A DNA stretch of 64,000 bases from Bacteroidia bacterium. Lineage in GTDB: Bacteria; Bacteroidota; Bacteroidia; Flavobacteriales_D; Cryomorphaceae. The position numbers and the translations under genes were made by a program. Under the pieces are notes generated by a model, which saw nothing but the letters and a program-made list of their open reading frames with translations, was not told where the DNA came from and searched no databases. Position 1 is the stretch's first letter, and each line of letters begins with the position of its first letter. The stretch spans positions 62,001 through 126,000 of the forward strand of contig JAUICL010000004.1 of the NCBI GenBank assembly GCA_030427905.1. Reading direction: 5' to 3'. Shown in pieces: positions 1 to 64,000 of the stretch.

Positions 1-2
1 CT

Positions 3-1190
3 GAAAATCCGTTTGAAGCGATCGACGACACCACTCTAAAAGTTCGGCTCGCTAGGCCTTTTCCACCGTTTTTAGGACTGCTCGGAATGAAATACTGCTC
101 AGTCATTCCAAAAGAAGCGATCGAGAAGTATGGAGATGATTTTCGTCAAAACCCAGTGGGAACGGGACCGTTTAAATTCAATTTTTGGTACGAAGGCACT
201 CGACTGGTTCTTCTAAAAAACGAAAACTACTTCGAGAGCGATGAGTCAGGGAACCCCCTTCCATACATCGATGCGGTTTCGGTTTCATTTGTTCCTGACA
301 AGGGGGCTGCTTATCTCGATTTTCTTAAGGGAAATTTCGATTTCATGTCGGGACTTCACACCAGCTACAGCGATGAGCTCTTGACACCTACTGGCGAACT
401 CAATCCAAAATATGAAGATGAGATCTATCTGGAAAGTCACCCTTTCTTGAAGACGGATTACCTGGGATTTATGATCGATGCCAACCAACCCGAAGATTAT
501 GTATGGCTTGACGCCAGATTGCGAAAGGCACTCAATTACGCCATCGACAGAAAGTCGATGGTTCGCTATCTGAGAAATAACGTGTACCAACCCGCCAATG
601 GTGGTTTTATCCCGAAGGGAATGCCGGGATATTATCCGCATGGCTATTCGTATAACCCCGACTCAGTGCGATCTTTGCTAGCTCGTGCGGGTTTCCCCAA
701 TGGAGAAGGGCTACCTACCTTGACGCTCAGTACGACTACTGACTACGTGGATCTCTGTGAGTATGCCCAGCATCAGATGTCGCAATTTGGAATAGATGTG
801 AAGGTGGATGTACTACCGGCTTCGGTACACCGAGAGCTAGCGGCTCGCGGAGAGCTGCCGTTTTTTCGGAAGTCTTGGCTAGCCGACTATCCCGACGACG
901 AAAACTTTATGGCTCTTTTCTATAGTCCTTATGCTTCTCCAAAAGGGCCGAACTACTCGCACTTTTCTGATGCCCGCTTTGACTCGCTATATACCTTGGC
1001 ATTAGCCAAAACCGACCCCAAGGAGCGAAGCAGGTTGTACTACCAAATGGATAGCTTGATGATGAGCCAAGCTCCTATTATTCCGCTTTACTATGATCAG
1101 GTCATGCGATTTGTCTCGAAGGATGTTTCTGGTTTGGATAAAAATCCGATGAATGTCCTTGATCTCAGAAGAGTCAAAATGAAGCTCTAG
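3..1190 (+). CDS. ABC transporter substrate-binding protein, peptide type (5' truncated)
   Basis: The reading frame is open from base 3 to the stop at 1190, so the gene starts before the window; the ATG at 87 is internal. About 395 residues of the C-terminal part are visible. The sequence has the pattern of the SBP_bac_5 (OppA/DppA) family: a VGTGPFKF-like motif near the start, a hinge stretch with RLRKALNYAIDRK, and a conserved late segment listing small charge-poor substrates. Family members bind oligopeptides or similar solutes in the periplasm and deliver them to an ABC permease. No permease gene is seen here; none follows downstream, since the next gene is convergent and overlaps by 4 bases. 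Family call is firm, substrate unknown. Confidence 0.88.
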   Translation, partial: ENPFEAIDDTTLKVRLARPFPPFLGLLGMKYCSVIPKEAIEKYGDDFRQNPVGTGPFKFNFWYEGTRLVLLKNENYFESDESGNPLPYIDAVSVSFVPDKGAAYLDFLKGNFDFMSGLHTSYSDELLTPTGELNPKYEDEIYLESHPFLKTDYLGFMIDANQPEDYVWLDARLRKALNYAIDRKSMVRYLRNNVYQPANGGFIPKGMPGYYPHGYSYNPDSVRSLLARAGFPNGEGLPTLTLSTTTDYVDLCEYAQHQMSQFGIDVKVDVLPASVHRELAARGELPFFRKSWLADYPDDENFMALFYSPYASPKGPNYSHFSDARFDSLYTLALAKTDPKERSRLYYQMDSLMMSQAPIIPLYYDQVMRFVSKDVSGLDKNPMNVLDLRRVKMKL

Positions 1191-2299
1191 TCCCAGCTTA
1201 GCTTGGTGGAAATACCGTGGTGATCTGATATTTCCTCATCGTGACGCTCGTAATCAAAGCCCGTAAAGCGGGGTGAGTGAAAAACGTAGTCGATCCGGAA
1301 GGAAGGAAACTTACCGATGTACGTGCTTCCGATCCCCCAACCACTTTCCCGAAAAGAGTCGACTAGAATCTCCGTGATGTTGTTGTACGAGTACGACACA
1401 GGGGTGTCATTGAAATCGCCACATAGAATAACAGGGTAGGGGCTTTTTTCAATGTGTTCGCGAATGGCACCTACTTGGGCTACGCGCTTTCTAAAAGCGG
1501 AAGTCAATCGGCGAATGATCGGGATACCTTCTTTGAGTTCCGGCTTTTTCGATTCATTCTTTTGGAGTTCATCTACAAACTTGTAATCGTCAGAAGAAAA
1601 GCGAATGGAAGCCACATGGGCATTGTACACTCTAATAGTATCGCCAAAGGCCACAATGTCCGAAAAGATGCAGACGTTACTCCTTTCCTGATCGAAGTCT
1701 ATCCGCCCCTGATCTATGATTGGGTATTTGCTAAATGTAGCGATGCCGTAGTGCTGTTCCCGATAAAGCGAAACCGTAAATTCTTCGTGTACGTTAGATG
1801 CCTCGAGCTTCCGCTTCAGTAGGTTGCTCGTTTCGAATACCCCAGGTCCTGAGTGGTGAAAATACTCTTGGAAACAATAGATATCGGCTTCAGCAGCTTG
1901 AATATTTCGGACCATCACGTCTCGTTCTTCAATATTCTTGCGCCAGTTGTACCAGCTAAAAAGCTTCACATTTTGGGAATATACTTTGATGCTTTTGTGT
2001 GAATCTGGCTCACCTCGCATATTGGGTAACACCTGCACAAAGGCGTTAAAATGCCCTATTCCCAGAAGGATGGTCAGAGTGGACAGAAGGGCCCACGATT
2101 TCTTGACTAGTAGCCAAAACGCGATAAAGCACAAATTGATGAGCAGGACCACGCTATACGCTATTCCAAAAAAGGCAAGAGCTGGAACGGACTCGGGACT
2201 AACCGTAGTAGAAAGATAGGCCAGTAACAAACAAACAACGGCTATCACATTCAATGTGATAATCAATCGCTTGCTGATAGATCTAAGCCACTTGATCAC
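1187..2299 (-). CDS. Membrane-anchored endonuclease/exonuclease/phosphatase (EEP) family protein
   Basis: 370 residues. Three hydrophobic helices lie in residues 11-90, followed by an EEP (DNase I-like) domain from about 105 to the end. Catalytic signatures are readable: N110 in SQNVKLF, E145 in CFQEY, D295 and N297 in CGDFNDTP, D337 in RIDYVF, and the final SDHHG (D359, H360). Family members hydrolyse phosphodiesters or phosphomonoesters in DNA, lipids or nucleotides; the membrane anchor makes a lipid or envelope substrate more likely than DNA, but that is inference. It is the last gene of the leftward mutL-rhomboid operon and its start overlaps the rhomboid stop by one base. Its 3' end overlaps the convergent binding-protein gene by 4 bases. 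Confidence 0.9.
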   Translation of the reverse strand: MIKWLRSISKRLIITLNVIAVVCLLLAYLSTTVSPESVPALAFFGIAYSVVLLINLCFIAFWLLVKKSWALLSTLTILLGIGHFNAFVQVLPNMRGEPDSHKSIKVYSQNVKLFSWYNWRKNIEERDVMVRNIQAAEADIYCFQEYFHHSGPGVFETSNLLKRKLEASNVHEEFTVSLYREQHYGIATFSKYPIIDQGRIDFDQERSNVCIFSDIVAFGDTIRVYNAHVASIRFSSDDYKFVDELQKNESKKPELKEGIPIIRRLTSAFRKRVAQVGAIREHIEKSPYPVILCGDFNDTPVSYSYNNITEILVDSFRESGWGIGSTYIGKFPSFRIDYVFHSPRFTGFDYERHDEEISDHHGISTKLSWD

Positions 2300-3186
2300 T
2301 ACTTTTTACTCGCTTTAAATAAGAGTTCCTTTTCTTCCTTCGACAAGCTATCGTATCCGCTCCGCGAAATCTTCTCTAATATTTTGTCAATGGTTTGTTG
2401 CTGTACTTTCGACTCTTTGGAATGTGTTTCGTAGTACTGTGCTTTGTATCCTTTTGAATTTGAAGCCACCTTCATTTTGGGGCCGCGCTTAAACAAGTTG
2501 GCTACAAAATCTCCAATGCTGTAAAACGGTTTTGCCAAATCCGTTCCATTCTTCAAGGATGAGCTCCAGAGAAACCCGAATAAGGCACCACCAAGGTGAG
2601 CGACATGCCCACCAGAGTTCGATCCATCGAGAAAAAGCAAGTCTACAAGAACAAAGAAAAGCGCGACGTACTTGAGCTTTACATTCCCAATGAGTAAGAG
2701 TCTAATCTCCATGTTGGGTGTATAAGTGGCGATGGCTACCAGCACACCAATCACAGAAGCTGAAGCTCCGTAAATGATGCTACTGGCTCCGCTGTACACC
2801 GGGAAAATATTGTAGGCTAACAAGTAGGTGGCTAATCCGCTGAGACCAGAAAGGATATAGACCGCTACATATTTCTTTGAGCTGAAAAATTGGGTGAAGA
2901 GTCTACCACCGTAAAATAGAATCAACATGTTTCCGAGTAAGTGCCAAATCTCCTCGTGGAGAAACATGTACGTGAGAATCGTCCATGGCCGAGTAGCTAA
3001 AGTGAGCAAGTCAGATGACCCTGAAAGCCAGGGTAACACGGCGCCAACAAAATCAGTTTTGTAGAAAAAACCCGCGATCCCGACCAAAGTCATAAACAGG
3101 AAAACGGCAACATTGATAAAGAGAAAGCGAATCACGATATCGCCATTGCGATACAAGCTTTTGATATCGTCTATGATTGATGACAT
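2299..3186 (-). CDS. Rhomboid family intramembrane serine protease (second copy, long C-tail)
   Basis: 295 residues with about six membrane helices. The rhomboid signatures are H82 and N86 in WHLLGNM, the nucleophile S142 in IYGASAS (the usual GxSG reads GASA here) and H197 in HVAHLGGALFG. These enzymes cleave membrane proteins within or next to a transmembrane helix. Residues from about 215 onwards form a hydrophilic Lys/Glu-rich cytoplasmic tail with no membrane segments, absent from the neighbouring rhomboid. It follows the first rhomboid by 2 bases and overlaps the EEP gene by 1 base, so the genes are surely co-transcribed. Active-site residues look intact, so I call it an active protease with unknown substrate. 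Confidence 0.92.
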   Translation of the reverse strand: MSSIIDDIKSLYRNGDIVIRFLFINVAVFLFMTLVGIAGFFYKTDFVGAVLPWLSGSSDLLTLATRPWTILTYMFLHEEIWHLLGNMLILFYGGRLFTQFFSSKKYVAVYILSGLSGLATYLLAYNIFPVYSGASSIIYGASASVIGVLVAIATYTPNMEIRLLLIGNVKLKYVALFFVLVDLLFLDGSNSGGHVAHLGGALFGFLWSSSLKNGTDLAKPFYSIGDFVANLFKRGPKMKVASNSKGYKAQYYETHSKESKVQQQTIDKILEKISRSGYDSLSKEEKELLFKASKK

Positions 3187-3188
3187 AC

Positions 3189-3941
3189 TTAATATTCTCT
3201 GTAGTGCTTTTGGTTATTGTTCCAGTATTTGATCAACAAATATCCGAAGAGCATTCCTCCAAGGTGGGCAAAGTGCGCAATATTATCACCAGGTTGATTG
3301 GCTATGCCAGAAAACAATTCGATTGCTCCATAGATCATCACGAAATACTTGGCCTTGATCGGTATTGGGAAAAAGAGCATGATGAGTCGCATGTTTGGAT
3401 ACATCATACCGAAGGCGAGCAAAAGTCCAAAGACCGCTCCCGAAGCACCCACTACTGGGATATTGTAAAGTGCATTTAGCTCACCAAGGGGACCCCGATA
3501 GTTTTGGCCAGATTGCCAGAGAGCTATTCCATCAGTTTTAATGGTATTTACGGCATCAGGTCCAAGTTCGGCAATGAGTTGATGCACTTGAAAGGCCACA
3601 ACACCGTAGTGCAATAAGAAAGCTCCAAACCCAGTGATCAGGTAGTAATTCAAAAAGCGTTTTGCTCCCCAAACCCGTTCTATGGCTGTCCCGAACATCC
3701 ATAAAGCGAACATGTTGAAGAAAAGGTGGGTGAAACTTCCATGCATGAACATGTGAGTTACGATCTGCCAAGGTTCAAAATAGGGCGAGTCGTAGTAGTA
3801 CGCTCCAAGAATACTTCCTAGGTTCACGCCTTGTTGTTCGAGCACCACGGTGGCCAAAAACATCAAACCATTAATGATGAGAAGGTTTTTGACGACTACC
3901 GGCATGTTGGCAAAGACGCCTCCAGTTCTGAATTGGTTCAT
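3189..3941 (-). CDS. Rhomboid family intramembrane serine protease (first copy)
   Basis: 250 residues. I chose the ATG at 3941 rather than a TTG one codon upstream because it forms a TGATG stop-start junction with mutL. The canonical rhomboid core is complete: H73 and N77 in THLFFNM, the GASG serine at S167, and H226 in FAHLGGMLFG. A loop of roughly 45 residues lies between the third and fourth helices (about 118-160). It is compact, without the cytoplasmic tail of the second copy. Two adjacent rhomboids may have different substrates or one may act on the other; neither can be decided from sequence. Translationally coupled to mutL upstream. Confidence 0.93.
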   Translation of the reverse strand: MNQFRTGGVFANMPVVVKNLLIINGLMFLATVVLEQQGVNLGSILGAYYYDSPYFEPWQIVTHMFMHGSFTHLFFNMFALWMFGTAIERVWGAKRFLNYYLITGFGAFLLHYGVVAFQVHQLIAELGPDAVNTIKTDGIALWQSGQNYRGPLGELNALYNIPVVGASGAVFGLLLAFGMMYPNMRLIMLFFPIPIKAKYFVMIYGAIELFSGIANQPGDNIAHFAHLGGMLFGYLLIKYWNNNQKHYREY

Positions 3942-5794
3942 CAAGCTTTAAATTTTTGTAGAAGGAATTCTTCGTTGAATGACAGAATAATCGGCTTACC
4001 GCTTGGGGTGTTTGAAGGCTGAGCGCATGCAAACAGCTGATCAATCAAGTGAAGCATTTCCGATTTATCGAGTGTTTTACCAGACTTAATGCGAAGGCTG
4101 CGCGCCATGCTTCTCGCTAGTCTTTCACGCGGCTGATTTTCGAGCTCTCCAGCCGAATTCTTGTACTGCTCCAAGAAGGTCTCGATCAGCGCTTGAAGGG
4201 ATTGACCCGCCGCTTCAGCAGGCGATCCGTTTACCACGATGGACCCTTGTCCGAACTGGTCGATGGTAAAGCCTAGCAGATAGAGCTCTTCTTTCAAATC
4301 TTCGAGAAGGGCACAATCTCCAGCACTGAGTTCAATAGTTTGTGGAAACAGTTCTTGCTGGCTGTGCGCTCCCTGATTGTTGAGCGCTTCCAAGGCCTTT
4401 TCGTAAAGTACACGCTCATGTGCACGCTGCTGATCGATAATGATCATCCCACTTTTGATGGTGGTGCAGATGTACTTTTGAAGGAGCTGGAATACTGGTC
4501 GCTGCGTGGTTTCTTGGTAGGCACTCGTCGCAAACATTTCTTCTTCTTCCCGATCAAAAAGCGCTTCCTGCTTTTCATCCTTCGCCGCTACTTTGTATAG
4601 GTCTTCCCATCCATTGGGCGAAGCCGATCGGTGGCTCTGAGCACGGCCCGACTGAAAACTTGAAGATGCCGCAGAACGCGTCCCTTCCGTCTCAAACGGA
4701 TTGAAACTAAAGTCTTTGGTTTCAGGAGGAGCGATTTCAACATTCGAAGGCATTGGAGCCACATTGAAGACATCTTCCTGCTCGAAGTCAAGGCTCGGAG
4801 CGATATTGTATTTACCCAAGCTATTTCTAACGGCAGAGTGGATAATCGCGTAGATCGATCGCTCTTCTGAAAACTTCACTTCCGTTTTAGTCGGGTGAAT
4901 GTTGACATCAATAGTCGATGGATCCACCTGCAGATACAAAAAGTAGGTAGGGTGTGACCCTTTTGAAATTAATTCATCGTATGCTGAAGCGATGGCGTGG
5001 TTGAGGTAAGTACTCTTAATAAACCGATTGTTCACAAAGAGATACTGTTCTCCACGCGTCTTTTTGGCATATTCAGGTTTGCCAACAAAGCCCTCTAGCT
5101 TTACAATCGCAGTTTCTTCCTTGACGGGAACCAAGCGCTCATTGTACTTTGGACCAAAAAGGTTGACAATGCGCTGTCGCATCGGCGATGCTTTGACGTT
5201 GAAAAGCTCGGAGTTGTTGTGCGTTGCCGAAAAAGAAATCTCGGGGTGCGCCAAGGCTACACGTTCAAACTCTTCAACAATGTGGCGCATTTCCACAGAA
5301 TCCGACTTTAGAAAATTTCGGCGCGCCGGGGTGTTAAAGAACAGGTTTTTAACAGCGATCGAAGTTCCGGCCGAGGTCCCGCAAGGCACCTGGTTTTCAA
5401 TTTCGCTTCCGGCAATGCTGATATGTGTACCCACTTCATTTTCGCGTAGACGGGTTTTTAGATCTACATGGGCAATAGCCGCAATCGAAGCCATTGCTTC
5501 ACCTCGAAACCCTTTGGTACGAATCCGAAACAACTCGTCGGCTTGTCTTATTTTGGATGTGGCATGACGCTCGAAGCACATACGCGCGTCGGTTTCACTC
5601 ATTCCACAGCCATTGTCTATCACTTGGATCAGGGTTTTTCCAGCGTCCTTTACAATGAGTTTGATCTCGGTGGCCCCTGCGTCAATGGCATTTTCTAACA
5701 TTTCCTTCACGGCCGAAGCGGGTCGCTGAACCACTTCACCTGCGGCTATTTGATTGGCTACGGCATCTGGAAGTAACTGTATGATATCTGGCAT
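3941..5794 (-). CDS. mutL: DNA mismatch repair protein MutL
   Basis: 617 residues, the normal length. The N-terminal GHKL ATPase is complete: E34-N35 and D38-A-G in ENAIDAG, D60-N-G-C-G in motif II and GFRGEA at 95-100. A variable linker (about 335-430) precedes the C-terminal dimerisation domain. MutL couples mismatch recognition by MutS to strand removal. In MutH-less bacteria the C-terminal domain usually carries the endonuclease motif DQHA(x)2E(x)4E; here the matching segment begins at D454 and reads DQQRAHERVLYE, keeping both Glu but replacing His-Ala by Gln-Arg. The start at 5794 shares one base with the upstream small-protein stop. Identification is secure; nuclease activity is open. 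Confidence 0.97.
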   Translation of the reverse strand: MPDIIQLLPDAVANQIAAGEVVQRPASAVKEMLENAIDAGATEIKLIVKDAGKTLIQVIDNGCGMSETDARMCFERHATSKIRQADELFRIRTKGFRGEAMASIAAIAHVDLKTRLRENEVGTHISIAGSEIENQVPCGTSAGTSIAVKNLFFNTPARRNFLKSDSVEMRHIVEEFERVALAHPEISFSATHNNSELFNVKASPMRQRIVNLFGPKYNERLVPVKEETAIVKLEGFVGKPEYAKKTRGEQYLFVNNRFIKSTYLNHAIASAYDELISKGSHPTYFLYLQVDPSTIDVNIHPTKTEVKFSEERSIYAIIHSAVRNSLGKYNIAPSLDFEQEDVFNVAPMPSNVEIAPPETKDFSFNPFETEGTRSAASSSFQSGRAQSHRSASPNGWEDLYKVAAKDEKQEALFDREEEEMFATSAYQETTQRPVFQLLQKYICTTIKSGMIIIDQQRAHERVLYEKALEALNNQGAHSQQELFPQTIELSAGDCALLEDLKEELYLLGFTIDQFGQGSIVVNGSPAEAAGQSLQALIETFLEQYKNSAGELENQPRERLARSMARSLRIKSGKTLDKSEMLHLIDQLFACAQPSNTPSGKPIILSFNEEFLLQKFKA

Positions 5795-6111
5795 TAGGTC
5801 AGAAAGTCGGTATTATTGAATATGAGATAAACAAGGATGGCTAACGCTGCCAAAATTAATAAAACCCTCTTGCTTGAGTTGCGTTGTTGCCTTCTAGTTT
5901 CACGTCTTATCCACGAGTCTGAAATTCTCGTTCGCGATTCAGCTCGTACATCACCTCGCGTCCTGTTTTCAAGCTCAATATCTCGTTCTATCTCCTTCCT
6001 ACGCTTCTCCAATCTCTCCTTTTGCTCGTTGTAAGTTCTAGGCTGATAGTGAAACTGCTTATGCGAGTTGTCAGTCAGCTTGAAGATGGAAGGAAGTCTG
6101 GGAGCTCTCAT
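5794..6111 (-). CDS. Small single-pass membrane protein upstream of mutL
   Basis: 105 residues: a basic, highly charged N-terminal part with a Glu/Arg-rich probable coiled coil (about 28-60), an Arg-rich stretch, and one hydrophobic C-terminal helix (about 83-99). This is an N-in tail-anchored layout without a signal peptide. Small proteins of this type sit next to mutL in other Flavobacteriia and are sometimes mislabelled as riboflavin synthase subunit beta; nothing in the sequence supports that enzyme. Function unknown. It is the first gene of the operon running to 1187. The region before it is shared with the divergent GH3/beta-lactamase gene. Confidence 0.8.
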   Translation of the reverse strand: MRAPRLPSIFKLTDNSHKQFHYQPRTYNEQKERLEKRRKEIERDIELENRTRGDVRAESRTRISDSWIRRETRRQQRNSSKRVLLILAALAILVYLIFNNTDFLT

Positions 6112-6152
6112 AATTTCGGGTTTAAACTTTATTCATTTTCCCACGTACGAAC

Positions 6153-6219
6153 AAAACGTAAAGATCGCACTAAAAAATACACCATCATGTGAATAAATAG
6201 CGTAGACTTTTACGTTATG
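6153..6219. promoter_or_regulatory. Candidate divergent promoter boxes (TACGTTTTG and TACGTTATG)
   Basis: An 8-bp perfect inverted repeat, AACGTAAA at 6155-6162 and TTTACGTT at 6208-6215, lies in the 148-base divergent gap. Read outwards, the minus-strand arm gives TACGTTTTG and the plus-strand arm TACGTTATG, both near matches to the Bacteroidota -7 consensus TAnnTTTG. They sit about 45 bases before the start at 6111 and about 45 bases before the start at 6260. I read them as a pair of promoter boxes; a shared repressor site is the alternative. Confidence 0.35.
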
Positions 6220-6259
6220 CCCCTAGGTGGATTGTAATTTCGTTAACAAATATCGCTCC

Positions 6260-9226
6260 ATGAACATGAAATCCTTTCTTTCTGTCGCTTTTGTCAGTAT
6301 GATATCCATTTGGGTACAGGCTCAAGGTGACATAAAGGCACCACTATTTCTTCAATCTGAGTCTCAATGGGCCGATTCTGTGATTTCACAGATGACGCTT
6401 GAAGAAAAAATTGGGCAGCTATTCATGGTGGCGGCCTATAGCAACAGAGATCAGGAACACGAAAAGGAGCTGATCAAATTGGTTGAAGACTACCACATTG
6501 GTGGTGTGATTTTCTTTCAAGGTGGACCCCAGCGCGAAGTGAAAATGTACAATGCCCTCCAAAAGAAAGCGAAGTACCCGCTGTGGGTTGGTATGGATGC
6601 TGAGTGGGGCCTGGGCATGCGCCTCGATAGTACCATTAAGTTTCCTCGTCAGCTCACCCTTGGCGCTGTTCAAAACGATACACTCATTTACCGCATGGGA
6701 ATGGAGATTGGGCGCCAATGTCGTCGAATTGGGGTGCATATCAATTTTGCTCCAGTGGTGGATGTCAACAACAACCCCAAAAATCCAGTAATCAACAGTC
6801 GATCTTTTGGAGAAAATAAGCTTTTGGTCACCCGAAAGGGAGATGCCTACATGAAGGGTCTTGAAGCAGCTGGAACGATGGCAAATGCCAAGCATTTCCC
6901 TGGCCATGGAGATACGGAAACCGACTCTCACCACAATCTTCCTGTGATTAAGCACGATGCGGAGCGACTCTCGAATGTGGAGTTATACCCCTTCCGAAAA
7001 CTAATCGATGATGGCCTTTCATCTGTGATGGTGGCTCACCTTTCCGTACCTGCACTCGATAGTACCAAAAACAGAGCGAGCACCCTTTCACCCGAAATTG
7101 TAACGGATCTGCTTAAAGATCAATACGGTTTCCAAGGTTTGATTTTTACCGACGCGCTCAATATGAAAGGTGTTGCCAGTTTTTATGAGCCTGGGCAAGT
7201 CGATCTGATGGCAGCTCAAGCGGGAAATGATGTCTTGCTTTTTGCAGAAGACGTGAGCAAAGCTGTGGAGCTCATCAAAAAGGCGATTAAGTCGGGCGAC
7301 TATTCGGAAAAGAATCTGGATCAAAGTGTGTTGAAGATACTCCGAGCGAAAGAATGGCTTGGGCTTGACCAAGAACGCTTTGTAGACGAGTATCATGTAA
7401 TCGAAGATATCAATACACCAGCAGCCTTGATGCTCAAGAAGCGATTGTCGGAAGCGGCTATGACCGTGATCAAGAATGAGGATTCTATTCTTCCCATCCA
7501 GCTTGCAGATAGTACTACGGTAGGTGTATTGACAATCGGTGGAGATGGAAAGGCATTTGCAAAGGCCCTACGTGGTTATATTCCGCACGACCATTTTTCC
7601 CTTCCATCAGATATTTCTTCATCCGATCGGGAATTGTGGTTAAAGAAATTAGCTCAATACGATACAGTCATTGTTCACATCAGTGGCACCAATAATCGAC
7701 CGAGCAGGAACTTCGGATTATCACAAAGTGCAATCGGTCTGGCTGAAGCTCTCGGAAAACAGACTAGCACAATCTTGGTGCATATGGGAAATCCCTATGC
7801 ACTAGAGAAATTGGGCGATACTCAGGCGTTCAAAGCCATATTGATCGGATACCAAGATGACCAGATCATGCATCGCGCCGCAGCTGATGCCCTGGTAGGA
7901 GTAAACGATGTAGATGGAAAGTTGCCCGTGCGAATCGGGGCTCGATTTCCAGCCCAGCATGGATTAAAAATTCAGGCCATCCAACGACTTCAAACTGCTA
8001 CTCAGCCCGTTCTCGACTATTATGGAAAGTCCTTCCACAAGGTTGATAGCATTGCTGAATTGGGTCTTTCGAAAAAGGCTTACCCCGGTGCGCAGATCCT
8101 GGTAGCTCAAGGCGGACGAGTGATCTACGACAAAGCATTTGGCTATCACACCTACGAAAAAAAAGATCCGGTGAAACCGAGTGATGTGTACGACATTGCG
8201 TCCATTACCAAGGTAGTGGCCACCACGGTTAGTTTGATGAAACTTCAGGACATGGGGAAGTTTTCGCTCGATGAACCTATGAAAACGTACTTTCCCGAAA
8301 TTGATAAAAAGAGTCCTTACGCCAATCTTACTTCACGGCAAATGCTGGCTCACGTAGCCGGATTAAAACCGTGGGTTCCTTTCTATATGGAGACGGTGAA
8401 GGATGGTGCTCCAGACTCGGCTTTATACAGCAGTGTTCAGACGGATATCTACAGCGTGGAAGTGGCCAGGGATATGTACATCGACCATCGCTACAGTGAT
8501 TCATTGCTCACCAAAATTTTGGCAACACCACTCAACAAGAAAGGCGAATATAAATACAGCGATCTCGGGTACTACTTTATGCGCGAAATCATCAAGCGGC
8601 AATCGGGAATGCGAGTAGATTCATTTGCCTACCAGCATATCTACAAACCCATGGGACTGCAGCGCATCGGGTATTTACCTTTGGGGCGAATAGACGCTGA
8701 TGAGATCGTGCCAACTGAATACGACCGATACTTCAGAAATCAACTTCTTATTGGGTATACCCACGATCCTGGAGCAGCAATGCAAGGTGGCGTTGGTGGC
8801 CATGCCGGTATATTTTCGAATGCGTACGATGTGGCTGCCATAATGCAGATGTTTCTAAACAATGGGATGTATGGCGGGGTGAAAATTTTGGAATCAACTA
8901 CTGTAGCAGAGTATACCAAGTGTCAGTACTGCGAAGACGAATTGGATGAAAATAGAAGAGGGGCTGGCTTTGATAAACCAGTGATTCCCGATGGGCCTGG
9001 ACCAACTTGCAAATGTGTTTCCTTCGATTCTTTTGGCCACTCTGGGTTTACTGGAACGATTGCCTGGGCTGATCCTACAGAGAATATTATTTACGTTTTC
9101 CTTTCAAACCGTGTATATCCGAGTGCAGAAAACAAGCGACTGGCCAAGATGGATATTCGGACGAATATTCAGGAAGAGATCTACAAGGTGCTTGTGCCGA
9201 GTAGACCACTTCCCGAAAATCCTTGA
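6260..9226 (+). CDS. Glycoside hydrolase family 3 / beta-lactamase-type serine hydrolase fusion
   Basis: 988 residues from the ATG at 6260; an in-frame ATG at 6227 adds 11 residues in front of what is clearly a signal peptide, so I reject it. After the signal peptide comes a GH3 domain (about 35-385) with KHFPGHGDT at 211 and the nucleophile region IFTDALNM (D298), then a GH3 C-terminal sandwich (to about 590). The last 390 residues are a class C beta-lactamase/PBP fold: SITK (S648, K651), YSD (Y766) and HSG (about 927). NagZ-type GH3 enzymes remove N-acetylglucosamine from peptidoglycan fragments, and the second domain probably acts on the peptide or an ester, so a wall-recycling role is likely. 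This fusion is known in Bacteroidota. Its 3' end is 4 bases from the convergent lipoprotein gene. Confidence 0.93.
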   Translation: MNMKSFLSVAFVSMISIWVQAQGDIKAPLFLQSESQWADSVISQMTLEEKIGQLFMVAAYSNRDQEHEKELIKLVEDYHIGGVIFFQGGPQREVKMYNALQKKAKYPLWVGMDAEWGLGMRLDSTIKFPRQLTLGAVQNDTLIYRMGMEIGRQCRRIGVHINFAPVVDVNNNPKNPVINSRSFGENKLLVTRKGDAYMKGLEAAGTMANAKHFPGHGDTETDSHHNLPVIKHDAERLSNVELYPFRKLIDDGLSSVMVAHLSVPALDSTKNRASTLSPEIVTDLLKDQYGFQGLIFTDALNMKGVASFYEPGQVDLMAAQAGNDVLLFAEDVSKAVELIKKAIKSGDYSEKNLDQSVLKILRAKEWLGLDQERFVDEYHVIEDINTPAALMLKKRLSEAAMTVIKNEDSILPIQLADSTTVGVLTIGGDGKAFAKALRGYIPHDHFSLPSDISSSDRELWLKKLAQYDTVIVHISGTNNRPSRNFGLSQSAIGLAEALGKQTSTILVHMGNPYALEKLGDTQAFKAILIGYQDDQIMHRAAADALVGVNDVDGKLPVRIGARFPAQHGLKIQAIQRLQTATQPVLDYYGKSFHKVDSIAELGLSKKAYPGAQILVAQGGRVIYDKAFGYHTYEKKDPVKPSDVYDIASITKVVATTVSLMKLQDMGKFSLDEPMKTYFPEIDKKSPYANLTSRQMLAHVAGLKPWVPFYMETVKDGAPDSALYSSVQTDIYSVEVARDMYIDHRYSDSLLTKILATPLNKKGEYKYSDLGYYFMREIIKRQSGMRVDSFAYQHIYKPMGLQRIGYLPLGRIDADEIVPTEYDRYFRNQLLIGYTHDPGAAMQGGVGGHAGIFSNAYDVAAIMQMFLNNGMYGGVKILESTTVAEYTKCQYCEDELDENRRGAGFDKPVIPDGPGPTCKCVSFDSFGHSGFTGTIAWADPTENIIYVFLSNRVYPSAENKRLAKMDIRTNIQEEIYKVLVPSRPLPENP

Positions 9227-9230
9227 TATT

Positions 9231-9896
9231 TTACTCTTCCAAAAGCCTAAATCCATCGATGTGCATTTGAAGCAAATTCTCATCAATGGTATGGCTTACC
9301 ACGAGCTGATTCTCATTGTAGATCAGGTAGGCGTTTAGATTCAAAATGGGTGGCACGCATGACACTATTTTGTTTTCTCCAACCGTCACATCCCCTACAT
9401 TGAAGTCGGTGATTCTCCCAATTTCTTCACCGATAAAGGGATCTCCATTTTCGTGTTCTACAAAACAAAGTCCTTGGCTCAACTCCACATCGTGCGGAGA
9501 ATGGGTGAAAACGGTATCATTTCCGTAAAAGAAAAATAGGGTAGAACTAAAGCGCTCTGGAATTAGAATGTATCCATCTTTTTGAATCACCTGGTGAGAT
9601 GTAGGCTCCATGCCAATCACGTTTGGCGATCCATCTGTATAGCTCTCGTGGAAGATCAAACTGCCATCATCTTCCTTCACTTCCACAACGAGCGTGTCTC
9701 TGGTGAAAACGAAAGAATCTTCCAACCCGCAAATAGATTCGTATTTTAAGTACATAGACTTCTGACCTGGTTGAAGGTCGGCGAGGTCAATTGCTGGTGC
9801 TGGCTTGTCTGGACTTGATGGCTGACTGTTGTCATCGTCATCGGAACACGATGCAAATAGGAGGCCAATGACTAAAAATGGGATAGCTGATTTCAT
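9231..9896 (-). CDS. Lipoprotein of unknown function, third gene of the sigma-factor operon
   Basis: 221 residues from the ATG at 9896. The open frame runs on to 10250, but the extra 118 residues lie antisense-in-frame over the barrel gene and lack a signal, while the ATG at 9896 starts a perfect lipoprotein signal with lipobox FASC followed by SDDDD, an export flag for surface lipoproteins in this phylum. The mature part is rich in short beta strands with no family I recognise. It lies 52 bases after the membrane-barrel gene and probably belongs to the same transcript as the ECF sigma factor, so it may be a partner or target of that signalling unit. The 3' end abuts the GH3 fusion gene. Confidence 0.75.
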   Translation of the reverse strand: MKSAIPFLVIGLLFASCSDDDDNSQPSSPDKPAPAIDLADLQPGQKSMYLKYESICGLEDSFVFTRDTLVVEVKEDDGSLIFHESYTDGSPNVIGMEPTSHQVIQKDGYILIPERFSSTLFFFYGNDTVFTHSPHDVELSQGLCFVEHENGDPFIGEEIGRITDFNVGDVTVGENKIVSCVPPILNLNAYLIYNENQLVVSHTIDENLLQMHIDGFRLLEE

Positions 9897-9948
9897 TTTG
9901 TATGTGTTTAATTGTTCATCAGTACTAGTGCACTGTGCAGTCAATTGG

Positions 9949-11352
9949 TTACAAGCGGAAGAGAAATTGAGCCTGCATGCTCTGTATTCGAGGTGATGTT
10001 TCGAAATTCTCGGTTTCGAATAGCGGCGTAATCCATTGTTGATTGGTATAACCCACTCCGATAGACCACCTATCGGTAATCGAATACTCGACTTGTCCGC
10101 CAAAGCCCAAGTATACCGTGTGGTGGTTAAAATCGCTCGTCTTTTCAAAACGCAGAGATGGAAGCTCCGCGCTGGCTGTTTCTGATCGCTGATAGTTGAA
10201 GAAATAGGCATACCCAGCTGATAGTTCAGGAACCAAATTGAACCTTCCAAAATTGAGTTCGTAACCTATTTCTAGTGGAATACTTAACCGAGAATAACAC
10301 TCTTCGGTGCGATAAGAAAGGCTATAGACTTCAGGAGAAAGCGCTGTAGATGGCAAAAAATCTAACTCGTCGTAGTTTACCACAATATTCCCGTTTCCAA
10401 CGGATGTAATTACACCCTGCTCAAGAGTTCCCGTCGGGTTTCCTGATGTTTCGTACTGGCCTGATATTTTTAAATCATAGGCAGTAGATTGACACCATTT
10501 GCCAAATGAGATTGAAGATGAGAAACGCCATCCTGATGGCGTACGGTATGAAGCGAGAAAACCACCCCCAAAGTGGTTGGCGTTTTCTTCAGTAACCAAC
10601 AAGCTGTCCTGGTAAGCTGGAAGCGAACCTTTGGCCTCGGCGTCTTTACCATTCAAGTCATAGCCAACAAATGCGCCTATATACCAAATTCCCTTTGGGC
10701 GAAGATCCAAGTCTGTTTTCGACCTATTCCACAGGTTTTTAGAAATGTCTTGATCGATGGCCACAAGACTAAGAAGGGGTATCATACTTGGATCTTCAAG
10801 GTGAAAAATGCTTGCTGAGCGGGCAGGTGGTTGGATAGGATTAGTCCCTCTCGAATTACCTTCATCTGCCAAAGATTTATTTTCGCTATCGGAATATGAG
10901 CTGGAAACACCTGGTCTGGGGCTTAGGTCTGTCTTAGTGGCTCTGGATTGGCTGGGTGATTTGGTCGGAGTTTCTACATGTTTCGCGTTAGCAGATGGTT
11001 CAGGTTCGATTGATCCTTCCATGTATGGCTGCTTCAAAGATGGTTGAGACTCAGCCGAATTTTTGGTACTTAAGTCCGCTAACCAATCATTTAATTCGCT
11101 GTTTGATTTGTCATTCGAAACGTACGGCGTTTGTCTGGGATGGTACGTTGGCTTTTCGCTGAGTTCATAGGCCAAGCTCACGGCCACTCCACCAAGTAAT
11201 ACGCCAACAATCAACCAATAGAAAAACGGAAATCGCTTGCGGCCAGTATTGAGGTTGGCGTCTACGCCATCCCATACGGCAGCACTGGGAATTTCTTCGT
11301 AGTCGATCAGTTTAGATCGAACAACACCATCTATTTCTTGTTCTTCGCTCAT
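9949..11352 (-). CDS. Inner-membrane/outer-membrane beta-barrel protein paired with ECF sigma factor (putative anti-sigma)
   Basis: 467 residues. Residues 1-40 are cytoplasmic and match the pattern seen before ECF sigma partners in this phylum (a KL..YE..PS..VWD..D..L motif). One helix spans about 42-64, followed by a low-complexity Ser/Pro/Lys linker to about 170. The remaining 290 residues are an outer-membrane-protein-like beta sheet: alternating strands such as YIGAFVGYDL, YSRLSIPLEIGYEL and YLGFGGQVEYSI, ending in LFRL as barrels do. ATGA overlap with the sigma gene shows translational coupling. By position I infer that the short cytoplasmic segment restrains the sigma factor and the barrel reads the envelope state. 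No known anti-sigma domain is recognisable, so the role is inference. Confidence 0.82.
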   Translation of the reverse strand: MSEEQEIDGVVRSKLIDYEEIPSAAVWDGVDANLNTGRKRFPFFYWLIVGVLLGGVAVSLAYELSEKPTYHPRQTPYVSNDKSNSELNDWLADLSTKNSAESQPSLKQPYMEGSIEPEPSANAKHVETPTKSPSQSRATKTDLSPRPGVSSSYSDSENKSLADEGNSRGTNPIQPPARSASIFHLEDPSMIPLLSLVAIDQDISKNLWNRSKTDLDLRPKGIWYIGAFVGYDLNGKDAEAKGSLPAYQDSLLVTEENANHFGGGFLASYRTPSGWRFSSSISFGKWCQSTAYDLKISGQYETSGNPTGTLEQGVITSVGNGNIVVNYDELDFLPSTALSPEVYSLSYRTEECYSRLSIPLEIGYELNFGRFNLVPELSAGYAYFFNYQRSETASAELPSLRFEKTSDFNHHTVYLGFGGQVEYSITDRWSIGVGYTNQQWITPLFETENFETSPRIQSMQAQFLFRL

Positions 11353-11897
11353 TTCGATCTGTATGAGTAATTTGCTTCAACTGTGCGCTTTAAAGCGGCT
11401 CGCGCTCTGCTCAATCTCACCTTAGAATTAGCCACGGAGATGTCGAGTAATTCGGCAATCTCGGCGTGACTGTACCCTTCGATGGCATAGAGGTTAAAAA
11501 CGAGTCGGTATTCTTCGGGCAAGGAACTAATGAACTGAACCAACTCCTTAGCCGTCAGGTCTTCAAGAGGTGTTTCTTGAGGATGACCGGTGAGCGGCAC
11601 AATATTGTCGTAGCTCGATTGGGTTTTGATTCTTTTCTTGCGAATCTGTTCCAACGCGGTGTGCACAATCACCGTTCTGATCCATCCACCCAATGGCCCT
11701 GTTGGCTTGTAAGAAGGTAAATCTCTGAACACTTTTATAAATCCTTCTTGGAGCATGTCTTCAGCTTCAGGTCTGGACTGGGCATACCTCAGGCATACCG
11801 CAAACATGAGCCCTTTGTACTTGTCGTACAGGCCCTTTTGAGCGGTGCGCTTACCCTTCAGGCAATCGGCAACCAATTTTTGCTCATCTACAACCAC
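11349..11897 (-). CDS. ECF-type RNA polymerase sigma factor
   Basis: 182 residues, the typical ECF size. Region 2 covers about 20-90 with AEDMLQEGFIKVFRDL, the core-binding and -10-reading segment; region 4 covers about 120-172 with LPEEYRLVFNLYAIEGYSHAEIAELL followed by the recognition helix containing SVANSKVRLSRAR. There is no extra C-terminal domain. The start is GTG at 11897 with no nearby ATG. The stop overlaps the start of the membrane-barrel gene by 4 bases. A TACCTTTTG segment about 60 bases upstream (near 11948-11956, minus strand) is a possible promoter box. The regulon is unknown. Confidence 0.95.
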   Translation of the reverse strand: MVVDEQKLVADCLKGKRTAQKGLYDKYKGLMFAVCLRYAQSRPEAEDMLQEGFIKVFRDLPSYKPTGPLGGWIRTVIVHTALEQIRKKRIKTQSSYDNIVPLTGHPQETPLEDLTAKELVQFISSLPEEYRLVFNLYAIEGYSHAEIAELLDISVANSKVRLSRARAALKRTVEANYSYRSK

Positions 11898-11966
11898 GTT
11901 GTCGGTTCCAGTCTAGCTCGTTTATATGCTATAGTGCATCAAGACATCAAAAGGTAACAAATTGGC

Positions 11967-13301
11967 TTATGAAATTGCCAGGATTTTTATCCTACGCTGA
12001 AAGCGAGTCCATAAAAGGACAGATGAAACCGTGAGTCCAAATGCCAATGCGTACCAAATACCCATGGCTCCCCAATCTGGTGATCGCGAAGCAAGGAAGG
12101 CTAGCGGAAGGGTAAGCAGCCAATAGGCAGCGAAGGTGATAAACGTTGGCACTTTTACATCAGTGAGTCCGCGGAGCGCACCGAGTGCCACATTTTGCAG
12201 GCCATCCGAAAGTTGGAAGACCACCACGACGATTAGCATTTTGGCCGCCAATTCGAGAACAACGGGGTCGTCGGTGTAGAAGCCAGCTAGATTCTCCCTG
12301 AAGAAGAATATGACTAGTCCACTAAAACCCATCCAGGCTAGTGCCATGTACAAAATAGTCTGCGAAGCCGTCTTCAAATTCGGAATGTCATTTTTTCCCG
12401 CCTGATTTCCCACGCGCACTGTAGCGGCAGCGCCAAGACCCGTAACCGCCATATAGCTCACACTGGCAATGTTGATGGCAATTTGATGCGCAGCCAGCGC
12501 AACCGCATTTATCGCTCCGGCAAAAATCGCCGCAAGACTAAAAGCACTGACTTCAAAAATGTATTGCAGTCCGGTGGGTACACCTACTTGAAGCAAGCGA
12601 CGCAGAATTTTTTGGCGGTAATGTCTTACTCGAAGGCCAAGTTCATACGTAGCAAAACGCTTGTGACGTGTGATGTAGAGCCACATCAATACCATCATAA
12701 TGATTCTGGCGATCAATGTAGCCCAGCCGGCACCGGCCATGCCTAGTTCGGGGAATCCGAATTTACCGTAGATCAGTGCATAGTTTAGCAGAATGTTGAT
12801 CACGTTTACGCAAAGCGTGAGCAACATTGCCGTTTTGGTATCTGATAGACCTTCTGCAAACTGCTTGAAAGTCATAAACAGCATCATTGGGATCAGTGAT
12901 ACGCCAATAGTGATCAGGTAGGGGATGGCTAGCTGGAGCACTTCGGGGTCCTGCCCCATAAACTTAGTGAGCGGGATAATGCTTATTATTACTCCTACAA
13001 GGCTGATGGCACTCACAAGGTTAAGCCAAAAACTGTGGCGCAGCAATACACCAGGAACATGCGTTTGACCTTTTCCGTCAGACCGCGCAACCAACGGTGT
13101 CAGCCCATTGGTTAGGCCAATTCCAAAAACCATAATCATAGCAAATATGCTGTTTCCAAAAGCCACTGCGGCCAAGGGTATGGTCCCGAGTTGTCCTACC
13201 ATAATGCTGTCTGCTACTCCGACAAAGATGTGTCCGAGCTGACTGATCATTACTGGAATGGCAATCTGAGTATTGATTTTATAGTGTTCTTTTAAGTCCA
13301 C
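11967..13301 (-). CDS. MATE family efflux transporter
   Basis: 444 residues, the usual MATE length, with about twelve membrane helices in two homologous halves. The first helix has the typical IAIPVMISQLGHIFVGVADSI pattern and the second half the QNVALGALRGLTDVKVP loop that marks NorM-like members. These pumps export cationic drugs and metabolites in exchange for sodium or protons. The start is GTG at 13301, which puts Asp-Leu-Lys-Glu-His before the first helix; there is no ATG near it. It stands alone: the sigma factor gene begins 69 bases downstream in the same direction, and a strong terminator lies just upstream behind the M16 gene. Confidence 0.95.
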   Translation of the reverse strand: MDLKEHYKINTQIAIPVMISQLGHIFVGVADSIMVGQLGTIPLAAVAFGNSIFAMIMVFGIGLTNGLTPLVARSDGKGQTHVPGVLLRHSFWLNLVSAISLVGVIISIIPLTKFMGQDPEVLQLAIPYLITIGVSLIPMMLFMTFKQFAEGLSDTKTAMLLTLCVNVINILLNYALIYGKFGFPELGMAGAGWATLIARIIMMVLMWLYITRHKRFATYELGLRVRHYRQKILRRLLQVGVPTGLQYIFEVSAFSLAAIFAGAINAVALAAHQIAINIASVSYMAVTGLGAAATVRVGNQAGKNDIPNLKTASQTILYMALAWMGFSGLVIFFFRENLAGFYTDDPVVLELAAKMLIVVVVFQLSDGLQNVALGALRGLTDVKVPTFITFAAYWLLTLPLAFLASRSPDWGAMGIWYALAFGLTVSSVLLWTRFQRRIKILAIS

Positions 13302-13326
13302 TTGAACTAATTATATGCGAAATAAA

Positions 13327-13355
13327 AAAGCCTTCCACCAAAGGCGGAAGGCTTT
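13327..13355 (-). terminator. Rho-independent terminator of the M16 peptidase gene
   Basis: A perfect 10-bp stem (AAAGCCTTCC at 13327-13336 with GGAAGGCTTT at 13346-13355) and a 9-base loop. On the minus strand it is followed by a run of T (complement of the A-rich 13321-13329), and it lies 23 bases after the M16 stop codon. It separates that gene from the MATE gene. Confidence 0.9.
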
Positions 13356-13377
13356 CCTTTATAAAAGGGATATTCCG

Positions 13378-16329
13378 CTAATTTCTAAATTTCTCTTCTT
13401 TTGTTTCTGGGTATCCGAAAAGTTCTTCTAAACTTAGCACTTCTAGTGTGCCCAAGTTTTCAAGAACATCTTTGTCTACCATTTCTTCATTTGCGATGAC
13501 GCAGTAGGTGTAGTTGTTACCTTTTACATTCTCGTTAAAGAATCCTTCCACATCTTCAAAGGTCATGGTTTTGAGTGAATCGTAGATGACCTTATTCATA
13601 TCATAGTCTAACCCGCGCTCTTTTGCCGTTTGGTAGCTCCAGAAGATATTCTCACGCGTGGTGCGGTTTGTTTCGATTTTCTTCATGGCTGCATCACGAG
13701 CAGACTCAAACTGAATATCAGATCTCGGAATGTCGTTCATCAATGCCAACATCGCTTCAGTAGCTTCAGGCAGCTTGTCGACCTGAGCACCGATGTAAGC
13801 TCTGATGTAGTGCGAATCATCTGCATCTCTAGGAATCGATACACCGCTATAAGCAGAGTAGGCAAGAGCTTTCGACTCTCTTATTTCCTGAAATACAATA
13901 GATGACAACCCGCTTCCGAAGTACTGGTTGAATAAGCTCGCTTCAGGAACGAGGCTTTCGTCAAACTTAGGCCCTTTCGATACCATAAGCATTTCACCTT
14001 GTACCATGTCGTAGTCTGCGAAGTACACTTTGTTTTCCGTCATCTCTAGCTCAGGAAACTCAACAGCTTCAGGGTATTCAAGGAAAGTATCTGGAAGCTT
14101 GTGGTACTTGCCAATTACTTCTTTCACCTTGTCTGTGCTTTCTGGTCCGTAGTAGAACATGCGGTGGCGGTAAGATGTCAAATCTTTCAACTTTGACGTA
14201 AGCACTTCCGGATCGATTTGCGACAATTGGTCGGCCGTGAGGATGTGTTTCAACGGCGTGTTTTCTCCGTACTGAGCGTATTGAGCCATTGCACGTTGAA
14301 GGATTTGTCCTTTGCTCTTCATGGCATCTTGACGCTCTTTTAGTTTTCCGGCTACCATATCTTGGTAAGCTTGTGGATCAGCTTTGGCGTTGGCCAATAC
14401 ATCTTCGAAGAGTGCCACACCTTGATCAAACGACTTAGACAGTCCGCTTAGCGTCACATAAATGCGCTCTCTAGAACTGAATACGTCAAAACTAAGTCCT
14501 AGCTTGAAGAGTTCTTTTTGAAGGTCTTGTGCGCTCATGTTTTCCGTTCCCAAGAACGGTAAGTATTCCACTGCCAAGGCCATTTCCAGATCGTTGTCAG
14601 ATCCCATGTCCAAAATGTAGTACAGACTAAACAATTCGTTCAAATCGTTGTGAATGGTGCTAAACTCAACATCATTGGCGAACGTGCTGTTGTCAATCGC
14701 ATTTTCGTAATCGATGAAAACGGGAGTCAATCTTCCAGACTCAATCGCATCCCATTCAACGTAGAAAGGCGATTTGGCTTCACGGTCGATATCAACCGGC
14801 GTGATTGTCGGTTTTTCAACTTTCACAGCGTTGTTTGCGCCAAGGTGTTTGTTTACTTGAACGTAGTTATCACTAAAGTTTGCGTTGGCGAAGTCCATGA
14901 TATCTTGCTTCGTCAATTTAGCCATCGCATCAAAATCGCCGACCACATCGCTCCAATCACGACCGTAAACGAAGGCATCTACCATTTTTCCAGCACGACT
15001 CCAGTTTGATTCAAGGCCTTCAAGTTCGCGCAGCTTCATGTCATTTACTACTGCTTCAACCATCCAATCATCAAACTCACCCTTTTTCACCATATCGAGT
15101 TGTTCGAGTAGGAGAGAAGCAACTTCATCGAGCTCTTGACCTTCTCTTGGGTTTCCAGAAAGGGTGAAAACAGAATAGTCTTTAAACACAGATGGTGATG
15201 AATAGGCCTGGAGCACCTTTTGTTGCTGATTTAGATTCAAGTCTATGAGTCCTGCCTGACCATTAGACAAGATTCCGTCCATTACTCTCAGCTTCATTGC
15301 TTCTGGAGTACCAGCTCCGGGAAGACGGAATCCGATATTTACAAACTCTGGTTGAACACCAGTCACATCCACTGTGATGTGCTCAGCGATCGGCTCTTCA
15401 GCTTCGTAAGTGTACTCGGTGAGTTCACCTTGCTGGTAGTCACCAAAATATTGCTCAATCACATCGATCGTCGCATCCGGGTCAATGTCGCCAGAAAGTA
15501 CAATAGCCATGTTGTTTGGCTTATAGCGCTCTTGGAAGTACGCATGAATTTTTTCCATCGAAGGGTTCTTCAAGTGCTCACTTGTTCCGATCGTAGTTTG
15601 AGTTCCGTAAGAGTGGTTCTTAAACAAGTTGCGCATCATCGCATAGTAGGCACGACGGTAATCGCTGTCAAGGGTTCTGTTGAATTCCTCATACACCGCT
15701 TCGAGCTCTGTGTGGAAAAGGCGAAGTACCAATTCTTTGAATCGCTCAGATTCGATCATTGCCCACTTCTCCAGCTCGTTGGCTGGAATGTCATTGATAT
15801 AAACAGTTTGCTCATACCAGGTGTAGGCGTTTGTTCCTTGCGCACCTAATGAACCTACCATTTTATCGTATTCATTGGCAATGGCCACTTTCGCAGCTTC
15901 GCCCGAAACACTATCAATTTTTTGGTAGATCGCTTTTCTTTCTTCTGGATCTGTCGTGTTGCGGTGAAGTTCGTAGAGATCACTTATCTCTTGGAGCATC
16001 ACTTTTTCAGTTTCCCAATCCTTGGTGCCGAATTTTGAAGTCCCTTTAAAGAGCATGTGCTCGAGGTAGTGAGCCAAACCAGTAGCGTCGGCTGGGTCTT
16101 GCTTAGAACCAGTTCGTACCGCAATTTGTGTCACAACTCTAGGTTCGTCTTTATTTACCGACATAAAGACTTTTAGCCCATTACTCAGGGTGTAAATTTT
16201 GGCATTTAAAGGATCACCATCTACGGTCTCGTAATTGTACTTTGATGTAGATGTTTCTTCTGTTTTTTCCGAGCAGGAAAAAGTGATGAGTAAAAGACTC
16301 AGGATAAGGAGTCTAGGTAGAAACTTCAT
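13378..16329 (-). CDS. M16 family zinc metallopeptidase, lipoprotein
   Basis: 983 residues, a full-length two-half pitrilysin-type enzyme. A lipoprotein signal ends at C19 in TFSCSE. The inverted zinc motif HxxEH is H87-Y-L-E-H91, in GLAHYLEHMLFKGT, and the distal Glu lies in ELEAVYEEFN about 75 residues on. The second half lacks the motif, as expected for the inactive lobe that closes the chamber. M16 enzymes degrade short peptides; the lipid anchor places this one in the envelope, where it could clear peptides from secretion or processing. It is transcribed alone, bounded by terminators at both ends. Confidence 0.95.
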   Translation of the reverse strand: MKFLPRLLILSLLLITFSCSEKTEETSTSKYNYETVDGDPLNAKIYTLSNGLKVFMSVNKDEPRVVTQIAVRTGSKQDPADATGLAHYLEHMLFKGTSKFGTKDWETEKVMLQEISDLYELHRNTTDPEERKAIYQKIDSVSGEAAKVAIANEYDKMVGSLGAQGTNAYTWYEQTVYINDIPANELEKWAMIESERFKELVLRLFHTELEAVYEEFNRTLDSDYRRAYYAMMRNLFKNHSYGTQTTIGTSEHLKNPSMEKIHAYFQERYKPNNMAIVLSGDIDPDATIDVIEQYFGDYQQGELTEYTYEAEEPIAEHITVDVTGVQPEFVNIGFRLPGAGTPEAMKLRVMDGILSNGQAGLIDLNLNQQQKVLQAYSSPSVFKDYSVFTLSGNPREGQELDEVASLLLEQLDMVKKGEFDDWMVEAVVNDMKLRELEGLESNWSRAGKMVDAFVYGRDWSDVVGDFDAMAKLTKQDIMDFANANFSDNYVQVNKHLGANNAVKVEKPTITPVDIDREAKSPFYVEWDAIESGRLTPVFIDYENAIDNSTFANDVEFSTIHNDLNELFSLYYILDMGSDNDLEMALAVEYLPFLGTENMSAQDLQKELFKLGLSFDVFSSRERIYVTLSGLSKSFDQGVALFEDVLANAKADPQAYQDMVAGKLKERQDAMKSKGQILQRAMAQYAQYGENTPLKHILTADQLSQIDPEVLTSKLKDLTSYRHRMFYYGPESTDKVKEVIGKYHKLPDTFLEYPEAVEFPELEMTENKVYFADYDMVQGEMLMVSKGPKFDESLVPEASLFNQYFGSGLSSIVFQEIRESKALAYSAYSGVSIPRDADDSHYIRAYIGAQVDKLPEATEAMLALMNDIPRSDIQFESARDAAMKKIETNRTTRENIFWSYQTAKERGLDYDMNKVIYDSLKTMTFEDVEGFFNENVKGNNYTYCVIANEEMVDKDVLENLGTLEVLSLEELFGYPETKEEKFRN

Positions 16330-16428
16330 AAAATGGTTTTAAATTTTTCTGAAAGGCCCGAAACTACTCAATATTCTCGAGTAAAGGATTCATTTTGCAC
16401 ACAATTCCGGGAATCCTGAAATCAAAAA

Positions 16429-16450
16429 AGCCCCGAATTGCTTCGAGGCT
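16429..16450 (-). terminator. Rho-independent terminator of the cold-shock gene
   Basis: A stem of AGCC-C-CGAA and TTCG-A-GGCT (one C/A mismatch) with a short loop, followed on the minus strand by a six-base T run (complement of 16424-16429). It lies 23 bases beyond the stop codon of the cold-shock gene. Confidence 0.85.
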
Positions 16451-16473
16451 CAAAAAAAGTTTGATGAAATAAA

Positions 16474-16665
16474 TTATACGACTTTTACGTCGATAGCATT
16501 AAGTCCTTTCTTACCTTCTTTAACGTTGTAAGTTACTTTGTCGTTTTCTTTGATTTCGTCGACAAGACCGCTTACGTGTACGAAGACTTCGTTCTTCGTT
16601 TCATCTTCTACAATAAATCCAAATCCTTTAGACTCGTTGAAGAATTTTACTGTTCCGTTGTACAT
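16474..16665 (-). CDS. Cold-shock domain protein (CspA family)
   Basis: 63 residues, a single OB-fold cold-shock domain. Both RNA-binding motifs are present: RNP1 as KGFGFIV (about 13-19) and RNP2 as VFVHVS (about 27-32). Such proteins bind single-stranded RNA or DNA and keep mRNAs unfolded. The length is slightly below that of E. coli CspA but normal for the short Bacteroidota type. It has its own promoter box and terminator, so it is monocistronic. The leader predicted from the promoter is short, unlike the long thermosensing leader of E. coli cspA. Confidence 0.97.
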   Translation of the reverse strand: MYNGTVKFFNESKGFGFIVEDETKNEVFVHVSGLVDEIKENDKVTYNVKEGKKGLNAIDVKVV

Positions 16666-16687
16666 AAATGTAATGTTAATTCTAGGA

Positions 16688-16695
16688 CAAAGGTA
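16688..16695 (-). promoter_or_regulatory. Promoter -7 box TACCTTTG of the cold-shock gene
   Basis: A perfect TAnnTTTG match on the minus strand, 23 bases before the ATG at 16665. With the usual spacing the transcript would begin about 15 bases before the start codon. No clear -33 TTG at the best spacing is visible upstream. Confidence 0.6.
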
Positions 16696-16791
16696 GTAAA
16701 AGGATGAATGTGTATACCTAATTGAAAAACATATTCTTGTCCTTTTTTTAGGATGTGGGGTGTTGATATCTATTTGGTGCTCAAAAAAATA

Positions 16792-17907
16792 CTAAGGAAC
16801 CACCAATTTTACTTGGTCTAGTGGAGCGCCGTCTTTGTCGAATCGCTTGATAATAAAGGTGCCCCGTCCTAGGCTGTCAGAGTCGAGTAATTTGTTGCTC
16901 GATTTGAAAACCAGTTTGCCAGATGAATCGAATACGCCATACCATCCACCTTTTGGTAGGTCTATTTTGACCATTTCGTCAGCCGGATTGGGGCTTGGTA
17001 ATTGTAAAAATGGCGTTGGTCGAGTCGTATTCGTGGATAAGATATGCCCGGAACTCCACCTATAAAAGCCTGCATCCCCAAGAAAGTTTGCTTCTCCCGT
17101 AAAGAATGTATGGTTCTCAAGGTGGTCAATGCCTTCCCATTGGCCGCTCATTCCACTTGGCACATTGATAAGCGTTTTGACTACAATTCCTTCTGATAGA
17201 AAGGGAAAACTCGCATTTTGAATGGTGAAAACAAAAGGTGCCAGTGCAGGAGAGTAGCCAAGGAGAATAATGTTATCAGTATCTGGGATGATAGTTGCAT
17301 CCGTGATCAATCCTTCTACATCAATACTATCTCTCAATTGTGCTGTGTGGCTTCCGGCGGAGTTTGGGATGGCATAAACTTTTGTCCAGAGATTTCCCCA
17401 GTTTTTAGAGAATACGTACAGGCTGTCGTTGGCTGCCAGGAAAGCTTCCGCGTCGTAATTGGTTTGCCAGGCATTTGGCTCGAAGCTGGTCTGATCCGAA
17501 TAAGAGAATTCAATTGTCTCTACTTGAACGGTATCGTTGGTTGCATTTAAGTACGCGTCTATTTCCAACTTGTAAATTCTCAAGTCCTGACGGCTACCCG
17601 CATTATTGCCAAAATCGCCTACGTAGATATAGTTCTCATCTCGGCAAATGCTCTCCCAGTCTACTTGCGCAGCATTGTCCAGTACTACTCTTCGAGAGAA
17701 ATCTCCCGAAAGTGTATCAATATCATAAAGGTATGGGCCATCGCCAGAATCATTGTGGGAAACGAAGCGTCCATCAATATTCAGCAGCCCCGAACTTTCG
17801 GTCAGATTTTCTGACAGTTGAGTCACCAGCTCTGTATTCTGTCCAAAAGCCGCAGCTCCCATAAAGAATACAAAAAAGGCAAGGGAAGCACGGAAGAACC
17901 ATTTCAT
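16792..17907 (-). CDS. Secreted protein with T9SS type A sorting domain
   Basis: 371 residues. A signal peptide (about 1-22, ending AAAFGQ) precedes a region of repeated beta-strand units (about 25-285) with aromatic/Asp-rich blades such as YLYDIDTLSG and YIYVGDFGNN, suggesting a beta-propeller. The last 75 residues are a type IX secretion C-terminal domain: PSPNPADEMVKIDLP, then GWYGVFDSSGKLV and a final strand ending KLVVP. That domain directs passage through the outer membrane and, usually, attachment to the surface. The substrate of the propeller is not recognisable. No neighbour shares its direction closely enough to suggest an operon. Confidence 0.85.
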   Translation of the reverse strand: MKWFFRASLAFFVFFMGAAAFGQNTELVTQLSENLTESSGLLNIDGRFVSHNDSGDGPYLYDIDTLSGDFSRRVVLDNAAQVDWESICRDENYIYVGDFGNNAGSRQDLRIYKLEIDAYLNATNDTVQVETIEFSYSDQTSFEPNAWQTNYDAEAFLAANDSLYVFSKNWGNLWTKVYAIPNSAGSHTAQLRDSIDVEGLITDATIIPDTDNIILLGYSPALAPFVFTIQNASFPFLSEGIVVKTLINVPSGMSGQWEGIDHLENHTFFTGEANFLGDAGFYRWSSGHILSTNTTRPTPFLQLPSPNPADEMVKIDLPKGGWYGVFDSSGKLVFKSSNKLLDSDSLGRGTFIIKRFDKDGAPLDQVKLVVP

Positions 17908-18041
17908 ACAGCCAAATTAAAACATTTGGAAAGGCGAATGAAGAATGCGTAACAATAATAGATGCAACTCGTATGTGACTAGTTGTAAGCGCCTTGTTCA
18001 GGTCTGCAAAATTCTGAGCTCCCCTTTCAAGTTTATACCCA

Positions 18042-18068
18042 TTGGGGTGTTCGAGAATTATATATTTG
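18042..18068 (+). promoter_or_regulatory. Candidate promoter of the exopolysaccharide locus
   Basis: TATATTTG at 18061-18068 is a perfect TAnnTTTG box; TTG at 18042-18044 lies 16 bases before it, close to the spacing expected for a -33 element. Transcription would start near 18075, giving a leader of about 35 bases before the ATG at 18111. It is the only such box in the 203-base gap ahead of the 17-gene locus. Confidence 0.6.
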
Positions 18069-18110
18069 CTCAGGGATTTATCCTGTGATATTAAATAATT
18101 TAACCCTTAA

Positions 18111-18905
18111 ATGACTAGACTAACAATCGTCTTATTTGCTCTTATTCTTATCGGCTGCGGTGGAAAAAGAGACTTGGTTTATTTCAGTGATATTGAAGAT
18201 GGGGACTTAAACTCTCCCAAAGAAATTACCAATACGGTGGTACCCACCATACAACCCGACGACCTTCTCAGTATAACCGTTACCAGTTTGAGTGTCGAGT
18301 CTAATATGCTATTCAATCAAGGTGTGCTTGGGACCCTGGGTAGCGATGTGGCAGACAGGGGGCAACCTGCTACTACCATTGAAGGATACTTGGTAGATGA
18401 TGAAGGGTTTATCAATTTTCCAGTAATCGGAAAGATCCATTTGGGTGGACTCACAAAAGCAGAAGCGACAGATACCATTCAAAACATTATCAATAGAGAC
18501 TACGTCGAGAACCCTACGGTCAATATCCGCTTCCTAAATTTTAAGGTGACAATCTTGGGAGAAGTGAAGAACCCTTCTGTCTACACCATTCAAACTGAAA
18601 AGATCAATGTTTTGGAAGCCATAAGCTTGGCTGGTGATATGAGTGCAATCGGAAAAAGAGAGAATGTACTCATCATCCGCGAGAAAGATGGTGATAGAAG
18701 TTTGATACGGGTGAATCTCAATGACAAAGATCTTTTGAACTCACCCCATTACTACCTGCAACAAAACGATATTGTATACGTGGAAGCTGACAAATACAAG
18801 GCTGCGCAAGCGAGCTTGCAGCGTCAAAACGTTCAGTTTATTTTGTCCATAACCTTAACGGCACTCACTATTGTAACGCTTGCCTTAACCCTAAGCAACC
18901 GCTAG
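18111..18905 (+). CDS. Polysaccharide export lipoprotein (Wza-like, OPX family)
   Basis: 264 residues. A lipoprotein signal ends in LIGCGG. A polysaccharide-export domain (about 40-140, with PTIQPDDLLSITV and VDDEGFINFPVIGKI) is followed by an SLBB domain (about 145-225, with VTILGEVKNPSVY). The last 25 residues form a hydrophobic helix (FILSITLTALTIVTLAL), in the place where Wza has the amphipathic helix that lines the outer-membrane pore. The protein is smaller than E. coli Wza, as usual in this phylum. First gene of the locus, 18 bases before the kinase gene; the two would form the trans-envelope export machine. Confidence 0.94.
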   Translation: MTRLTIVLFALILIGCGGKRDLVYFSDIEDGDLNSPKEITNTVVPTIQPDDLLSITVTSLSVESNMLFNQGVLGTLGSDVADRGQPATTIEGYLVDDEGFINFPVIGKIHLGGLTKAEATDTIQNIINRDYVENPTVNIRFLNFKVTILGEVKNPSVYTIQTEKINVLEAISLAGDMSAIGKRENVLIIREKDGDRSLIRVNLNDKDLLNSPHYYLQQNDIVYVEADKYKAAQASLQRQNVQFILSITLTALTIVTLALTLSNR

Positions 18906-18923
18906 CCCGCTTAACATTCCCCT

Positions 18924-21194
18924 ATGTTCGAACAAAAATTAGAGCAAAAAGAAATCAAAGGACTTTTGAGAAAGTATCTCAAGTTCTGGTACTGGTTTTT
19001 AATAGGAGCCATCATTTCTGTTGGTATTGCTGTTATTTATTTGCGGTATGCTACCCCGCAGTATTCGGCTAGTACTACCCTTCTCTTTAAAGACGAGAAA
19101 GGGGGGGGCTTGAGTGAAAGTTCGGCGTTTAGTGATATTGAATTACTAAACACATCAAAAAGTATTGATAACGAAATATTGGTTCTTAAGTCTTGGAGCT
19201 TGATGACCAAGGTTATCGTTGAGCTTCGGCTGGATATTACCTATGTTATCGAAGGCCAGATTCGAGATGTGGAAATGTATGGAGAAGACGTCGGAGTCCA
19301 GATTATTATGGACGAGCTTACTCCAGCTTGGTTTGGTAAGACCATGAAGCTTCACTTTAAAAGTGACAACAAATTTGATATTGAAATTGGCGGGCAAAGG
19401 ACTTCTCATGAATTTGGAAAAGAAGTGGTGATGCCGTTTGGGACATTCACAATTGTTTCAAAGGAAGGGTTTACATTCTCAGAAAATAACAAACCATTGG
19501 TTGTCAAGTTTCATGATGCCTTTGGTGTAGCGAAGAGCTATGCAAACAGACTAAGTGTGAGACCAGTCAACTCACAGGCGAGTGTATTAGCTATTAGCCT
19601 TACAGATCCCGTTCCAGAAAAGGCCAAGGATATTTTGGTCAAGTTGATGGAAGTCTATGATCGAGAAGCGATTAATGATAAAAATCAAATTGCTTCTAAG
19701 ACGGTTGAATTTATTGAAGATCGACTGACGTACTTGATGCAGGAACTCACTGACGTAGAGTCAAATGTGGAAGAGTACATGCAAGAAAAGGAGTTGGCCG
19801 ATGTATCTTCTCAAGCACAAGCGGTTCTAGCCCAGAAAATAGAGAATAGGAAGGAAGTTGAAGAAATAGACATTCAGTTAGCCGTTCTAAACGAGATAGA
19901 CATTTATGTAAAAGCTCAGAAGGGAAATGAGTTCGACCTCGTTCCGACGACGCTATCCATTAATGACTTGACTTTAAGTGCCCTGATATCACGGTACAAC
20001 GACTTACAACTAGAGCGTGAGCGCCGCATTCAGACAGGGGCACGTCCCAACAATCCATCTATAGTCAATATAAATGATCAGCTGGCTAATATTCGCGAGA
20101 ACATAATCGAGAATTTGAACAACATTAAGAATGGGCTTCGAATAACCCGTCGAAATCTCCTTGCCAAGTCGGGAATAGTAGGGGATCAATTACAACAAGT
20201 GCCCACAATGGAGCGCCAGCTTTTGGAAATAACGAGAGAACAGGAGATTAAGAAAGCCATCTACCTCTACTTACTCCAAAAGAAAGAAGAATCTGCTCTA
20301 TCGCTTGCCGCGGCCGTTTCCAATACGAGAGTCATAGACCCGCCACTCGCCAAAGGTCCTGTGTCGCCGGTGAAATCAAATATTCTGGCATACAGCCTGC
20401 TCGTTGGGCTTTTTGTTCCTTTCCTGGGAACCTACCTACGCAATTTGCTGACCAATCGAGTTGAATCGAAACGCGAAGTTGAAAAAGCTACACGAACACC
20501 CATTCTTGGAGAAATCTGCCATGATAAAACGGGAAGTACGGTGGTGGCTGGACAAAACACGAAAACACCCATTTCGGAAATGTTCAGACTCCTTCGCACC
20601 AATCTCCATTTTTCGGCTGGAGGAAAGTCTATCGACTCACTGCTGGTGACCTCTAGTATGAGTGGTGAAGGAAAAAGTTTCTTTTGCGTCAATATCGGAA
20701 CGAGTATCGCTGGTACAGGCAAGAGGGTATTAATACTCGAGTTTGATTTGCGACGACCCAAATTGATGTCGAGCTTAAACATCGAAAAGAAGGAAGGGCT
20801 TACGGATTATTTGGTAGGTGACGTGCCTAATGTTGAAAGCATTATATCAAAGTCAGGGGCTCACGAGAATCTCGATATTATTGGTGCAGGTACGCTTCCT
20901 CCCAACCCAGCAGAGATTATGTTGAACGAGAAGGTTGCAGACTTATTTGAGCGGATGAAAAAGGTTTATGACTTCATCATTATCGATACGGCTCCTGTTG
21001 GTAAAGTGGCTGATGCCTTGAGTTTGAAGGATTTTGCGGATACATCAATTTACATTGTTCGATACAATTACACAGATAAAGATCAGCTGCAAATCATAGA
21101 AGATATTTACGCTAATCAAAAGCTCACCAATCCATTAATCGTGTTAAACGACGCAAAGAAGTCTAATACAGGCTCTTACACTTACGGTTACTAA
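18924..21194 (+). CDS. Wzc-like polysaccharide co-polymerase / bacterial tyrosine kinase
   Basis: 756 residues. A Wzz domain with membrane helices at about 22-42 and 488-508 encloses a long periplasmic coiled-coil region. The cytoplasmic BY-kinase follows: Walker A in SMSGEGKSFF (about 578-587), Walker A' in LEFDLRRPK (about 603-611), Walker B in IIIDTAPVG (about 684-692). The C-terminus is the tyrosine cluster YTYGY (Y752, Y754, Y756), the autophosphorylation tail. Such proteins control chain length and export through cycles of phosphorylation and oligomerisation. No Wzb-type phosphatase gene lies between this and the export gene, where it is usually found in enterobacteria. Confidence 0.96.
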   Translation: MFEQKLEQKEIKGLLRKYLKFWYWFLIGAIISVGIAVIYLRYATPQYSASTTLLFKDEKGGGLSESSAFSDIELLNTSKSIDNEILVLKSWSLMTKVIVELRLDITYVIEGQIRDVEMYGEDVGVQIIMDELTPAWFGKTMKLHFKSDNKFDIEIGGQRTSHEFGKEVVMPFGTFTIVSKEGFTFSENNKPLVVKFHDAFGVAKSYANRLSVRPVNSQASVLAISLTDPVPEKAKDILVKLMEVYDREAINDKNQIASKTVEFIEDRLTYLMQELTDVESNVEEYMQEKELADVSSQAQAVLAQKIENRKEVEEIDIQLAVLNEIDIYVKAQKGNEFDLVPTTLSINDLTLSALISRYNDLQLERERRIQTGARPNNPSIVNINDQLANIRENIIENLNNIKNGLRITRRNLLAKSGIVGDQLQQVPTMERQLLEITREQEIKKAIYLYLLQKKEESALSLAAAVSNTRVIDPPLAKGPVSPVKSNILAYSLLVGLFVPFLGTYLRNLLTNRVESKREVEKATRTPILGEICHDKTGSTVVAGQNTKTPISEMFRLLRTNLHFSAGGKSIDSLLVTSSMSGEGKSFFCVNIGTSIAGTGKRVLILEFDLRRPKLMSSLNIEKKEGLTDYLVGDVPNVESIISKSGAHENLDIIGAGTLPPNPAEIMLNEKVADLFERMKKVYDFIIIDTAPVGKVADALSLKDFADTSIYIVRYNYTDKDQLQIIEDIYANQKLTNPLIVLNDAKKSNTGSYTYGY

Positions 21195-21212
21195 GGTGCT
21201 AACTGCCGTGCT

Positions 21213-22547
21213 ATGCCGAATTCAAAGTTCCGTTTTCTCGCCTTTGCTCAAGGTATTCCAGGATATACCAAGCTATTGGAATGGGCTAAGCTAACGGGTA
21301 TTACCGGTGGAGCCCAGTTTTTAATACAAGCAATCGGACTCTTGAGCGGCATACTTGTCGTGCGATTGCTTCCCACCGACGAATATGCGCTCTATACGCT
21401 AGCCAACACGATGTTGGGAGTGATGACTATTCTAGCCGATGGTGGAATAGGTTCTGGGGTAATGGCTCAAGGCGGCAGAATCTGGAAGGATAAGGATAAA
21501 CTTGGCAGCGTATTGAATACGGGATTGGAGCTCAGAAAGAAGTTCTTGATCGGGAGCATTCTAGTTGCAGCTCCTATTTTGCTCTATCAGCTTCACCATC
21601 ATGGAGCTTCAAATTGGACCGCGTTTCTCATTTTCTTGTCGTTGGTGCCAGCCTTAGTGGGTGCACTGACAGGCTCGGTGTTTGCCGTTCCTATGAAGCT
21701 TCACCAAGATATTACGCCACTTCAAAAGAATTTGATCAAGGAGAATCTGGGTAGGTTCATGCTCATTTTCATGCTCTTTATTTTTCCTTGGACTTTTATC
21801 GCGATTCTGGCCAGTGGGGTACCTCGGATGTATATGAATATTTCCCTCAAGAAGAAGTCAAAGGGGTATGTGAATTGGGCAGCAAAAGAAGACCCGGTAG
21901 TGCGCAAGGATATTTTGAAAATTGTAAAGCGAATACTTCCTGGAGCTATATACTTCTGTGTTTCAGGACAGATAAGTATCTGGCTCATTTCCTTTTTTGG
22001 CGATACGGCAAGTGTTGCTCAGATTGGAGCTCTTGGGCGTATTGCGGTCACGCTCACTGTGGTTAACACCATCTTTGGCACATTGGTGTACCCGCGCTTT
22101 GCCCGAATGCCTGGGAATAATCGAGGAAAAATATTGAAGCGCTTCTTTCAAATCATTGGGCTTATGATTGTCATATGCTCTGGTATAATCACGGTGGTCT
22201 GGTTTTTTAGCGATGAAATTTTGTGGGTATTGGGTGATCAATACGCCAATTTGAACTACGCATTGCTGCTTAGCATCATTGGTAGTTGTACCGGAATGAT
22301 CAGCGGAGCTATTTTTAGAATGACTACCCACCGAAATTGGGCTGTACACCCTGGTATCTCCATTCCTATAAGTATTGCATCTATTATTGTAGGAGCTCTA
22401 ATTATGGATGTCTCAACCCTCGAAGGAGTTCTTAAATTCAACATTTTCGTCGTATTCACACAAGTGGTGTTGAATTTAGCCTACTTTTTATTTGAAATTA
22501 GCCGATTTAAATCGCAACATTTGAAGACCGAAGAATCTGATTTCTAA
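21213..22547 (+). CDS. Oligosaccharide flippase (Wzx-like, MOP superfamily)
   Basis: 444 residues with twelve or more hydrophobic helices and the N-terminal motif GGAQFLIQAIGLLSGILVVRLLP that marks polysaccharide-biosynthesis flippases (RfbX/Wzx). The protein would move lipid-linked repeat units across the inner membrane before polymerisation. It lies directly behind the kinase gene (18-base gap), with 21 bases to the first glycosyltransferase. Substrate specificity cannot be read. Confidence 0.92.
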   Translation: MPNSKFRFLAFAQGIPGYTKLLEWAKLTGITGGAQFLIQAIGLLSGILVVRLLPTDEYALYTLANTMLGVMTILADGGIGSGVMAQGGRIWKDKDKLGSVLNTGLELRKKFLIGSILVAAPILLYQLHHHGASNWTAFLIFLSLVPALVGALTGSVFAVPMKLHQDITPLQKNLIKENLGRFMLIFMLFIFPWTFIAILASGVPRMYMNISLKKKSKGYVNWAAKEDPVVRKDILKIVKRILPGAIYFCVSGQISIWLISFFGDTASVAQIGALGRIAVTLTVVNTIFGTLVYPRFARMPGNNRGKILKRFFQIIGLMIVICSGIITVVWFFSDEILWVLGDQYANLNYALLLSIIGSCTGMISGAIFRMTTHRNWAVHPGISIPISIASIIVGALIMDVSTLEGVLKFNIFVVFTQVVLNLAYFLFEISRFKSQHLKTEESDF

Positions 22548-22568
22548 CCAAAACCAGAACCAAAAAAA

Positions 22569-23537
22569 ATGAACGTATCAGTCTGTACGTTGTTTGAACG
22601 CAATTATCATCACGGAGTGGTTGGCTTGGTGAATTCCTTGGTCACGAAAGGGTTTGAAGGTAATATCTATGCAGGTTACCGAGGAGAACTTCCTAGCTGG
22701 GTAGTGTCTTCGTCTCAAAATGAAGTTGAAAATCTGGGGCATGTTGTTACGATGCAGGTCACAGATACTACTTGGCTTCATCTGATTTTACTCGATACGG
22801 ATTATCACTTTACCAATTACAAGCCCGACTTCATGCTGCAGCTTTGGAAAACGGTGGCTTCCGATGCGGAAGCCATGGTATATATGGATCCCGATATCGT
22901 ATTGCTGCAGTATTGGAGCAACATCACCGAGTGGCTGAGTGCTGGAGTGGCGGTCTGCGAGGATGTGAATTCACCGGTAGCTGAGTTTCACCCGAGGCGA
23001 GTGGCTTGGCGCGAATACTATGGTCAAAGAGGCGTTCAATTGAAATTTAAGGAAGCCTTTTATGCCAACGGTGGATTTGTTGGAGTTACTAAATCGCGCA
23101 TTTCCTTCATAGAAGACTGGCAAAGGAATCAGGAGTTAATGGCTGAAGCGATAGGAGGTTTGAATCGATCATCGCTAGTAGGCGCTAAGTTAAATAAGGA
23201 AGATACAGGGCCTTTTGCTCCTTTCGGAAAGACTGATCAAGACGCATTGAATGCAACGATTGAGTCAACTGTTGAGACTGTGAGTTTTGTAGGGAAAGAA
23301 GCTATGGGCTTTATTCCAGGAAAAGTCATTTTACCTCACGCTCTTGGGGTTCCTAAACCTTGGGATAACAAACCGCTTAAACGAAGTTTTGGAGGAGTTG
23401 TACCACGGTACATTGATAAGGCATATTGGGATTTTGTAAGTTCCCCAATCAGCGTGTTTTCTGAAAAGAAAGTGGCACGCATGAAGCGAATGAATCAGTA
23501 TGCAGCACTTGTGAGTCGGTTTTATAGAAAAAATTAA
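22569..23537 (+). CDS. Glycosyltransferase, GT-A fold (GT8-like)
   Basis: 322 residues. The N-terminal strand VSVCTLFERNYHHGVVGLVNSL and the metal-binding DxD in YMDPDIVLL (about 112-114) fit a GT-A retaining transferase of the GT8 or related nucleotide-diphospho-sugar family. A second conserved part, FYANGGFVGV (about 160-169), is the typical acceptor-site Asn-Gly-Gly. The C-terminus is basic. Sugar donor and acceptor are unknown. A spare 118-base gap follows, holding a 33-codon open frame. Confidence 0.82.
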   Translation: MNVSVCTLFERNYHHGVVGLVNSLVTKGFEGNIYAGYRGELPSWVVSSSQNEVENLGHVVTMQVTDTTWLHLILLDTDYHFTNYKPDFMLQLWKTVASDAEAMVYMDPDIVLLQYWSNITEWLSAGVAVCEDVNSPVAEFHPRRVAWREYYGQRGVQLKFKEAFYANGGFVGVTKSRISFIEDWQRNQELMAEAIGGLNRSSLVGAKLNKEDTGPFAPFGKTDQDALNATIESTVETVSFVGKEAMGFIPGKVILPHALGVPKPWDNKPLKRSFGGVVPRYIDKAYWDFVSSPISVFSEKKVARMKRMNQYAALVSRFYRKN

Positions 23538-23538
23538 G

Positions 23539-23640
23539 ATGATCCATATGTCTTTCTCGAGTATGAAACGTATCGAGAATGAGTGCGAGCACTCTGGTAT
23601 GGCATGCATTATTGACATTGGCTCATACTTTAATAATTAG
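23539..23640 (+). CDS. Short open frame of 33 codons in the glycan locus (possible small gene or gene remnant)
   Basis: ATG at 23539, one base after the preceding stop, to TAG at 23640. The product would be 33 residues, with many Met and Cys and an ending IIDIGSYFNN that resembles the first glycine-rich loop of a methyltransferase or NAD-binding fold cut short. It fills the gap exactly and is co-directional. It could be a translated small peptide, a coupling leader for the next gene, or the stump of a decayed gene. No family is recognised. Confidence 0.25.
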   Translation: MIHMSFSSMKRIENECEHSGMACIIDIGSYFNN

Positions 23641-23646
23641 AAGGAG
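23641..23646 (+). promoter_or_regulatory. Strong Shine-Dalgarno AAGGAG before a GTG start
   Basis: AAGGAG lies 8 bases before the GTG at 23655 and supports that start. It is unusual here, since most genes in this window have no recognisable ribosome binding site, as is normal for Bacteroidota. Confidence 0.5.
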
Positions 23647-23654
23647 TAGAAGTT

Positions 23655-24539
23655 GTGCTAGATATTCATAGTTTTTTAGGTCAGTACAGAGATAGAGAAG
23701 TTTGGTATAAGCCCAACCCTGGAAATGGCGGCGATGCCTTAATTGCATGTGCTACTTATATCCTTCTAAAGAGACACCAAATCGAGTATCGTATTATAAA
23801 AGGGGATGAAGATTTGACTGGTAAAACGATCTTTTTTGGTGGTGGCGGAAATTTAGTGGAATACTATTCCCATGGTGCAGACTTTATTCAAAGCGTACAT
23901 CGCAAGGCTCGTGAGTTAGTGGTGTTACCACATACTTTTAAAGGGCATGACCGATTGTTGTCAGAACTTGGGTCAAACACGACTCTGATAGCTAGAGAAA
24001 AACCTTCATTCGAGCACATCTCTAGGTTTAATAATATTGGACAGCATTTATTAATGCGCGATCTGGTGTTTGAGTTGGATGTAGACTCAACCTTTGGAAA
24101 ACTAACGCCAGCACCAAAGCTTATTGAGCTGGTTAGGCTTCGTTCAGTGGCACGAGCAGTTTTGAAAGATGGCGTTTCGCTTTCCTTTTTCCTCAAAAGA
24201 AGGGACGCCACTTCCACACTTTTTGCATTTAGAACAGATGTTGAAAAGACGAATGTTGAAGTTCCGCCTGACAACATAGATGTGACCGCGTGGATCAATC
24301 TCGATCACGATATGACCGACGAGAAAAAAGTAGAAGAAACAACTCGAAGGATATTTAGATTCTTAAATCAATTTGACGTGATCCATTCGAACCGATTGCA
24401 CGTTGGAATCGCAAGCAGTTTGCTTAATAAGGTGACGCATTTTTATGATAATTCATACCGAAAGAACGAAAGTGTTTATGAGTTCTCAATGAAGGGCCGG
24501 TTTGAAAATCTAATCTGGGAGGGAAGTGAAAAAGGTTAG
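23655..24539 (+). CDS. Polysaccharide pyruvyl transferase family protein
   Basis: 294 residues from GTG at 23655. The family signature is clear near the N-terminus: NPGNGGDALIACATYILL (about 22-39), then TIFFGGGGNLVEYY (about 60-73), and a late HSNRLHVGIASSLL segment. Members transfer the pyruvyl group of phosphoenolpyruvate onto hexose hydroxyls to make acidic ketals, or act as GT-B-like transferases. In this locus it would add a negative charge to the repeat unit. The start is supported by an AAGGAG box, and the 3' end overlaps the next gene by 14 bases. Confidence 0.88.
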   Translation: MLDIHSFLGQYRDREVWYKPNPGNGGDALIACATYILLKRHQIEYRIIKGDEDLTGKTIFFGGGGNLVEYYSHGADFIQSVHRKARELVVLPHTFKGHDRLLSELGSNTTLIAREKPSFEHISRFNNIGQHLLMRDLVFELDVDSTFGKLTPAPKLIELVRLRSVARAVLKDGVSLSFFLKRRDATSTLFAFRTDVEKTNVEVPPDNIDVTAWINLDHDMTDEKKVEETTRRIFRFLNQFDVIHSNRLHVGIASSLLNKVTHFYDNSYRKNESVYEFSMKGRFENLIWEGSEKG

Positions 24540-25608
24540 GATAGTTATTATATGTGGATGCCTAGAGGATGGAAAAGATGGCGTTGGAGATTATAGCATT
24601 CGCATAGGTGAGTGGCTTCAAGCACACGGTGTAGATGTGCAATACATAGCCGTCAACGATAGTTATGTAGATCCTTCAGGTGATCTCGTTGGTAAGTTGA
24701 AGCGCCTTAGCTCTAGTGACACATGGGAGAATCGATTTCGGGAGATTCAAAGCGTGCTCGATTCGTTCAATCCAACGTTCATATTCTTGCAATACGTACC
24801 CTACGCTTTCAGCAAAAAGGGAATTCCCAACGGATTCGTTCGATTGTATGGTCAGTTGAAGTCAGAAGCGTCTCGTATGGCTATGATTCATGAATCGTAC
24901 ATTGATGGTGACTTGTCTGTCAAGGACAGATTAATTAGTCATTATCAAAAGAAGGCGCTTAAGCGACTCTTAACCAGGGAACCAAAAGGGCGTGTATTCA
25001 CATCCACTAAAAAGTATCAAGCGATGTTGCAGCGGATCGGAGTGAAAAGTGAAATTTTACCCCTTTTCGGCAATATACCATTTGCTGAAAGGAGCGAGCC
25101 GAAGCAAATTCAAACTGGAACCAAGCGCGGTATTTACTTCGGAGCACCACCGAAAAAAGAGAATTTCTTGACTTTCTCCAACGGGTTAAACCACGCTTCC
25201 GAACGTTTCGAATTGGAGCTGAAATTTTGCGGGAGGCCAACACGAAATTCCGAAGCATTTGTAGAACATTTGAAGAATAATTGTTCGAAAGTTCAAATAG
25301 TAAAGCTTGGTGAAATGGACGCGCAAGAATTGAGCAAGACTTTTTTTGCTTCTGATTTTGGGGTTTCTCGCATTGCCCCAGATTTAATTGGAAAAAGTGG
25401 CGCTTCTATCGCTATGCTCGAGCATGGCCTTAAACTTTGGGTTCCACTTGCCAAGTCAAAACAGGAAATAGATGTCGAAGTCGGTTTTCGCAGAGAGTTG
25501 TGCTTTGCAAGTTTTGATGAACTTGCAGCATGCCACACGAGTTTCGCTCCAGAGTCTAATCTAACAAATGCAGGTCAAATCATTTTAAAGACTTTAGAAG
25601 ATAATTAA
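24526..25608 (+). CDS. Glycosyltransferase-like protein, GT-B fold
   Basis: 360 residues from GTG at 24526, overlapping the pyruvyltransferase gene by 14 bases. The N-terminus has the GT-B glycine loop (CLEDGKDGVGDYSIRIGEWL) and the C-terminal half a Rossmann-like part with KRGIYFGAPPKKENF, but the usual E(x7)E of GT4 enzymes is weak: the segment near 285-300 reads IGKSGASIAMLEHGL. It may be a divergent GT4 or an atypical transferase. Position in the locus supports a role in repeat-unit assembly. The stop directly abuts the next gene's TTG start. Confidence 0.72.
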   Translation: MKKVRIVIICGCLEDGKDGVGDYSIRIGEWLQAHGVDVQYIAVNDSYVDPSGDLVGKLKRLSSSDTWENRFREIQSVLDSFNPTFIFLQYVPYAFSKKGIPNGFVRLYGQLKSEASRMAMIHESYIDGDLSVKDRLISHYQKKALKRLLTREPKGRVFTSTKKYQAMLQRIGVKSEILPLFGNIPFAERSEPKQIQTGTKRGIYFGAPPKKENFLTFSNGLNHASERFELELKFCGRPTRNSEAFVEHLKNNCSKVQIVKLGEMDAQELSKTFFASDFGVSRIAPDLIGKSGASIAMLEHGLKLWVPLAKSKQEIDVEVGFRRELCFASFDELAACHTSFAPESNLTNAGQIILKTLEDN

Positions 25609-26676
25609 TTGAAAAGGCCTCTCAACATATTGCTTTTAACTCACCGGTTTTATCCGTTTACAGGGGGGATTGAAGTTAATTCTGAAATTCTTGCAACTCA
25701 ATTTCATGAGGCGGGACATCAGGTGCGAGTAGTGACATGGACCATTGAAAAAGGGGAGAAATCCTTCGAGTTTGACGTTTTAAGATCTCCATCGAAAGTG
25801 GAACTGATCAAGTCTCATAAATGGGCGGATGTCGTATTTGAGAACAACCCTAGCATACAATTGTCGTGGCCGTTAATACTTTTTTTCAATAAGGTGAATG
25901 TGGTGGCTATTCGTACACTGATCAATAGGCCAAGTGGCAAGTTGGGGTGGAAGGACAAGTTCAAAATATGGAGGCTTAGAAGTGCGAATAAAGTGATAGC
26001 AGTCAGTACGCCAATCCGTGATGTGTGCTGGCCCAAAGCTGTAGTAATCCCAAATCCTTTTCGAAGAAATCTATTTAGAGTAATCCCTGAAAGTTCAAGA
26101 CAAAAGTCTTTTGTTTTTTTGGGAAGGTTGGTGTCTCAAAAGCGATGTGATCTAAACATTAAGCTTATCAATAGACTCAGAAGTTCTCATCCATCATTGG
26201 CATATTTGTCTGTCATTGGAAATGGACCCGAAATGGATTCTTTGAAGGAGCTTGTGGCGGAATACGATTTGACAGATCGAGTCAAGTTTCTAGGTGAAAT
26301 GCACGGTGAAGCCTTGATTCAAGAACTGAATTTATACAAATACATACTCATCCCATCAGATTTTGAAGCCTTCGGCAATGTGGCACTCGAGGGAATAGCT
26401 TGTGGTAATTTACCCATTGTTTCAGATAGTGGTGGCTTGTTGGATGCAATTGGAAAGGCTGGTATATCTTTCACTTCTTCCAGCATTGATAGCTTTTATG
26501 AACAGACAGTAAAACTTCTTGAAAACCCTGATTTAGAGAAAGAGCTCCGTTCTTATGGAGAATCTCATTTAGATAACCACATTCCTGAAAAGATTGGGCA
26601 ACGGTATCTGGATGTATTAGAGACGGCATATAGTTTAGCCCATCCCAAAAAAAGCTCGAAGCACGTTTCAAAATGA
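25609..26676 (+). CDS. Glycosyltransferase family 4
   Basis: 355 residues; the frame begins with TTG at 25609, directly after the previous stop. N-terminal THRFYPFTGGIEVNSEILA is the GT4 acceptor-side glycine loop. The C-terminal half has FLGRLVSQKRCDL, then SDFEAFGNVALEGIACG (about 262-278), which is the E(x7)E donor site of GT4 enzymes. Such enzymes transfer sugars from NDP-sugars with retention. The stop overlaps the next start as ATGA, so translation is coupled. Confidence 0.92.
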   Translation: MKRPLNILLLTHRFYPFTGGIEVNSEILATQFHEAGHQVRVVTWTIEKGEKSFEFDVLRSPSKVELIKSHKWADVVFENNPSIQLSWPLILFFNKVNVVAIRTLINRPSGKLGWKDKFKIWRLRSANKVIAVSTPIRDVCWPKAVVIPNPFRRNLFRVIPESSRQKSFVFLGRLVSQKRCDLNIKLINRLRSSHPSLAYLSVIGNGPEMDSLKELVAEYDLTDRVKFLGEMHGEALIQELNLYKYILIPSDFEAFGNVALEGIACGNLPIVSDSGGLLDAIGKAGISFTSSSIDSFYEQTVKLLENPDLEKELRSYGESHLDNHIPEKIGQRYLDVLETAYSLAHPKKSSKHVSK

Positions 26677-27563
26677 AGGTTTGTATTGGCATAACAACAA
26701 AGAATCGCTGTGATATACTACCGAAGGCCATCCAGTCGGGGTTGGATCAGCTGTACCCTAGCAAAGAGGTACTAGTCTTTGATGACGGGTCTACGGATGA
26801 AACAAAGAGTCTTCAACCGCAGTTTCCAGATGTGAAGTGGATGAGGGAAGAAGAGAGTATTGGACTTTTAGCTGCCCGAAACAAAATGATGAAGGCCACC
26901 GACGCCGAATTGTTCGTGAGTCTGGACGATGATGCATGGTTTTTAAAGAGAGATGAAATTGGGATAGCTGTTGAATTGTTCAAGAAGAACCCCAACTTAG
27001 GGGCTATTTCTTTCGATGTTCTTCAAAAAGATACAAAGCGCTTCAATCAAGTAGAGCGCACAGAACCGATTCCCACCAATGTGTACATAGGCTGCGGTCA
27101 TATGCTGCGGTTAAGCGCTGTAGCTGAAGCAGGCTATTACGTTCCATTTCCTGTGAAATATGGTCACGAAGAGAAAGATTTGTGCATAAGAATGCTCGAC
27201 CATGGAAGAGAAATTGAATTTTTGCCTGGAGTACATGTATGGCACGACTTCACACAAGTTGAACGAAATCGGCCTGAGCAAAGAAGGTCATTTATTATCA
27301 ATGATCTAGTTTATCCTTTTAGAAGGGTTCCATTGATATATCTGTTGCCAGTTATGGCAAAGAAGATTCGACAAAAGCTGAAGAGTGGAGACGACGATCG
27401 AACGTTGACACGCGAAGCGGTAAAGACTTTCATTAAGTTAACACCCACTATCTTCAAATTTGGTGGAAGAGTAAAACCTTCAACCTATCGAAAGTACCTT
27501 ACTATATCTAAGTCATTTTTAGAATACATAGCCAAGCACGATCAAAACTTGAAACACGAATAG
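26673..27563 (+). CDS. Glycosyltransferase family 2
   Basis: 296 residues. The GT-A fold is shown by GITTKNRCDILPKAI at the N-terminus, VFDDGSTDET (about 35-44) and the metal-binding triad in SLDDDAWFL (about 85-87). A later GHEEKDLCIRM supplies the catalytic acidic residue. The C-terminus lacks membrane helices. An inverting transferase of unknown sugar. It begins inside the stop codon of the preceding GT4 gene and is followed 22 bases later by another GT4 gene. Confidence 0.93.
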   Translation: MKVCIGITTKNRCDILPKAIQSGLDQLYPSKEVLVFDDGSTDETKSLQPQFPDVKWMREEESIGLLAARNKMMKATDAELFVSLDDDAWFLKRDEIGIAVELFKKNPNLGAISFDVLQKDTKRFNQVERTEPIPTNVYIGCGHMLRLSAVAEAGYYVPFPVKYGHEEKDLCIRMLDHGREIEFLPGVHVWHDFTQVERNRPEQRRSFIINDLVYPFRRVPLIYLLPVMAKKIRQKLKSGDDDRTLTREAVKTFIKLTPTIFKFGGRVKPSTYRKYLTISKSFLEYIAKHDQNLKHE

Positions 27564-27585
27564 TGTAATATCGTAAGCATATCCT

Positions 27586-28821
27586 ATGAACATCCTCGTA
27601 TCTCATCCTACTGGCAATGCCAATGTGCGTGCGGCAATAGCGGGCATGGAGAGTGGTGAGAGCCTACTTGAATTTCATACAGCAGTTTCAGTCGAGCAAG
27701 AAGCGTGGTTTTTAAAATTCTTACCGTCAAATCTGCGTGCTGAACTATTGCGGAGAACATTCCCGATACCAAAGGAGCGGATTCATTCTCATCCCTTCAA
27801 AGAGCTTGGTAGGCTGGGGTTACCCAAGCTAGGGCTAAAGTCTGTTGTGAAACACGAAGTAGGTGCGTTTAGTGTTGATGAAGTCTACCAGCACTTAGAT
27901 AAGGTAGTGGCTAATCGGGTCTCGAGAATGGGGTCATCTCATATTGATGCCGTGTACGCATATGAAGATGGGGCACTCCAAAGCTTTCAGTCAGCTAAGA
28001 GCCAAGGTGTTCAAGCCCTTTACGATCTCCCAATTGGATATTGGAGAGCTTCTCAAAGGCTTCTGAAATCCGAGCGCGAAAAGAATCCAGCATGGGCGTC
28101 AACGTTAACGGGTTTCAAGGATTCTGAGAAGAAATTAGCGCGTAAGGACGCTGAACTCCGTCTCGCCGATCAGATATTTGTGGCGAGCTCTTTTACCAAG
28201 AAGACGCTTGAAGATTTTCCTGAAGGACTTGCGCCAATTCACGTTATTCCATATGGTTTTCCTGAACCGGGTGAAGAAAAGGAATACAGGCCCCTGCAAG
28301 GAAGAAAGCTAAAATTGCTTTTTGTAGGTGGTTTATCGCAGCGCAAAGGATTATCCTATCTCTTCGAAGCAGTAGATGCATTGTCCGATCAGGTTGAGCT
28401 CACAGTGGTTGGGCGTAAACCTGTGGCCGACTGCGCAGCTCTAAATACAGCACTCGAATCGGTAAACTGGATTCCGAGTTTGTCGCATGCTCAAGTACTC
28501 GATTTGATGAAAGAACATGACGTTTTCGTCTTTCCATCGCTATTCGAAGGTTTTGGGTTGGTCATCACTGAAGCCATGTCGCAAGGAGTGCCAGTGATTA
28601 CCACAAGCAGAACCTGTGGCCCCGATATCATAACAGATCGTGAAGATGGCTGGATTATAGACCCTGGTTCAGCTAAAGCTATTGTTGATGTGGTTTACGA
28701 AATATTAAAGAAACCCGAACTAATTCAAAAGTTTGGAAGTGCAGCTAGACAAAAGGCGATTTCTCGTCCATGGACAGTTTATGGTGAAGAACTAAATGCC
28801 CGAATTTCTAGCCTTCTTTGA
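27586..28821 (+). CDS. Glycosyltransferase family 4
   Basis: 411 residues. The C-terminal domain is a textbook GT4: FVGGLSQRKGLSYLFEAV (about 247-264), then FPSLFEGFGLVITEAMSQG (about 318-336) with the E(x7)E pair. The N-terminal half is longer than usual and has SHPTGNANVRAAI in place of the typical glycine loop, suggesting a distinct acceptor site. The sugar is unknown. It precedes the polymerase gene by 43 bases. Confidence 0.92.
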   Translation: MNILVSHPTGNANVRAAIAGMESGESLLEFHTAVSVEQEAWFLKFLPSNLRAELLRRTFPIPKERIHSHPFKELGRLGLPKLGLKSVVKHEVGAFSVDEVYQHLDKVVANRVSRMGSSHIDAVYAYEDGALQSFQSAKSQGVQALYDLPIGYWRASQRLLKSEREKNPAWASTLTGFKDSEKKLARKDAELRLADQIFVASSFTKKTLEDFPEGLAPIHVIPYGFPEPGEEKEYRPLQGRKLKLLFVGGLSQRKGLSYLFEAVDALSDQVELTVVGRKPVADCAALNTALESVNWIPSLSHAQVLDLMKEHDVFVFPSLFEGFGLVITEAMSQGVPVITTSRTCGPDIITDREDGWIIDPGSAKAIVDVVYEILKKPELIQKFGSAARQKAISRPWTVYGEELNARISSLL

Positions 28822-28864
28822 TTTTCAGCTAAATTGGACCACTACATAATTTCATGAACATTCT

Positions 28865-30241
28865 TTGAATAGACAAAATGCCATAACAAATTCGTCGACT
28901 GCAGAGCCACTTTCACAAGCTGAGAAAGTAATGTTTTGGATGAAGCGAGGGGTTTGGCTTTATTTCTTATTGCTCATTTTTGAAGGAGCATTGCGTAAGT
29001 GGGTTTTACCTGGCCTTTCTGAAGTGCTTCTCATTGTGCGTGACCCCTTGGTGCTCGCTATGATAGTGTATGGTTGGTTTTATGGTGTGCTACCTAAAGT
29101 TTCCTATATCTGGTGGATGTTGGTCATAACCGTTGTTGCGGTGTTCACGTCCTTGTTTACTGGGCACGGTAATCTCTTCGTGTCACTCTACGGCGCTAGA
29201 ATCTTAATCCTTCACTTTCCGATGATTTTTATCATTGGGAAGGTTTTTAATCGAGATGATGTCGTGAAGCTTGGTAAAGTGGTTCTTCTTCTGTCAATGC
29301 CAATGGCTATCTTGATTGCACTTCAGTTTTACAGTCCACAATCTGCTTGGGTCAACAGGTCAGTAGGGGGTGGTTTTGGAGCAGGATTTGCGGGTAGTAT
29401 GGGCTATTTCAGGCCTCCGGGTACGTTTTCATTCACCAATGGTACCACCTTATTTTTTAGTTTGGTTGGCTCCTATGTGTTCTATTTCTGGATGCATCCT
29501 AAAGGAGTCAATAAACTAATCCTTCTCGGTGCTACGGGTAGTTTGCTTATGTCAATCCCGCTATCTATTTCTCGTGGATTGACGTTTACAATTGCCATTA
29601 TGATCGTATTCACACTGGTGGCTGTTTCGAGAAAGCCTAAATATTTGGGGCAGTTTATAGTCGGAGGGGTGGGTGTGCTTCTTACGCTCACAATACTGAG
29701 TGGAGCTGGATTTTTTCAAACGGGCCTCGAAGTATTAACTGAGCGTTTTGATGCTGCCGCAAGGGTAGAAGGTGGTGTGGAAGGAACAATTGGTAACCGG
29801 TATATCGGCAATATGATACACGCTGTAACGGAGGCTACAAAGCTTCCTTTTTTCGGTTTGGGGATTGGGATGGGGACCAATGCTGGAAGCGCAATTCTCT
29901 CTGGATCTCGTGGATTTTTAATCTCTGAAGGAGAGTGGGGCCGTTTGATCGGCGAGATGGGGGCACTACTGGGCCTCGTTGTCATCTTTATTCGTATTCT
30001 CATCAGCTTTCGGCTTGGAGTGGCAAGCTTTTACAAACTCAAATCAGGCGATATGCTCCCGTGGATGCTCTTGAGTTTCGCCCTACTTGTCTTTCCGCAG
30101 GGACAGTGGGCCCAGCCAACTACACTTGGCTTTAGTACACTTATAATGGGCTTATTGATAGCTGCATTCAATGACTCGGGCGAAATCGAAGAAGAAAAAA
30201 TTGATGACAGTTTTACGGGCGAGAAACTAGACATCGCTTGA
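28865..30241 (+). CDS. O-antigen ligase/polymerase-like membrane protein (Wzy candidate)
   Basis: 458 residues with ten to twelve hydrophobic helices and a large extracytoplasmic loop (about 290-345, with RVEGGVEGTIGNRYIGN), the layout of Wzy polymerases and O-antigen ligases. In a Wzx/Wzy locus with no other candidate it is the likely polymerase that joins repeat units. The frame begins with TTG at 28865; the next in-frame ATGs (28928 and 28937) fall just before the first helix and are possible alternatives. A short acidic tail follows the last helix. Confidence 0.85.
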   Translation: MNRQNAITNSSTAEPLSQAEKVMFWMKRGVWLYFLLLIFEGALRKWVLPGLSEVLLIVRDPLVLAMIVYGWFYGVLPKVSYIWWMLVITVVAVFTSLFTGHGNLFVSLYGARILILHFPMIFIIGKVFNRDDVVKLGKVVLLLSMPMAILIALQFYSPQSAWVNRSVGGGFGAGFAGSMGYFRPPGTFSFTNGTTLFFSLVGSYVFYFWMHPKGVNKLILLGATGSLLMSIPLSISRGLTFTIAIMIVFTLVAVSRKPKYLGQFIVGGVGVLLTLTILSGAGFFQTGLEVLTERFDAAARVEGGVEGTIGNRYIGNMIHAVTEATKLPFFGLGIGMGTNAGSAILSGSRGFLISEGEWGRLIGEMGALLGLVVIFIRILISFRLGVASFYKLKSGDMLPWMLLSFALLVFPQGQWAQPTTLGFSTLIMGLLIAAFNDSGEIEEEKIDDSFTGEKLDIA

Positions 30242-30317
30242 TTTTAATTGCATCTTTGAACTGATTTAGTGAAACATAATTCACTGATTCTGGTATGATT
30301 CAAGCTAACCAAACTGA

Positions 30318-31385
30318 ATGCCAACCAAAGTTAAGAACGTATTGATTTATCGATTGGGGAGTCTGGGAGATACGGTCATAGCCTTGCCGTGCTTTCACCA
30401 AATTAAGCGCGCATTTCCCGAATCGAAAATGACTCTGCTAACCAATAAACCTGTAGCTTCCAAAGCGGCGCCACTACAGGCCATATTGGGTGAAGGACAC
30501 TTTTTTGATGATACGATTACCTATCCCGTAGGTACTCGTAGTCCAGGTGTTTTGCTGAAGCTGATGCGAGAAATTCGCAAGCGGAAAATCGATACGGTTG
30601 TAAATATTACCGCTCTTCGCTCACCAAAAGCCGATCAACGCGATAAACTTTTCTTCCAACTCTGTGGTGTCTCCGAATTTCACGGTTTTGACCAGCACCC
30701 GACTGATTTTAACCTTTCCATCGACCCAGAGACAGGTGCATTTGAATGGGAAGCAAAGCGGCTGGCGCGAAAAATAGAGACACTAGGATATATCGATCTC
30801 TACGATGACCTAAATTGGGATTTGATGCTCACTAAAGCTGAGCTCAATAATGCCCATGAAGCTCTTGGTTCTCTCCAAGGCCAGCCCTTTGTAGGGATGA
30901 GTCTAGGTACCAAGCTCGTTGTAAAAGATTGGGGAATCGACAACTGGAATAGACTCATTGAGCTCATCCCAGCTGAAATCAAAAAAATGCCTTTGGTTAT
31001 GGTGGGAGCTCCCGATGAGTTTGATTCAGCACAATTGGTGATAGACCATTGGGGTACAGGTGAAAATCTTTGTGGAAAAACCACTCCGCGAGAATCTGCT
31101 CAAGTGCTTAAGCAGGCTGCATTTTACATGGGGCATGACAGCGGGCCAATTCATTTAGCCGCCGCAGTGGGTACCCCTTGTGTTGGCGTATACTCATGCA
31201 TTAATAGACCAAAACAATGGTACCCGAAAGGAGATCGAAATAGCATCATTTTCCCCGATACTGAGTGTGCTAAGAATGATATCAAAGGATGTGTCCATGC
31301 AGAAGAAAACCGATGCATTCTATCAATTCAACCCGAAGAAGTGCTGGAGAATGTTTTAAAGATAGCCGCTGCAATATCCAAATAG
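30318..31385 (+). CDS. Glycosyltransferase family 9 (heptosyltransferase-like)
   Basis: 355 residues. GT9 hallmarks: LIYRLGSLGDTVIALPCF (about 10-27), then SLGTKLVVKDWGIDNW (about 195-210) and GHDSGPIHLAAAVGTPCVGVYS (about 271-292), the nucleotide-sugar binding loop. Family members move ADP-heptose or related sugars in LPS cores. Its presence in a capsule locus suggests a heptose or similar residue in the repeat or a link to the LPS core. The stop TAG shares its last base with the GTG start of the next gene. Confidence 0.9.
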   Translation: MPTKVKNVLIYRLGSLGDTVIALPCFHQIKRAFPESKMTLLTNKPVASKAAPLQAILGEGHFFDDTITYPVGTRSPGVLLKLMREIRKRKIDTVVNITALRSPKADQRDKLFFQLCGVSEFHGFDQHPTDFNLSIDPETGAFEWEAKRLARKIETLGYIDLYDDLNWDLMLTKAELNNAHEALGSLQGQPFVGMSLGTKLVVKDWGIDNWNRLIELIPAEIKKMPLVMVGAPDEFDSAQLVIDHWGTGENLCGKTTPRESAQVLKQAAFYMGHDSGPIHLAAAVGTPCVGVYSCINRPKQWYPKGDRNSIIFPDTECAKNDIKGCVHAEENRCILSIQPEEVLENVLKIAAAISK

Positions 31386-32596
31386 TGAAAGTACTCAGAG
31401 TCATAGCGAGCATGGACCCGAAGTCGGGCGGCCCCTGTCAGGGAATTCGAAATACCATCCCGGAGATGAACCGTCATGGCGTTGAAACAGAAGTGGTTTG
31501 TCTCGATAGCCCCGAGGCGAGTTACCGCGGCAAGGACTCATTTCAAATTCACTTCATGGGCCCAGTTTCCAACCCTTGGGCTTACTCTAAGAAATTGGCA
31601 AAGTGGCTCGAAAAGAACATTTCTAGATTCGACATAATTCTTGCTCATGGACTTTGGCTTTACCCTACATACGCTCTGGCGAAAGCCATGAAAAATTATC
31701 CCTCTTCGGGTACCGTCATTCAAGAAAACAGACCAAAGTGGTTTATCATGCCGCACGGTATGCTCGATCCGTACTTTCAAAACGCACCAGACCGAAAGTT
31801 GAAGTCAATCAGGAATAAAGTTTATTGGAAATTGATCGAGTCAAAAGTCATTGAATCTGCCGACGGTCTATTATTCACCTGCAAGCAGGAATTACTTCTT
31901 GCACGAGAAACGTTCAAAAAATACAAGCCCAAACTCGAAGTGAATGTAGGGTATGGAATAAACCCACCACCGCAGCCAACCCCTAAGATGGAAGCGGCCT
32001 TTGCAGAGAAGTGCCGTGTTGAAGAAGGTTATTTGTTGTTCCTGAGCCGCATTCACCCTAAAAAGGGAGTCGATCTTTTGATTAAAGCCTATCAAAAAGT
32101 GCTGAACGACTTAGGCCATGTACCCGATCTGGTTATCGCTGGACCCGGAATGGAGTCTGAATATGGAAAAGGGTTGTCAGACTTGGCCAATCAGTTGGGC
32201 GTGAAATCGAAAGTGCACTTCCCAGGTATGCTGATCGATGATGAAAAATGGGGAGCGTTTCATGGTGCAGATGCTTTTGTTTTGACCAGCTTCCAAGAGA
32301 ATTTTGGAATTGCCGTGGCAGAAGCATTGGCTTGTGCAAAGGCCGTGATCATTTCGGATCAAGTCAATATTTGGCGTGAAATAGAATCTGGAAATGGTGG
32401 GTTTGTCTCTTCGACCGAAGTGGCAGAAATCGAAACCAGCTTGAAAAAGTGGGTGACTCTAAGTGAGCAAGAGAAAACAGGAATGAAACAATCTGCTGCA
32501 CAGGTTTATCGTGAAAACTTTCGCGTGGAAGCGCACGTAGAAAATCTGATCAGCCTATTTTCAAACCAATTAAAAGGCACCGACCGAATTGCATAA
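31385..32596 (+). CDS. Glycosyltransferase family 4
   Basis: 403 residues from GTG at 31385. The open frame extends back to 31289, but those 32 codons overlap the GT9 gene and do not resemble a GT4, while the GTG directly yields VKVLRVIASMDPKSGGPCQG, the expected N-terminal strand and glycine loop. The C-terminal half has FLSRIHPKKGVDLLI (about 218-232) and TSFQENFGIAVAEALACAK (about 300-318) with the donor-site Glu pair. An inner HGLWLYPTYAL motif is common in this subfamily. Overlaps the following gene by 8 bases. Confidence 0.92.
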   Translation: MKVLRVIASMDPKSGGPCQGIRNTIPEMNRHGVETEVVCLDSPEASYRGKDSFQIHFMGPVSNPWAYSKKLAKWLEKNISRFDIILAHGLWLYPTYALAKAMKNYPSSGTVIQENRPKWFIMPHGMLDPYFQNAPDRKLKSIRNKVYWKLIESKVIESADGLLFTCKQELLLARETFKKYKPKLEVNVGYGINPPPQPTPKMEAAFAEKCRVEEGYLLFLSRIHPKKGVDLLIKAYQKVLNDLGHVPDLVIAGPGMESEYGKGLSDLANQLGVKSKVHFPGMLIDDEKWGAFHGADAFVLTSFQENFGIAVAEALACAKAVIISDQVNIWREIESGNGGFVSSTEVAEIETSLKKWVTLSEQEKTGMKQSAAQVYRENFRVEAHVENLISLFSNQLKGTDRIA

Positions 32597-33164
32597 CCAA
32601 AATACACATACTGGCCCTTCTTTCTCATTGTCCAACCGCATTGGTCGGATCGTGTGGGGCATGCTGTACGTGCTCTTATTCCGCTATTCGCCCAAGCCCT
32701 TGCATGGATGGAGAAGGTTTTTGCTCAAACTCTTTGGTGCAAAGGTGGGCCGTGGTGTTCATGTCTATCCGAAAGTTCGTATTTGGGCCCCTTGGAATGT
32801 TGAATTTAAGGATGGAGCAGGTGTGGCCAACGATGTCATATTGTATTCACAAGGAAAAATCACCATCGGTAGGCGTGCTGTCGTATCGCAAGGTAGCCAT
32901 CTCTGCGCGGGCACTCATGATTACCAAGATCCAGGGTTTCGACTTTACACCAAACCAATTAGCGTTGGTGACTATGCCTGGGTAGCTGCTGAATGTTTTA
33001 TACATCCAGGAGTTGAAATTGGCGAAGGCGCTGTAATCGGGGCAAGATCGGTGGTGGGCAAGAACATGCCAGCATGGATGATTTGTGTTGGTTTTCCTTG
33101 CAAAGCAGTGAAACCGCGAGGTAGCCGTGAAGAAATTGATGCCATTAAAAACGCTAAGTCGTAG
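32589..33164 (+). CDS. WcaF-like hexapeptide acetyltransferase
   Basis: 191 residues; the frame starts with TTG at 32589, 8 bases before the preceding stop. The N-terminal segment SFSLSNRIGRIVWGMLY and the RYSPKPLHGWRRFLLKLFGAKVG pattern are those of colanic-acid-type acetyltransferases, followed by a left-handed beta-helix of hexapeptide repeats (about 55-165) with the catalytic His in AGTHDYQDPGF. It would O-acetylate a sugar of the repeat using acetyl-CoA. Position between glycosyltransferase genes agrees. Confidence 0.9.
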   Translation: MHNQNTHTGPSFSLSNRIGRIVWGMLYVLLFRYSPKPLHGWRRFLLKLFGAKVGRGVHVYPKVRIWAPWNVEFKDGAGVANDVILYSQGKITIGRRAVVSQGSHLCAGTHDYQDPGFRLYTKPISVGDYAWVAAECFIHPGVEIGEGAVIGARSVVGKNMPAWMICVGFPCKAVKPRGSREEIDAIKNAKS

Positions 33165-33165
33165 T

Positions 33166-33999
33166 ATGGGAAGTTTGGATTTGACTATAGCGATTCCGGT
33201 TAAAAATGAATCAAAGAACCTTCCAGGGTGTCTCAATTCCCTCGATGGAATTGCCAGACAAGTTGTGGTGATTGATTCCGGGAGTACCGACAATACGCGT
33301 AAAATTGCCAAAGAATGGGGAGCCGACGTCATTGATTTTGAGTGGAATGGTCAATTTCCCAAAAAGCGAAACTGGTACCTACGAAACCACAAGCCATCTA
33401 CGAAGTGGGTGCTTTTTCTCGACGCCGATGAATACCTTACCGAAGATTTCAGGGCAGCGCTTCGAGCCGAATTACCATCCACCGCGAAAGTGGGATTTTG
33501 GCTGCATTACACCATTTATTTTCTCGGTAAGAAGCTTAAGGGTGGATATCCGCTGACTAAGCTAGCCTTGTTTCAAGTAGGGGCAGGCGAATACGAACGC
33601 ATTGACGAAGATCGGTGGAGCGATATGGATATGGAAATCCACGAGCATCCCGAAATTGAAGGAGACGTAGGGGAGATATCTGCGAAAATAGACCACCGTG
33701 ATTTTCGCGGTATGGAGAGCTACGCTAACAAGCATAATGGCTATGCTTCTTGGGAAGCGTCGCGGTACTTAAAAGTGATGAGCGATAAAAAGACCCAAAT
33801 GAACTGGACTTGGAAGCAAAAAATGAAGTATCGACTCATGCGCACCGTGTGGATCGGCCCAATCTTTTTTCTCGGTAGCTTTTTTCTCATGGGAGGATTT
33901 CGAGATGGAAGAAGGGGCTTGGCATTTGCCATCATGAAAATGTCTTACTTCACCCAGATTTACTGCCGAATAAAAGAATTAGAACAAGTCAAATCCTAA
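33166..33999 (+). CDS. Glycosyltransferase family 2 (WaaE/KdtX-like)
   Basis: 277 residues from ATG at 33166, one base after the preceding stop; a GTG at 33127 would add 13 residues and overlap the acetyltransferase by 38 bases, so I reject it. GT2 motifs are IAIPVKNESKNLPGCL, then VIDSGSTDNT, and DADEYL with the metal-binding Asp pair. The distinctive RNWYLRNHKP and HEHPEIEGDVG segments are those of WaaE-type enzymes of LPS core synthesis. A C-terminal hydrophobic helix (about 225-250) suggests peripheral membrane association. Confidence 0.9.
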   Translation: MGSLDLTIAIPVKNESKNLPGCLNSLDGIARQVVVIDSGSTDNTRKIAKEWGADVIDFEWNGQFPKKRNWYLRNHKPSTKWVLFLDADEYLTEDFRAALRAELPSTAKVGFWLHYTIYFLGKKLKGGYPLTKLALFQVGAGEYERIDEDRWSDMDMEIHEHPEIEGDVGEISAKIDHRDFRGMESYANKHNGYASWEASRYLKVMSDKKTQMNWTWKQKMKYRLMRTVWIGPIFFLGSFFLMGGFRDGRRGLAFAIMKMSYFTQIYCRIKELEQVKS

Positions 34000-34011
34000 A
34001 GACCACGCCAA

Positions 34012-34980
34012 ATGAAAGCGGGAATAGTGATTATTACGTACAACAACGAAAACCACATCATCGAAGCAATCGAATCAGTCCGAAATCAGACGTTGACCGA
34101 TTGGGTTTGTGTGATGATAGACAACGGAAGTACGGACACAACTTTTGAAGTCATTCAGAAGCATATTGAAGGTGACGAGCGTTTTTCGTGCTTTAAAAAG
34201 TCGAATGAAGGACCGGCAGCAGGTAGGAATATGGGTTTCAGTAAGCTACCTGAAAATGTCGAGTATCTCCATTTTCTAGACGGTGACGATGTTCTAAAGC
34301 CAACATTTATGGAGCATCTTACAGGTCATTTGGATGCCCATCCGGAAGCGGGCTTGGCTGCTTGCCAATTCGATGAAATTGATTTCGACAGCAATGATTG
34401 TGGCAAAGGACACCGCAGTCGGTTCGCGCCAAATAAGGCAGGATGGCCGCATGATATTCCACTGGAAGAGATTAGAACGCCATTCGTCTCCTTTTTCGCC
34501 AGCACAGCTGTTGGCCCCTACGGCGTGTACAGGCGATCAGTCTTTATTCATACCAATGGGTATGAGCTAAAGTCGCAGGAAGACACAGACATGTTTTGCA
34601 AAATGAGTCTCTTGGCAGAAGTGCACTACCTTCCCGTTTATCTCTACAAAAAAAGAAGGCATGCCAATAATTTGGCTCATAAGAAGAGCTACCGGGCAAC
34701 GCATCAGGTGTTTCGCGACAAGTGGGATTTGTATCAAGCCAAGAATGCAGAAGAAGAAAAGCTTGTGCAGGATGCGATCAAGTATTACTACAATCGACAC
34801 AAACCCCTTCGCGACTTTAAAGTTTCGCTCAAGGCATTTCGAAACTTTGTCAAAAGATTGGATTTTGGACAGTTTAAATGGTCTATGAAGTTGCTGGGTG
34901 ATGGGCTCAGTGAAATATTGTTTCAGAAGTCGTTCAAGAAAGTTCAAAGAAGACGAGCTGCACTTTCAGCTGCTGCTTAA
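34012..34980 (+). CDS. Glycosyltransferase family 2
   Basis: 322 residues. GT-A signatures: IVIITYNNENHIIEAIESV at the N-terminus, MIDNGSTDTT (about 35-44), then AAGRNMGF and the DxD-like HFLDGDDVLKP (about 86-96). The later half contains SQEDTDMFCKMS, supplying the catalytic acid. It lies 12 bases after the WaaE-like gene and 3 bases before the WcaI-like gene. Sugar donor unknown. Confidence 0.92.
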   Translation: MKAGIVIITYNNENHIIEAIESVRNQTLTDWVCVMIDNGSTDTTFEVIQKHIEGDERFSCFKKSNEGPAAGRNMGFSKLPENVEYLHFLDGDDVLKPTFMEHLTGHLDAHPEAGLAACQFDEIDFDSNDCGKGHRSRFAPNKAGWPHDIPLEEIRTPFVSFFASTAVGPYGVYRRSVFIHTNGYELKSQEDTDMFCKMSLLAEVHYLPVYLYKKRRHANNLAHKKSYRATHQVFRDKWDLYQAKNAEEEKLVQDAIKYYYNRHKPLRDFKVSLKAFRNFVKRLDFGQFKWSMKLLGDGLSEILFQKSFKKVQRRRAALSAAA

Positions 34981-34983
34981 GGG

Positions 34984-36270
34984 ATGAGAAGGGACAAGAA
35001 GCGGATTATTATGCTGGGGTACAATTTTGCCCCGGAACCGACGGGTATTGGAAAGTACAGTGGCGAAATGATGGATTGGCTTGCAAAAAAAGGCCATGAT
35101 TGTCATGTAGTCACCACCTACCCGTATTATCCGCATTGGCGAGTTCAGGAGCCGTACCGTAAGAATAGATTCTGGTATAAAACAGAGTTGGATTCGTTTG
35201 AATCAAAAGGCCGATTGAAGGTGTCGCGCTGCCCGATATACGTTCCAGAGAATCCAACGGGAATGAAGCGGATGATTCTCGATGCTACATTTCTGCTGAG
35301 TTCCTTTTTTGTTTTAGTCAAGAGCATTCTTAATAAGAAGCCCGACGTACTAATCGCAGTGGTGCCGTCCTTTCTCATCGGTTTACCCCTGGTGTTTTTG
35401 CGATTTCTGACAGGAGCGAAACTGGTATATCACGTTCAAGATATGCAGATAGAAGCTGCGAGAGACTTGGGAATGATCAAGTCCAAAAGCCTTTTAAAAG
35501 CCTTGTTTTCTGTTGAGCGATTTATCATAAAACGTTGCGATGTGGTTTCGACCATATCAGATGCGATGATGGAAAGAATGGAGTCGAAAATGGAAAAGGA
35601 AGCGTATTTCTTTCCGAATTGGGTCGATGTAGAGAAATTTCACCCCTTGCCGGATGATGTGATTGAAGAGACCAAAAAGATTTACGGATTTGACTCTGCA
35701 GATAAAGTCGTTTTGTATTCGGGTGGGATAGGGCAGAAGCAGGGCCTCGAAGCCATACTAGGAGTGGCCAAAAAGATGATAGGCGATCCGCATACCAAGT
35801 TCATAATCTGTGGTTCAGGGCCGTATAAAGACGTGTTGGAGCGTGAAGCCAGAACGATGGGCTTGTCGAATGTACATTTCCTTCCTCTTCAAGACTTCGA
35901 TCGGTTTAATGCCTTTTTAAATATGGCCGACCTGCACTTGGTCATCCAAAAAGCCGATGCCGCTGACCTGATGTTACCTTCAAAACTCACCACCATCCTG
36001 GCCGTTGGTGGAGTTTCGCTCATTACCGCAAACCCTGGCTCTACACTTTTTGAAGTCGCAGAGAAGTACAAAATGGCGCATCTCGTGGAAGCTGAGAACC
36101 AACAGGCTTTGGAATTTGGAATTGAGAAGGCGATACAGTCTCCAGAATTAAACCAATTATATCGGGAGAATAGTCGACTATATGCCCAGGAAAATCTGGA
36201 TATCAGAAAAGTGATGAGCCGGTTTAATAATGATATCATAACATCTGGCAATCAGAATGGTCAGTGTTAA
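34984..36270 (+). CDS. WcaI-like glycosyltransferase (family 4)
   Basis: 428 residues. The N-terminus GYNFAPEPTGIGKYSGEM and the following HVVTTYPYYPHWRV are the signature of the WcaI/WbuB group in colanic-acid-type loci. A hydrophobic hairpin at about 97-135 is typical of this group and binds the membrane. The C-terminal domain has YSGGIGQKQGLEAIL (about 239-253) and a donor site with IQKADAADLMLPSKLT instead of the classical E(x7)E, as usual for WcaI. It is the last gene of the contiguous block; a 411-base gap follows. Confidence 0.93.
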   Translation: MRRDKKRIIMLGYNFAPEPTGIGKYSGEMMDWLAKKGHDCHVVTTYPYYPHWRVQEPYRKNRFWYKTELDSFESKGRLKVSRCPIYVPENPTGMKRMILDATFLLSSFFVLVKSILNKKPDVLIAVVPSFLIGLPLVFLRFLTGAKLVYHVQDMQIEAARDLGMIKSKSLLKALFSVERFIIKRCDVVSTISDAMMERMESKMEKEAYFFPNWVDVEKFHPLPDDVIEETKKIYGFDSADKVVLYSGGIGQKQGLEAILGVAKKMIGDPHTKFIICGSGPYKDVLEREARTMGLSNVHFLPLQDFDRFNAFLNMADLHLVIQKADAADLMLPSKLTTILAVGGVSLITANPGSTLFEVAEKYKMAHLVEAENQQALEFGIEKAIQSPELNQLYRENSRLYAQENLDIRKVMSRFNNDIITSGNQNGQC

Positions 36271-36317
36271 ATATGATCACATTTGATCTTCCTATTTGTC
36301 TTTAAGCTGCCCCATAG

Positions 36318-36333
36318 TTTGACCTAGGGCAAA
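36318..36333. repeat. Imperfect 16-bp palindrome in the gap before the initiating transferase gene
   Basis: TTTGACCTAGGGCAAA matches its own reverse complement at 14 of 16 positions. It lies 48 bases after the WcaI-like stop. It could be an operator or the upper part of a weak hairpin; the T-rich stretch beginning about 12 bases further on is too distant for a good terminator. Confidence 0.35.
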
Positions 36334-36503
36334 TCGTGTAGAATTTTTTTCTTTTTATATCCCGCGTAGTTCGGATTCCTATACATGTCTAAAGCTCAGT
36401 GATTATTGGGGCTTTGGGAGACTAACCGAATTAAATCGTCGATGAAATTCTTAAAATCATCGTTAATTTTTGTCACTCAGTGGCATTTAATTTAATTTTG
36501 TCC

Positions 36504-36511
36504 TACCTTTG
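36504..36511 (+). promoter_or_regulatory. Candidate promoter box TACCTTTG with a long leader
   Basis: A perfect TAnnTTTG box inside the 411-base gap 36271-36681. It would give a transcript start near 36518 and a leader of about 165 bases before the ATG at 36682, implying that the initiating transferase gene has its own promoter. The rest of the gap holds no open frame worth calling; it is AT-rich with a small TCGT/ACGA hairpin near 36519-36531. Confidence 0.5.
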
Positions 36512-36681
36512 AGTCGATTCGTCGAAAACGATGAGTCAACCTGAAAAAGGATTAAAGAACCATTTTTTTGAGATTTAGTTTTTAACCAATCCGTAAAGCA
36601 GAAATAACATTTGCCTTACGCTAAGTTTCAAAATCGTACCAATTTTTGCTTACTGCTTGATAACAAGCGAAATAAGATGCC

Positions 36682-38079
36682 ATGCAATACAAGTACGGAA
36701 CGTTTTTTAAGCTTCTGAACGCCCTGATTGACTACTTGGTCTTGAACGTTACTTTAGCCATTTCTCTGCTCATTATTTGGCCAGAGGCGGTCGAAGCATC
36801 TATCGTAAATGATGTGAGATTTCACATCCTTCTTTTCAACCTACTTTGGTTTTTTGCGTCGAATTCGACTAAGCTTTACGACCGTATATTGAAAACAGAA
36901 GCTATTCCAACCCTCAAGAAGGCCATGTGGACCTTGGCTTTGTTTCTGATTACTCCTATCCTGATCAGTTTCTTGGTGCCTAAATTGATCGTGCCTCTTG
37001 ATTACCTTTTTTCCATCTTACTCGTTCTTGCTGGTGTAATTCTAACGTGCAAAATCCTTTTTCTTTCTGTTAGAAAATCTCAAAGAAGATACTGGGTTGA
37101 TTACAAGAAGGTCGTTATTCTTGGGTCAGGTCAGGCAGCACACGAACTATCAGAATTCTTTATCGAAAACCCCAATACAGGATACCTGATACAGGGTTAT
37201 TTTGATGACGAGCCAAATCCTTCCTTATCGAAGAGAATTAAGTATTTGGGCAAATCGGATAATGCGATTGAGTACGCATCTGAAAATGGATGTTCTGAGA
37301 TTTTTAGCGCTCTTAGAGCAGATAGACTTGACAAGGTTAAGGCCATGATGAAAGAAGCCGATAAGAAATTGATTCGGTTCAGATTGGTTCCTGATTTAAC
37401 TGCCTTCATTGAGAAAAACGTGTTCATCGATTACTGTGGAGCCCTGCCAGTGCTTAGTACAAGAAACGAACCGTTAGAGGTAAAAGTCAATGAAATGGTC
37501 AAGCAAGGTTTTGACTATGTCTTTGCTGCGTTTACGACTTTGTTTGTTTTGAGCTGGTTAGTCCCAATCATTGCGATTGCGATCAAGCTCGACTCAAGAG
37601 GCCCCGTATTTTTCCGTCAGTTGAGATCTGGAAAAGACAACAAACCTTTTTTCTGCTTGAAGTTTCGAAGTATGTATGTGAATGCCGAAGCCGATAGCAA
37701 ACAAGCTACCAAAGGCGATAAGCGAATCACGAGGGTAGGAGCCTTCTTGAGAAAAACAAGCCTGGATGAACTACCACAGTTTTTCAATGTTCTCATGGGC
37801 GATATGTCTATAGTAGGGCCGCGACCACACATGCTCAAGCACACCGAAGATTACTCTGAAGTGGTAAACGATTTTATGGTTCGCCAGTACGTTACTCCGG
37901 GCATTACCGGTTGGGCTCAGGTCAATGGGTACCGAGGTGAAACCAAAGAAACGGAAAGTATGTCCAAACGTGTGAAAGCTGACCTCTGGTACATGGAAAA
38001 CTGGAGCTTGCTACTCGACCTGAAAATCGTGTTCCTTACAATCTTCATGGCGCTAAAAGGAGACGAGAAGGCATACTAG
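36682..38079 (+). CDS. Undecaprenyl-phosphate sugar phosphotransferase (WcaJ/WbaP-like)
   Basis: 465 residues. Four N-terminal helices (about 10-130) and a Rossmann-like CoA-binding domain (about 140-240, with KVVILGSGQAAHEL) precede the C-terminal catalytic domain (about 275-465). The latter has the reentrant helix and the motifs FRQLRSGKDNKPF, KFRSMYVNAE, LRKTSLDELPQF and VGPRPH. It starts repeat-unit synthesis by moving a hexose-1-phosphate onto undecaprenyl phosphate. In many Bacteroidota loci it is first or last; here it is last and separately promoted. Confidence 0.96.
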   Translation: MQYKYGTFFKLLNALIDYLVLNVTLAISLLIIWPEAVEASIVNDVRFHILLFNLLWFFASNSTKLYDRILKTEAIPTLKKAMWTLALFLITPILISFLVPKLIVPLDYLFSILLVLAGVILTCKILFLSVRKSQRRYWVDYKKVVILGSGQAAHELSEFFIENPNTGYLIQGYFDDEPNPSLSKRIKYLGKSDNAIEYASENGCSEIFSALRADRLDKVKAMMKEADKKLIRFRLVPDLTAFIEKNVFIDYCGALPVLSTRNEPLEVKVNEMVKQGFDYVFAAFTTLFVLSWLVPIIAIAIKLDSRGPVFFRQLRSGKDNKPFFCLKFRSMYVNAEADSKQATKGDKRITRVGAFLRKTSLDELPQFFNVLMGDMSIVGPRPHMLKHTEDYSEVVNDFMVRQYVTPGITGWAQVNGYRGETKETESMSKRVKADLWYMENWSLLLDLKIVFLTIFMALKGDEKAY

Positions 38080-38140
38080 TCAAACAGAACCTGTGTTGAT
38101 TTTTCGTTAAGAATTCTATCTTAAGTAGACCATTGAGCGG

Positions 38141-38156
38141 TATCTTTGTAACTTTG
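38141..38156 (+). promoter_or_regulatory. Two tandem TAnnTTTG boxes before the small acidic protein gene
   Basis: TATCTTTG (38141-38148) runs directly into TAACTTTG (38149-38156). Both fit the -7 consensus. They lie 27-42 bases before the ATG at 38183 and would drive that gene and probably the SulP gene after it. Neither has a well-spaced -33 TTG. Confidence 0.5.
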
Positions 38157-38182
38157 TCCGTCATAACCGACGGTTGAATTCA

Positions 38183-38488
38183 ATGATATCACGGTCTAAG
38201 TGTTTCTTCTGTATTCTTATTCTTTCGATATTCGTAGCGAATATCTCGGCTGTGGGTATTTCCTATATTGATGATGAGATCATAGAGTGCTGTGAATTAC
38301 CTGATGAACAGAATGACAAAGAAGATTCAGAAGAAGAGTCCAAAGACAGTGAAGAGTTCATTGATCGCAGTAAGATTTGGTATATCCCATTGGATAGCGT
38401 AGTCGCGTTTCGAAATTCATACTCAGAATACAGGTTTGAAGTAGTTATTGAGATTCTTATTCCGCCTCCGGATTTGCTAGTTGTATAA
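38183..38488 (+). CDS. Small secreted acidic protein upstream of the SulP transporter
   Basis: 101 residues from ATG at 38183 (a TTG three codons earlier is less likely). A hydrophobic signal-like segment covers about 8-28, followed by an acidic stretch of Asp/Glu with few other residues (about 31-62), then an aromatic section and a C-terminus ending in IPPPDLLVV. The Pro-Pro-Pro ending after a short strand resembles small uncharacterised Bacteroidota proteins. Function unknown. It lies 55 bases before the transporter gene and probably shares its transcript. Confidence 0.6.
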   Translation: MISRSKCFFCILILSIFVANISAVGISYIDDEIIECCELPDEQNDKEDSEEESKDSEEFIDRSKIWYIPLDSVVAFRNSYSEYRFEVVIEILIPPPDLLVV

Positions 38489-38543
38489 GCGTCTATTACA
38501 TTCTAACACAACCTGGGCATTTCGCCTTTACAACTAGTATTAC

Positions 38544-40139
38544 ATGAATTCTCCTATTAAATCGGGGTTCTTTGGAAACCTCAAAAAAGATTTTCCGGCA
38601 AGTATTGTCGTTTTTCTCGTTGCACTCCCACTTTGCTTGGGAATAGCACTCGCCTCTGGCGCTCCTTTGTTTTCTGGTATTATTGCTGGAATAGTAGGGG
38701 GGATAGTCGTAGGGGCGCTCAGCGGGTCCCCTCTTGGAGTAAGTGGGCCAGCGGCTGGGCTAGCCGTAATTGTACTTGAAGCAATCACCGACCTCGGCGC
38801 CTTTGATGTATTTCTTTTGGCTGTAGTATTGGCGGGTGTTATTCAGGCCATTCTCGGTTTTCTGAGAGCAGGAGTTATCGGATACTATTTCCCGTCTTCA
38901 GTTATCAAAGGAATGCTATCGGGAATCGGGATTTTGATCATTCTCAAGCAGATCCCACATGCATTTGGCTACGATAAAGATCCTGAAGGAGACTGGAGTT
39001 TCTTTCAGGTTGATGGTGAAAATACGTTCACAGGAATAATGCATATCATGGATGCGGTGACCCCAGGGGCGGTGATGATCTCTGTTCTTGCTATGATAAT
39101 CCTGATCCTTTGGGAACGACCATTTATTAAGAATCTCGGCTTTACAAAGATCATTCAAGGGCCATTAGTGGCTGTTGTAGCGGGTATCGTAATGTACAGT
39201 TTGTTCAAAGGCACAAGCTATGAAGTGTCTGGAGAGCATTTGGTACAGATACCCGTTGCAGAGTCTTTCTCAGGGTTTTTAGGTCTATTTACATTTCCCG
39301 ACTTCTCGCAAATCATGAATCCAGCCATTTGGATTACTGCGGGAACAATAGCAGTTGTAGCAAGTTTGGAGACCTTGCTATGCGTTGAAGCAACTGACAA
39401 ACTGGATCCATACAAGCGAACGACCCCTACTAACCGAGAGCTTAAAGCTCAAGGTGTTGGAAATGTGATTTCTGGTTTGATCGGAGGGCTTCCGATAACT
39501 CAAGTAATCGTTCGCTCATCAGCAAACATTCAATCTGGTGGGATTTCGAAAACATCAGCAATTATCCATGGGGTTTTCCTACTAATATCAGCGATGGCCA
39601 TTCCAAAGGTGCTGAATATGATACCTCTCGCTAGTTTGGCGGCTATTCTTTTGGTGGTTGGTTACAAATTGGCGAAACCGACATTGTTTAAGCAAATGAT
39701 TAAAGCTGGTCCGGCTCAGTACATTCCATTCTTCGTTACAGTTGTGGGTATTGTATTCACAGACTTATTGATCGGGATCACACTGGGACTAATCGTTGGT
39801 ATTTTCCATATTTTATGGAATAATTACAGAACTCCGTATCACTTTACGGTAGCAGGCCATGAAACCGGAAAGCCGATCAGACTGGAGCTATCCGAGCAGA
39901 TGAGTTTCTTAAATAAGGCTAGCATACAGCGCACCTTGAACAGGTTGCCCAACAATACACATGTGATCATTGACGCCCGCAAAACCAAGAGCATCCACCC
40001 CGATGTAATCGAAATCATCGAAGACTTCAAAGCAAATGCTTTGATTAGAGATATTAAATTGGAAGTAGAGGGGCTAGGAGTAAGAGAGAATCACGACTCT
40101 GAAGCTCATCTGAAAGAAGTAATTGAAGATAAGCTTTAA
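38544..40139 (+). CDS. SulP family inorganic anion transporter
   Basis: 531 residues. N-terminal DFPASIVVFLVALPLCLGIALASG is the SulP transport domain start; about ten to twelve further helices run to about 430. A reduced STAS domain (about 435-520, with NNTHVIIDARKTKSIHPDVIEII) ends the protein. SulP proteins carry sulfate, bicarbonate, chloride or other anions, often with sodium or protons. Many Bacteroidota SulP genes stand next to a carbonic anhydrase gene and are bicarbonate uptake systems; none is present here, so the anion is unclear. Confidence 0.94.
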   Translation: MNSPIKSGFFGNLKKDFPASIVVFLVALPLCLGIALASGAPLFSGIIAGIVGGIVVGALSGSPLGVSGPAAGLAVIVLEAITDLGAFDVFLLAVVLAGVIQAILGFLRAGVIGYYFPSSVIKGMLSGIGILIILKQIPHAFGYDKDPEGDWSFFQVDGENTFTGIMHIMDAVTPGAVMISVLAMIILILWERPFIKNLGFTKIIQGPLVAVVAGIVMYSLFKGTSYEVSGEHLVQIPVAESFSGFLGLFTFPDFSQIMNPAIWITAGTIAVVASLETLLCVEATDKLDPYKRTTPTNRELKAQGVGNVISGLIGGLPITQVIVRSSANIQSGGISKTSAIIHGVFLLISAMAIPKVLNMIPLASLAAILLVVGYKLAKPTLFKQMIKAGPAQYIPFFVTVVGIVFTDLLIGITLGLIVGIFHILWNNYRTPYHFTVAGHETGKPIRLELSEQMSFLNKASIQRTLNRLPNNTHVIIDARKTKSIHPDVIEIIEDFKANALIRDIKLEVEGLGVRENHDSEAHLKEVIEDKL

Positions 40140-40165
40140 GAAAAATTCATGCTATCAGAAAAAGA

Positions 40166-40196
40166 CGTCCTGAATAATCGGGACGCCTTTTTTTTT
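40166..40196. terminator. Bidirectional Rho-independent terminator
   Basis: CGTCC at 40166-40170 pairs with GGACG at 40181-40185 around a 10-base loop. Nine T follow on the plus strand (40188-40196) and an A run precedes (40159-40163), so it can serve both the SulP gene and the convergent DUF6428 gene. Confidence 0.85.
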
Positions 40197-40213
40197 GTGA
40201 TAGGAATAGCTTG

Positions 40214-40666
40214 TTAGCAGCAATTCCCGCCTGGAGAGCAGCAAGATTCACTTGCTGGGCTTTCTGAAGCCACCGGAATTCCACAGTTTTCCTTAGCAAG
40301 ACAATCGGTCTGCTTTTGTGTCAAAAGGAAGTTTTCACCATCAAACTCGAAACCATATTTCTCAATTGAGTTTCCCTGGTACTCGACTTCTACCTCCAAA
40401 TCACCCAAACCAATGGCCTTTTCAGAAAGCTCAATGATATGGAGCATTTTCTCGGGGTGGAGCCTATGGTTGTAGTCGTTTGCACTCCAAAGCTGGAGAC
40501 TTGCTTTCTTTTCTTCTCGAATGGTACCCCCACAATCTATAAACGTTTTGTTAATGATTCCCACTTCGGTTACGTGAAAGTGCGGTTCTACAAAACTTCC
40601 ATCCGGAAGTTTGATGCCAAATTCAGTGACTTCCTTCAATGCTGATTTTACTTCTGATATGTTCAT
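40214..40666 (-). CDS. DUF6428 family protein with Cys-rich tail
   Basis: 150 residues. The body matches the DUF6428 pattern found beside arsR in Bacteroidota arsenic loci: LPDGSFVEPHFHVTEVG (about 19-35) with conserved His residues, then a CGGT and a LQLW segment. The last 35 residues are rich in cysteine, ending in SCCSPGGNCC, a likely metal or arsenite ligand. There is no signal peptide. Function has not been described. It follows arsR by 48 bases, and carries its own copy of the element found before arsR. Confidence 0.8.
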   Translation of the reverse strand: MNISEVKSALKEVTEFGIKLPDGSFVEPHFHVTEVGIINKTFIDCGGTIREEKKASLQLWSANDYNHRLHPEKMLHIIELSEKAIGLGDLEVEVEYQGNSIEKYGFEFDGENFLLTQKQTDCLAKENCGIPVASESPASESCCSPGGNCC

Positions 40667-40679
40667 TTTTAACCTTCTT

Positions 40680-40699
40680 TATTGTGATAATACGATTAA
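40680..40699 (-). promoter_or_regulatory. Repeated 20-bp element before the DUF6428 gene
   Basis: The plus-strand sequence TATTGTGATAATACGATTAA matches the element before arsR at 17 of 20 positions. It ends 14 bases before the start codon at 40666, the same distance as the copy in front of arsR. It is either an ArsR operator or a duplicated promoter segment. Confidence 0.55.
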
Positions 40700-40714
40700 T
40701 AAATTCAAATTTTT

Positions 40715-41047
40715 TTAGCATCCGCAGTTGGCTTCGTCCAGATCTTGATTAAGGAATGTTGTGAGTACAACTTTCATTTTAGACCATTCATCTTTATCGA
40801 TACAGTAGCACACGCTCGTGCCTTCAATGTTTCCTTTGATTAGACCAACACTCTTCAATTCCTTCAAGTGCTGTGAGATGGTAGGTTGCGCAAGGCCAAT
40901 TTCGTTGACAATATCACCGCAAATACAGGAGTTCATTTCAAACAGATATTGAAGGATTGCGATCCGCGCTGGATGTCCCATCACCTTGGCATACCTAGCC
41001 ATTGCGTTCTGATCGGCGGTGAATATTTCAGTTTTTGATAGGCCCAT
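40715..41047 (-). CDS. ArsR/SmtB family metalloregulator
   Basis: 110 residues. A winged helix-turn-helix (about 20-95) with GLAQPTISQHLKELKSVGLI as recognition helix. C41 and C43 in SCICGD occupy the helix-3 position of the ArsR arsenite site (ELCVCDL), and further cysteines lie in VCYC and at the C-terminal CGC. It probably represses its own operon until arsenite, antimonite or another soft metal binds. Only the DUF6428 gene follows; no arsenate reductase or arsenite pump is present nearby. Confidence 0.9.
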   Translation of the reverse strand: MGLSKTEIFTADQNAMARYAKVMGHPARIAILQYLFEMNSCICGDIVNEIGLAQPTISQHLKELKSVGLIKGNIEGTSVCYCIDKDEWSKMKVVLTTFLNQDLDEANCGC

Positions 41048-41058
41048 GCGGCATATTT

Positions 41059-41079
41059 ATATTGCAATATTACGATTAA
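41059..41079 (-). promoter_or_regulatory. Candidate ArsR operator: 12-bp palindrome and 20-bp repeated element
   Basis: ATATTGCAATAT (41059-41070) is a perfect palindrome. It is part of TATTGCAATATTACGATTAA (41060-41079), which recurs 17/20 before the next gene. It ends 13 bases before the arsR start codon, a place where a bound repressor would block transcription. A degenerate third copy of the right half lies near 41111-41119. Confidence 0.6.
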
Positions 41080-41151
41080 AGAATATTCTATGCAATTGAA
41101 ACGTGAATATTATGATTTTCCTATTTGAAGAAAATGTATAAAAACAGAAAA

Positions 41152-41175
41152 GGCCCTCATCCTGAGAATTGGGCC
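41152..41175 (-). terminator. Probable terminator of the RskA-like lipoprotein gene
   Basis: GGCCC at 41152-41156 pairs with GGGCC at 41171-41175 around a 14-base loop; on the minus strand a T-rich stretch (complement of 41141-41151) follows. It is 21 bases after the stop at 41196. Confidence 0.65.
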
Positions 41176-41195
41176 CTCTCTGCATGATATTCGGA

Positions 41196-42101
41196 TTAGC
41201 GCGATACTGTTCCGTAAGGAAAGTTTGTCATGACTTGGATGTCCATGTCGATAACTGTATGTTCTGGCGCGTTTGATTCTACCATATGAATCAAAGGCTT
41301 AAAGGCAAATGGAGCGGGGGAGTTGTCTGGTACAGGCTCGATTGAAATGACAATGGCGCCACCTCTCAAATCGGTTGGAAAAGAAAGATTGGCAGGTGCA
41401 TTCATAATAAAGTCTTCTCCGGGGAATGCGGGTCCACTTGCGTCGGTGCCGCTGTAGAGAGCCGAATTGTCAGCCCCTTCTACACTTGTAATGGTACCTG
41501 TAGAAACTGGAGTTCCGTTTATCACTGCCCAACCTTCGTATGCCCAATTGGCGGGCAGTTCTGGTAAGTCAAGTGTAGGCATACCCACCGCTGGATCTAG
41601 AAACCAGACTCCACTAAATTCGTCGTCCATAGACATCGTTGTAGGAGTGGCCAGAATGTAGGCTCCGGTTGAGTTTCCAAAGTCTGCATTGAGTGCTGCT
41701 GGGTGATCCACACTCACAGTAGCCGTGTTTCCAGAAAAGGCCCCACCGAGTATTTTGATATCGCTGGGAGCAGGATCGCTGTCGGGATAGGGTTCAATGC
41801 TCAGCACATAGGCTGTAGCCGTTTCTAGGTCTGTTTCACTGACTGAAAATGAGATGGAACTAGGATCTCCTGATGCATCCACTTGAAAGAGACCCGTTGA
41901 TACTGGGGCCCCATCTACTATAATCCAGCCTTCGTATCGCTCGTCGTCTGGAAGTGCTTCTAGATTGTCAATGTCCATGGTCAATGTAGCCATGCCCGGT
42001 TGTGGATTGGCAGGAGTCATGTCCTGATCGTCGTCGTTGTCGCAAGAAGCGAGGGCCAAGATAGACAGGCCGAGAGCTAGTTTTGTCGTTTTATTCATCA
42101 T
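41196..42101 (-). CDS. Lipoprotein with two RskA-like repeats
   Basis: 301 residues with a lipoprotein signal (lipobox LASCDNDDD). Two homologous halves follow: about 40-150 and about 165-300. Each begins YEGW and then has PVSTG, and later has an SIEP segment followed by SPAP or DPAP, as in the C-terminal periplasmic domain of RskA-type anti-sigma factors. There is no cytoplasmic part or membrane helix, so it cannot restrain a sigma factor directly; the domain is used here as an envelope module. It lies downstream of the two-component operon in the same direction and behind three 11-bp-spaced TCAC repeats. Confidence 0.75.
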   Translation of the reverse strand: MMNKTTKLALGLSILALASCDNDDDQDMTPANPQPGMATLTMDIDNLEALPDDERYEGWIIVDGAPVSTGLFQVDASGDPSSISFSVSETDLETATAYVLSIEPYPDSDPAPSDIKILGGAFSGNTATVSVDHPAALNADFGNSTGAYILATPTTMSMDDEFSGVWFLDPAVGMPTLDLPELPANWAYEGWAVINGTPVSTGTITSVEGADNSALYSGTDASGPAFPGEDFIMNAPANLSFPTDLRGGAIVISIEPVPDNSPAPFAFKPLIHMVESNAPEHTVIDMDIQVMTNFPYGTVSR

Positions 42102-42140
42102 GCTTATTTGTTGATTCAGAGCAAATGTCCGTCAACGGTA

Positions 42141-42168
42141 TCACGATGAATTCACATAGAAATCACAT
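42141..42168 (-). promoter_or_regulatory. Three TCAC direct repeats at 11-bp spacing
   Basis: TCACGA at 42141, TCACAT at 42152 and TCACAT at 42163: the starts are exactly 11 bases apart, the spacing of OmpR/PhoB-type response-regulator sites. They lie 40 to 67 bases before the lipoprotein start codon at 42101. The same spacing of TCAC occurs before the response-regulator gene. Confidence 0.55.
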
Positions 42169-42181
42169 TTCTGTGAGAATT
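42149..42181. repeat. Imperfect inverted repeat with 15-bp arms at the end of the histidine kinase gene
   Basis: The arms 42149-42163 and 42167-42181 pair at 13 of 15 positions around a CAC loop. The right arm includes the kinase stop codon. There is no U run, so it is a poor terminator; it overlaps the TCAC repeats and may be an operator or an mRNA end stabiliser. Confidence 0.5.
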
Positions 42182-43658
42182 AGGGTGCAATAGGGAGTTG
42201 GAAGGTGAAACTGATTCTCTGGTCTTTAAATGTGCTCACTTTAATAATGGAATCGTGAACTTCTAAGATTTTCTTAACAATAGCTAGACCGAGCCCCATT
42301 CCACCAGCGCCACTATCTTTCTGGCTATTGCCAGCTCGATAGTTTCTATCGAAGAGATGCTCTAATTCCTTCGGATTTATCGAATTGACAGAATTAGATA
42401 CCGTTGTTTTCACAGCGCCTTGCTCCAATTCTAGCTTCACATCAATATTCCCATTTTCGGGCGCATATTTTACAGCGTTGTCAAGCAAGTTTTGAAAAAC
42501 GCGGTTGATAAGCTTAACATCTGCCAGTACATTGGTGTTGGCCCCTGAATCAATTTCGGTTTTGATCTCTATTCCTTTTTTCTTGGCGATAAGGCGATAT
42601 TCTTCAGTTATCCGCTCAACTTCTTCTGAAATGGCGATTTTTTCTTGCTCGAGTTTTACTTGACCTGATTCGAGTTTGCTCAATTCAAATAAGTCGGTTA
42701 CTAGTCTGTTTAACTTCTGGCCGCTACGGAAAATGATGTCTAAATACTTCTTGCGCTGTTCTTGATTCAGTTCGGCATCCTTGATCACCAGTGTTTCGAT
42801 ATAACCGTTGATCACCGCAAGTGGACTGCGCAAATCATGAGATACATTGGCTATTAGCTCTCTGCGCAGGGTGTCTACCTCCTTGAGTTCGTCTATGTTT
42901 TTGACGATGGTGTCAGCCATCGAGTTAAAGGTTTCGCCAATGGTGGCGAGCTCATCCTTTCGTGAGATTTCTACCCGCTTTTGGTAATCTCCATCGGCAA
43001 AGGCGCGCATGGTTTCGGCTACATTTCTGACATTTTTGGTGAGAAAGAAAATAAGTACGACACCCAGACCTAGGGAGAATATCAGAGTGATAATGAATGT
43101 GGAAGTTCCAACCCGAATAAAATAGCTTCCAAGAAGGGCTTGCGATACATTTTCGTACGATTCGCTAGCCAAAACCATATAGACGTAGCCTTGGAGTTCA
43201 CCATTTTCTTCAATGGATGTGGCCGAAAAAACGGTTTGCTCACCCGGTTTTCTCGGATCATCTCCAAGTACGAAGCCCTTTCCTCCGGAACTGATAAACT
43301 CTTTAACAGGAGAAATGTCGACTGATTTAAGTCTCACTTTCTTATCTAAAACGACATACGATAGGATCGCCCCTGACTCGTCGAGCAAGTACACTTCCAA
43401 TGTTGGGTTTACCGCCATCATAGAGTGCATGATCTTTCCCAGGGCTTCTTCGTTTACTGCTCCATCTACAAAAGGATTTACTTCTAAGAGCATATGCTCG
43501 GCCACGTGGGCATTCAGTTTTTGGGTAGTTTCCTGATAATATCTTTTAGCTGAATAGGCCGTGATCAAGATGTACGACAAACCAAGGATTACCAAAATAC
43601 CCAAAAGGGCAAGGGCCAAGCGCCATACTAAGGATTGTCTCAAGCTCGTTTTGTTCAT
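42180..43658 (-). CDS. Sensor histidine kinase (HAMP, HisKA, HATPase)
   Basis: 492 residues from ATG at 43658; the open frame runs 13 codons further but overlaps the response regulator. One N-terminal helix (about 18-40), a periplasmic sensor of about 140 residues without recognised fold, a second helix (about 175-198), HAMP, HisKA with H274 in NVSHDLRSPLAV, and an HATPase with N, G1 and G2 boxes (LLDNAVKY; GAGGMGLGLAIV). It would phosphorylate the response regulator encoded 2 bases upstream. The stimulus is unknown. Confidence 0.95.
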   Translation of the reverse strand: MNKTSLRQSLVWRLALALLGILVILGLSYILITAYSAKRYYQETTQKLNAHVAEHMLLEVNPFVDGAVNEEALGKIMHSMMAVNPTLEVYLLDESGAILSYVVLDKKVRLKSVDISPVKEFISSGGKGFVLGDDPRKPGEQTVFSATSIEENGELQGYVYMVLASESYENVSQALLGSYFIRVGTSTFIITLIFSLGLGVVLIFFLTKNVRNVAETMRAFADGDYQKRVEISRKDELATIGETFNSMADTIVKNIDELKEVDTLRRELIANVSHDLRSPLAVINGYIETLVIKDAELNQEQRKKYLDIIFRSGQKLNRLVTDLFELSKLESGQVKLEQEKIAISEEVERITEEYRLIAKKKGIEIKTEIDSGANTNVLADVKLINRVFQNLLDNAVKYAPENGNIDVKLELEQGAVKTTVSNSVNSINPKELEHLFDRNYRAGNSQKDSGAGGMGLGLAIVKKILEVHDSIIKVSTFKDQRISFTFQLPIAP

Positions 43659-43660
43659 GA

Positions 43661-44353
43661 TCAAATTTCTTCGTTGAATCGGTATCCAACTCCCCATGAA
43701 GTCTGGATCAACTCGGGATAGTCTTCGAGAATTTCAATTTTAGTTCGCAGCCTATTGACATGAGAGTTGACCGTGTGCTCATACCCATTAAATTCATAGC
43801 CCCATACAATATTTAGGAGTTCTTCCCGGCTATAATTTCGGCCTGGGTTGCCAGCCATTAGAGCGAGCAGACCAAACTCCTTTGGGGTGAGTTCGATTCG
43901 ATTTCCATCGAGCATGACAAGGCGCTTGTTCTGATCAATGCTCAGCTTTCCGCGTTCTATAACACTTGCTTCTTGGTCTATTGGTTTCAATTCTGATCTA
44001 CGAAAAATCGCTTTGACACGTGCTATGAGTTCGCGAATGCCAAACGGTTTGGTGAGATAGTCGTCAGCGCCAGATTCCAGACCCAATACCTTGTCGAATT
44101 CCTCCGCTTTTGCAGTTAGCATGAGTATGGGCGTATGGTTCTCGTGAGCCCGTAGTTTCTGGCAAATTGATAATCCGTCCATTTCAGGAAGCATCAGATC
44201 TAGAATGATCAAATCAAAATTCTTTTCTCTTGCTATGTCGTAGGCCTCACGACCGTTAAACACGGAACTAATATCACAACCCAGGTCTGAAAGATGGAGT
44301 GCTACCAAGTCCGAAATATCCCGGTCATCTTCTACCAAAAGTACTTTCTTCAT
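43661..44353 (-). CDS. OmpR/PhoB-family response regulator
   Basis: 230 residues from ATG at 44353 (a TTG three codons upstream is less likely). Receiver domain: D9 and D10 in VEDDRD, phospho-acceptor D52 in ILDLMLPEMDG, and K in LTKPFG (about 102). A winged-helix DNA-binding domain (about 135-228) has LTPKEFGLLALMAGNPG and VNSHVNRLRTKI. It pairs with the histidine kinase. TCAC repeats before this gene suggest autoregulation. Confidence 0.96.
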   Translation of the reverse strand: MKKVLLVEDDRDISDLVALHLSDLGCDISSVFNGREAYDIAREKNFDLIILDLMLPEMDGLSICQKLRAHENHTPILMLTAKAEEFDKVLGLESGADDYLTKPFGIRELIARVKAIFRRSELKPIDQEASVIERGKLSIDQNKRLVMLDGNRIELTPKEFGLLALMAGNPGRNYSREELLNIVWGYEFNGYEHTVNSHVNRLRTKIEILEDYPELIQTSWGVGYRFNEEI

Positions 44354-44378
44354 GCCTGGCAAAGTAAGATTACAAATC

Positions 44379-44393
44379 TCACGAAAATGTCAC
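44379..44393 (-). promoter_or_regulatory. Two TCAC direct repeats 11 bp apart before the response-regulator gene
   Basis: TCACGA at 44379 and TCACAA at 44390, 26 to 40 bases before the start codon at 44353. The pattern repeats the triplet found before the lipoprotein gene downstream of this operon and suggests binding by the encoded regulator. Confidence 0.5.
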
Positions 44394-44445
44394 AAAGGCG
44401 ATAAAAGCTTGGTTTTGAACTTAACAGGTGCGTTTTATAACTCGT

Positions 44446-45918
44446 TTAAACACTAAACTTGATATTAATCAAAGTGCCTCTGTTCTGATTATTGCGAATT
44501 TCTAATTCACCCGAAATTTGTTCGGTTAGTGTTGATACAAGCTGAAGGCCAAGCGTTTTGGTCTCCCTGACATTGATCTCAGGGGGAAGGCCGCAGCCGT
44601 TGTCGGCAATGCTCAAAACAAAATGACCTTGATGGGGCTCCTGGAATTTAATTTGCACAAGGCCGTGATAGTCTTCGCGGTTGAAAGCATGTTTTATCGA
44701 ATTCATTACGAGTTCCATCACAATCATACCTAGGCTAGTACCTACTTCTAAAGGCAGCGTGCTTTTAGAAGCTTGAAGCTCGAAAGTGATTTGCTCAGAA
44801 AAATATGACTCGCGGATATACTTGATCAAGGATCTGAGATACTCGTCATACCTGATCTCTTTAAACTCATTGGTTTGGTAAAGCGTCTCATGAATCAATG
44901 CCATTGAGTGTATCCTTCGCGCAATTTGGTCAAGAAACTCACCAGCTTCTTCGTCCAAGGTAGTTTTTTGCAAATTGATCAAACTAGAGATAATCTGCAT
45001 ATTGTTCTTTACCCGATGAGTCACTTCTTTGAAAAGGACTTCTTTTGTGGCAAGGGAGTCCTTCAATTGCGCTTCGATATCTTTTCGAAACTCGACTTCT
45101 ACATTCAAGTTTTGGATGGTTTCGTTAAGCAAATTCGTTCTATCCTCCACCATCGATTCCAGTTCGCTGTTGAACTGATTTATGAGCTCCTCTTGTTTGA
45201 TTCTCTCCGAAACGTCTCTGATTGTTCCCAGTACCAATGACTCACCATCTACATTGATAATATCACCAATTATCTCAGCGTAGTATTCTTCGCCTGTTTT
45301 CTTGCGTAAAATCACTTTTACCGGCTTGCCTTCCATGTCTTCCTTCGAGTTTTTAAAGCTCGAATGATCTTGTGTTTTAGCTTTCATGTCGAACACAGTC
45401 AGCTTCAGAAGTTCTTCTTCGGTGTAGCCCGACATTTCGCAAAAGGCATCGTTCACATACACATAGTTTCCGTCGTGATCAGCCACAGTGATTCCCTCGG
45501 TACTTTGGTTAGAGATGGCCTTAAAGAGTTTTCGACTTGATTCAAGTTTGTGCTGGACAGCAATTGTTTCGGTGATATCTTGAATGGAACCAACTTTTCT
45601 GATGGGGACTTCGCCATCATTGTCCAAGGTGCCGGACTTTACCACGATATGCCGCGTTTCGCCGCTGGCCATATCAATACGAAGCTGCAAAGTGGACGGT
45701 TCATGGTTGATTTCAGCATTTTCTAGACATTCCCTAACCTTTTGTAGATCATCGGGATGTATCCTTTCGAAAATATACGCAAGGTTGGGTTTGAAGCTAG
45801 CCGGATCTTCACCAAAAATCGTAAAAACCTGGTCCGTCCATTCCAATGATTTGGTGGACAGGTTTAATTCCCAATAACCAATCCCACTAAATGCTTGCGC
45901 TTCCTTCAATGAAATCAT
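44446..45918 (-). CDS. PAS-domain sensor histidine kinase of the HisKA_2 type
   Basis: 490 residues, no membrane segment, so cytoplasmic. Two PAS/PAC units (about 5-125 and 130-250), the second with the typical GNYVYVNDAFCEMSGYTEEEL. A coiled coil (about 250-290) leads to the dimerisation helix with the acceptor His in LFKEVTHRVKNNMQIISSL (about 300-318), the HisKA_2 signature, then an HATPase with MNSIKHAF and IADNGCGLP. Kinases of this type often signal to stand-alone receivers in two-component or general stress pathways. No regulator gene is adjacent. Confidence 0.93.
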   Translation of the reverse strand: MISLKEAQAFSGIGYWELNLSTKSLEWTDQVFTIFGEDPASFKPNLAYIFERIHPDDLQKVRECLENAEINHEPSTLQLRIDMASGETRHIVVKSGTLDNDGEVPIRKVGSIQDITETIAVQHKLESSRKLFKAISNQSTEGITVADHDGNYVYVNDAFCEMSGYTEEELLKLTVFDMKAKTQDHSSFKNSKEDMEGKPVKVILRKKTGEEYYAEIIGDIINVDGESLVLGTIRDVSERIKQEELINQFNSELESMVEDRTNLLNETIQNLNVEVEFRKDIEAQLKDSLATKEVLFKEVTHRVKNNMQIISSLINLQKTTLDEEAGEFLDQIARRIHSMALIHETLYQTNEFKEIRYDEYLRSLIKYIRESYFSEQITFELQASKSTLPLEVGTSLGMIVMELVMNSIKHAFNREDYHGLVQIKFQEPHQGHFVLSIADNGCGLPPEINVRETKTLGLQLVSTLTEQISGELEIRNNQNRGTLINIKFSV

Positions 45919-46020
45919 TTGGTTTTATGACGTTTGATTTATTACATCCAATTATACCACTTAATATGAATGTTTGGAGTGAACTCGGAGAATTAATTCA
46001 TCTATCTTTAATCATTCTTA

Positions 46021-46086
46021 AATCTAAGTGAAATGATTTTAATTCTTGCTCTACCTGCTGCACTTAGATTAGCATATATAGGTTTG
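46021..46086 (+). promoter_or_regulatory. 10-bp inverted repeat and TAGGTTTG box before the MscS gene
   Basis: AATCTAAGTG at 46021-46030 and CACTTAGATT at 46061-46070 are perfect inverted copies with 30 bases between. TAGGTTTG (46079-46086), a TAnnTTTG match, begins 8 bases after the second arm, so the repeat covers the expected -33 area. The ATG is at 46113. The gap also serves the divergent PAS kinase. Confidence 0.45.
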
Positions 46087-46112
46087 AGCCAAGAGTTGAG
46101 CTAAAGAAGATT

Positions 46113-46640
46113 ATGGAACACTACCACCTCAGGATAATCCAAACTATTGTGGTTATCCTCATTTACTTTGTATCCAAAGGACTCATTTTTGGGTTGATTA
46201 AGCGAACATTGACAGCTCGGTATTTGAGCGCTATGCGTGGTATGGCTATGCGCAAAGTGATTGATATCGTGTTCATCATCATTTCGATCATTTTCATCAT
46301 GCTTATTTGGGGTGTGAGTCAAAGCGATCTGGCGGTTTTTGTAGGTTCTACGCTGACCATAGTCGGAGTGGCCCTTTTTGCCCAATGGTCACTTTTATCC
46401 AACATCACATCAAGTATTATTTTGTTTTTTAATCACCCCGTTCGGATCAATGATCGCATAGCCATTGTTGAAAGTGCCGACTACATAATAGAAGGCCGAG
46501 TGATTAGCATCAGTATGTTTTTTACCACACTGCTCACCAAAGAAGGCGAAGAGCTCACGCTTCCAAACAACATATTCATCCAGAAGAGTATCAAAAAGCT
46601 GGACTCCAAAACCAACGAGCCCGAACCTTGGGCTGAATAG
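46113..46640 (+). CDS. Small mechanosensitive ion channel of the MscS family
   Basis: 175 residues. Three hydrophobic helices (about 8-28, 48-68, 74-100); the third, with VGSTLTIVGVALFAQWSLLSN, is the pore-lining TM3 of MscS. A short beta domain follows (FNHPVRINDRIAI ... LPNNIFIQKSI), and the protein ends after it, without the alpha-beta cage of E. coli MscS. It is shorter than usual. It would release solutes during osmotic downshock. The DUF3124 lipoprotein gene follows after 38 bases. Confidence 0.9.
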   Translation: MEHYHLRIIQTIVVILIYFVSKGLIFGLIKRTLTARYLSAMRGMAMRKVIDIVFIIISIIFIMLIWGVSQSDLAVFVGSTLTIVGVALFAQWSLLSNITSSIILFFNHPVRINDRIAIVESADYIIEGRVISISMFFTTLLTKEGEELTLPNNIFIQKSIKKLDSKTNEPEPWAE

Positions 46641-46678
46641 AGATTCCTATCTTGGTGATATTAAATAGTCTTTTGTCC

Positions 46679-47203
46679 ATGAAAAATAAAATGTATTTGT
46701 TCTTTTTCCTGACTGGGCTCATGTTTAGTTCTTGCGTGGAAAAGTCGGTGAATCTCAATGCGGTGGGTACAGACAAGTTTGCAGCCAATCAAATTGATGC
46801 GATGCCAGATAGCTTAGGTTTGATGGATACCGTGTACGTATCGGTGTATTCGGATATTTATAGTGAAACAAAGTCTACCAGGTTTAACCTGACGGCTACA
46901 TTGAGCTTGCGCAATACGAGCATTGATCACAGTATTTTTATATCAGATGTAGATTACTACGATTCTTCTGGTAAAATGTCGAAGGCCTATCTCGAAAAGC
47001 CAATTGAGCTATTGCCCCTTCAAACTGTTGAGTATGTTATCGAAGAAGTGGACGAAACAGGGGGGACCGGAGCAAACTTCATCATTTGTTGGGGGGGCAA
47101 AAATGGAAATGTGAATCCTTTGTTTGAAAGTATCATGATTTCTACTCAAGGCCAGCAAGGTATTTCATTCACTTCTCGTGGCGTTTCTATCAGCAGGAAG
47201 TGA
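46679..47203 (+). CDS. DUF3124 domain lipoprotein
   Basis: 174 residues from ATG at 46679; the open frame starts at a GTG 27 bases earlier, which would put charged residues ahead of the signal. Lipobox SSCVEK. The body follows the DUF3124 pattern: VYVSVYSDIYSE, LSLRNTSIDHSIFISDVDYYDS and ETGGTGANFIICWGG. These proteins are small periplasmic beta sandwiches of unknown function. Probably co-transcribed with the MscS gene. Confidence 0.85.
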   Translation: MKNKMYLFFFLTGLMFSSCVEKSVNLNAVGTDKFAANQIDAMPDSLGLMDTVYVSVYSDIYSETKSTRFNLTATLSLRNTSIDHSIFISDVDYYDSSGKMSKAYLEKPIELLPLQTVEYVIEEVDETGGTGANFIICWGGKNGNVNPLFESIMISTQGQQGISFTSRGVSISRK

Positions 47204-47234
47204 TTCCTTTCCATCTGGTTTCGCGTGATATAGG

Positions 47235-47277
47235 GCTAAACTGGAAGCATCAAAAAAAAAGTGGTGTGATGTTTAGC
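47235..47277. repeat. 7-bp inverted repeat in the gap before the protease-RimK gene
   Basis: GCTAAAC at 47235-47241 and GTTTAGC at 47271-47277 are perfect inverted copies around 29 bases that include a run of nine A. It could end the DUF3124 message as a loose hairpin or be an operator. Confidence 0.35.
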
Positions 47278-47307
47278 ATACACGAAAAAAGTAGTATTGT
47301 AGCACCC

Positions 47308-47336
47308 GCGAATTTGGGGGCTGTTGCTCCATTCGC
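47308..47336 (+). promoter_or_regulatory. Stem-loop in the leader of the protease-RimK gene
   Basis: GCGAAT (47308-47313) pairs with ATTCGC (47331-47336); inside it GGGGC (47317-47321) pairs with GCTCC (47326-47330) with one wobble, around a TGTT loop. The result is an 11-bp stem with a three-base bulge. It ends 34 bases before the ATG at 47371 and has no T run, so it is more likely a regulatory or stabilising leader element than a terminator. Confidence 0.45.
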
Positions 47337-47370
47337 AATTTGAAGGAAATATGAATTTCGAGGTTTTAAA

Positions 47371-48747
47371 ATGGATAAAATAATTGTTGGAAGTCAAGAG
47401 TGGTGCGGGTTTCCGCAACTTCACATTCCTACCATAAAGGCACGGGTAGATTCTGGTGCCAAGACATCTTCTCTACATGCTGTCAATATTGTACCGTTCA
47501 AGAAGGGCACAGAGCGATGGGTGAAGTTTGATGTACATCCTATCCAGGGAGATGCCAAGACCACAGTGAGTTGCGAAGCTCCAATTTTTGATAAGCGAAG
47601 GGTAAAAAATTCCGGAGGTCAATCGGAAGTGCGATTTGTGATCAAGGCGGTACTCTCGCTCGCTGAAGACACCTGGGAAATTGAAGTAACCTTGGCTAAT
47701 CGAGATACCATGGGCTATCGGATGCTACTCGGGCGCCAAGCCATGCGAGGTAAAATTCTCGTGGACCCCGAAGCTTCTTTTCTGCTAGGCGAACCTTCAA
47801 GCGATATCCTCAGGCAGCATTATCATTCAAAAGTGATCAAGGCTACAGGGCTTAAGATAGGCGTATTGGCAACGAATCCAGACTTGTATAGCAATAGAAG
47901 ATTGATAGAAGCTGGACAAGAGCGAGGCCACGAAATGGAGTTTTTGTCCATTAAGGATTGCTATATCAAACTAGATGGGAAGACCCCTGAAATGCACTAC
48001 CGCGGTGGGCGAATTCTCGATGATTTCGACGCAGTGATACCACGTATCAGACCAAGTGCGACTTTTTATGGATGTGCCTTGACTCGCCACTTTGAAGCCA
48101 TGGGCGTATACACCTTCAATACGGCATCGGCGATAAAAAAGTCGAGGGATAAGCTGCATGCCCTTCAGCTTTTGATCAATAATGGATTGCCGATTCCAAC
48201 TACGGGTTTTGCCAATTCGCCACTCGATACTAACGATTTGATTCAAATGGTTGGTGGCGCACCTTTGATCGTAAAGCTTCTGGAAGGAACCCAAGGTAAG
48301 GGTGTCGTGCTGGCCGAAACCAAAAAGGCTGCAGAGAGTTTGATTAATGCGTTTAAGAGTTTGAAGGCCGATATTCTCGTTCAGGAATTTATCAAGGAAG
48401 CTAATGGACAGGATATTCGCTGTTTTGTAGTGAATGGAAAAGTTGTTGAGAGCATCATGAGAACTGCTGCGCCAGGAGAGTTTCGAGCGAATATCCACAT
48501 GGGGGGTACAGCCTCTTTGGTGAAAATTACTCCGGAAGAACGCCGCGTTGCTCAATTAGCTGCTAAAACCATGAACTTGAAAGTAGCGGGTGTGGATATC
48601 ATTCGAGGGCAAAACGGGCCACTTTTACTCGAAGTCAACTCCTCACCTGGGTTGGAAGGAATCGAAGGAGTATCAACGAAAAACATTGCGGGTAAGATTA
48701 TCGAAGCGCTTGAGAAGGACATGAAGTTCCAGAAAACAACCAGCTGA
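47371..48747 (+). CDS. rimK: RimB-like aspartyl protease fused to RimK (S6 glutamate ligase)
   Basis: 458 residues, against about 300 for a normal RimK. Residues 1-150 form a retropepsin-like domain of the type annotated as ATP-dependent zinc protease (PF05618): active-site DSG at D27-S-G29 in [14 protein letters not shown], and the second motif MLLGR at about 118-122. Residues about 160-450 are Rim[35 protein letters not shown], the ATP-grasp [14 protein letters not shown], and [13 protein letters not shown] at the end. RimK adds glutamates to the C-terminus of ribosomal protein S6. In some bacteria separate protease and ligase genes are neighbours. Fusion would put opposing activities in one chain. 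The target here is inferred. Confidence 0.92.
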
Positions 48748-48778
48748 GAGCCGTTTTACCCAAGCCATTAAAAGACGA

Positions 48779-48814
48779 GCAGGTATCATCAATTTTTAGA
48801 TACCTGCGTTTTTT
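48779..48814 (+). terminator. Rho-independent terminator of the protease-RimK gene
   Basis: A perfect 9-bp stem, GCAGGTATC at 48779-48787 with GATACCTGC at 48799-48807, then six T (48809-48814). The right arm lies inside the last codons of the convergent kinase-like gene, so the stem also forms at the end of that message. Confidence 0.9.
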
Positions 48815-49848
48815 GTATTCAAGATTTGCACGCCTAGCGACTTCTCAATATGAAGATTGAGTACCTCGGCCATCGTTTGAAGATTAGAGAAGGCGTCGGT
48901 GTTGTGAAATTGGTTGAGGTCTTTCGTCAACGATTTGACCTTCTCTGGAGTCGATATTTTCTCTTTTTTCATCCTTAAGAGCAAGCTTCTCGCCCTGCGC
49001 CGATATGTGCTCAATCGCTTTTTCATGGCAACGCGTTCCATTCGACTATACTGATTGGTAGTTTCTACACTCATCAATTCCTGGACGAGTTTTACCAATT
49101 CGATATTGTCCTTAAAAAACTGGGGTTTATAGATGTTGAGTCGCCCTTCGTACGATTGCTGGTCGAAATCCATGGCGCGCAAGCGATATTGCACATTATC
49201 AAAGTCTTGGGTGATCTCAACCACGAAGTTATAGGCTCGCATATCGCCTAAAAGGCGGATCGAACAGCGCTCATTAAACCGAATAAACTCCTTGGCCAGC
49301 CGGAGTCGATTTTCAATAACCACATCTTTGTTTTGACTGATAAATTCATCCATGGGAATCCCGATCACATGCTCCTCAACCAGCGTGCGCTCATCTACCA
49401 GATAGTTCACTCTATCTGGTGAGAAAATCTCTTCAAGCTCAAGGCCATATATCCGTGAAGCATCAGCTTGCTTGATGTAGAAATAGTCATGGTTATCATT
49501 GAGTTCGTTGATGATTTTCACCCGAAACGGCTTCGAGTTTCCAAACGAACAGTAGTCGATGCGCTCTACTTTCAAAAATGGGATTCGATCGCCTTCTGAG
49601 AAGAGATCTTCATAGACTGAAACCAGGCCTTTGTAAATTTCATCTCGCTCATCTTCTCGGTACACGACCGAATACCACAGCGTTTCTTCATTTTGACTGT
49701 TGAGAACGGGAAACATATCATCAAAACGAAGCAGATCGTAGTAGGAGATGGGCAACTTCGAAATGCGCGAGTAGTTTCGCAAATGCTCCTTAAGCGGCGC
49801 TTTGATCTTGTAAATGGGCTTCTTGAATTTAATGGTGTTGAATTCCAT
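48796..49848 (-). CDS. Unannotated protein with kinase-fold motifs
   Basis: 350 residues, cytoplasmic, no membrane segment. Although I know no named family for it, the order of motifs is that of kinase/APH-fold enzymes: a Lys strand FYIKQ (K126), Glu at 139-140, a hinge-like LVEEHVIGIPMDEFI (157-171), a catalytic-loop-like LGDMRAYN (D202 and N207, D+5 to N as in kinases), and MDFDQ (D227) in the place of DFG. The N-terminal 100 residues are strand-rich without known fold; the C-terminus (about 265-340) is basic and helical. It stands alone, convergent with the protease-RimK gene and sharing its terminator. Phosphotransfer is inference from motif spacing. Confidence 0.6.
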   Translation of the reverse strand: MEFNTIKFKKPIYKIKAPLKEHLRNYSRISKLPISYYDLLRFDDMFPVLNSQNEETLWYSVVYREDERDEIYKGLVSVYEDLFSEGDRIPFLKVERIDYCSFGNSKPFRVKIINELNDNHDYFYIKQADASRIYGLELEEIFSPDRVNYLVDERTLVEEHVIGIPMDEFISQNKDVVIENRLRLAKEFIRFNERCSIRLLGDMRAYNFVVEITQDFDNVQYRLRAMDFDQQSYEGRLNIYKPQFFKDNIELVKLVQELMSVETTNQYSRMERVAMKKRLSTYRRRARSLLLRMKKEKISTPEKVKSLTKDLNQFHNTDAFSNLQTMAEVLNLHIEKSLGVQILNTKNAGI

Positions 49849-50064
49849 TTTACTACTTCCAGGTGAGTTTTCTCTTTTTGCTTTGATACCCTTGTCGTTT
49901 TGGTAAATGATTAATGCGATTGAACGGAAGTATAGCAGATTAAGACCAGACTACAAAGCAGTCACCCCTAGTTTTGGTCTAATTTTCATTACTTGATAAA
50001 TTTCACCCAAACAATCGTGTCCATTGTCGATTGATCAGATCTAAAGGCATAGTTCTTGTCTTAT

Positions 50065-50076
50065 CCTAGATCTAGG
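50065..50076. promoter_or_regulatory. Perfect 12-bp palindrome before the acyl-adenylate enzyme gene
   Basis: CCTAGATCTAGG equals its own reverse complement and lies 48 bases before the ATG at 50124. A half-site CTAGG recurs at 50091-50095. The rest of the 275-base gap has an AGACCA/TGGTCT inverted pair (49943-49948, 49975-49980) and no gene. Confidence 0.35.
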
Positions 50077-50123
50077 GACAAACCCAAGGACTAGGAAGTA
50101 TTAATCACATTTGAAATTGAATT

Positions 50124-51650
50124 ATGGCCATTATTGGAAAACTGCTCAAAGGAGCGCTCGATGTCGTACTTGCATTAAAACCCGAAAGTTCAGATATAGC
50201 AGCACTTCAGAAATCTGAGTTACAGAAACTCCTAACAAGTGCAAAAGATACGTCATTTGGAAAGTATTACGGCTTTAGTGCGATTCTGGAATCGGATGAT
50301 ATCATTGGGAATTTTAAGCGCACCGTGCCCATATATGAGTATGCTGAAATGAACGAGCGGTGGTGGAGACAGCAACGATCGTTTCCGGATATTACATGGC
50401 CTGGACGTCCCGATTTTTTTGCAAAGAGCAGTGGCACCACTGGGAAATCGAGTAAGCGAATCCCCATCACATCAGATTTTCTTTCCAGTATGAAAGCGGT
50501 TGGAAGATCTATGATACAGGGACTCGCACATTTTGATTTGCCTGAGTCTGTCTTCGAAAGTGAAATTCTCATGTTGAGTAGTTCAGCAGATTTAACGGAA
50601 AACGAAGACGGCTTTTTGGAAGGAGAGATTTCTGGAATCAATGTGAGTAACTTTCCCAATTGGTATGAAACATTTTACCGCCCGGGAAAGGAGATAGCGG
50701 CGATAGATGACTGGGATGAGCGCATTCAGCGAATAGCCGAAGAAGCGCCAAATTGGAATATTGGCGCCATAGCGGGAATCCCTTCTTGGGTATTGCTGAT
50801 GCTCAAAAGAATAGTAGAGTACCATGAATTGGAAACGATTCACGATATCTGGCCTAACCTAAAAGTCTACTCATCAGGTGGGGTAGCGTTCGAGACTTAC
50901 CGTAAGGACTTCGACGCGATTTGCAAAGAGCCACTGATCATTATGGACACTTACTTGGCTTCTGAAGGCTTTGTGGCGTTCAATTCTCGTCCGAATTCGA
51001 TGGCGATGGAGTTGGCGATAAGCCATGGCTACTTCTTTGAGTTTATTCCATTTGATGAGCGAGGAGTAGATGAGACTGGACAAATTTTGGATAATCCTTT
51101 GTCTCTTAATATTGATGAGGTAGAATTAGATCAGGAATACGTACTGGTACTTAGCACTTGCGCTGGGGCATGGCGCTATGTGATCGGCGATGTCATCAGG
51201 TTTGAGCGAATGGATCCACCAGAGATTAGAATCACTGGGCGCACGAAATTTTTCTTGAATGTAGTTGGGTCTCAGCTATCGGAAGAAAAGCTCGATGCAG
51301 CTGTGCTAGAACTGTCAGAAAAACACGGGGTTTCGATCAATGAGTACATTGTGGGCGCTGTTAAAAATAAGGGGGGTGACTACCTACATCAATGGGTAAT
51401 CGTATCGGATGACAAGCCCAACTCTAAGCATTTGGTGGATGATCTAGATTTAATATTGAAAGGTGCCAATAAAAACTACGAAGTTGCTCGTTCCAAAGCT
51501 TTGAAAGGGGTAGAGCTCGTGGTTATTGATAAGAATACCTACAATGCCTATTTAGAGAAAACCAAGAAGAAAGGTGGACAAGTAAAAACGCCAAAGGTGA
51601 TGGGACAAGAGAAAATGAAAGCATTACTGGAGCTTATTCGTTCAAAGTAG
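50124..51650 (+). CDS. GH3 auxin-responsive promoter family acyl-adenylating enzyme
   Basis: 508 residues, the normal length. The adenylation signature is KSSGTTGKSSKRIPIT (about 98-113); YSSGGVAFE (about 250-258) and EYVLVLSTCAGAWRYVIGDVIRF (about 336-358) are the other two GH3-family motifs. In plants this fold joins amino acids to acyl acids such as jasmonate or auxin. Bacteroidota carry members with unknown substrates. It is a single gene; its 3' end overlaps the convergent metalloprotease gene by 17 bases. Confidence 0.92.
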   Translation: MAIIGKLLKGALDVVLALKPESSDIAALQKSELQKLLTSAKDTSFGKYYGFSAILESDDIIGNFKRTVPIYEYAEMNERWWRQQRSFPDITWPGRPDFFAKSSGTTGKSSKRIPITSDFLSSMKAVGRSMIQGLAHFDLPESVFESEILMLSSSADLTENEDGFLEGEISGINVSNFPNWYETFYRPGKEIAAIDDWDERIQRIAEEAPNWNIGAIAGIPSWVLLMLKRIVEYHELETIHDIWPNLKVYSSGGVAFETYRKDFDAICKEPLIIMDTYLASEGFVAFNSRPNSMAMELAISHGYFFEFIPFDERGVDETGQILDNPLSLNIDEVELDQEYVLVLSTCAGAWRYVIGDVIRFERMDPPEIRITGRTKFFLNVVGSQLSEEKLDAAVLELSEKHGVSINEYIVGAVKNKGGDYLHQWVIVSDDKPNSKHLVDDLDLILKGANKNYEVARSKALKGVELVVIDKNTYNAYLEKTKKKGGQVKTPKVMGQEKMKALLELIRSK

Positions 51651-52305
51651 GCTGTATTGGATTTTGATCCTTTACACACATCTCAACGCCTTCTATGGGC
51701 ATGTAATATTTGTGCAACTGATCCTTGTATGATTCGCTGACCAATTCATTTTCAAGTAAATACCGTTTTGTGGCGATGATTTCTTTGTGAAAACCGTGTT
51801 CGATTGCAATACTGTCGGCTTCATGCTCTACGCTTTTCTTGAATTCATCAGAAGTATAGTACCGAATACCATAGCTCATCATGCCCATAACCGACCTTTT
51901 CTCGTAATCTACGATATGCCCGAGTTCGTGAGCAAACCAGCCCTTCAATACCTCGGTTGGTAAGTCTGAAACGCGCAACTCCTTTGAATCGCGAATGTAT
52001 TCAGCTATCATTATTCGGTACTTGCGTTCCCCTTTCACTAGGTTCGAAAGATTAATTATCGGTTGAGCCACCATGGTGGTCTTTTTCAACTTCCGTTTCT
52101 CCAAGGTAATCTCATACGGGTGAAGGACTTCATATTCTCGAATGACTTCATCGAAAGCCATTTGCACGTCTTCATTTTCTATTCCCTTGTAGTTAACAGT
52201 CATTCCGTCTAATTCAGTTGGTTTTATGTTTATTGATATGATGGTGGACCAAAGGATCACAACGAGTATCAGCAAAAGTCCAATCATTCTAAGTCTTTCA
52301 TTCAT
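51634..52305 (-). CDS. Small membrane-anchored putative zinc protease
   Basis: 223 residues. One N-terminal helix (about 7-27), then a mixed domain in which WFAHELGHIVDYE (about 128-140) gives the zinc motif HELGH. The third ligand may be the Glu in VEHEADSIAIEHG about 30 residues later, as in gluzincins with ExxxD. The protein would sit in the periplasm or at the inner membrane surface. No known family beyond the metal motif is recognised. The last codons overlap the GH3-family gene on the other strand. Confidence 0.65.
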   Translation of the reverse strand: MNERLRMIGLLLILVVILWSTIISINIKPTELDGMTVNYKGIENEDVQMAFDEVIREYEVLHPYEITLEKRKLKKTTMVAQPIINLSNLVKGERKYRIMIAEYIRDSKELRVSDLPTEVLKGWFAHELGHIVDYEKRSVMGMMSYGIRYYTSDEFKKSVEHEADSIAIEHGFHKEIIATKRYLLENELVSESYKDQLHKYYMPIEGVEMCVKDQNPIQPTLNE

Positions 52306-52442
52306 AGCCTGAAGGGCGCAAGAAGTATACCCAGCTCCAAAATAGCTTAACCCACTGCAGTTTAGCTCGTGAGTTTAGGCTACCTCGTTTCGATTGACCG
52401 TTTTTACAAATACGTATTGGGGCATGCTCATTGCCCCGGTAT

Positions 52443-53192
52443 ATGAAACTTAAAATCAACACAATGAAAAAGAGTTCAGGACAATTCGAAGAACTTTCCG
52501 CTGTTTTCCTTAACACCAGTCTGAAAAGGTCTGATAGAGTTAGTCATACCCAAGGGTTGATGGATTTGTCTATTCAGATAATGAAAAGTGAAGGTGTGAG
52601 TGTGGAGAATGTTCGCATAGCCGACCATAATATTCCACACGGTATGCTGCCAGATATGACCGAAGAAGGGTATGAAAAAGATGATTGGCCTCAGATCTAT
52701 CAGAAATTGGTAGGGGCTGATATACTCGTTATCGGAAGTCCAATTTGGATGGGCACAATGTCTTCGGTGGCTAAAAAGGTAATTGAAAGGTTAGACGCGA
52801 ATAGTGCCGAGATGAATGACAAGGGTCAGTTTGTCTATTACGGCAAGGTAGGCGGAGTTGTTGTTACCGGAAATGAAGATGGCGCCAAAGCCGTGGCGTC
52901 TGATGTACTCTATGCTTTGCAGCACATCGGATTCTCAATTCCACCTCAAGCAGATGCTGCATGGTTGGGTAAGGTAGGGCCTGGACCGAGTTACCTCGAT
53001 GAAGAAGCAGATTCGGAAAATCACACCTTCACCAATCGCAACTTGACTTTTATGACATATAATATGATGCACTTAGCGGCCTTGCTTAAAAGTAAGAATG
53101 GCTACAGCAATATGGGGAATAGTATGGAGGCTTGGGAAAACGGTGAGCGATGGTCTTTTAAAAAACGCAACGAAATTGAGATGCGGGCATAG
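52443..53192 (+). CDS. Flavodoxin-family NAD(P)H-dependent oxidoreductase
   Basis: 249 residues from ATG at 52443 (a further ATG at 52464 is possible). The flavodoxin-like fold is marked by SAVFLNTSLKRSDRVSHTQGL, the FMN phosphate loop region, and by DILVIGSPIWMGTMSSVAKKVIERLD (residues about 90-115, cited in part). GVVVTGNEDGAKAVASDVLYAL supplies the dinucleotide part. It reduces quinones or similar acceptors with FMN. Single gene with a convergent lipoprotein gene 17 bases behind its stop. Confidence 0.88.
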   Translation: MKLKINTMKKSSGQFEELSAVFLNTSLKRSDRVSHTQGLMDLSIQIMKSEGVSVENVRIADHNIPHGMLPDMTEEGYEKDDWPQIYQKLVGADILVIGSPIWMGTMSSVAKKVIERLDANSAEMNDKGQFVYYGKVGGVVVTGNEDGAKAVASDVLYALQHIGFSIPPQADAAWLGKVGPGPSYLDEEADSENHTFTNRNLTFMTYNMMHLAALLKSKNGYSNMGNSMEAWENGERWSFKKRNEIEMRA

Positions 53193-53209
53193 GTGCCTGC
53201 TCTTGATGT

Positions 53210-53614
53210 TTATTCACGAATTCCCATTGCGTTTAAACACGACTCGATTATCGGAAGTACCGGATCATCATTCATCGTAGGCATGCCATATGTAGCCTGG
53301 TTTAAACAATTATGAAGCTCCATGGTCAAGGCGTTAATTTCAGTATTTGATGGGTACTTCATTGTGTCGGCAAGTTTATAAATCACACTAGCACAGTTCG
53401 CGATTCTTAACGTGTCGACCGCCATATTCCAGGATTCGACATTCAACTTGAGTAGAGTTGTGTCTACGTCTAGAAGCGCTTCGTCCACAAAAGTGTCTTT
53501 CACGGTTTGCTCACTGACGATCGGTTCTTGATTCTTTGGGCTATTGCACGAAAACATCGCTCCGCAACAAAGCAGAATAGCGAGAAATTTAGTGGTTATG
53601 TACAAGTGTTTCAC
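53210..53614 (-). CDS. Small lipoprotein of unknown function
   Basis: 134 residues; the frame opens with GTG at 53614 and there is no nearby ATG. Lipobox MFSCNS. The mature part is about 110 residues, mostly helical, with two cysteines in the middle (IANCAS and LHNCLN) and one near the end (IESCLN) that might form disulfides. No family recognised. The gene is isolated, followed downstream by the oxidoreductase gene on the other strand. Confidence 0.65.
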   Translation of the reverse strand: MKHLYITTKFLAILLCCGAMFSCNSPKNQEPIVSEQTVKDTFVDEALLDVDTTLLKLNVESWNMAVDTLRIANCASVIYKLADTMKYPSNTEINALTMELHNCLNQATYGMPTMNDDPVLPIIESCLNAMGIRE

Positions 53615-54030
53615 AGTACGATTTGTTTAAAGGAATTCTCTTGACCCTGTGGTATTTTTGAATGTCTGAAAGTAAGGATCAGAACTTGGATTACCTAGGC
53701 TCCTAAGCGTGTTTGCTCGAGAATTAGAAACACAATTCAAAGAACCCTTATTTCTTGACATTTTATCAGGCGGAACCCAGGTTAATAGTGGGAAAACTTC
53801 TCTACAGAGTTGTAGAGTCTCCTTGACTTGTGCATTGTAGAACAACATGCAGTTTAGATCGTTTTTTTACAATCTTCACTTTCAAAGCAACAGTTTCTCG
53901 GAGCGGCAAACTTCTTGTTTTCCGCACTTTTCGATTCCCATTTGACCCACATAGATGCCCTACATTGTTTTGTGAAATGTCTTTGCGGTGATTTTGTTCA
54001 ATTCGGCACATAAATGGCTTTTTAATCGTC
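53615..54030. other. 416-base gap without a recognised gene
   Basis: No frame here resembles a protein; a minus-strand frame across 53802-54134 overlaps the DUF748 gene and has no family features. The only structure is a perfect 7-bp hairpin with a 4-base loop, CTCTACA at 53800-53806 and TGTAGAG at 53811-53817. Confidence 0.5.
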
Positions 54031-55107
54031 ATGAAAAAACAATACAAATGGGGCATTGCTATCGTTGCGCTTTTAATTGGGATCAGGCTAGCCTTGCCTT
54101 TCATACTCGAAAACCACATCAATAAGGCACTCAATAAGATAGAAGGATACCACGGTAGCGTTGATGATGTAGATCTACAGCTATATCGTGGTGGATTTCA
54201 ATTATATGACTTGATTCTATTTGAAGAAGCGTCTGAAAACCCCGATTTACCAATTGTAGACTTGAAAAAGCTAGATTTTAGTATTCAGTGGAATGCCTTG
54301 TTCAAGGGCAAGTTTGTTGGTGAAGTATATCTCGACACTTTGGACGTGAATTTCACCAAAAGAAAAGACGAAGCTGATACAATGGTTGATAGCACCGACC
54401 AGCGTATCAACTTGATTCAGGAAGTGCAAAAACTGAACCCCATACTGATCAATATCTTTGAAATTAATAATGGAAGTTTGTCCTACATCGATCCTACTTC
54501 TGAGCCTAAAGTCGATGTGAAGTTGAATAATTTTAATCTCTACGCGAGAAACCTTGGAAATGTAGTGGACAGATTAAAGGAGCTGCCTGCGAGCATTGTG
54601 TTTGAAGCTGCTACTATGGACAGTGGTTATATACATCTTGATGCACAGATGAATTACTTACTAGATCCACCTGACTTCGATTTTGACTTCAAAATGGAGC
54701 ACATCAATTTTCCAAGATTCAATGAGTTTTTTGAAGCCTATGCTAAATTTGATATCGAGACGGGCGAGTTTAACTTTTATGCCGAAGGAAAAGCGAAAAA
54801 TGGGGTGCTCGAGGCCTACGCCAAGCCGCTCATAGAAGGCTTGGAAATAGCTCCTGCTGACGAGGATGATGGTGTACTCAAAAAGATTTACGAAGGAGCT
54901 CTAGAAATAGGTACTGAAATATTTGAAAATTCTAAGGAAGATCAATTCGGAACAAAGGTGCCAATCTCAGGGACGCTTGAAAATGATGAAGCAGCTGTTT
55001 TACAGAGTCTTTGGAACTTTGTTAAGAATGCTTTTATAGAAGCATACAAACAAGAGATTGAACGAACGATCGACTTCCGATCAGAGTCAGAGATAAAGAG
55101 AAAATGA
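54031..55107 (+). CDS. DUF748 (AsmA-like) membrane-anchored protein
   Basis: 358 residues. An N-terminal helix (about 7-25) is followed by the DUF748 pattern: INKALNKIEGYHGSVDDVDL, LYRGGFQLYDL and KLDFSIQWNALFKGKFVGEVYLD (in part), then NGSLSYIDPTSEPKVDVKLNN. AsmA-like proteins form long beta structures across the periplasm and affect outer-membrane lipid supply. This one is short. Its stop overlaps the topoisomerase gene start by 4 bases (ATGA), so they are translationally coupled. Confidence 0.85.
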   Translation: MKKQYKWGIAIVALLIGIRLALPFILENHINKALNKIEGYHGSVDDVDLQLYRGGFQLYDLILFEEASENPDLPIVDLKKLDFSIQWNALFKGKFVGEVYLDTLDVNFTKRKDEADTMVDSTDQRINLIQEVQKLNPILINIFEINNGSLSYIDPTSEPKVDVKLNNFNLYARNLGNVVDRLKELPASIVFEAATMDSGYIHLDAQMNYLLDPPDFDFDFKMEHINFPRFNEFFEAYAKFDIETGEFNFYAEGKAKNGVLEAYAKPLIEGLEIAPADEDDGVLKKIYEGALEIGTEIFENSKEDQFGTKVPISGTLENDEAAVLQSLWNFVKNAFIEAYKQEIERTIDFRSESEIKRK

Positions 55108-56108
55108 CGGCTATCGACCTGCCACCTGATCTCGTCTATCTGACCGATGAAACACTCGGGATAAGACGTCGAAAATACGGGCGCGGTTTTTCCTACCTCA
55201 ACCCGAAAGGTGAGTTGATAAGGGATGAATCCGAGTTGAGCCGAATTAAGATGCTAGCAGTGCCGCCCGCTTGGAGCGAAGTGTGGATTTCGCCACTTCC
55301 AAATGGCCACCTGCAAGCCACTGGGCGAGATGAAAAACAGCGAAAGCAGTACCGCTACCACGAATTATGGACTTCATTTGCACAGCGACAAAAGTTCCAC
55401 CATCTATGGGAATTCGGCCAGCTACTTCCAAGAATACGTGCAGTGTGTGAGAGCGATTTGAGAAGACCAACCTGGGATTTTCAGAAAGTAGCAGCGCTTG
55501 CGGTTTCTGTCATGGATTCCCTTCATCTGCGCGTTGGAAGCCGGTTTTATTCTAAAACCAATCACACTTATGGCCTCACAACTTTGAGACGCAAACACAT
55601 CCATCTTTGTGAAAACGAACTCGAATTGAGTTTTACCGGGAAAACAGGCAAGGAAAGGAAGCTTATCCTCGATGATAAACGGCTCGTGAGATTGATCAAA
55701 GAATGCTCTGATTTGCCGGGCTACGAAATATTCAGGTATCGAGATAAGGATGTAAGAAAACCACTGAGAAGTCAGGACTTTAATGAATACTTGAGAGAGA
55801 TCTCTAAAAATGACGAAGTTTCTGCCAAGGATTTTAGAACATGGGGTGCGAACGTGCTCTGTCTCCAAAAAGCTGATGAAGCTTTTGAATTATCAAAAAC
55901 TTCTCGGAAAAAGATTGAGAATATACTCGCAGGGCTCGTTGCCAAAGAGATGGGGCACACGCTTTCGATTTGCAAGAGCTCTTATTTACATCCCAAAGTC
56001 TTGGAATACGCATTAAACAAAAAGCCTGGTACTACAAAAGTGGAAGAAAATGACTTCGATGTATTTGAGGACGAGCTTCTGATGATTCTTCAAAGTCAGT
56101 CCCAATAA
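55104..56108 (+). CDS. DNA topoisomerase IB
   Basis: 334 residues, the size of bacterial small type IB enzymes. Family motifs: an N-terminal Lys/Arg-rich strand set (GIRRRKYGRGFSYL), PPAWSEVWISPLPNGHLQATGRD (in part), the LHLRVGSRFYS region with the active-site Arg, KTGKE for the catalytic Lys, and Y294 in CKSSYLHPKV as the covalent nucleophile. It relaxes both positive and negative supercoils without ATP. Translationally coupled to the DUF748 gene. Such enzymes are accessory in bacteria and often lie with stress genes. Confidence 0.94.
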   Translation: MTAIDLPPDLVYLTDETLGIRRRKYGRGFSYLNPKGELIRDESELSRIKMLAVPPAWSEVWISPLPNGHLQATGRDEKQRKQYRYHELWTSFAQRQKFHHLWEFGQLLPRIRAVCESDLRRPTWDFQKVAALAVSVMDSLHLRVGSRFYSKTNHTYGLTTLRRKHIHLCENELELSFTGKTGKERKLILDDKRLVRLIKECSDLPGYEIFRYRDKDVRKPLRSQDFNEYLREISKNDEVSAKDFRTWGANVLCLQKADEAFELSKTSRKKIENILAGLVAKEMGHTLSICKSSYLHPKVLEYALNKKPGTTKVEENDFDVFEDELLMILQSQSQ

Positions 56109-56201
56109 AAAAGCGACTTTCTTGACTCTGAATTGCCCCAAATAGTATTGGCAGCGCGAAGAGACAGGAAAAATCGCTTGCGACTCTTTTAAAAGTACAG
56201 A

Positions 56202-56633
56202 CTACCTTCCGTTCATCATACTCCGGTAGTCTTTGGCAAGATCCGTCATTTTTGATTCAGAAAGTGTCTTGTCGGCCATGGGAAAGACATCTTCTTCTTC
56301 CTCGTCTAAGTGATGCAGTACTTCGTGTTTCAGCTTCTTAGCAGTTGCCAGCCAGCCTGGTGAAGACATATCGGTCTCATCAAGTTCTTCAATAAGCTTG
56401 TCGATGTCTTGGTGCTCTGCTACGCTATGTCTGGCTTGATCTTGTGTCTCGTCAAATTTAAAAAGTGGACGATAGAAGTATCGCTCTTCAGCATCGGCGT
56501 GAACCTTCAGTTCATTTTTGAGTTCTTCATAGATGACCTTGCGCTTTTTGGTTTCACCGCTGGTGTCTACGAGCATGTTGCAGAGTATACGTTGCTTTTT
56601 ATGATCTTCTATTATTTCTTCAAATAATTTCAT
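56202..56633 (-). CDS. Hemerythrin-domain protein
   Basis: 143 residues, four helices. Iron ligands: H11 in EDHKKQR, H45 with EE in HADAEERYF, then HSVAEHQDID and HEVLHHLDEEEEDVFP. The HxxxE and HHxDEEEED patterns fit the O2- or NO-binding diiron site of stand-alone bacterial hemerythrins. Probably an oxygen, nitric-oxide or iron sensor or store. Monocistronic. Confidence 0.9.
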   Translation of the reverse strand: MKLFEEIIEDHKKQRILCNMLVDTSGETKKRKVIYEELKNELKVHADAEERYFYRPLFKFDETQDQARHSVAEHQDIDKLIEELDETDMSSPGWLATAKKLKHEVLHHLDEEEEDVFPMADKTLSESKMTDLAKDYRSMMNGR

Positions 56634-56779
56634 TGTAAGTGGGTTTTTGATGTTAGAAATATTCAGTCTAAGGGTGTCGATTCCATGAGAGAATTCGATG
56701 TGGGTTTTTGAGTAGGTAGTTTAGATATGACTATCTACATGACCTTTTTCATTCATTTGAATGATATGAAACACGAGCC

Positions 56780-56992
56780 CTACTCAGAGACGATCGATTT
56801 CTGTGAAATTAGATCGCTCTTTCCCTCTTCAAACTCAACCAAGTAAACTGGATTTTCTGCGGTTGCATGAGCTTCAAGGGTTTGGCCGTTTAGTTCCAAT
56901 TCAATATCCTGTATGTAGCGGTCTTGAATTTTTCCGGTCAATTTGCCGTGTCTTGTTTCAACTTGTACTTTGTCGTTCTTCTGGTAAGTCAT
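56780..56992 (-). CDS. DUF2945 (hypervirulence-associated Tudor-like) small protein
   Basis: 70 residues forming a small beta barrel. Typical order of the family: a leading KNDKVQVETRHGKLTGKI, then a conserved ENPVYLVEFEEGKSDLI and a final SIVSE strand. Family members are small stress-linked proteins in many bacteria; the molecular function is not established. A separate transcript is likely, as it lies 147 bases after the hemerythrin gene region and 79 bases before the DUF1328 gene. Confidence 0.75.
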   Translation of the reverse strand: MTYQKNDKVQVETRHGKLTGKIQDRYIQDIELELNGQTLEAHATAENPVYLVEFEEGKSDLISQKSIVSE

Positions 56993-57070
56993 TTTTTAAA
57001 TGTTTTGGGGTTAATAAGTGATGTGATCGGTTTCAGCTATGCGCAAGGGGGCTGACAGATCTTGGGAACA

Positions 57071-57229
57071 TCAACCGAGAAAATTCATGACTACCGATAC
57101 GATGAGTACGATGATGAAAATGTAAAAAAGGATTTTGGCAATTGATGCGAAGCCAGATGAGATCCTTCCAAATCCGAGTATTCCGAAGAGAACCGCAAGG
57201 ATTGCAGCTCCTATAATCCATTCAATCAT
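57071..57229 (-). CDS. DUF1328 small membrane protein
   Basis: 52 residues from ATG at 57229; an upstream ATG at 57268 would add 13 hydrophilic residues and is less likely. Two hydrophobic helices with IIGAAILAVLFGILGFGRI and ILFYIFIIVLIVSVV, the DUF1328 pattern. These small inner-membrane proteins accompany stress genes in many proteobacteria and Bacteroidota, function unknown. Confidence 0.8.
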   Translation of the reverse strand: MIEWIIGAAILAVLFGILGFGRISSGFASIAKILFYIFIIVLIVSVVMNFLG

Positions 57230-57519
57230 AACATTTATTTTTTTGGGGTTTTTCTTTACTTGAGCCAACTATAGTACCATACCCATCCAACCCTTGCTGA
57301 TATGCGCTATTTTGGATTGGAAACCTTGAAAAAACCTACTCGAGAGCGAGATTTCAATCAAATATTGTGATGTCTTTGGTTCTTCAGTTCGCCTAATTGT
57401 TCACCCCATTTCTGTTGATTTTGGGGATAAAATTCCACACTTCAACGTGAGAACCTACTGAAAATGCAGTTGAAGATCTCTGGAATCATTTTAGCAACGC
57501 TTAGGTCAAAGAACAGATT

Positions 57520-58446
57520 ATGGTCCAAAATCAAGAAGGCTCGCCACAGCGCTTTAAACTCAAGCATAGTTTCTCAATATTAAAAGAAGCAGGGAAGAAC
57601 TGGAACAAGTCGGATCCATTCCGATTGAGTGCCATCATCGCATACTACGCCATACTTTCAATGCCAGCTCTGCTGGTTATCATTGTCAACTTGCTCGGTT
57701 TGATCTGGGGAAATGACGTGGTAGAAGGAAGGCTGAGTGGAGAGTTGACCGCTGTGATGGGCCAGAATACGGCAGAAGCCGTTACCACTATGATCGACAA
57801 TGCCATGTCCACCGACCAGAGTTTAATTTTCAACATTATCGGGATTGCCAGTTTGATTTTTGGTGCTACAGGAGTCTTTTTTCACCTTCAGCGCTCGCTC
57901 AATCGCATTTGGGGGCTGCGCGTCAATCCCGACGCGAGCTGGTTGAGAATGTTAATCGACCGTACTTTGAGCTTTGGTTTCGTGCTAGTACTCGGATTTT
58001 TGCTCCTCATCACCTTCGTGTTGAGTGCGGCTTTGACCGCCTTGAGCGATCGCTTGAGAGATGTGTTTAGTGATTTAGTCGTAGTAGTAGCTCAAGTGGC
58101 AGACTTTATCATCACCATAGGGGTTGTCGCTCTCTTGTTTGCTTTAATATTCAAATTCCTACCACATGCGAAGGTCAAATGGAAATCAGTTTGGGTTGGA
58201 GCCTTTCTTACTTCTGTTTTGTTCGACTTGGGAAAGTACGCATTGGCCTTTTATTTTGGCCAAACCGAACCGGGAAGTACTTACGGTGCCGCAGGATCTA
58301 TCATTCTCATTCTGCTTTGGGTGTCGTATGCATCCTTAATCATGTTTTTTGGCGCTCAAATCACTTATGTCTTTGCCAAGCGTTATGGGGGTGGAGTCCA
58401 ACCTACCGACGCAGCTGTTAGAGAAAACGAAGCTGTATACGCCTGA
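57520..58446 (+). CDS. YihY/BrkB family membrane protein
   Basis: 308 residues with six helices. Family motifs: SAIIAYYAILSMPALLVIIV (about 37-56), FGATGVFFHLQRSLNRIWGL (about 110-129) and a LLWVSYASLIMFFGAQITYVFA end segment. BrkB/YihY proteins are widespread and not enzymatically characterised; a role in envelope transport is inferred. It is followed after 165 bases by the barrel gene in the same direction. Confidence 0.92.
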   Translation: MVQNQEGSPQRFKLKHSFSILKEAGKNWNKSDPFRLSAIIAYYAILSMPALLVIIVNLLGLIWGNDVVEGRLSGELTAVMGQNTAEAVTTMIDNAMSTDQSLIFNIIGIASLIFGATGVFFHLQRSLNRIWGLRVNPDASWLRMLIDRTLSFGFVLVLGFLLLITFVLSAALTALSDRLRDVFSDLVVVVAQVADFIITIGVVALLFALIFKFLPHAKVKWKSVWVGAFLTSVLFDLGKYALAFYFGQTEPGSTYGAAGSIILILLWVSYASLIMFFGAQITYVFAKRYGGGVQPTDAAVRENEAVYA

Positions 58447-58611
58447 AGGACTTTTCTTGACACAAGATCGATACTCCACAAAGCTTTCTGGAATGCCTAT
58501 GGCTTTAGAATCAATCATCAGTCTCAAACCCTAATGTGTAGAACGGATGAGCCTTGTGGTTCCGCATTGTTGAAATTACTCTGGCGAGCATTTTGCCTTG
58601 ATTCTTTTAGC

Positions 58612-59796
58612 ATGTTCAAACCACGCCATTTCTATACACATTTTCCTTCGGCAGCGCTATTATTGATCTTCTTGTCTTCATCTCTAGAGATGAACGGGCA
58701 GCACAATAAAGATGAGTTGGGTTTGGTGGAATTCTTCACCATTCACACCAATAAGGGAAGGCTTCAAAAAGTTTCGACTGCGTACCCAGCTAAATTGATT
58801 CTAGCACCAATAATCTCATTTCGTTCTGAGACCAGTTTGGCTTTTGGAACAGGAGCCAAATTCCTCTTTAAGTTGAAAGGTTCGGGCGACGAAACCCGGA
58901 CATCCAACATGCCAATGGCGGCTCAGTACACCTTGAAAAATCAGTTTATACTTCAGTCAGGCTTTGAAATTCTTGCCCCTCAAGAAAAATGGATGTTGAC
59001 GGGAAATTTTCGCTTTCAAAGTTTTCCGCGGTCTTATTTTGGAATTGGAGATGACACTCCAGAGTCAGGCGCTGTACTGTACGATTACGACCAGTTGCTG
59101 ATTGAGCCGATTCTCCTGAAGCAGGCCTTCGCCCGCTATCTCTTTCTAGGAGCGGGGATAAGATACAACTATGTGAATAATGTTAAGTTTGATGAAGGTG
59201 AGCAATTGTCAGATGATTTGAATATCACCGGTGCCTATGGCTCACAAGTCATTGGTGTGGAGCTAGCCGCGGTGTACGATAGCCGCAATAACCTGCTCAA
59301 TGCCACCGACGGTTGCTATTTTGAATTCACCTATGGAATCTATGACGATCGGGCGGGGAGTAGTCACTCTTTCAATCTCACCCGATTTGATTTTAGATAC
59401 TACTGGAGCCTTTCCCAGAAAAGAAATGATGTCTTCGCTGTTCAGTTAATTGGACACTTCGCTGATAAGAGTGCCCCGCTCGCAGAAATGGCCTATTTCG
59501 GCAGCCCTGAAATCATGCGGGGGTACTACGAAGGTAGGTACATTGATTACACCATGCTGGCTTTTCAAACCGAATACAGACGACCGCTTTGGGGACGCTT
59601 TGGTGCCGTTGTGTTTGCTGGGATAGGGAATGTACAGCCTAATCTACACGACTACAATATCGCTGATATCGATTACTCCATTGGCTTGGGGCTACGTTTT
59701 CTCCTAGATCAGCGCGAAAACTTGAACCTTCGTTTCGACTGGGGCTTTGGGGATAACTCTAACAATTATTATTTCAACATTGCCGAGGCTTTTTAA
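58612..59796 (+). CDS. BamA/TamA-like outer-membrane barrel without POTRA domains
   Basis: 394 residues from ATG at 58612; a frame start at 58534 would put 26 residues before the signal. A signal peptide (about 10-33) precedes a 16-strand-type surface-antigen barrel. Typical strands are YFGIGDD, GAGIRYNYV, GVELAAVYDSRNN and the L6-type RGYYEGRYID; the end reads GFGDNSNNYYFNIAEAF with a final aromatic. No POTRA repeat is present, unlike BamA. Members with only a barrel are known in this phylum with unclear function. Confidence 0.85.
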   Translation: MFKPRHFYTHFPSAALLLIFLSSSLEMNGQHNKDELGLVEFFTIHTNKGRLQKVSTAYPAKLILAPIISFRSETSLAFGTGAKFLFKLKGSGDETRTSNMPMAAQYTLKNQFILQSGFEILAPQEKWMLTGNFRFQSFPRSYFGIGDDTPESGAVLYDYDQLLIEPILLKQAFARYLFLGAGIRYNYVNNVKFDEGEQLSDDLNITGAYGSQVIGVELAAVYDSRNNLLNATDGCYFEFTYGIYDDRAGSSHSFNLTRFDFRYYWSLSQKRNDVFAVQLIGHFADKSAPLAEMAYFGSPEIMRGYYEGRYIDYTMLAFQTEYRRPLWGRFGAVVFAGIGNVQPNLHDYNIADIDYSIGLGLRFLLDQRENLNLRFDWGFGDNSNNYYFNIAEAF

Positions 59797-60007
59797 AACA
59801 CAAAGCCAACCATTTAGATGATAGAAACGTGGGGTGAAAGTTCTACGGTATTGATAAAATCTGCCCCAAAATGATATTCGGTATCGGCTGAAACGTACGG
59901 TTAACAAGACGTATTTTTCCAAGTTTTCTGGAACCCTTTTTGGATCATTTACTATACCGATGGCAATTAGAGCCCATCGATCTCAAACGCATAAAAATTA
60001 TAAAAAC

Positions 60008-60451
60008 ATGAAAACGATATACTTAGTGTTTATAGCCAGTTTTTTAGCTGGATGTAGTTCTGTAACATCCCTCGAAGATGTTCGAAAACAAGAAGATGAA
60101 GCTCGCAGCGACCTATTGGAAGCCGAAGAAGAGTTGATTGAACTTGCTGAAATGAAAGAAGCGTATTCTGTAGATTCGAAGGAAACGGCGATTGAAGCTT
60201 TGGAAGGCCGTCAGAAGCAGATCAATTCGGATATAAAAAGCTTGAAGAAAATTGAGTCAAAGGGCCTGACCAAAACCAGTGACTCTATGATAAAGGGGCT
60301 TAAGAAAGAAGATGATGATATCAAGGCTCGAATCAAATCACTCAAGAAGCTGGAAGACGAAAACTGGGAGGCGCCGATGGACTCGATCAACGATCTGATT
60401 GATCAGCTAGAGATCAAAATCAATATGATTACGTCGAATTTGGAAGAATAG
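60008..60451 (+). CDS. Coiled-coil lipoprotein
   Basis: 147 residues from ATG at 60008 (the open frame begins 16 codons earlier, before the signal). Lipobox LAGCSS. Almost the whole mature part is a heptad-like Glu/Lys/Leu helix (about 25-145). No family recognised. It could be a structural lipoprotein of the outer membrane, similar in build though not in sequence to Lpp-type proteins. Its 3' end is 54 bases from the efflux terminator. Confidence 0.7.
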   Translation: MKTIYLVFIASFLAGCSSVTSLEDVRKQEDEARSDLLEAEEELIELAEMKEAYSVDSKETAIEALEGRQKQINSDIKSLKKIESKGLTKTSDSMIKGLKKEDDDIKARIKSLKKLEDENWEAPMDSINDLIDQLEIKINMITSNLEE

Positions 60452-60505
60452 TCAGGGATTAACTCTTTCACTAACCCTTTTAAGAGTTGATATACGCTAA
60501 AAAAA

Positions 60506-60532
60506 ACGGCACCCCATTTTTTGAGGTGCCGT
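60506..60532 (-). terminator. Rho-independent terminator of the efflux operon
   Basis: A perfect 8-bp stem, ACGGCACC at 60506-60513 with GGTGCCGT at 60525-60532, around an 11-base loop. On the minus strand a run of T follows (complement of 60499-60506). It is 32 bases after the outer-membrane channel stop. Confidence 0.9.
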
Positions 60533-60564
60533 GGTGTTTAGGGGGTGATTTAAGAAACAGAAGC

Positions 60565-61995
60565 TTATCGCCATCCACCACCCAGCGCTCGATAGAGATT
60601 GATCCGCGCATGAAGATGATTCTTTTTTGTTTCAACCAGTTCTAATTTAGATTCAAGTGCGTCTCTTTGAGTAAGCAACACTTCCATATAGTCTGCTCTG
60701 GCCGACTGGTAGAGCATGGTCGAAACATTGATGGATTTATTTAGAGCATCCACCTGCTTGTATTTATAGTCATAGCTGATCCGTATGTTTTCCAGATTCG
60801 ACAGATCATTGGTCACTTCGATGTATCCACATAGAATAGCGCGTTCATACTCAAAAACAGCGGCAAGCTGTCTGGCGTTGGCCCTGCTATACTCTGCTTT
60901 AATGGCTCTTCTGTTGATAAGTGGCCCAGCCAGCTCGGCAGTGAGATTGTAGAATATCGCCTGCGGTGTAATACTGATAAACTGCGGCTGAAAGGCTTCT
61001 AAACCTATTCCAGCACTCAGTCCGACTTTAGGGAAGAAATTGGCTCTGGCTACTTGTACATTGAGCTTCGAAGCCGTTAAATCATATTCAGCTTGCTTGA
61101 TGTCAGGACGATTCAAGAGAAGTTGTGACGGGAGACCTGTGAAAACAGTATCGACTTGTTTATCCAGGAACGCAGATGAATTTCGCTCAATTGGGGCGGG
61201 GTACCTTCCGATCAAAAAGTTCAACTCATTCTCAACTTCTATAATCTCTTGTTTTATGGCGAACTTTTCACTTTGGCTCTTCATCACTTCCGCCTCAAAC
61301 CGCAAAACAGCCAGTTCATTGGATTGAGCTGTCTGCTTTTGCATCTTCACTATTTGAAGAGCGTTCTTCTGAATGTTCAAGTTTTGTTCGATGATCGTCA
61401 GCTGATTGTCGAGCGCTTCCAACTCGTAGTATGCCATCGCAATTTCAGCGACAAGGTTAGTCACAAGAAAGTTCCGCCCTTCAATGGTCGCGAGATATTC
61501 CATCACCGCGGCCTTCTTCGAATTTCTCAGCTTTTTCCAGATATCAATCTCCCAATTCGCGACCAATCCAGCTTTGTAATTGGTCAGTGGCTCGGGAAAT
61601 TCTTCCTGACCTTTTATCGGAAGATTTTTCTCGACAGCACCATTTCTGGTGTATTCTCCAATTTTCTCAAGGTCAGCTCCAGCTCCATATCCCACGCTTG
61701 GTAAGTATTCACCGGTTCTTTGGTTTACTTCACTTTCTGCTACCGCGATTTGGCTTAAGAAAATGTTGAGTTCTTGATTGTGGGCGAGCGCTGAATCAAT
61801 CAAGGCGATGAGTTCAGGCTCTTTAAAAAAGTCGCGCCATGAGATGGTCGAACTGTTCACTGAGTCGGCGGGAAGTGAACTATAGGTGTCAGGTGTGGCT
61901 GTATTGGCTTCTTGAATGTGTTGGGTAGGCACACAAGATTGTGTGATCACGATCAGCAAGACAAAAAGCTGTGCCGTATAAAGGAATCGCTTCAT
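60565..61995 (-). CDS. RND efflux outer-membrane channel (OprM/TolC-type lipoprotein)
   Basis: 476 residues with a lipoprotein signal (lipobox TQSCVP). Two repeated outer-membrane-efflux domains (about 60-250 and 260-470) with the OprM-type segments SWRDFFKEPELIALIDSAL, ANWEIDIWKKLRNSKKA and RADYMEVLLTQRDALESKLELV (in part). Closes the tripartite pump with the RND protein encoded upstream. ATGA overlap shows translational coupling. Confidence 0.94.
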   Translation of the reverse strand: MKRFLYTAQLFVLLIVITQSCVPTQHIQEANTATPDTYSSLPADSVNSSTISWRDFFKEPELIALIDSALAHNQELNIFLSQIAVAESEVNQRTGEYLPSVGYGAGADLEKIGEYTRNGAVEKNLPIKGQEEFPEPLTNYKAGLVANWEIDIWKKLRNSKKAAVMEYLATIEGRNFLVTNLVAEIAMAYYELEALDNQLTIIEQNLNIQKNALQIVKMQKQTAQSNELAVLRFEAEVMKSQSEKFAIKQEIIEVENELNFLIGRYPAPIERNSSAFLDKQVDTVFTGLPSQLLLNRPDIKQAEYDLTASKLNVQVARANFFPKVGLSAGIGLEAFQPQFISITPQAIFYNLTAELAGPLINRRAIKAEYSRANARQLAAVFEYERAILCGYIEVTNDLSNLENIRISYDYKYKQVDALNKSINVSTMLYQSARADYMEVLLTQRDALESKLELVETKKNHLHARINLYRALGGGWR

Positions 61996-64000
61996 GATTT
62001 CTTGTCGTCTTTGTTTTTAGAAATGATTTTAGCCAGCAATTGGCGAATTTGCTTGAATTGCCTGTCAGTTGTTGTTCCCCCCGACATGGTTAGAGCTACA
62101 TCTTCTGAAATAGGTATGTCCGCTTCTTCTTTGATGAGTTTTTTTCCATCGATGAGCTTGGCGAAAATGTAGTATAGACCTGGGATGACAAATACGCCAA
62201 TCACGGTACCCAAGATCATTCCGCCCATCGCTGAACCGCCGATGGTTCTGTTTCCAATTGCCCCAGCTCCAGTGGCTATGATAAGTGGTATCAACCCTGC
62301 TACAAAAGCAAATGACGTCATCAAAATAGGCCTGAACCGAACTCTGGCTCCATCTATGGCGGCTTCATAGAGTGAAAGGCCCTCCCGTCTTCGTTGCACC
62401 GCAAATTCTACGATCAGTACAGCATTTTTTCCTAAAAGCCCTATGAGCATGATCAAGCCAATTTGCGCATAGACGTCGTTCGCAAGCCCCATGAACTTCA
62501 ACAGGGCAAACGATCCGAATATTCCGATTGGCAAGGAAAGAATTACAGCCAATGGCAGAACGAAGCTCTCGTATTGAGCTGCGAGTACGAGGTACACAAA
62601 TATGAGTACGATGATGAAAATGTAGATAGACTCATTTCCTCTCCTCGCTTCATCGTAAGAAATTCCTTCCCAGGCTATATCGTATCCGTAGGGTAAATTC
62701 TCTTTCGCTACTTCTTGAATGGCCTGAATGGCATCACTACTGGTGTAGCCTTTGGCCGGTAATCCGCGAATGGCTGCCGAGTTGTAGAGATTGTAACGTG
62801 TAATTTCATTGGGGCCGAGCTTCTTCTTCAGGGTCATAAATGAAGAATATGGAACCATTTCACCGGCTTCGTTTTTCACAAAGAGCTTTTCCAGGTCGGA
62901 GGGAAGCCTTCGGTATTCTGGAGCCGACTGGGTATACACCTTAAAGAAGCGACCGTACTTAATGAACCCTTGCTCATACGTACTACCGATTAGAATATTT
63001 AGATTTTCAACCGCATCTCCAACCGATACGCCTTTTTGCATAGCCGCCCTGCTATTTATTTCGAGCTCAAATTGAGGATAGTTGGCAGCAAAAAAGGTGA
63101 ACAACCCGGTCAACTCGGGGCGCTTCTGAAGCGCGTCCATAAAGCTGTTGTTGATTTTTTCGAACTCCAGATAATCTGTGTTGTCGGTCTTGTCCAACAT
63201 CCTTAGAGCAAATCCACCAGAAGAGCCGAAACCGGGGACAGCCGGTGGTTCAAAAAACTCAATGACAGCTCCAAGTTCTTTCGTTTCATGTTCCAGCTCT
63301 TCCATAATTTCATGTACCGAGTGCTTTCTTTGAGACCAAGGCTTCAAGTTGATCAAGCAGGTTCCCGCATTAGAGCCGCGTCCTTCAGTCATAATTTCGT
63401 ACCCAGCTAGCGAAGAAACCGATTCGATGTCGTCCATCTCTTCACAAATCAATTGCAAATTGTGGGATACTTCATTTGTGCGCTCCAGCGTTGCTCCCGG
63501 AGGTGTTTGAATAATTGCATAGATGGTTCCTTGATCTTCATTGGGAATGAAACCGGCAGGAAGACTTTGATTTGTAATAACGATTCCAGCGCAAAAGGCT
63601 ATTAAGATCCCGTATGTGAGAAAGCGACGATTGACAATAAGTCTAAGCACACTCACATACCGCCCCGTTAGTTTCTCGAATTGGCGATTAAACCCATCCA
63701 GAAACCGGTTAGCCAGCGATTTCTTTCTGGGCTTTCCGTGGTTGTTTTTCAGGATCATCGCGCACAAAACAGGTGTGAGTGTGAGGGCTACAATGGCCGA
63801 TATGATTATGGCCCCAGCCATGGTTATCGAAAACTGGCGATAGAAAACGCCGACTGGCCCCGTCATAAAGGAAATGGGTACAAATACCGAGACCATAACT
63901 AAGGTTATGGCGATGATCGCTCCCGATATTTCACCAATGACCTCCTTCACTGCGGCATATGGAGCGAGATGTTTGCTTGCCATCTTCTCGTGGACGGCTT
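61992..64000 (-). CDS. RND efflux pump, HAE1/AcrB type (5' end beyond the window)
   Basis: About 669 C-terminal residues are visible; the frame stays open through base 64000, so the ATG at 63983 is internal. The sequence begins in the TM4-TM6 region (EISGAIIAITLVMVSVFVPISFM), followed by the second periplasmic porter and docking domains (with FAANYPQFELEINSRAAMQ and YTQSAPEYRRLPSDLEKLFV), and the second set of six helices with LILSLPIGIFGSF- and GLLGKNAVLIVEFA-type segments. It drives drug export with protons. A MexA-type adaptor gene is expected just outside the window. Confidence 0.95.
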   Translation of the reverse strand, partial: AVHEKMASKHLAPYAAVKEVIGEISGAIIAITLVMVSVFVPISFMTGPVGVFYRQFSITMAGAIIISAIVALTLTPVLCAMILKNNHGKPRKKSLANRFLDGFNRQFEKLTGRYVSVLRLIVNRRFLTYGILIAFCAGIVITNQSLPAGFIPNEDQGTIYAIIQTPPGATLERTNEVSHNLQLICEEMDDIESVSSLAGYEIMTEGRGSNAGTCLINLKPWSQRKHSVHEIMEELEHETKELGAVIEFFEPPAVPGFGSSGGFALRMLDKTDNTDYLEFEKINNSFMDALQKRPELTGLFTFFAANYPQFELEINSRAAMQKGVSVGDAVENLNILIGSTYEQGFIKYGRFFKVYTQSAPEYRRLPSDLEKLFVKNEAGEMVPYSSFMTLKKKLGPNEITRYNLYNSAAIRGLPAKGYTSSDAIQAIQEVAKENLPYGYDIAWEGISYDEARRGNESIYIFIIVLIFVYLVLAAQYESFVLPLAVILSLPIGIFGSFALLKFMGLANDVYAQIGLIMLIGLLGKNAVLIVEFAVQRRREGLSLYEAAIDGARVRFRPILMTSFAFVAGLIPLIIATGAGAIGNRTIGGSAMGGMILGTVIGVFVIPGLYYIFAKLIDGKKLIKEEADIPISEDVALTMSGGTTTDRQFKQIRQLLAKIISKNKDDKKS

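Follow-up and report, generated by a model that had tools for sequence, protein, structure and literature searches.

A minus-strand gene in the window (the whole 64,000-nucleotide stretch analysed here) encodes a member of an unnamed, uncatalogued, widespread, compact and conserved bacterial kinase-like family found in Bacteroidota and Verrucomicrobiota. The protein is probably catalytically active in the cytosol, as an ATP-dependent phosphotransferase of the protein-kinase-like superfamily. Among the structures compared, its predicted fold is nearest to PI3K/PI4K/PIKK, kinases that act in lipid and stress signalling in animals and fungi. The proposal of phosphotransfer derives from the predicted structure and from residue invariance. 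The gene, its putative functional parts, and its neighbors are located as follows.

48796-49848, minus strand: kinase-like family gene, an ORF of 350 aa with an ATG start
49510-49551, minus strand: nucleotide-loop region, residues 100-113 (CSFGNSKPFRVKII), from model strands 92-100 and 108-114 and conservation
49471-49473, minus strand: K126, presumed beta-3 lysine, on model strand 119-127
49432-49434, minus strand: E139, presumed helix-C glutamate, within model helix 130-142
49228-49245, minus strand: presumed catalytic loop D202-M-R204-A-Y-N207
49105-49170, minus strand: putative metal-binding D227, in D-F-D-Q, with the activation segment as far as N248, from conservation
48779-48814, plus strand: terminator-like hairpin and T-run that follow the RimB-RimK gene and reach into the 3' end of the kinase gene
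47371-48747, plus strand: RimB-RimK fusion gene (Pfam/NCBIfam), convergent with the kinase gene
50124-51650, plus strand: GH3-type enzyme gene (Pfam/NCBIfam), upstream of the kinase gene and divergent from it

The minus-strand reading frame of 350 residues was confirmed, and a check of the codons showed that K126, E139/E140, D202, N207, and D227 (in MDFDQ) stand where the sequence-only reading had placed them. Residue conservation was assessed in an alignment of 133 proteins, 123 of them distinct. K126, D129, R132, E139, D202, N207, D227, F228, D229, and Q230 are each present in 123/123 distinct members, as are C100, N104, P107, and R109 of the nucleotide-loop region (G103, 121/123) and Y240 and N248 of the activation segment. 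A beta-3 lysine, a helix-C glutamate, a catalytic aspartate with asparagine at +5, and a metal aspartate are thus all found, each on the expected secondary-structure element of the window-protein model described below. Position 203, directly after the presumed catalytic aspartate, is methionine in 122 members and isoleucine in one, and position 204 is arginine in 111 and histidine in 12. Residues 139-140 had been described as an acidic pair; E139 is indeed invariant, but position 140 varies (E in 48, H in 46, Q in 21, and D in 8 members). The near-invariance of the activation segment suggests a single conserved acceptor in the cell, be it a molecule or a protein, and not a range of different ones.

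An AlphaFold2 model of the window protein, built on an alignment of 36 rows, reached pLDDT 85.4 and pTM 0.85. In sequence order it has strands 92-100, 108-114, and 119-127 (K126), helix 130-142 (E139), and two further strands (149-152 and 155-159). Next come two helices (166-172 and 181-198), the loop from D202 to N207, and strands 208-215 and 218-225, and D227 then leads into a helical C-lobe, with residues 232-243 (activation loop) at low confidence. A second model, of a verrucomicrobial homologue that is 49% identical to the window protein (locus L031, 28 rows), has the same secondary-structure layout (pLDDT 83.7, pTM 0.83; four other models of this homologue were less confident, at 69-73). 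Both models show a two-lobed kinase fold. Assignment as a kinase is well supported by the two predicted structures, the structural comparison, and the invariant catalytic residues, and structure prediction, proposed in the sequence-only reading as a check, bears out the kinase fold suggested there.

Foldseek's own ranking places protein kinases first for both models. For the window protein, the rows listed include protein kinases (among them the JAK2 pseudokinase and SIK3), Bud32, and Vps34, with the top query TM-scores of 0.36-0.40 belonging to Vps34 chains and one PI3K, in an overall modest range of 0.2-0.4. The 50 rows listed for the L031 model are mostly protein kinases, along with Rio2 and Bud32, and 0/50 are PI3K-type chains. 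In a viral structure library, 39 of the 50 rows listed are named kinases. VIA-align, which re-ranks Foldseek's top 1000 PDB chains by structure and lists 50 entries per model, gave PI3K, PI4K, or PIKK chains in 50/50 of the entries listed for each model. The best for the window protein is 2x6f (Vps34; 260 residues, 4.3 A; Z 13.0-11.1 among the entries listed) and for the L031 homologue 2x6i (Vps34; 272 residues, 4.7 A; Z 12.3-9.4 among the entries listed). Since protein kinases head the Foldseek ranking, they were in the set compared by VIA-align and yet fall outside the entries listed, which argues that the protein, taken over its full length, resembles PI3K more than it does ordinary protein kinases. 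Among the chains compared, that is, Foldseek's top 1000, the nearest solved fold to the predicted structures is that of PI3K/PI4K/PIKK.

The absence of HipA, APH, CtkA, and actin-fragmin kinase from the VIA rows listed is no evidence against these, because a comparison confined to Foldseek's top 1000 chains does not rank them lower. The PI3K ranking could in principle be an effect of this chain selection, in which case the family would consist of small-molecule or HipA-like kinases related most closely to APH, HipA, or some other kinase-like family of bacteria. In keeping with such a relationship, the Foldseek rows listed for L031 lack PI3K, the catalytic loop of HipA also reads Asp-x-His-x-x-Asn, and a near-invariant activation segment would fit a single small molecule. 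HipA is a bacterial kinase, as the present protein appears to be. We nevertheless consider this reading rather unlikely, given that all 50 VIA rows listed per model are PI3K-type and that neither HipA_C (PF07804) nor APH (PF01636) was matched by the window protein or by 36 family members. Three HipA_C genes occur in the window's genome, and two of the HipA_C type lie on opposite strands about 22 kb past the window end (G000:C8:148368-150258).

Profile comparison by hhalign is equally silent on HipA and APH. Against PI3K/PIKK, HipA (3 sequences), APH (11 of 12 loci, a long two-match protein of L127 being left out), and UbiB, the family reached a probability of at most 1.2%, which is not significant, as 39 unrelated window ORFs reach up to 0.9%, hardly below this value. 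The method is not blind, since the same thin PI3K profile gave 73.7% against UbiB. When the whole family was used, PI3K scored 13.9, below the median of 15.5 of 100 column-shuffled controls. The profile-profile search that had been proposed for placing the protein therefore gave no significant match to any of the four families.

Neither Pfam nor NCBIfam gave a match above cut-off for the window protein, nor did Pfam for 36 family members, so that the earlier remark that no nameable kinase family is matched holds. PADLOC and PHROGs yielded nothing beyond scattered weak matches, and a PDB sequence search gave no match of note. Weak matches to PIP49_N (E 0.00079), SPECT1 (0.0026), and Sec6 (0.0047) occurred in one of the 36 members each and were taken as chance. 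The PI3K/PI4K/PIKK model PF00454 was not matched at E<=1 by any of the 36 family members, and in 0/198 genomes; of the control genomes, 1/14 matched, below cut-off. Judged by sequence models, the family falls outside PF00454, and "PI3K-like" here denotes a resemblance of predicted structure. No recognised description of such a family was found in the literature within the scope of the search, which excluded bioRxiv and most subscription journals.

The best structural matches (PF00454 proteins Vps34, PI4KB, ATM/Tel1, SMG1, and mTOR) extend over about 240-285 residues of both models, at 8-14% identity in the VIA rows listed. Shared with PI3K/PIKK sequences are a lysine followed by an acidic residue at +3 and arginine at +6 (K126, D129, and R132), Asp-x-[Arg/His]-x-x-Asn, and a D-F preceded by a hydrophobic residue; these spacings around K126, D202, and D227 were read by eye from the sequences and are weak evidence alone. 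Where PI3K has D-R-H-x-x-N and D-F-G, the family has D-M-[R/H]-x-x-N and D-F-D, so that a basic residue two positions after the aspartate is common to both, being histidine in PI3K/PIKK and mostly arginine in the family. The proline before the beta-3 lysine is 19 residues away, as against 18 in mTOR and Vps34, whereas the Asn-to-Asp distance is 20 residues rather than the 13-14 of Vps34 and mTOR. At 350 aa, the protein is also too short to accommodate the large helical or C2 domains found in PI3K. The phosphatidylinositol-kinase-like effectors of Legionella, described from this one genus (PMC9758233), likewise have a PI-kinase-like fold in bacteria, and some of them fall outside Pfam. The present gene differs in being chromosomal and in belonging to Bacteroidota/Verrucomicrobiota.

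By analogy with known kinases, K126 and E139 would bind the alpha and beta phosphates of ATP, with N207 and D227 as magnesium ligands, and D202 would orient or deprotonate the acceptor. R204, which is histidine in one group of members, may stabilise the gamma phosphate, as does the histidine of the D-R-H motif in PI3K. The acceptor would be one specific conserved cytosolic molecule or protein. Other chemistry is also known from kinase folds, with SelO and SidJ as examples of AMP transfer and glutamylation, and in the window's genome the gene is next to a glutamate ligase fusion, which could hint at a comparable reaction here. This is improbable, as the canonical kinase residues are kept in their usual order in 123/123 members and the glutamate ligase neighbor is not conserved.

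That neighbor is a fusion of 458 residues combining a RimB-like retropepsin domain, PF05618 (5-138), with RimK, PF18030 and PF08443 (161-452), and it thereby unites in one chain an S6-tail modifier and a possible trimmer. The two genes converge with 48 bp between them. On the plus strand, a perfect 9-bp inverted repeat (48779-48787/48799-48807) with an 11-nt loop precedes a G and a run of six T; the folding z here is -4.5 on the plus and -5.0 on the minus strand. The pattern scan, with a loop limit of 8, did not list this hairpin, and the fold of a stretch cutting the stem was unremarkable; Rfam gave no match over 48600-50200. The hairpin seems well suited to serve as terminator of the RimB-RimK gene. 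The sequence-only reading had the two genes sharing a terminator, which is roughly right in that the kinase stop codon sits in the hairpin loop, but in the minus-strand direction the hairpin has just a weak U-tract.

From this arrangement it had been suggested that the kinase acts jointly with the RimB-RimK fusion in modification of ribosomal protein S6, provided that the pairing is conserved. Relatives of RimB-RimK were found beside the family gene in none of 116 other loci (blastp, E 1e-5; 3' flanks of 1.5 kb or more in 78 of the 116) and in none of 16 further loci (0/132 other loci in total). About ten loci are repeats, as the 117 loci including our own hold 107 distinct family proteins. 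A PF05618 protein was not matched in two of six kinase-carrying genomes, whose completeness is not stated. The pairing with RimK thus looks local to the window's genome, and a joint role in the S6 pathway, to which the convergent arrangement and the intervening hairpin would lend themselves, is largely refuted and hardly credible. As far as tested, the sequence-only reading was right on the fold and wrong on the pathway. At another locus, a DUF3124 protein encoded near the kinase gene (L018:9798-10334, minus strand) is 56% identical to the DUF3124 protein of window positions 46652-47203.

On the other side of the kinase gene, several imperfect inverted repeats occupy the intergenic 49938-50106, for example the palindrome 50065-50076. 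Against OlsH, a lyso-ornithine lipid synthetase model with a cut-off of 620, the GH3-type enzyme fell short at 314 bits. Beyond it, 51634-52305 (minus strand) encodes a 223-aa protein without a Pfam match above cut-off that contains HELGH and EHEAD, which we take to be a zinc-protease-like pattern.

A PEP synthase gene adjoins the kinase gene in four distinct loci, L019 (identical to L097), L098, L105, and L073, as called by Pfam and NCBIfam (L098 by blastp only). The adjacency is spread over three branches of the tree and requires at least three changes, and a simple uniform simulation put the chance that some gene family recurs three times at 0.3-6.5%. DUF299 proteins (PF03618) are known regulators of PEP synthase and PPDK. 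PF03618 was matched in 0/296 genomes of the window's phylum, compared with 3/14 control genomes, so that these bacteria may regulate PEP synthase/PPDK otherwise. The kinase could be imagined to regulate PEP synthase through phosphorylation, replacing the DUF299 regulator missing from the sampled Bacteroidota; DUF299 regulators would be functional analogues only if this were true, and the window protein itself does not match PF03618. Co-occurrence argues against such a role. In the sample of the window's phylum, PEP synthase (E<=1e-100) was found in just 16 of 80 kinase-carrying genomes (64/80 without), and 18 of 34 PEP synthase genomes lack the kinase. In the Verrucomicrobiota sample, the enzyme occurred in 0/35 kinase genomes and the kinase in 0/5 enzyme genomes. 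The window's genome carries the two genes on different contigs, the adjacency was absent from 16 further loci (0/16), and clustering of the PEP synthase label along the family tree is not significant (30/500 shuffles as low). Regulation of PEP synthase is therefore very improbable, and its adjacency may reflect chance or a link confined to particular lineages.

Other recurrent neighbors were rejected as partners, since they look clade-bound: an RNase R-like gene with an FtsX-type permease (Opitutia), an M1-type peptidase (L024, L025, and L062), and an Fe-ADH (L006, L008, L009, and L010). Pfam naming covered 39 neighbor proteins, a part of the total, so that a rarer shared partner could be missed.

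The family was recovered as 139 encoding stretches in one genome-contig scan. The best 80 of these 139, retained as loci, are from Bacteroidota and Verrucomicrobiota by their titles and are 46-64% identical to the window protein. A contig scan with a single protein reaches close relatives only, and members in other phyla are therefore possible. By titles, the family is known here mostly from environmental genomes. It is present in 80/296 sampled genomes of the window's phylum and 24/60 near-relative genomes, the window's own genome being included in both counts, and in 35/194 genomes from the phylum to which a Coraliomargarita locus belongs, taken as Verrucomicrobiota. Across these three samples the pattern is all or nothing, as every match has an E value below 1e-90 apart from fragments (two stretches in G249 and a 50-residue piece in G345). 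The G249 fragments (G249:C1:3158166-3158407) are weak matches with in-frame stops, apparently a decayed copy. One copy per genome is found, except in G091, which has two; its second copy (L160) keeps every catalytic residue checked. A 256-residue N-terminal extension in L151 was rejected as a fusion, as its composition resembles a non-coding high-GC reading and Pfam gave no match.

Family matches were absent from 72,556 plasmid records, 50,697 phage records, and viral contigs, which together with one, rarely two, copies per genome fits a chromosomal housekeeping gene. In a tree built from 55 of 81 sequences, a branch with support 100/100 separates the 23 verrucomicrobial rows from all others. 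The family may represent an old, vertically inherited bacterial branch of the PI3K/PIKK type, a class regarded as essentially eukaryotic, that is shared by Bacteroidota and Verrucomicrobiota and acts on one conserved substrate, a view we offer tentatively and with some doubt. A 2007 survey of kinases in ocean metagenomes counted the PI3K family as eukaryotic-specific (PMC1821047).

Kinase-like families missed by sequence models are gaps in the inventory of bacterial signalling. The present family is found in 80/296 and 35/194 genomes, is nearly always single-copy, and has a near-invariant active site, yet it falls below the Pfam and NCBIfam cut-offs. A native bacterial family with the PI3K fold would, if true, bear on the origins of PI3K/PIKK and would provide a concrete protein for assay.
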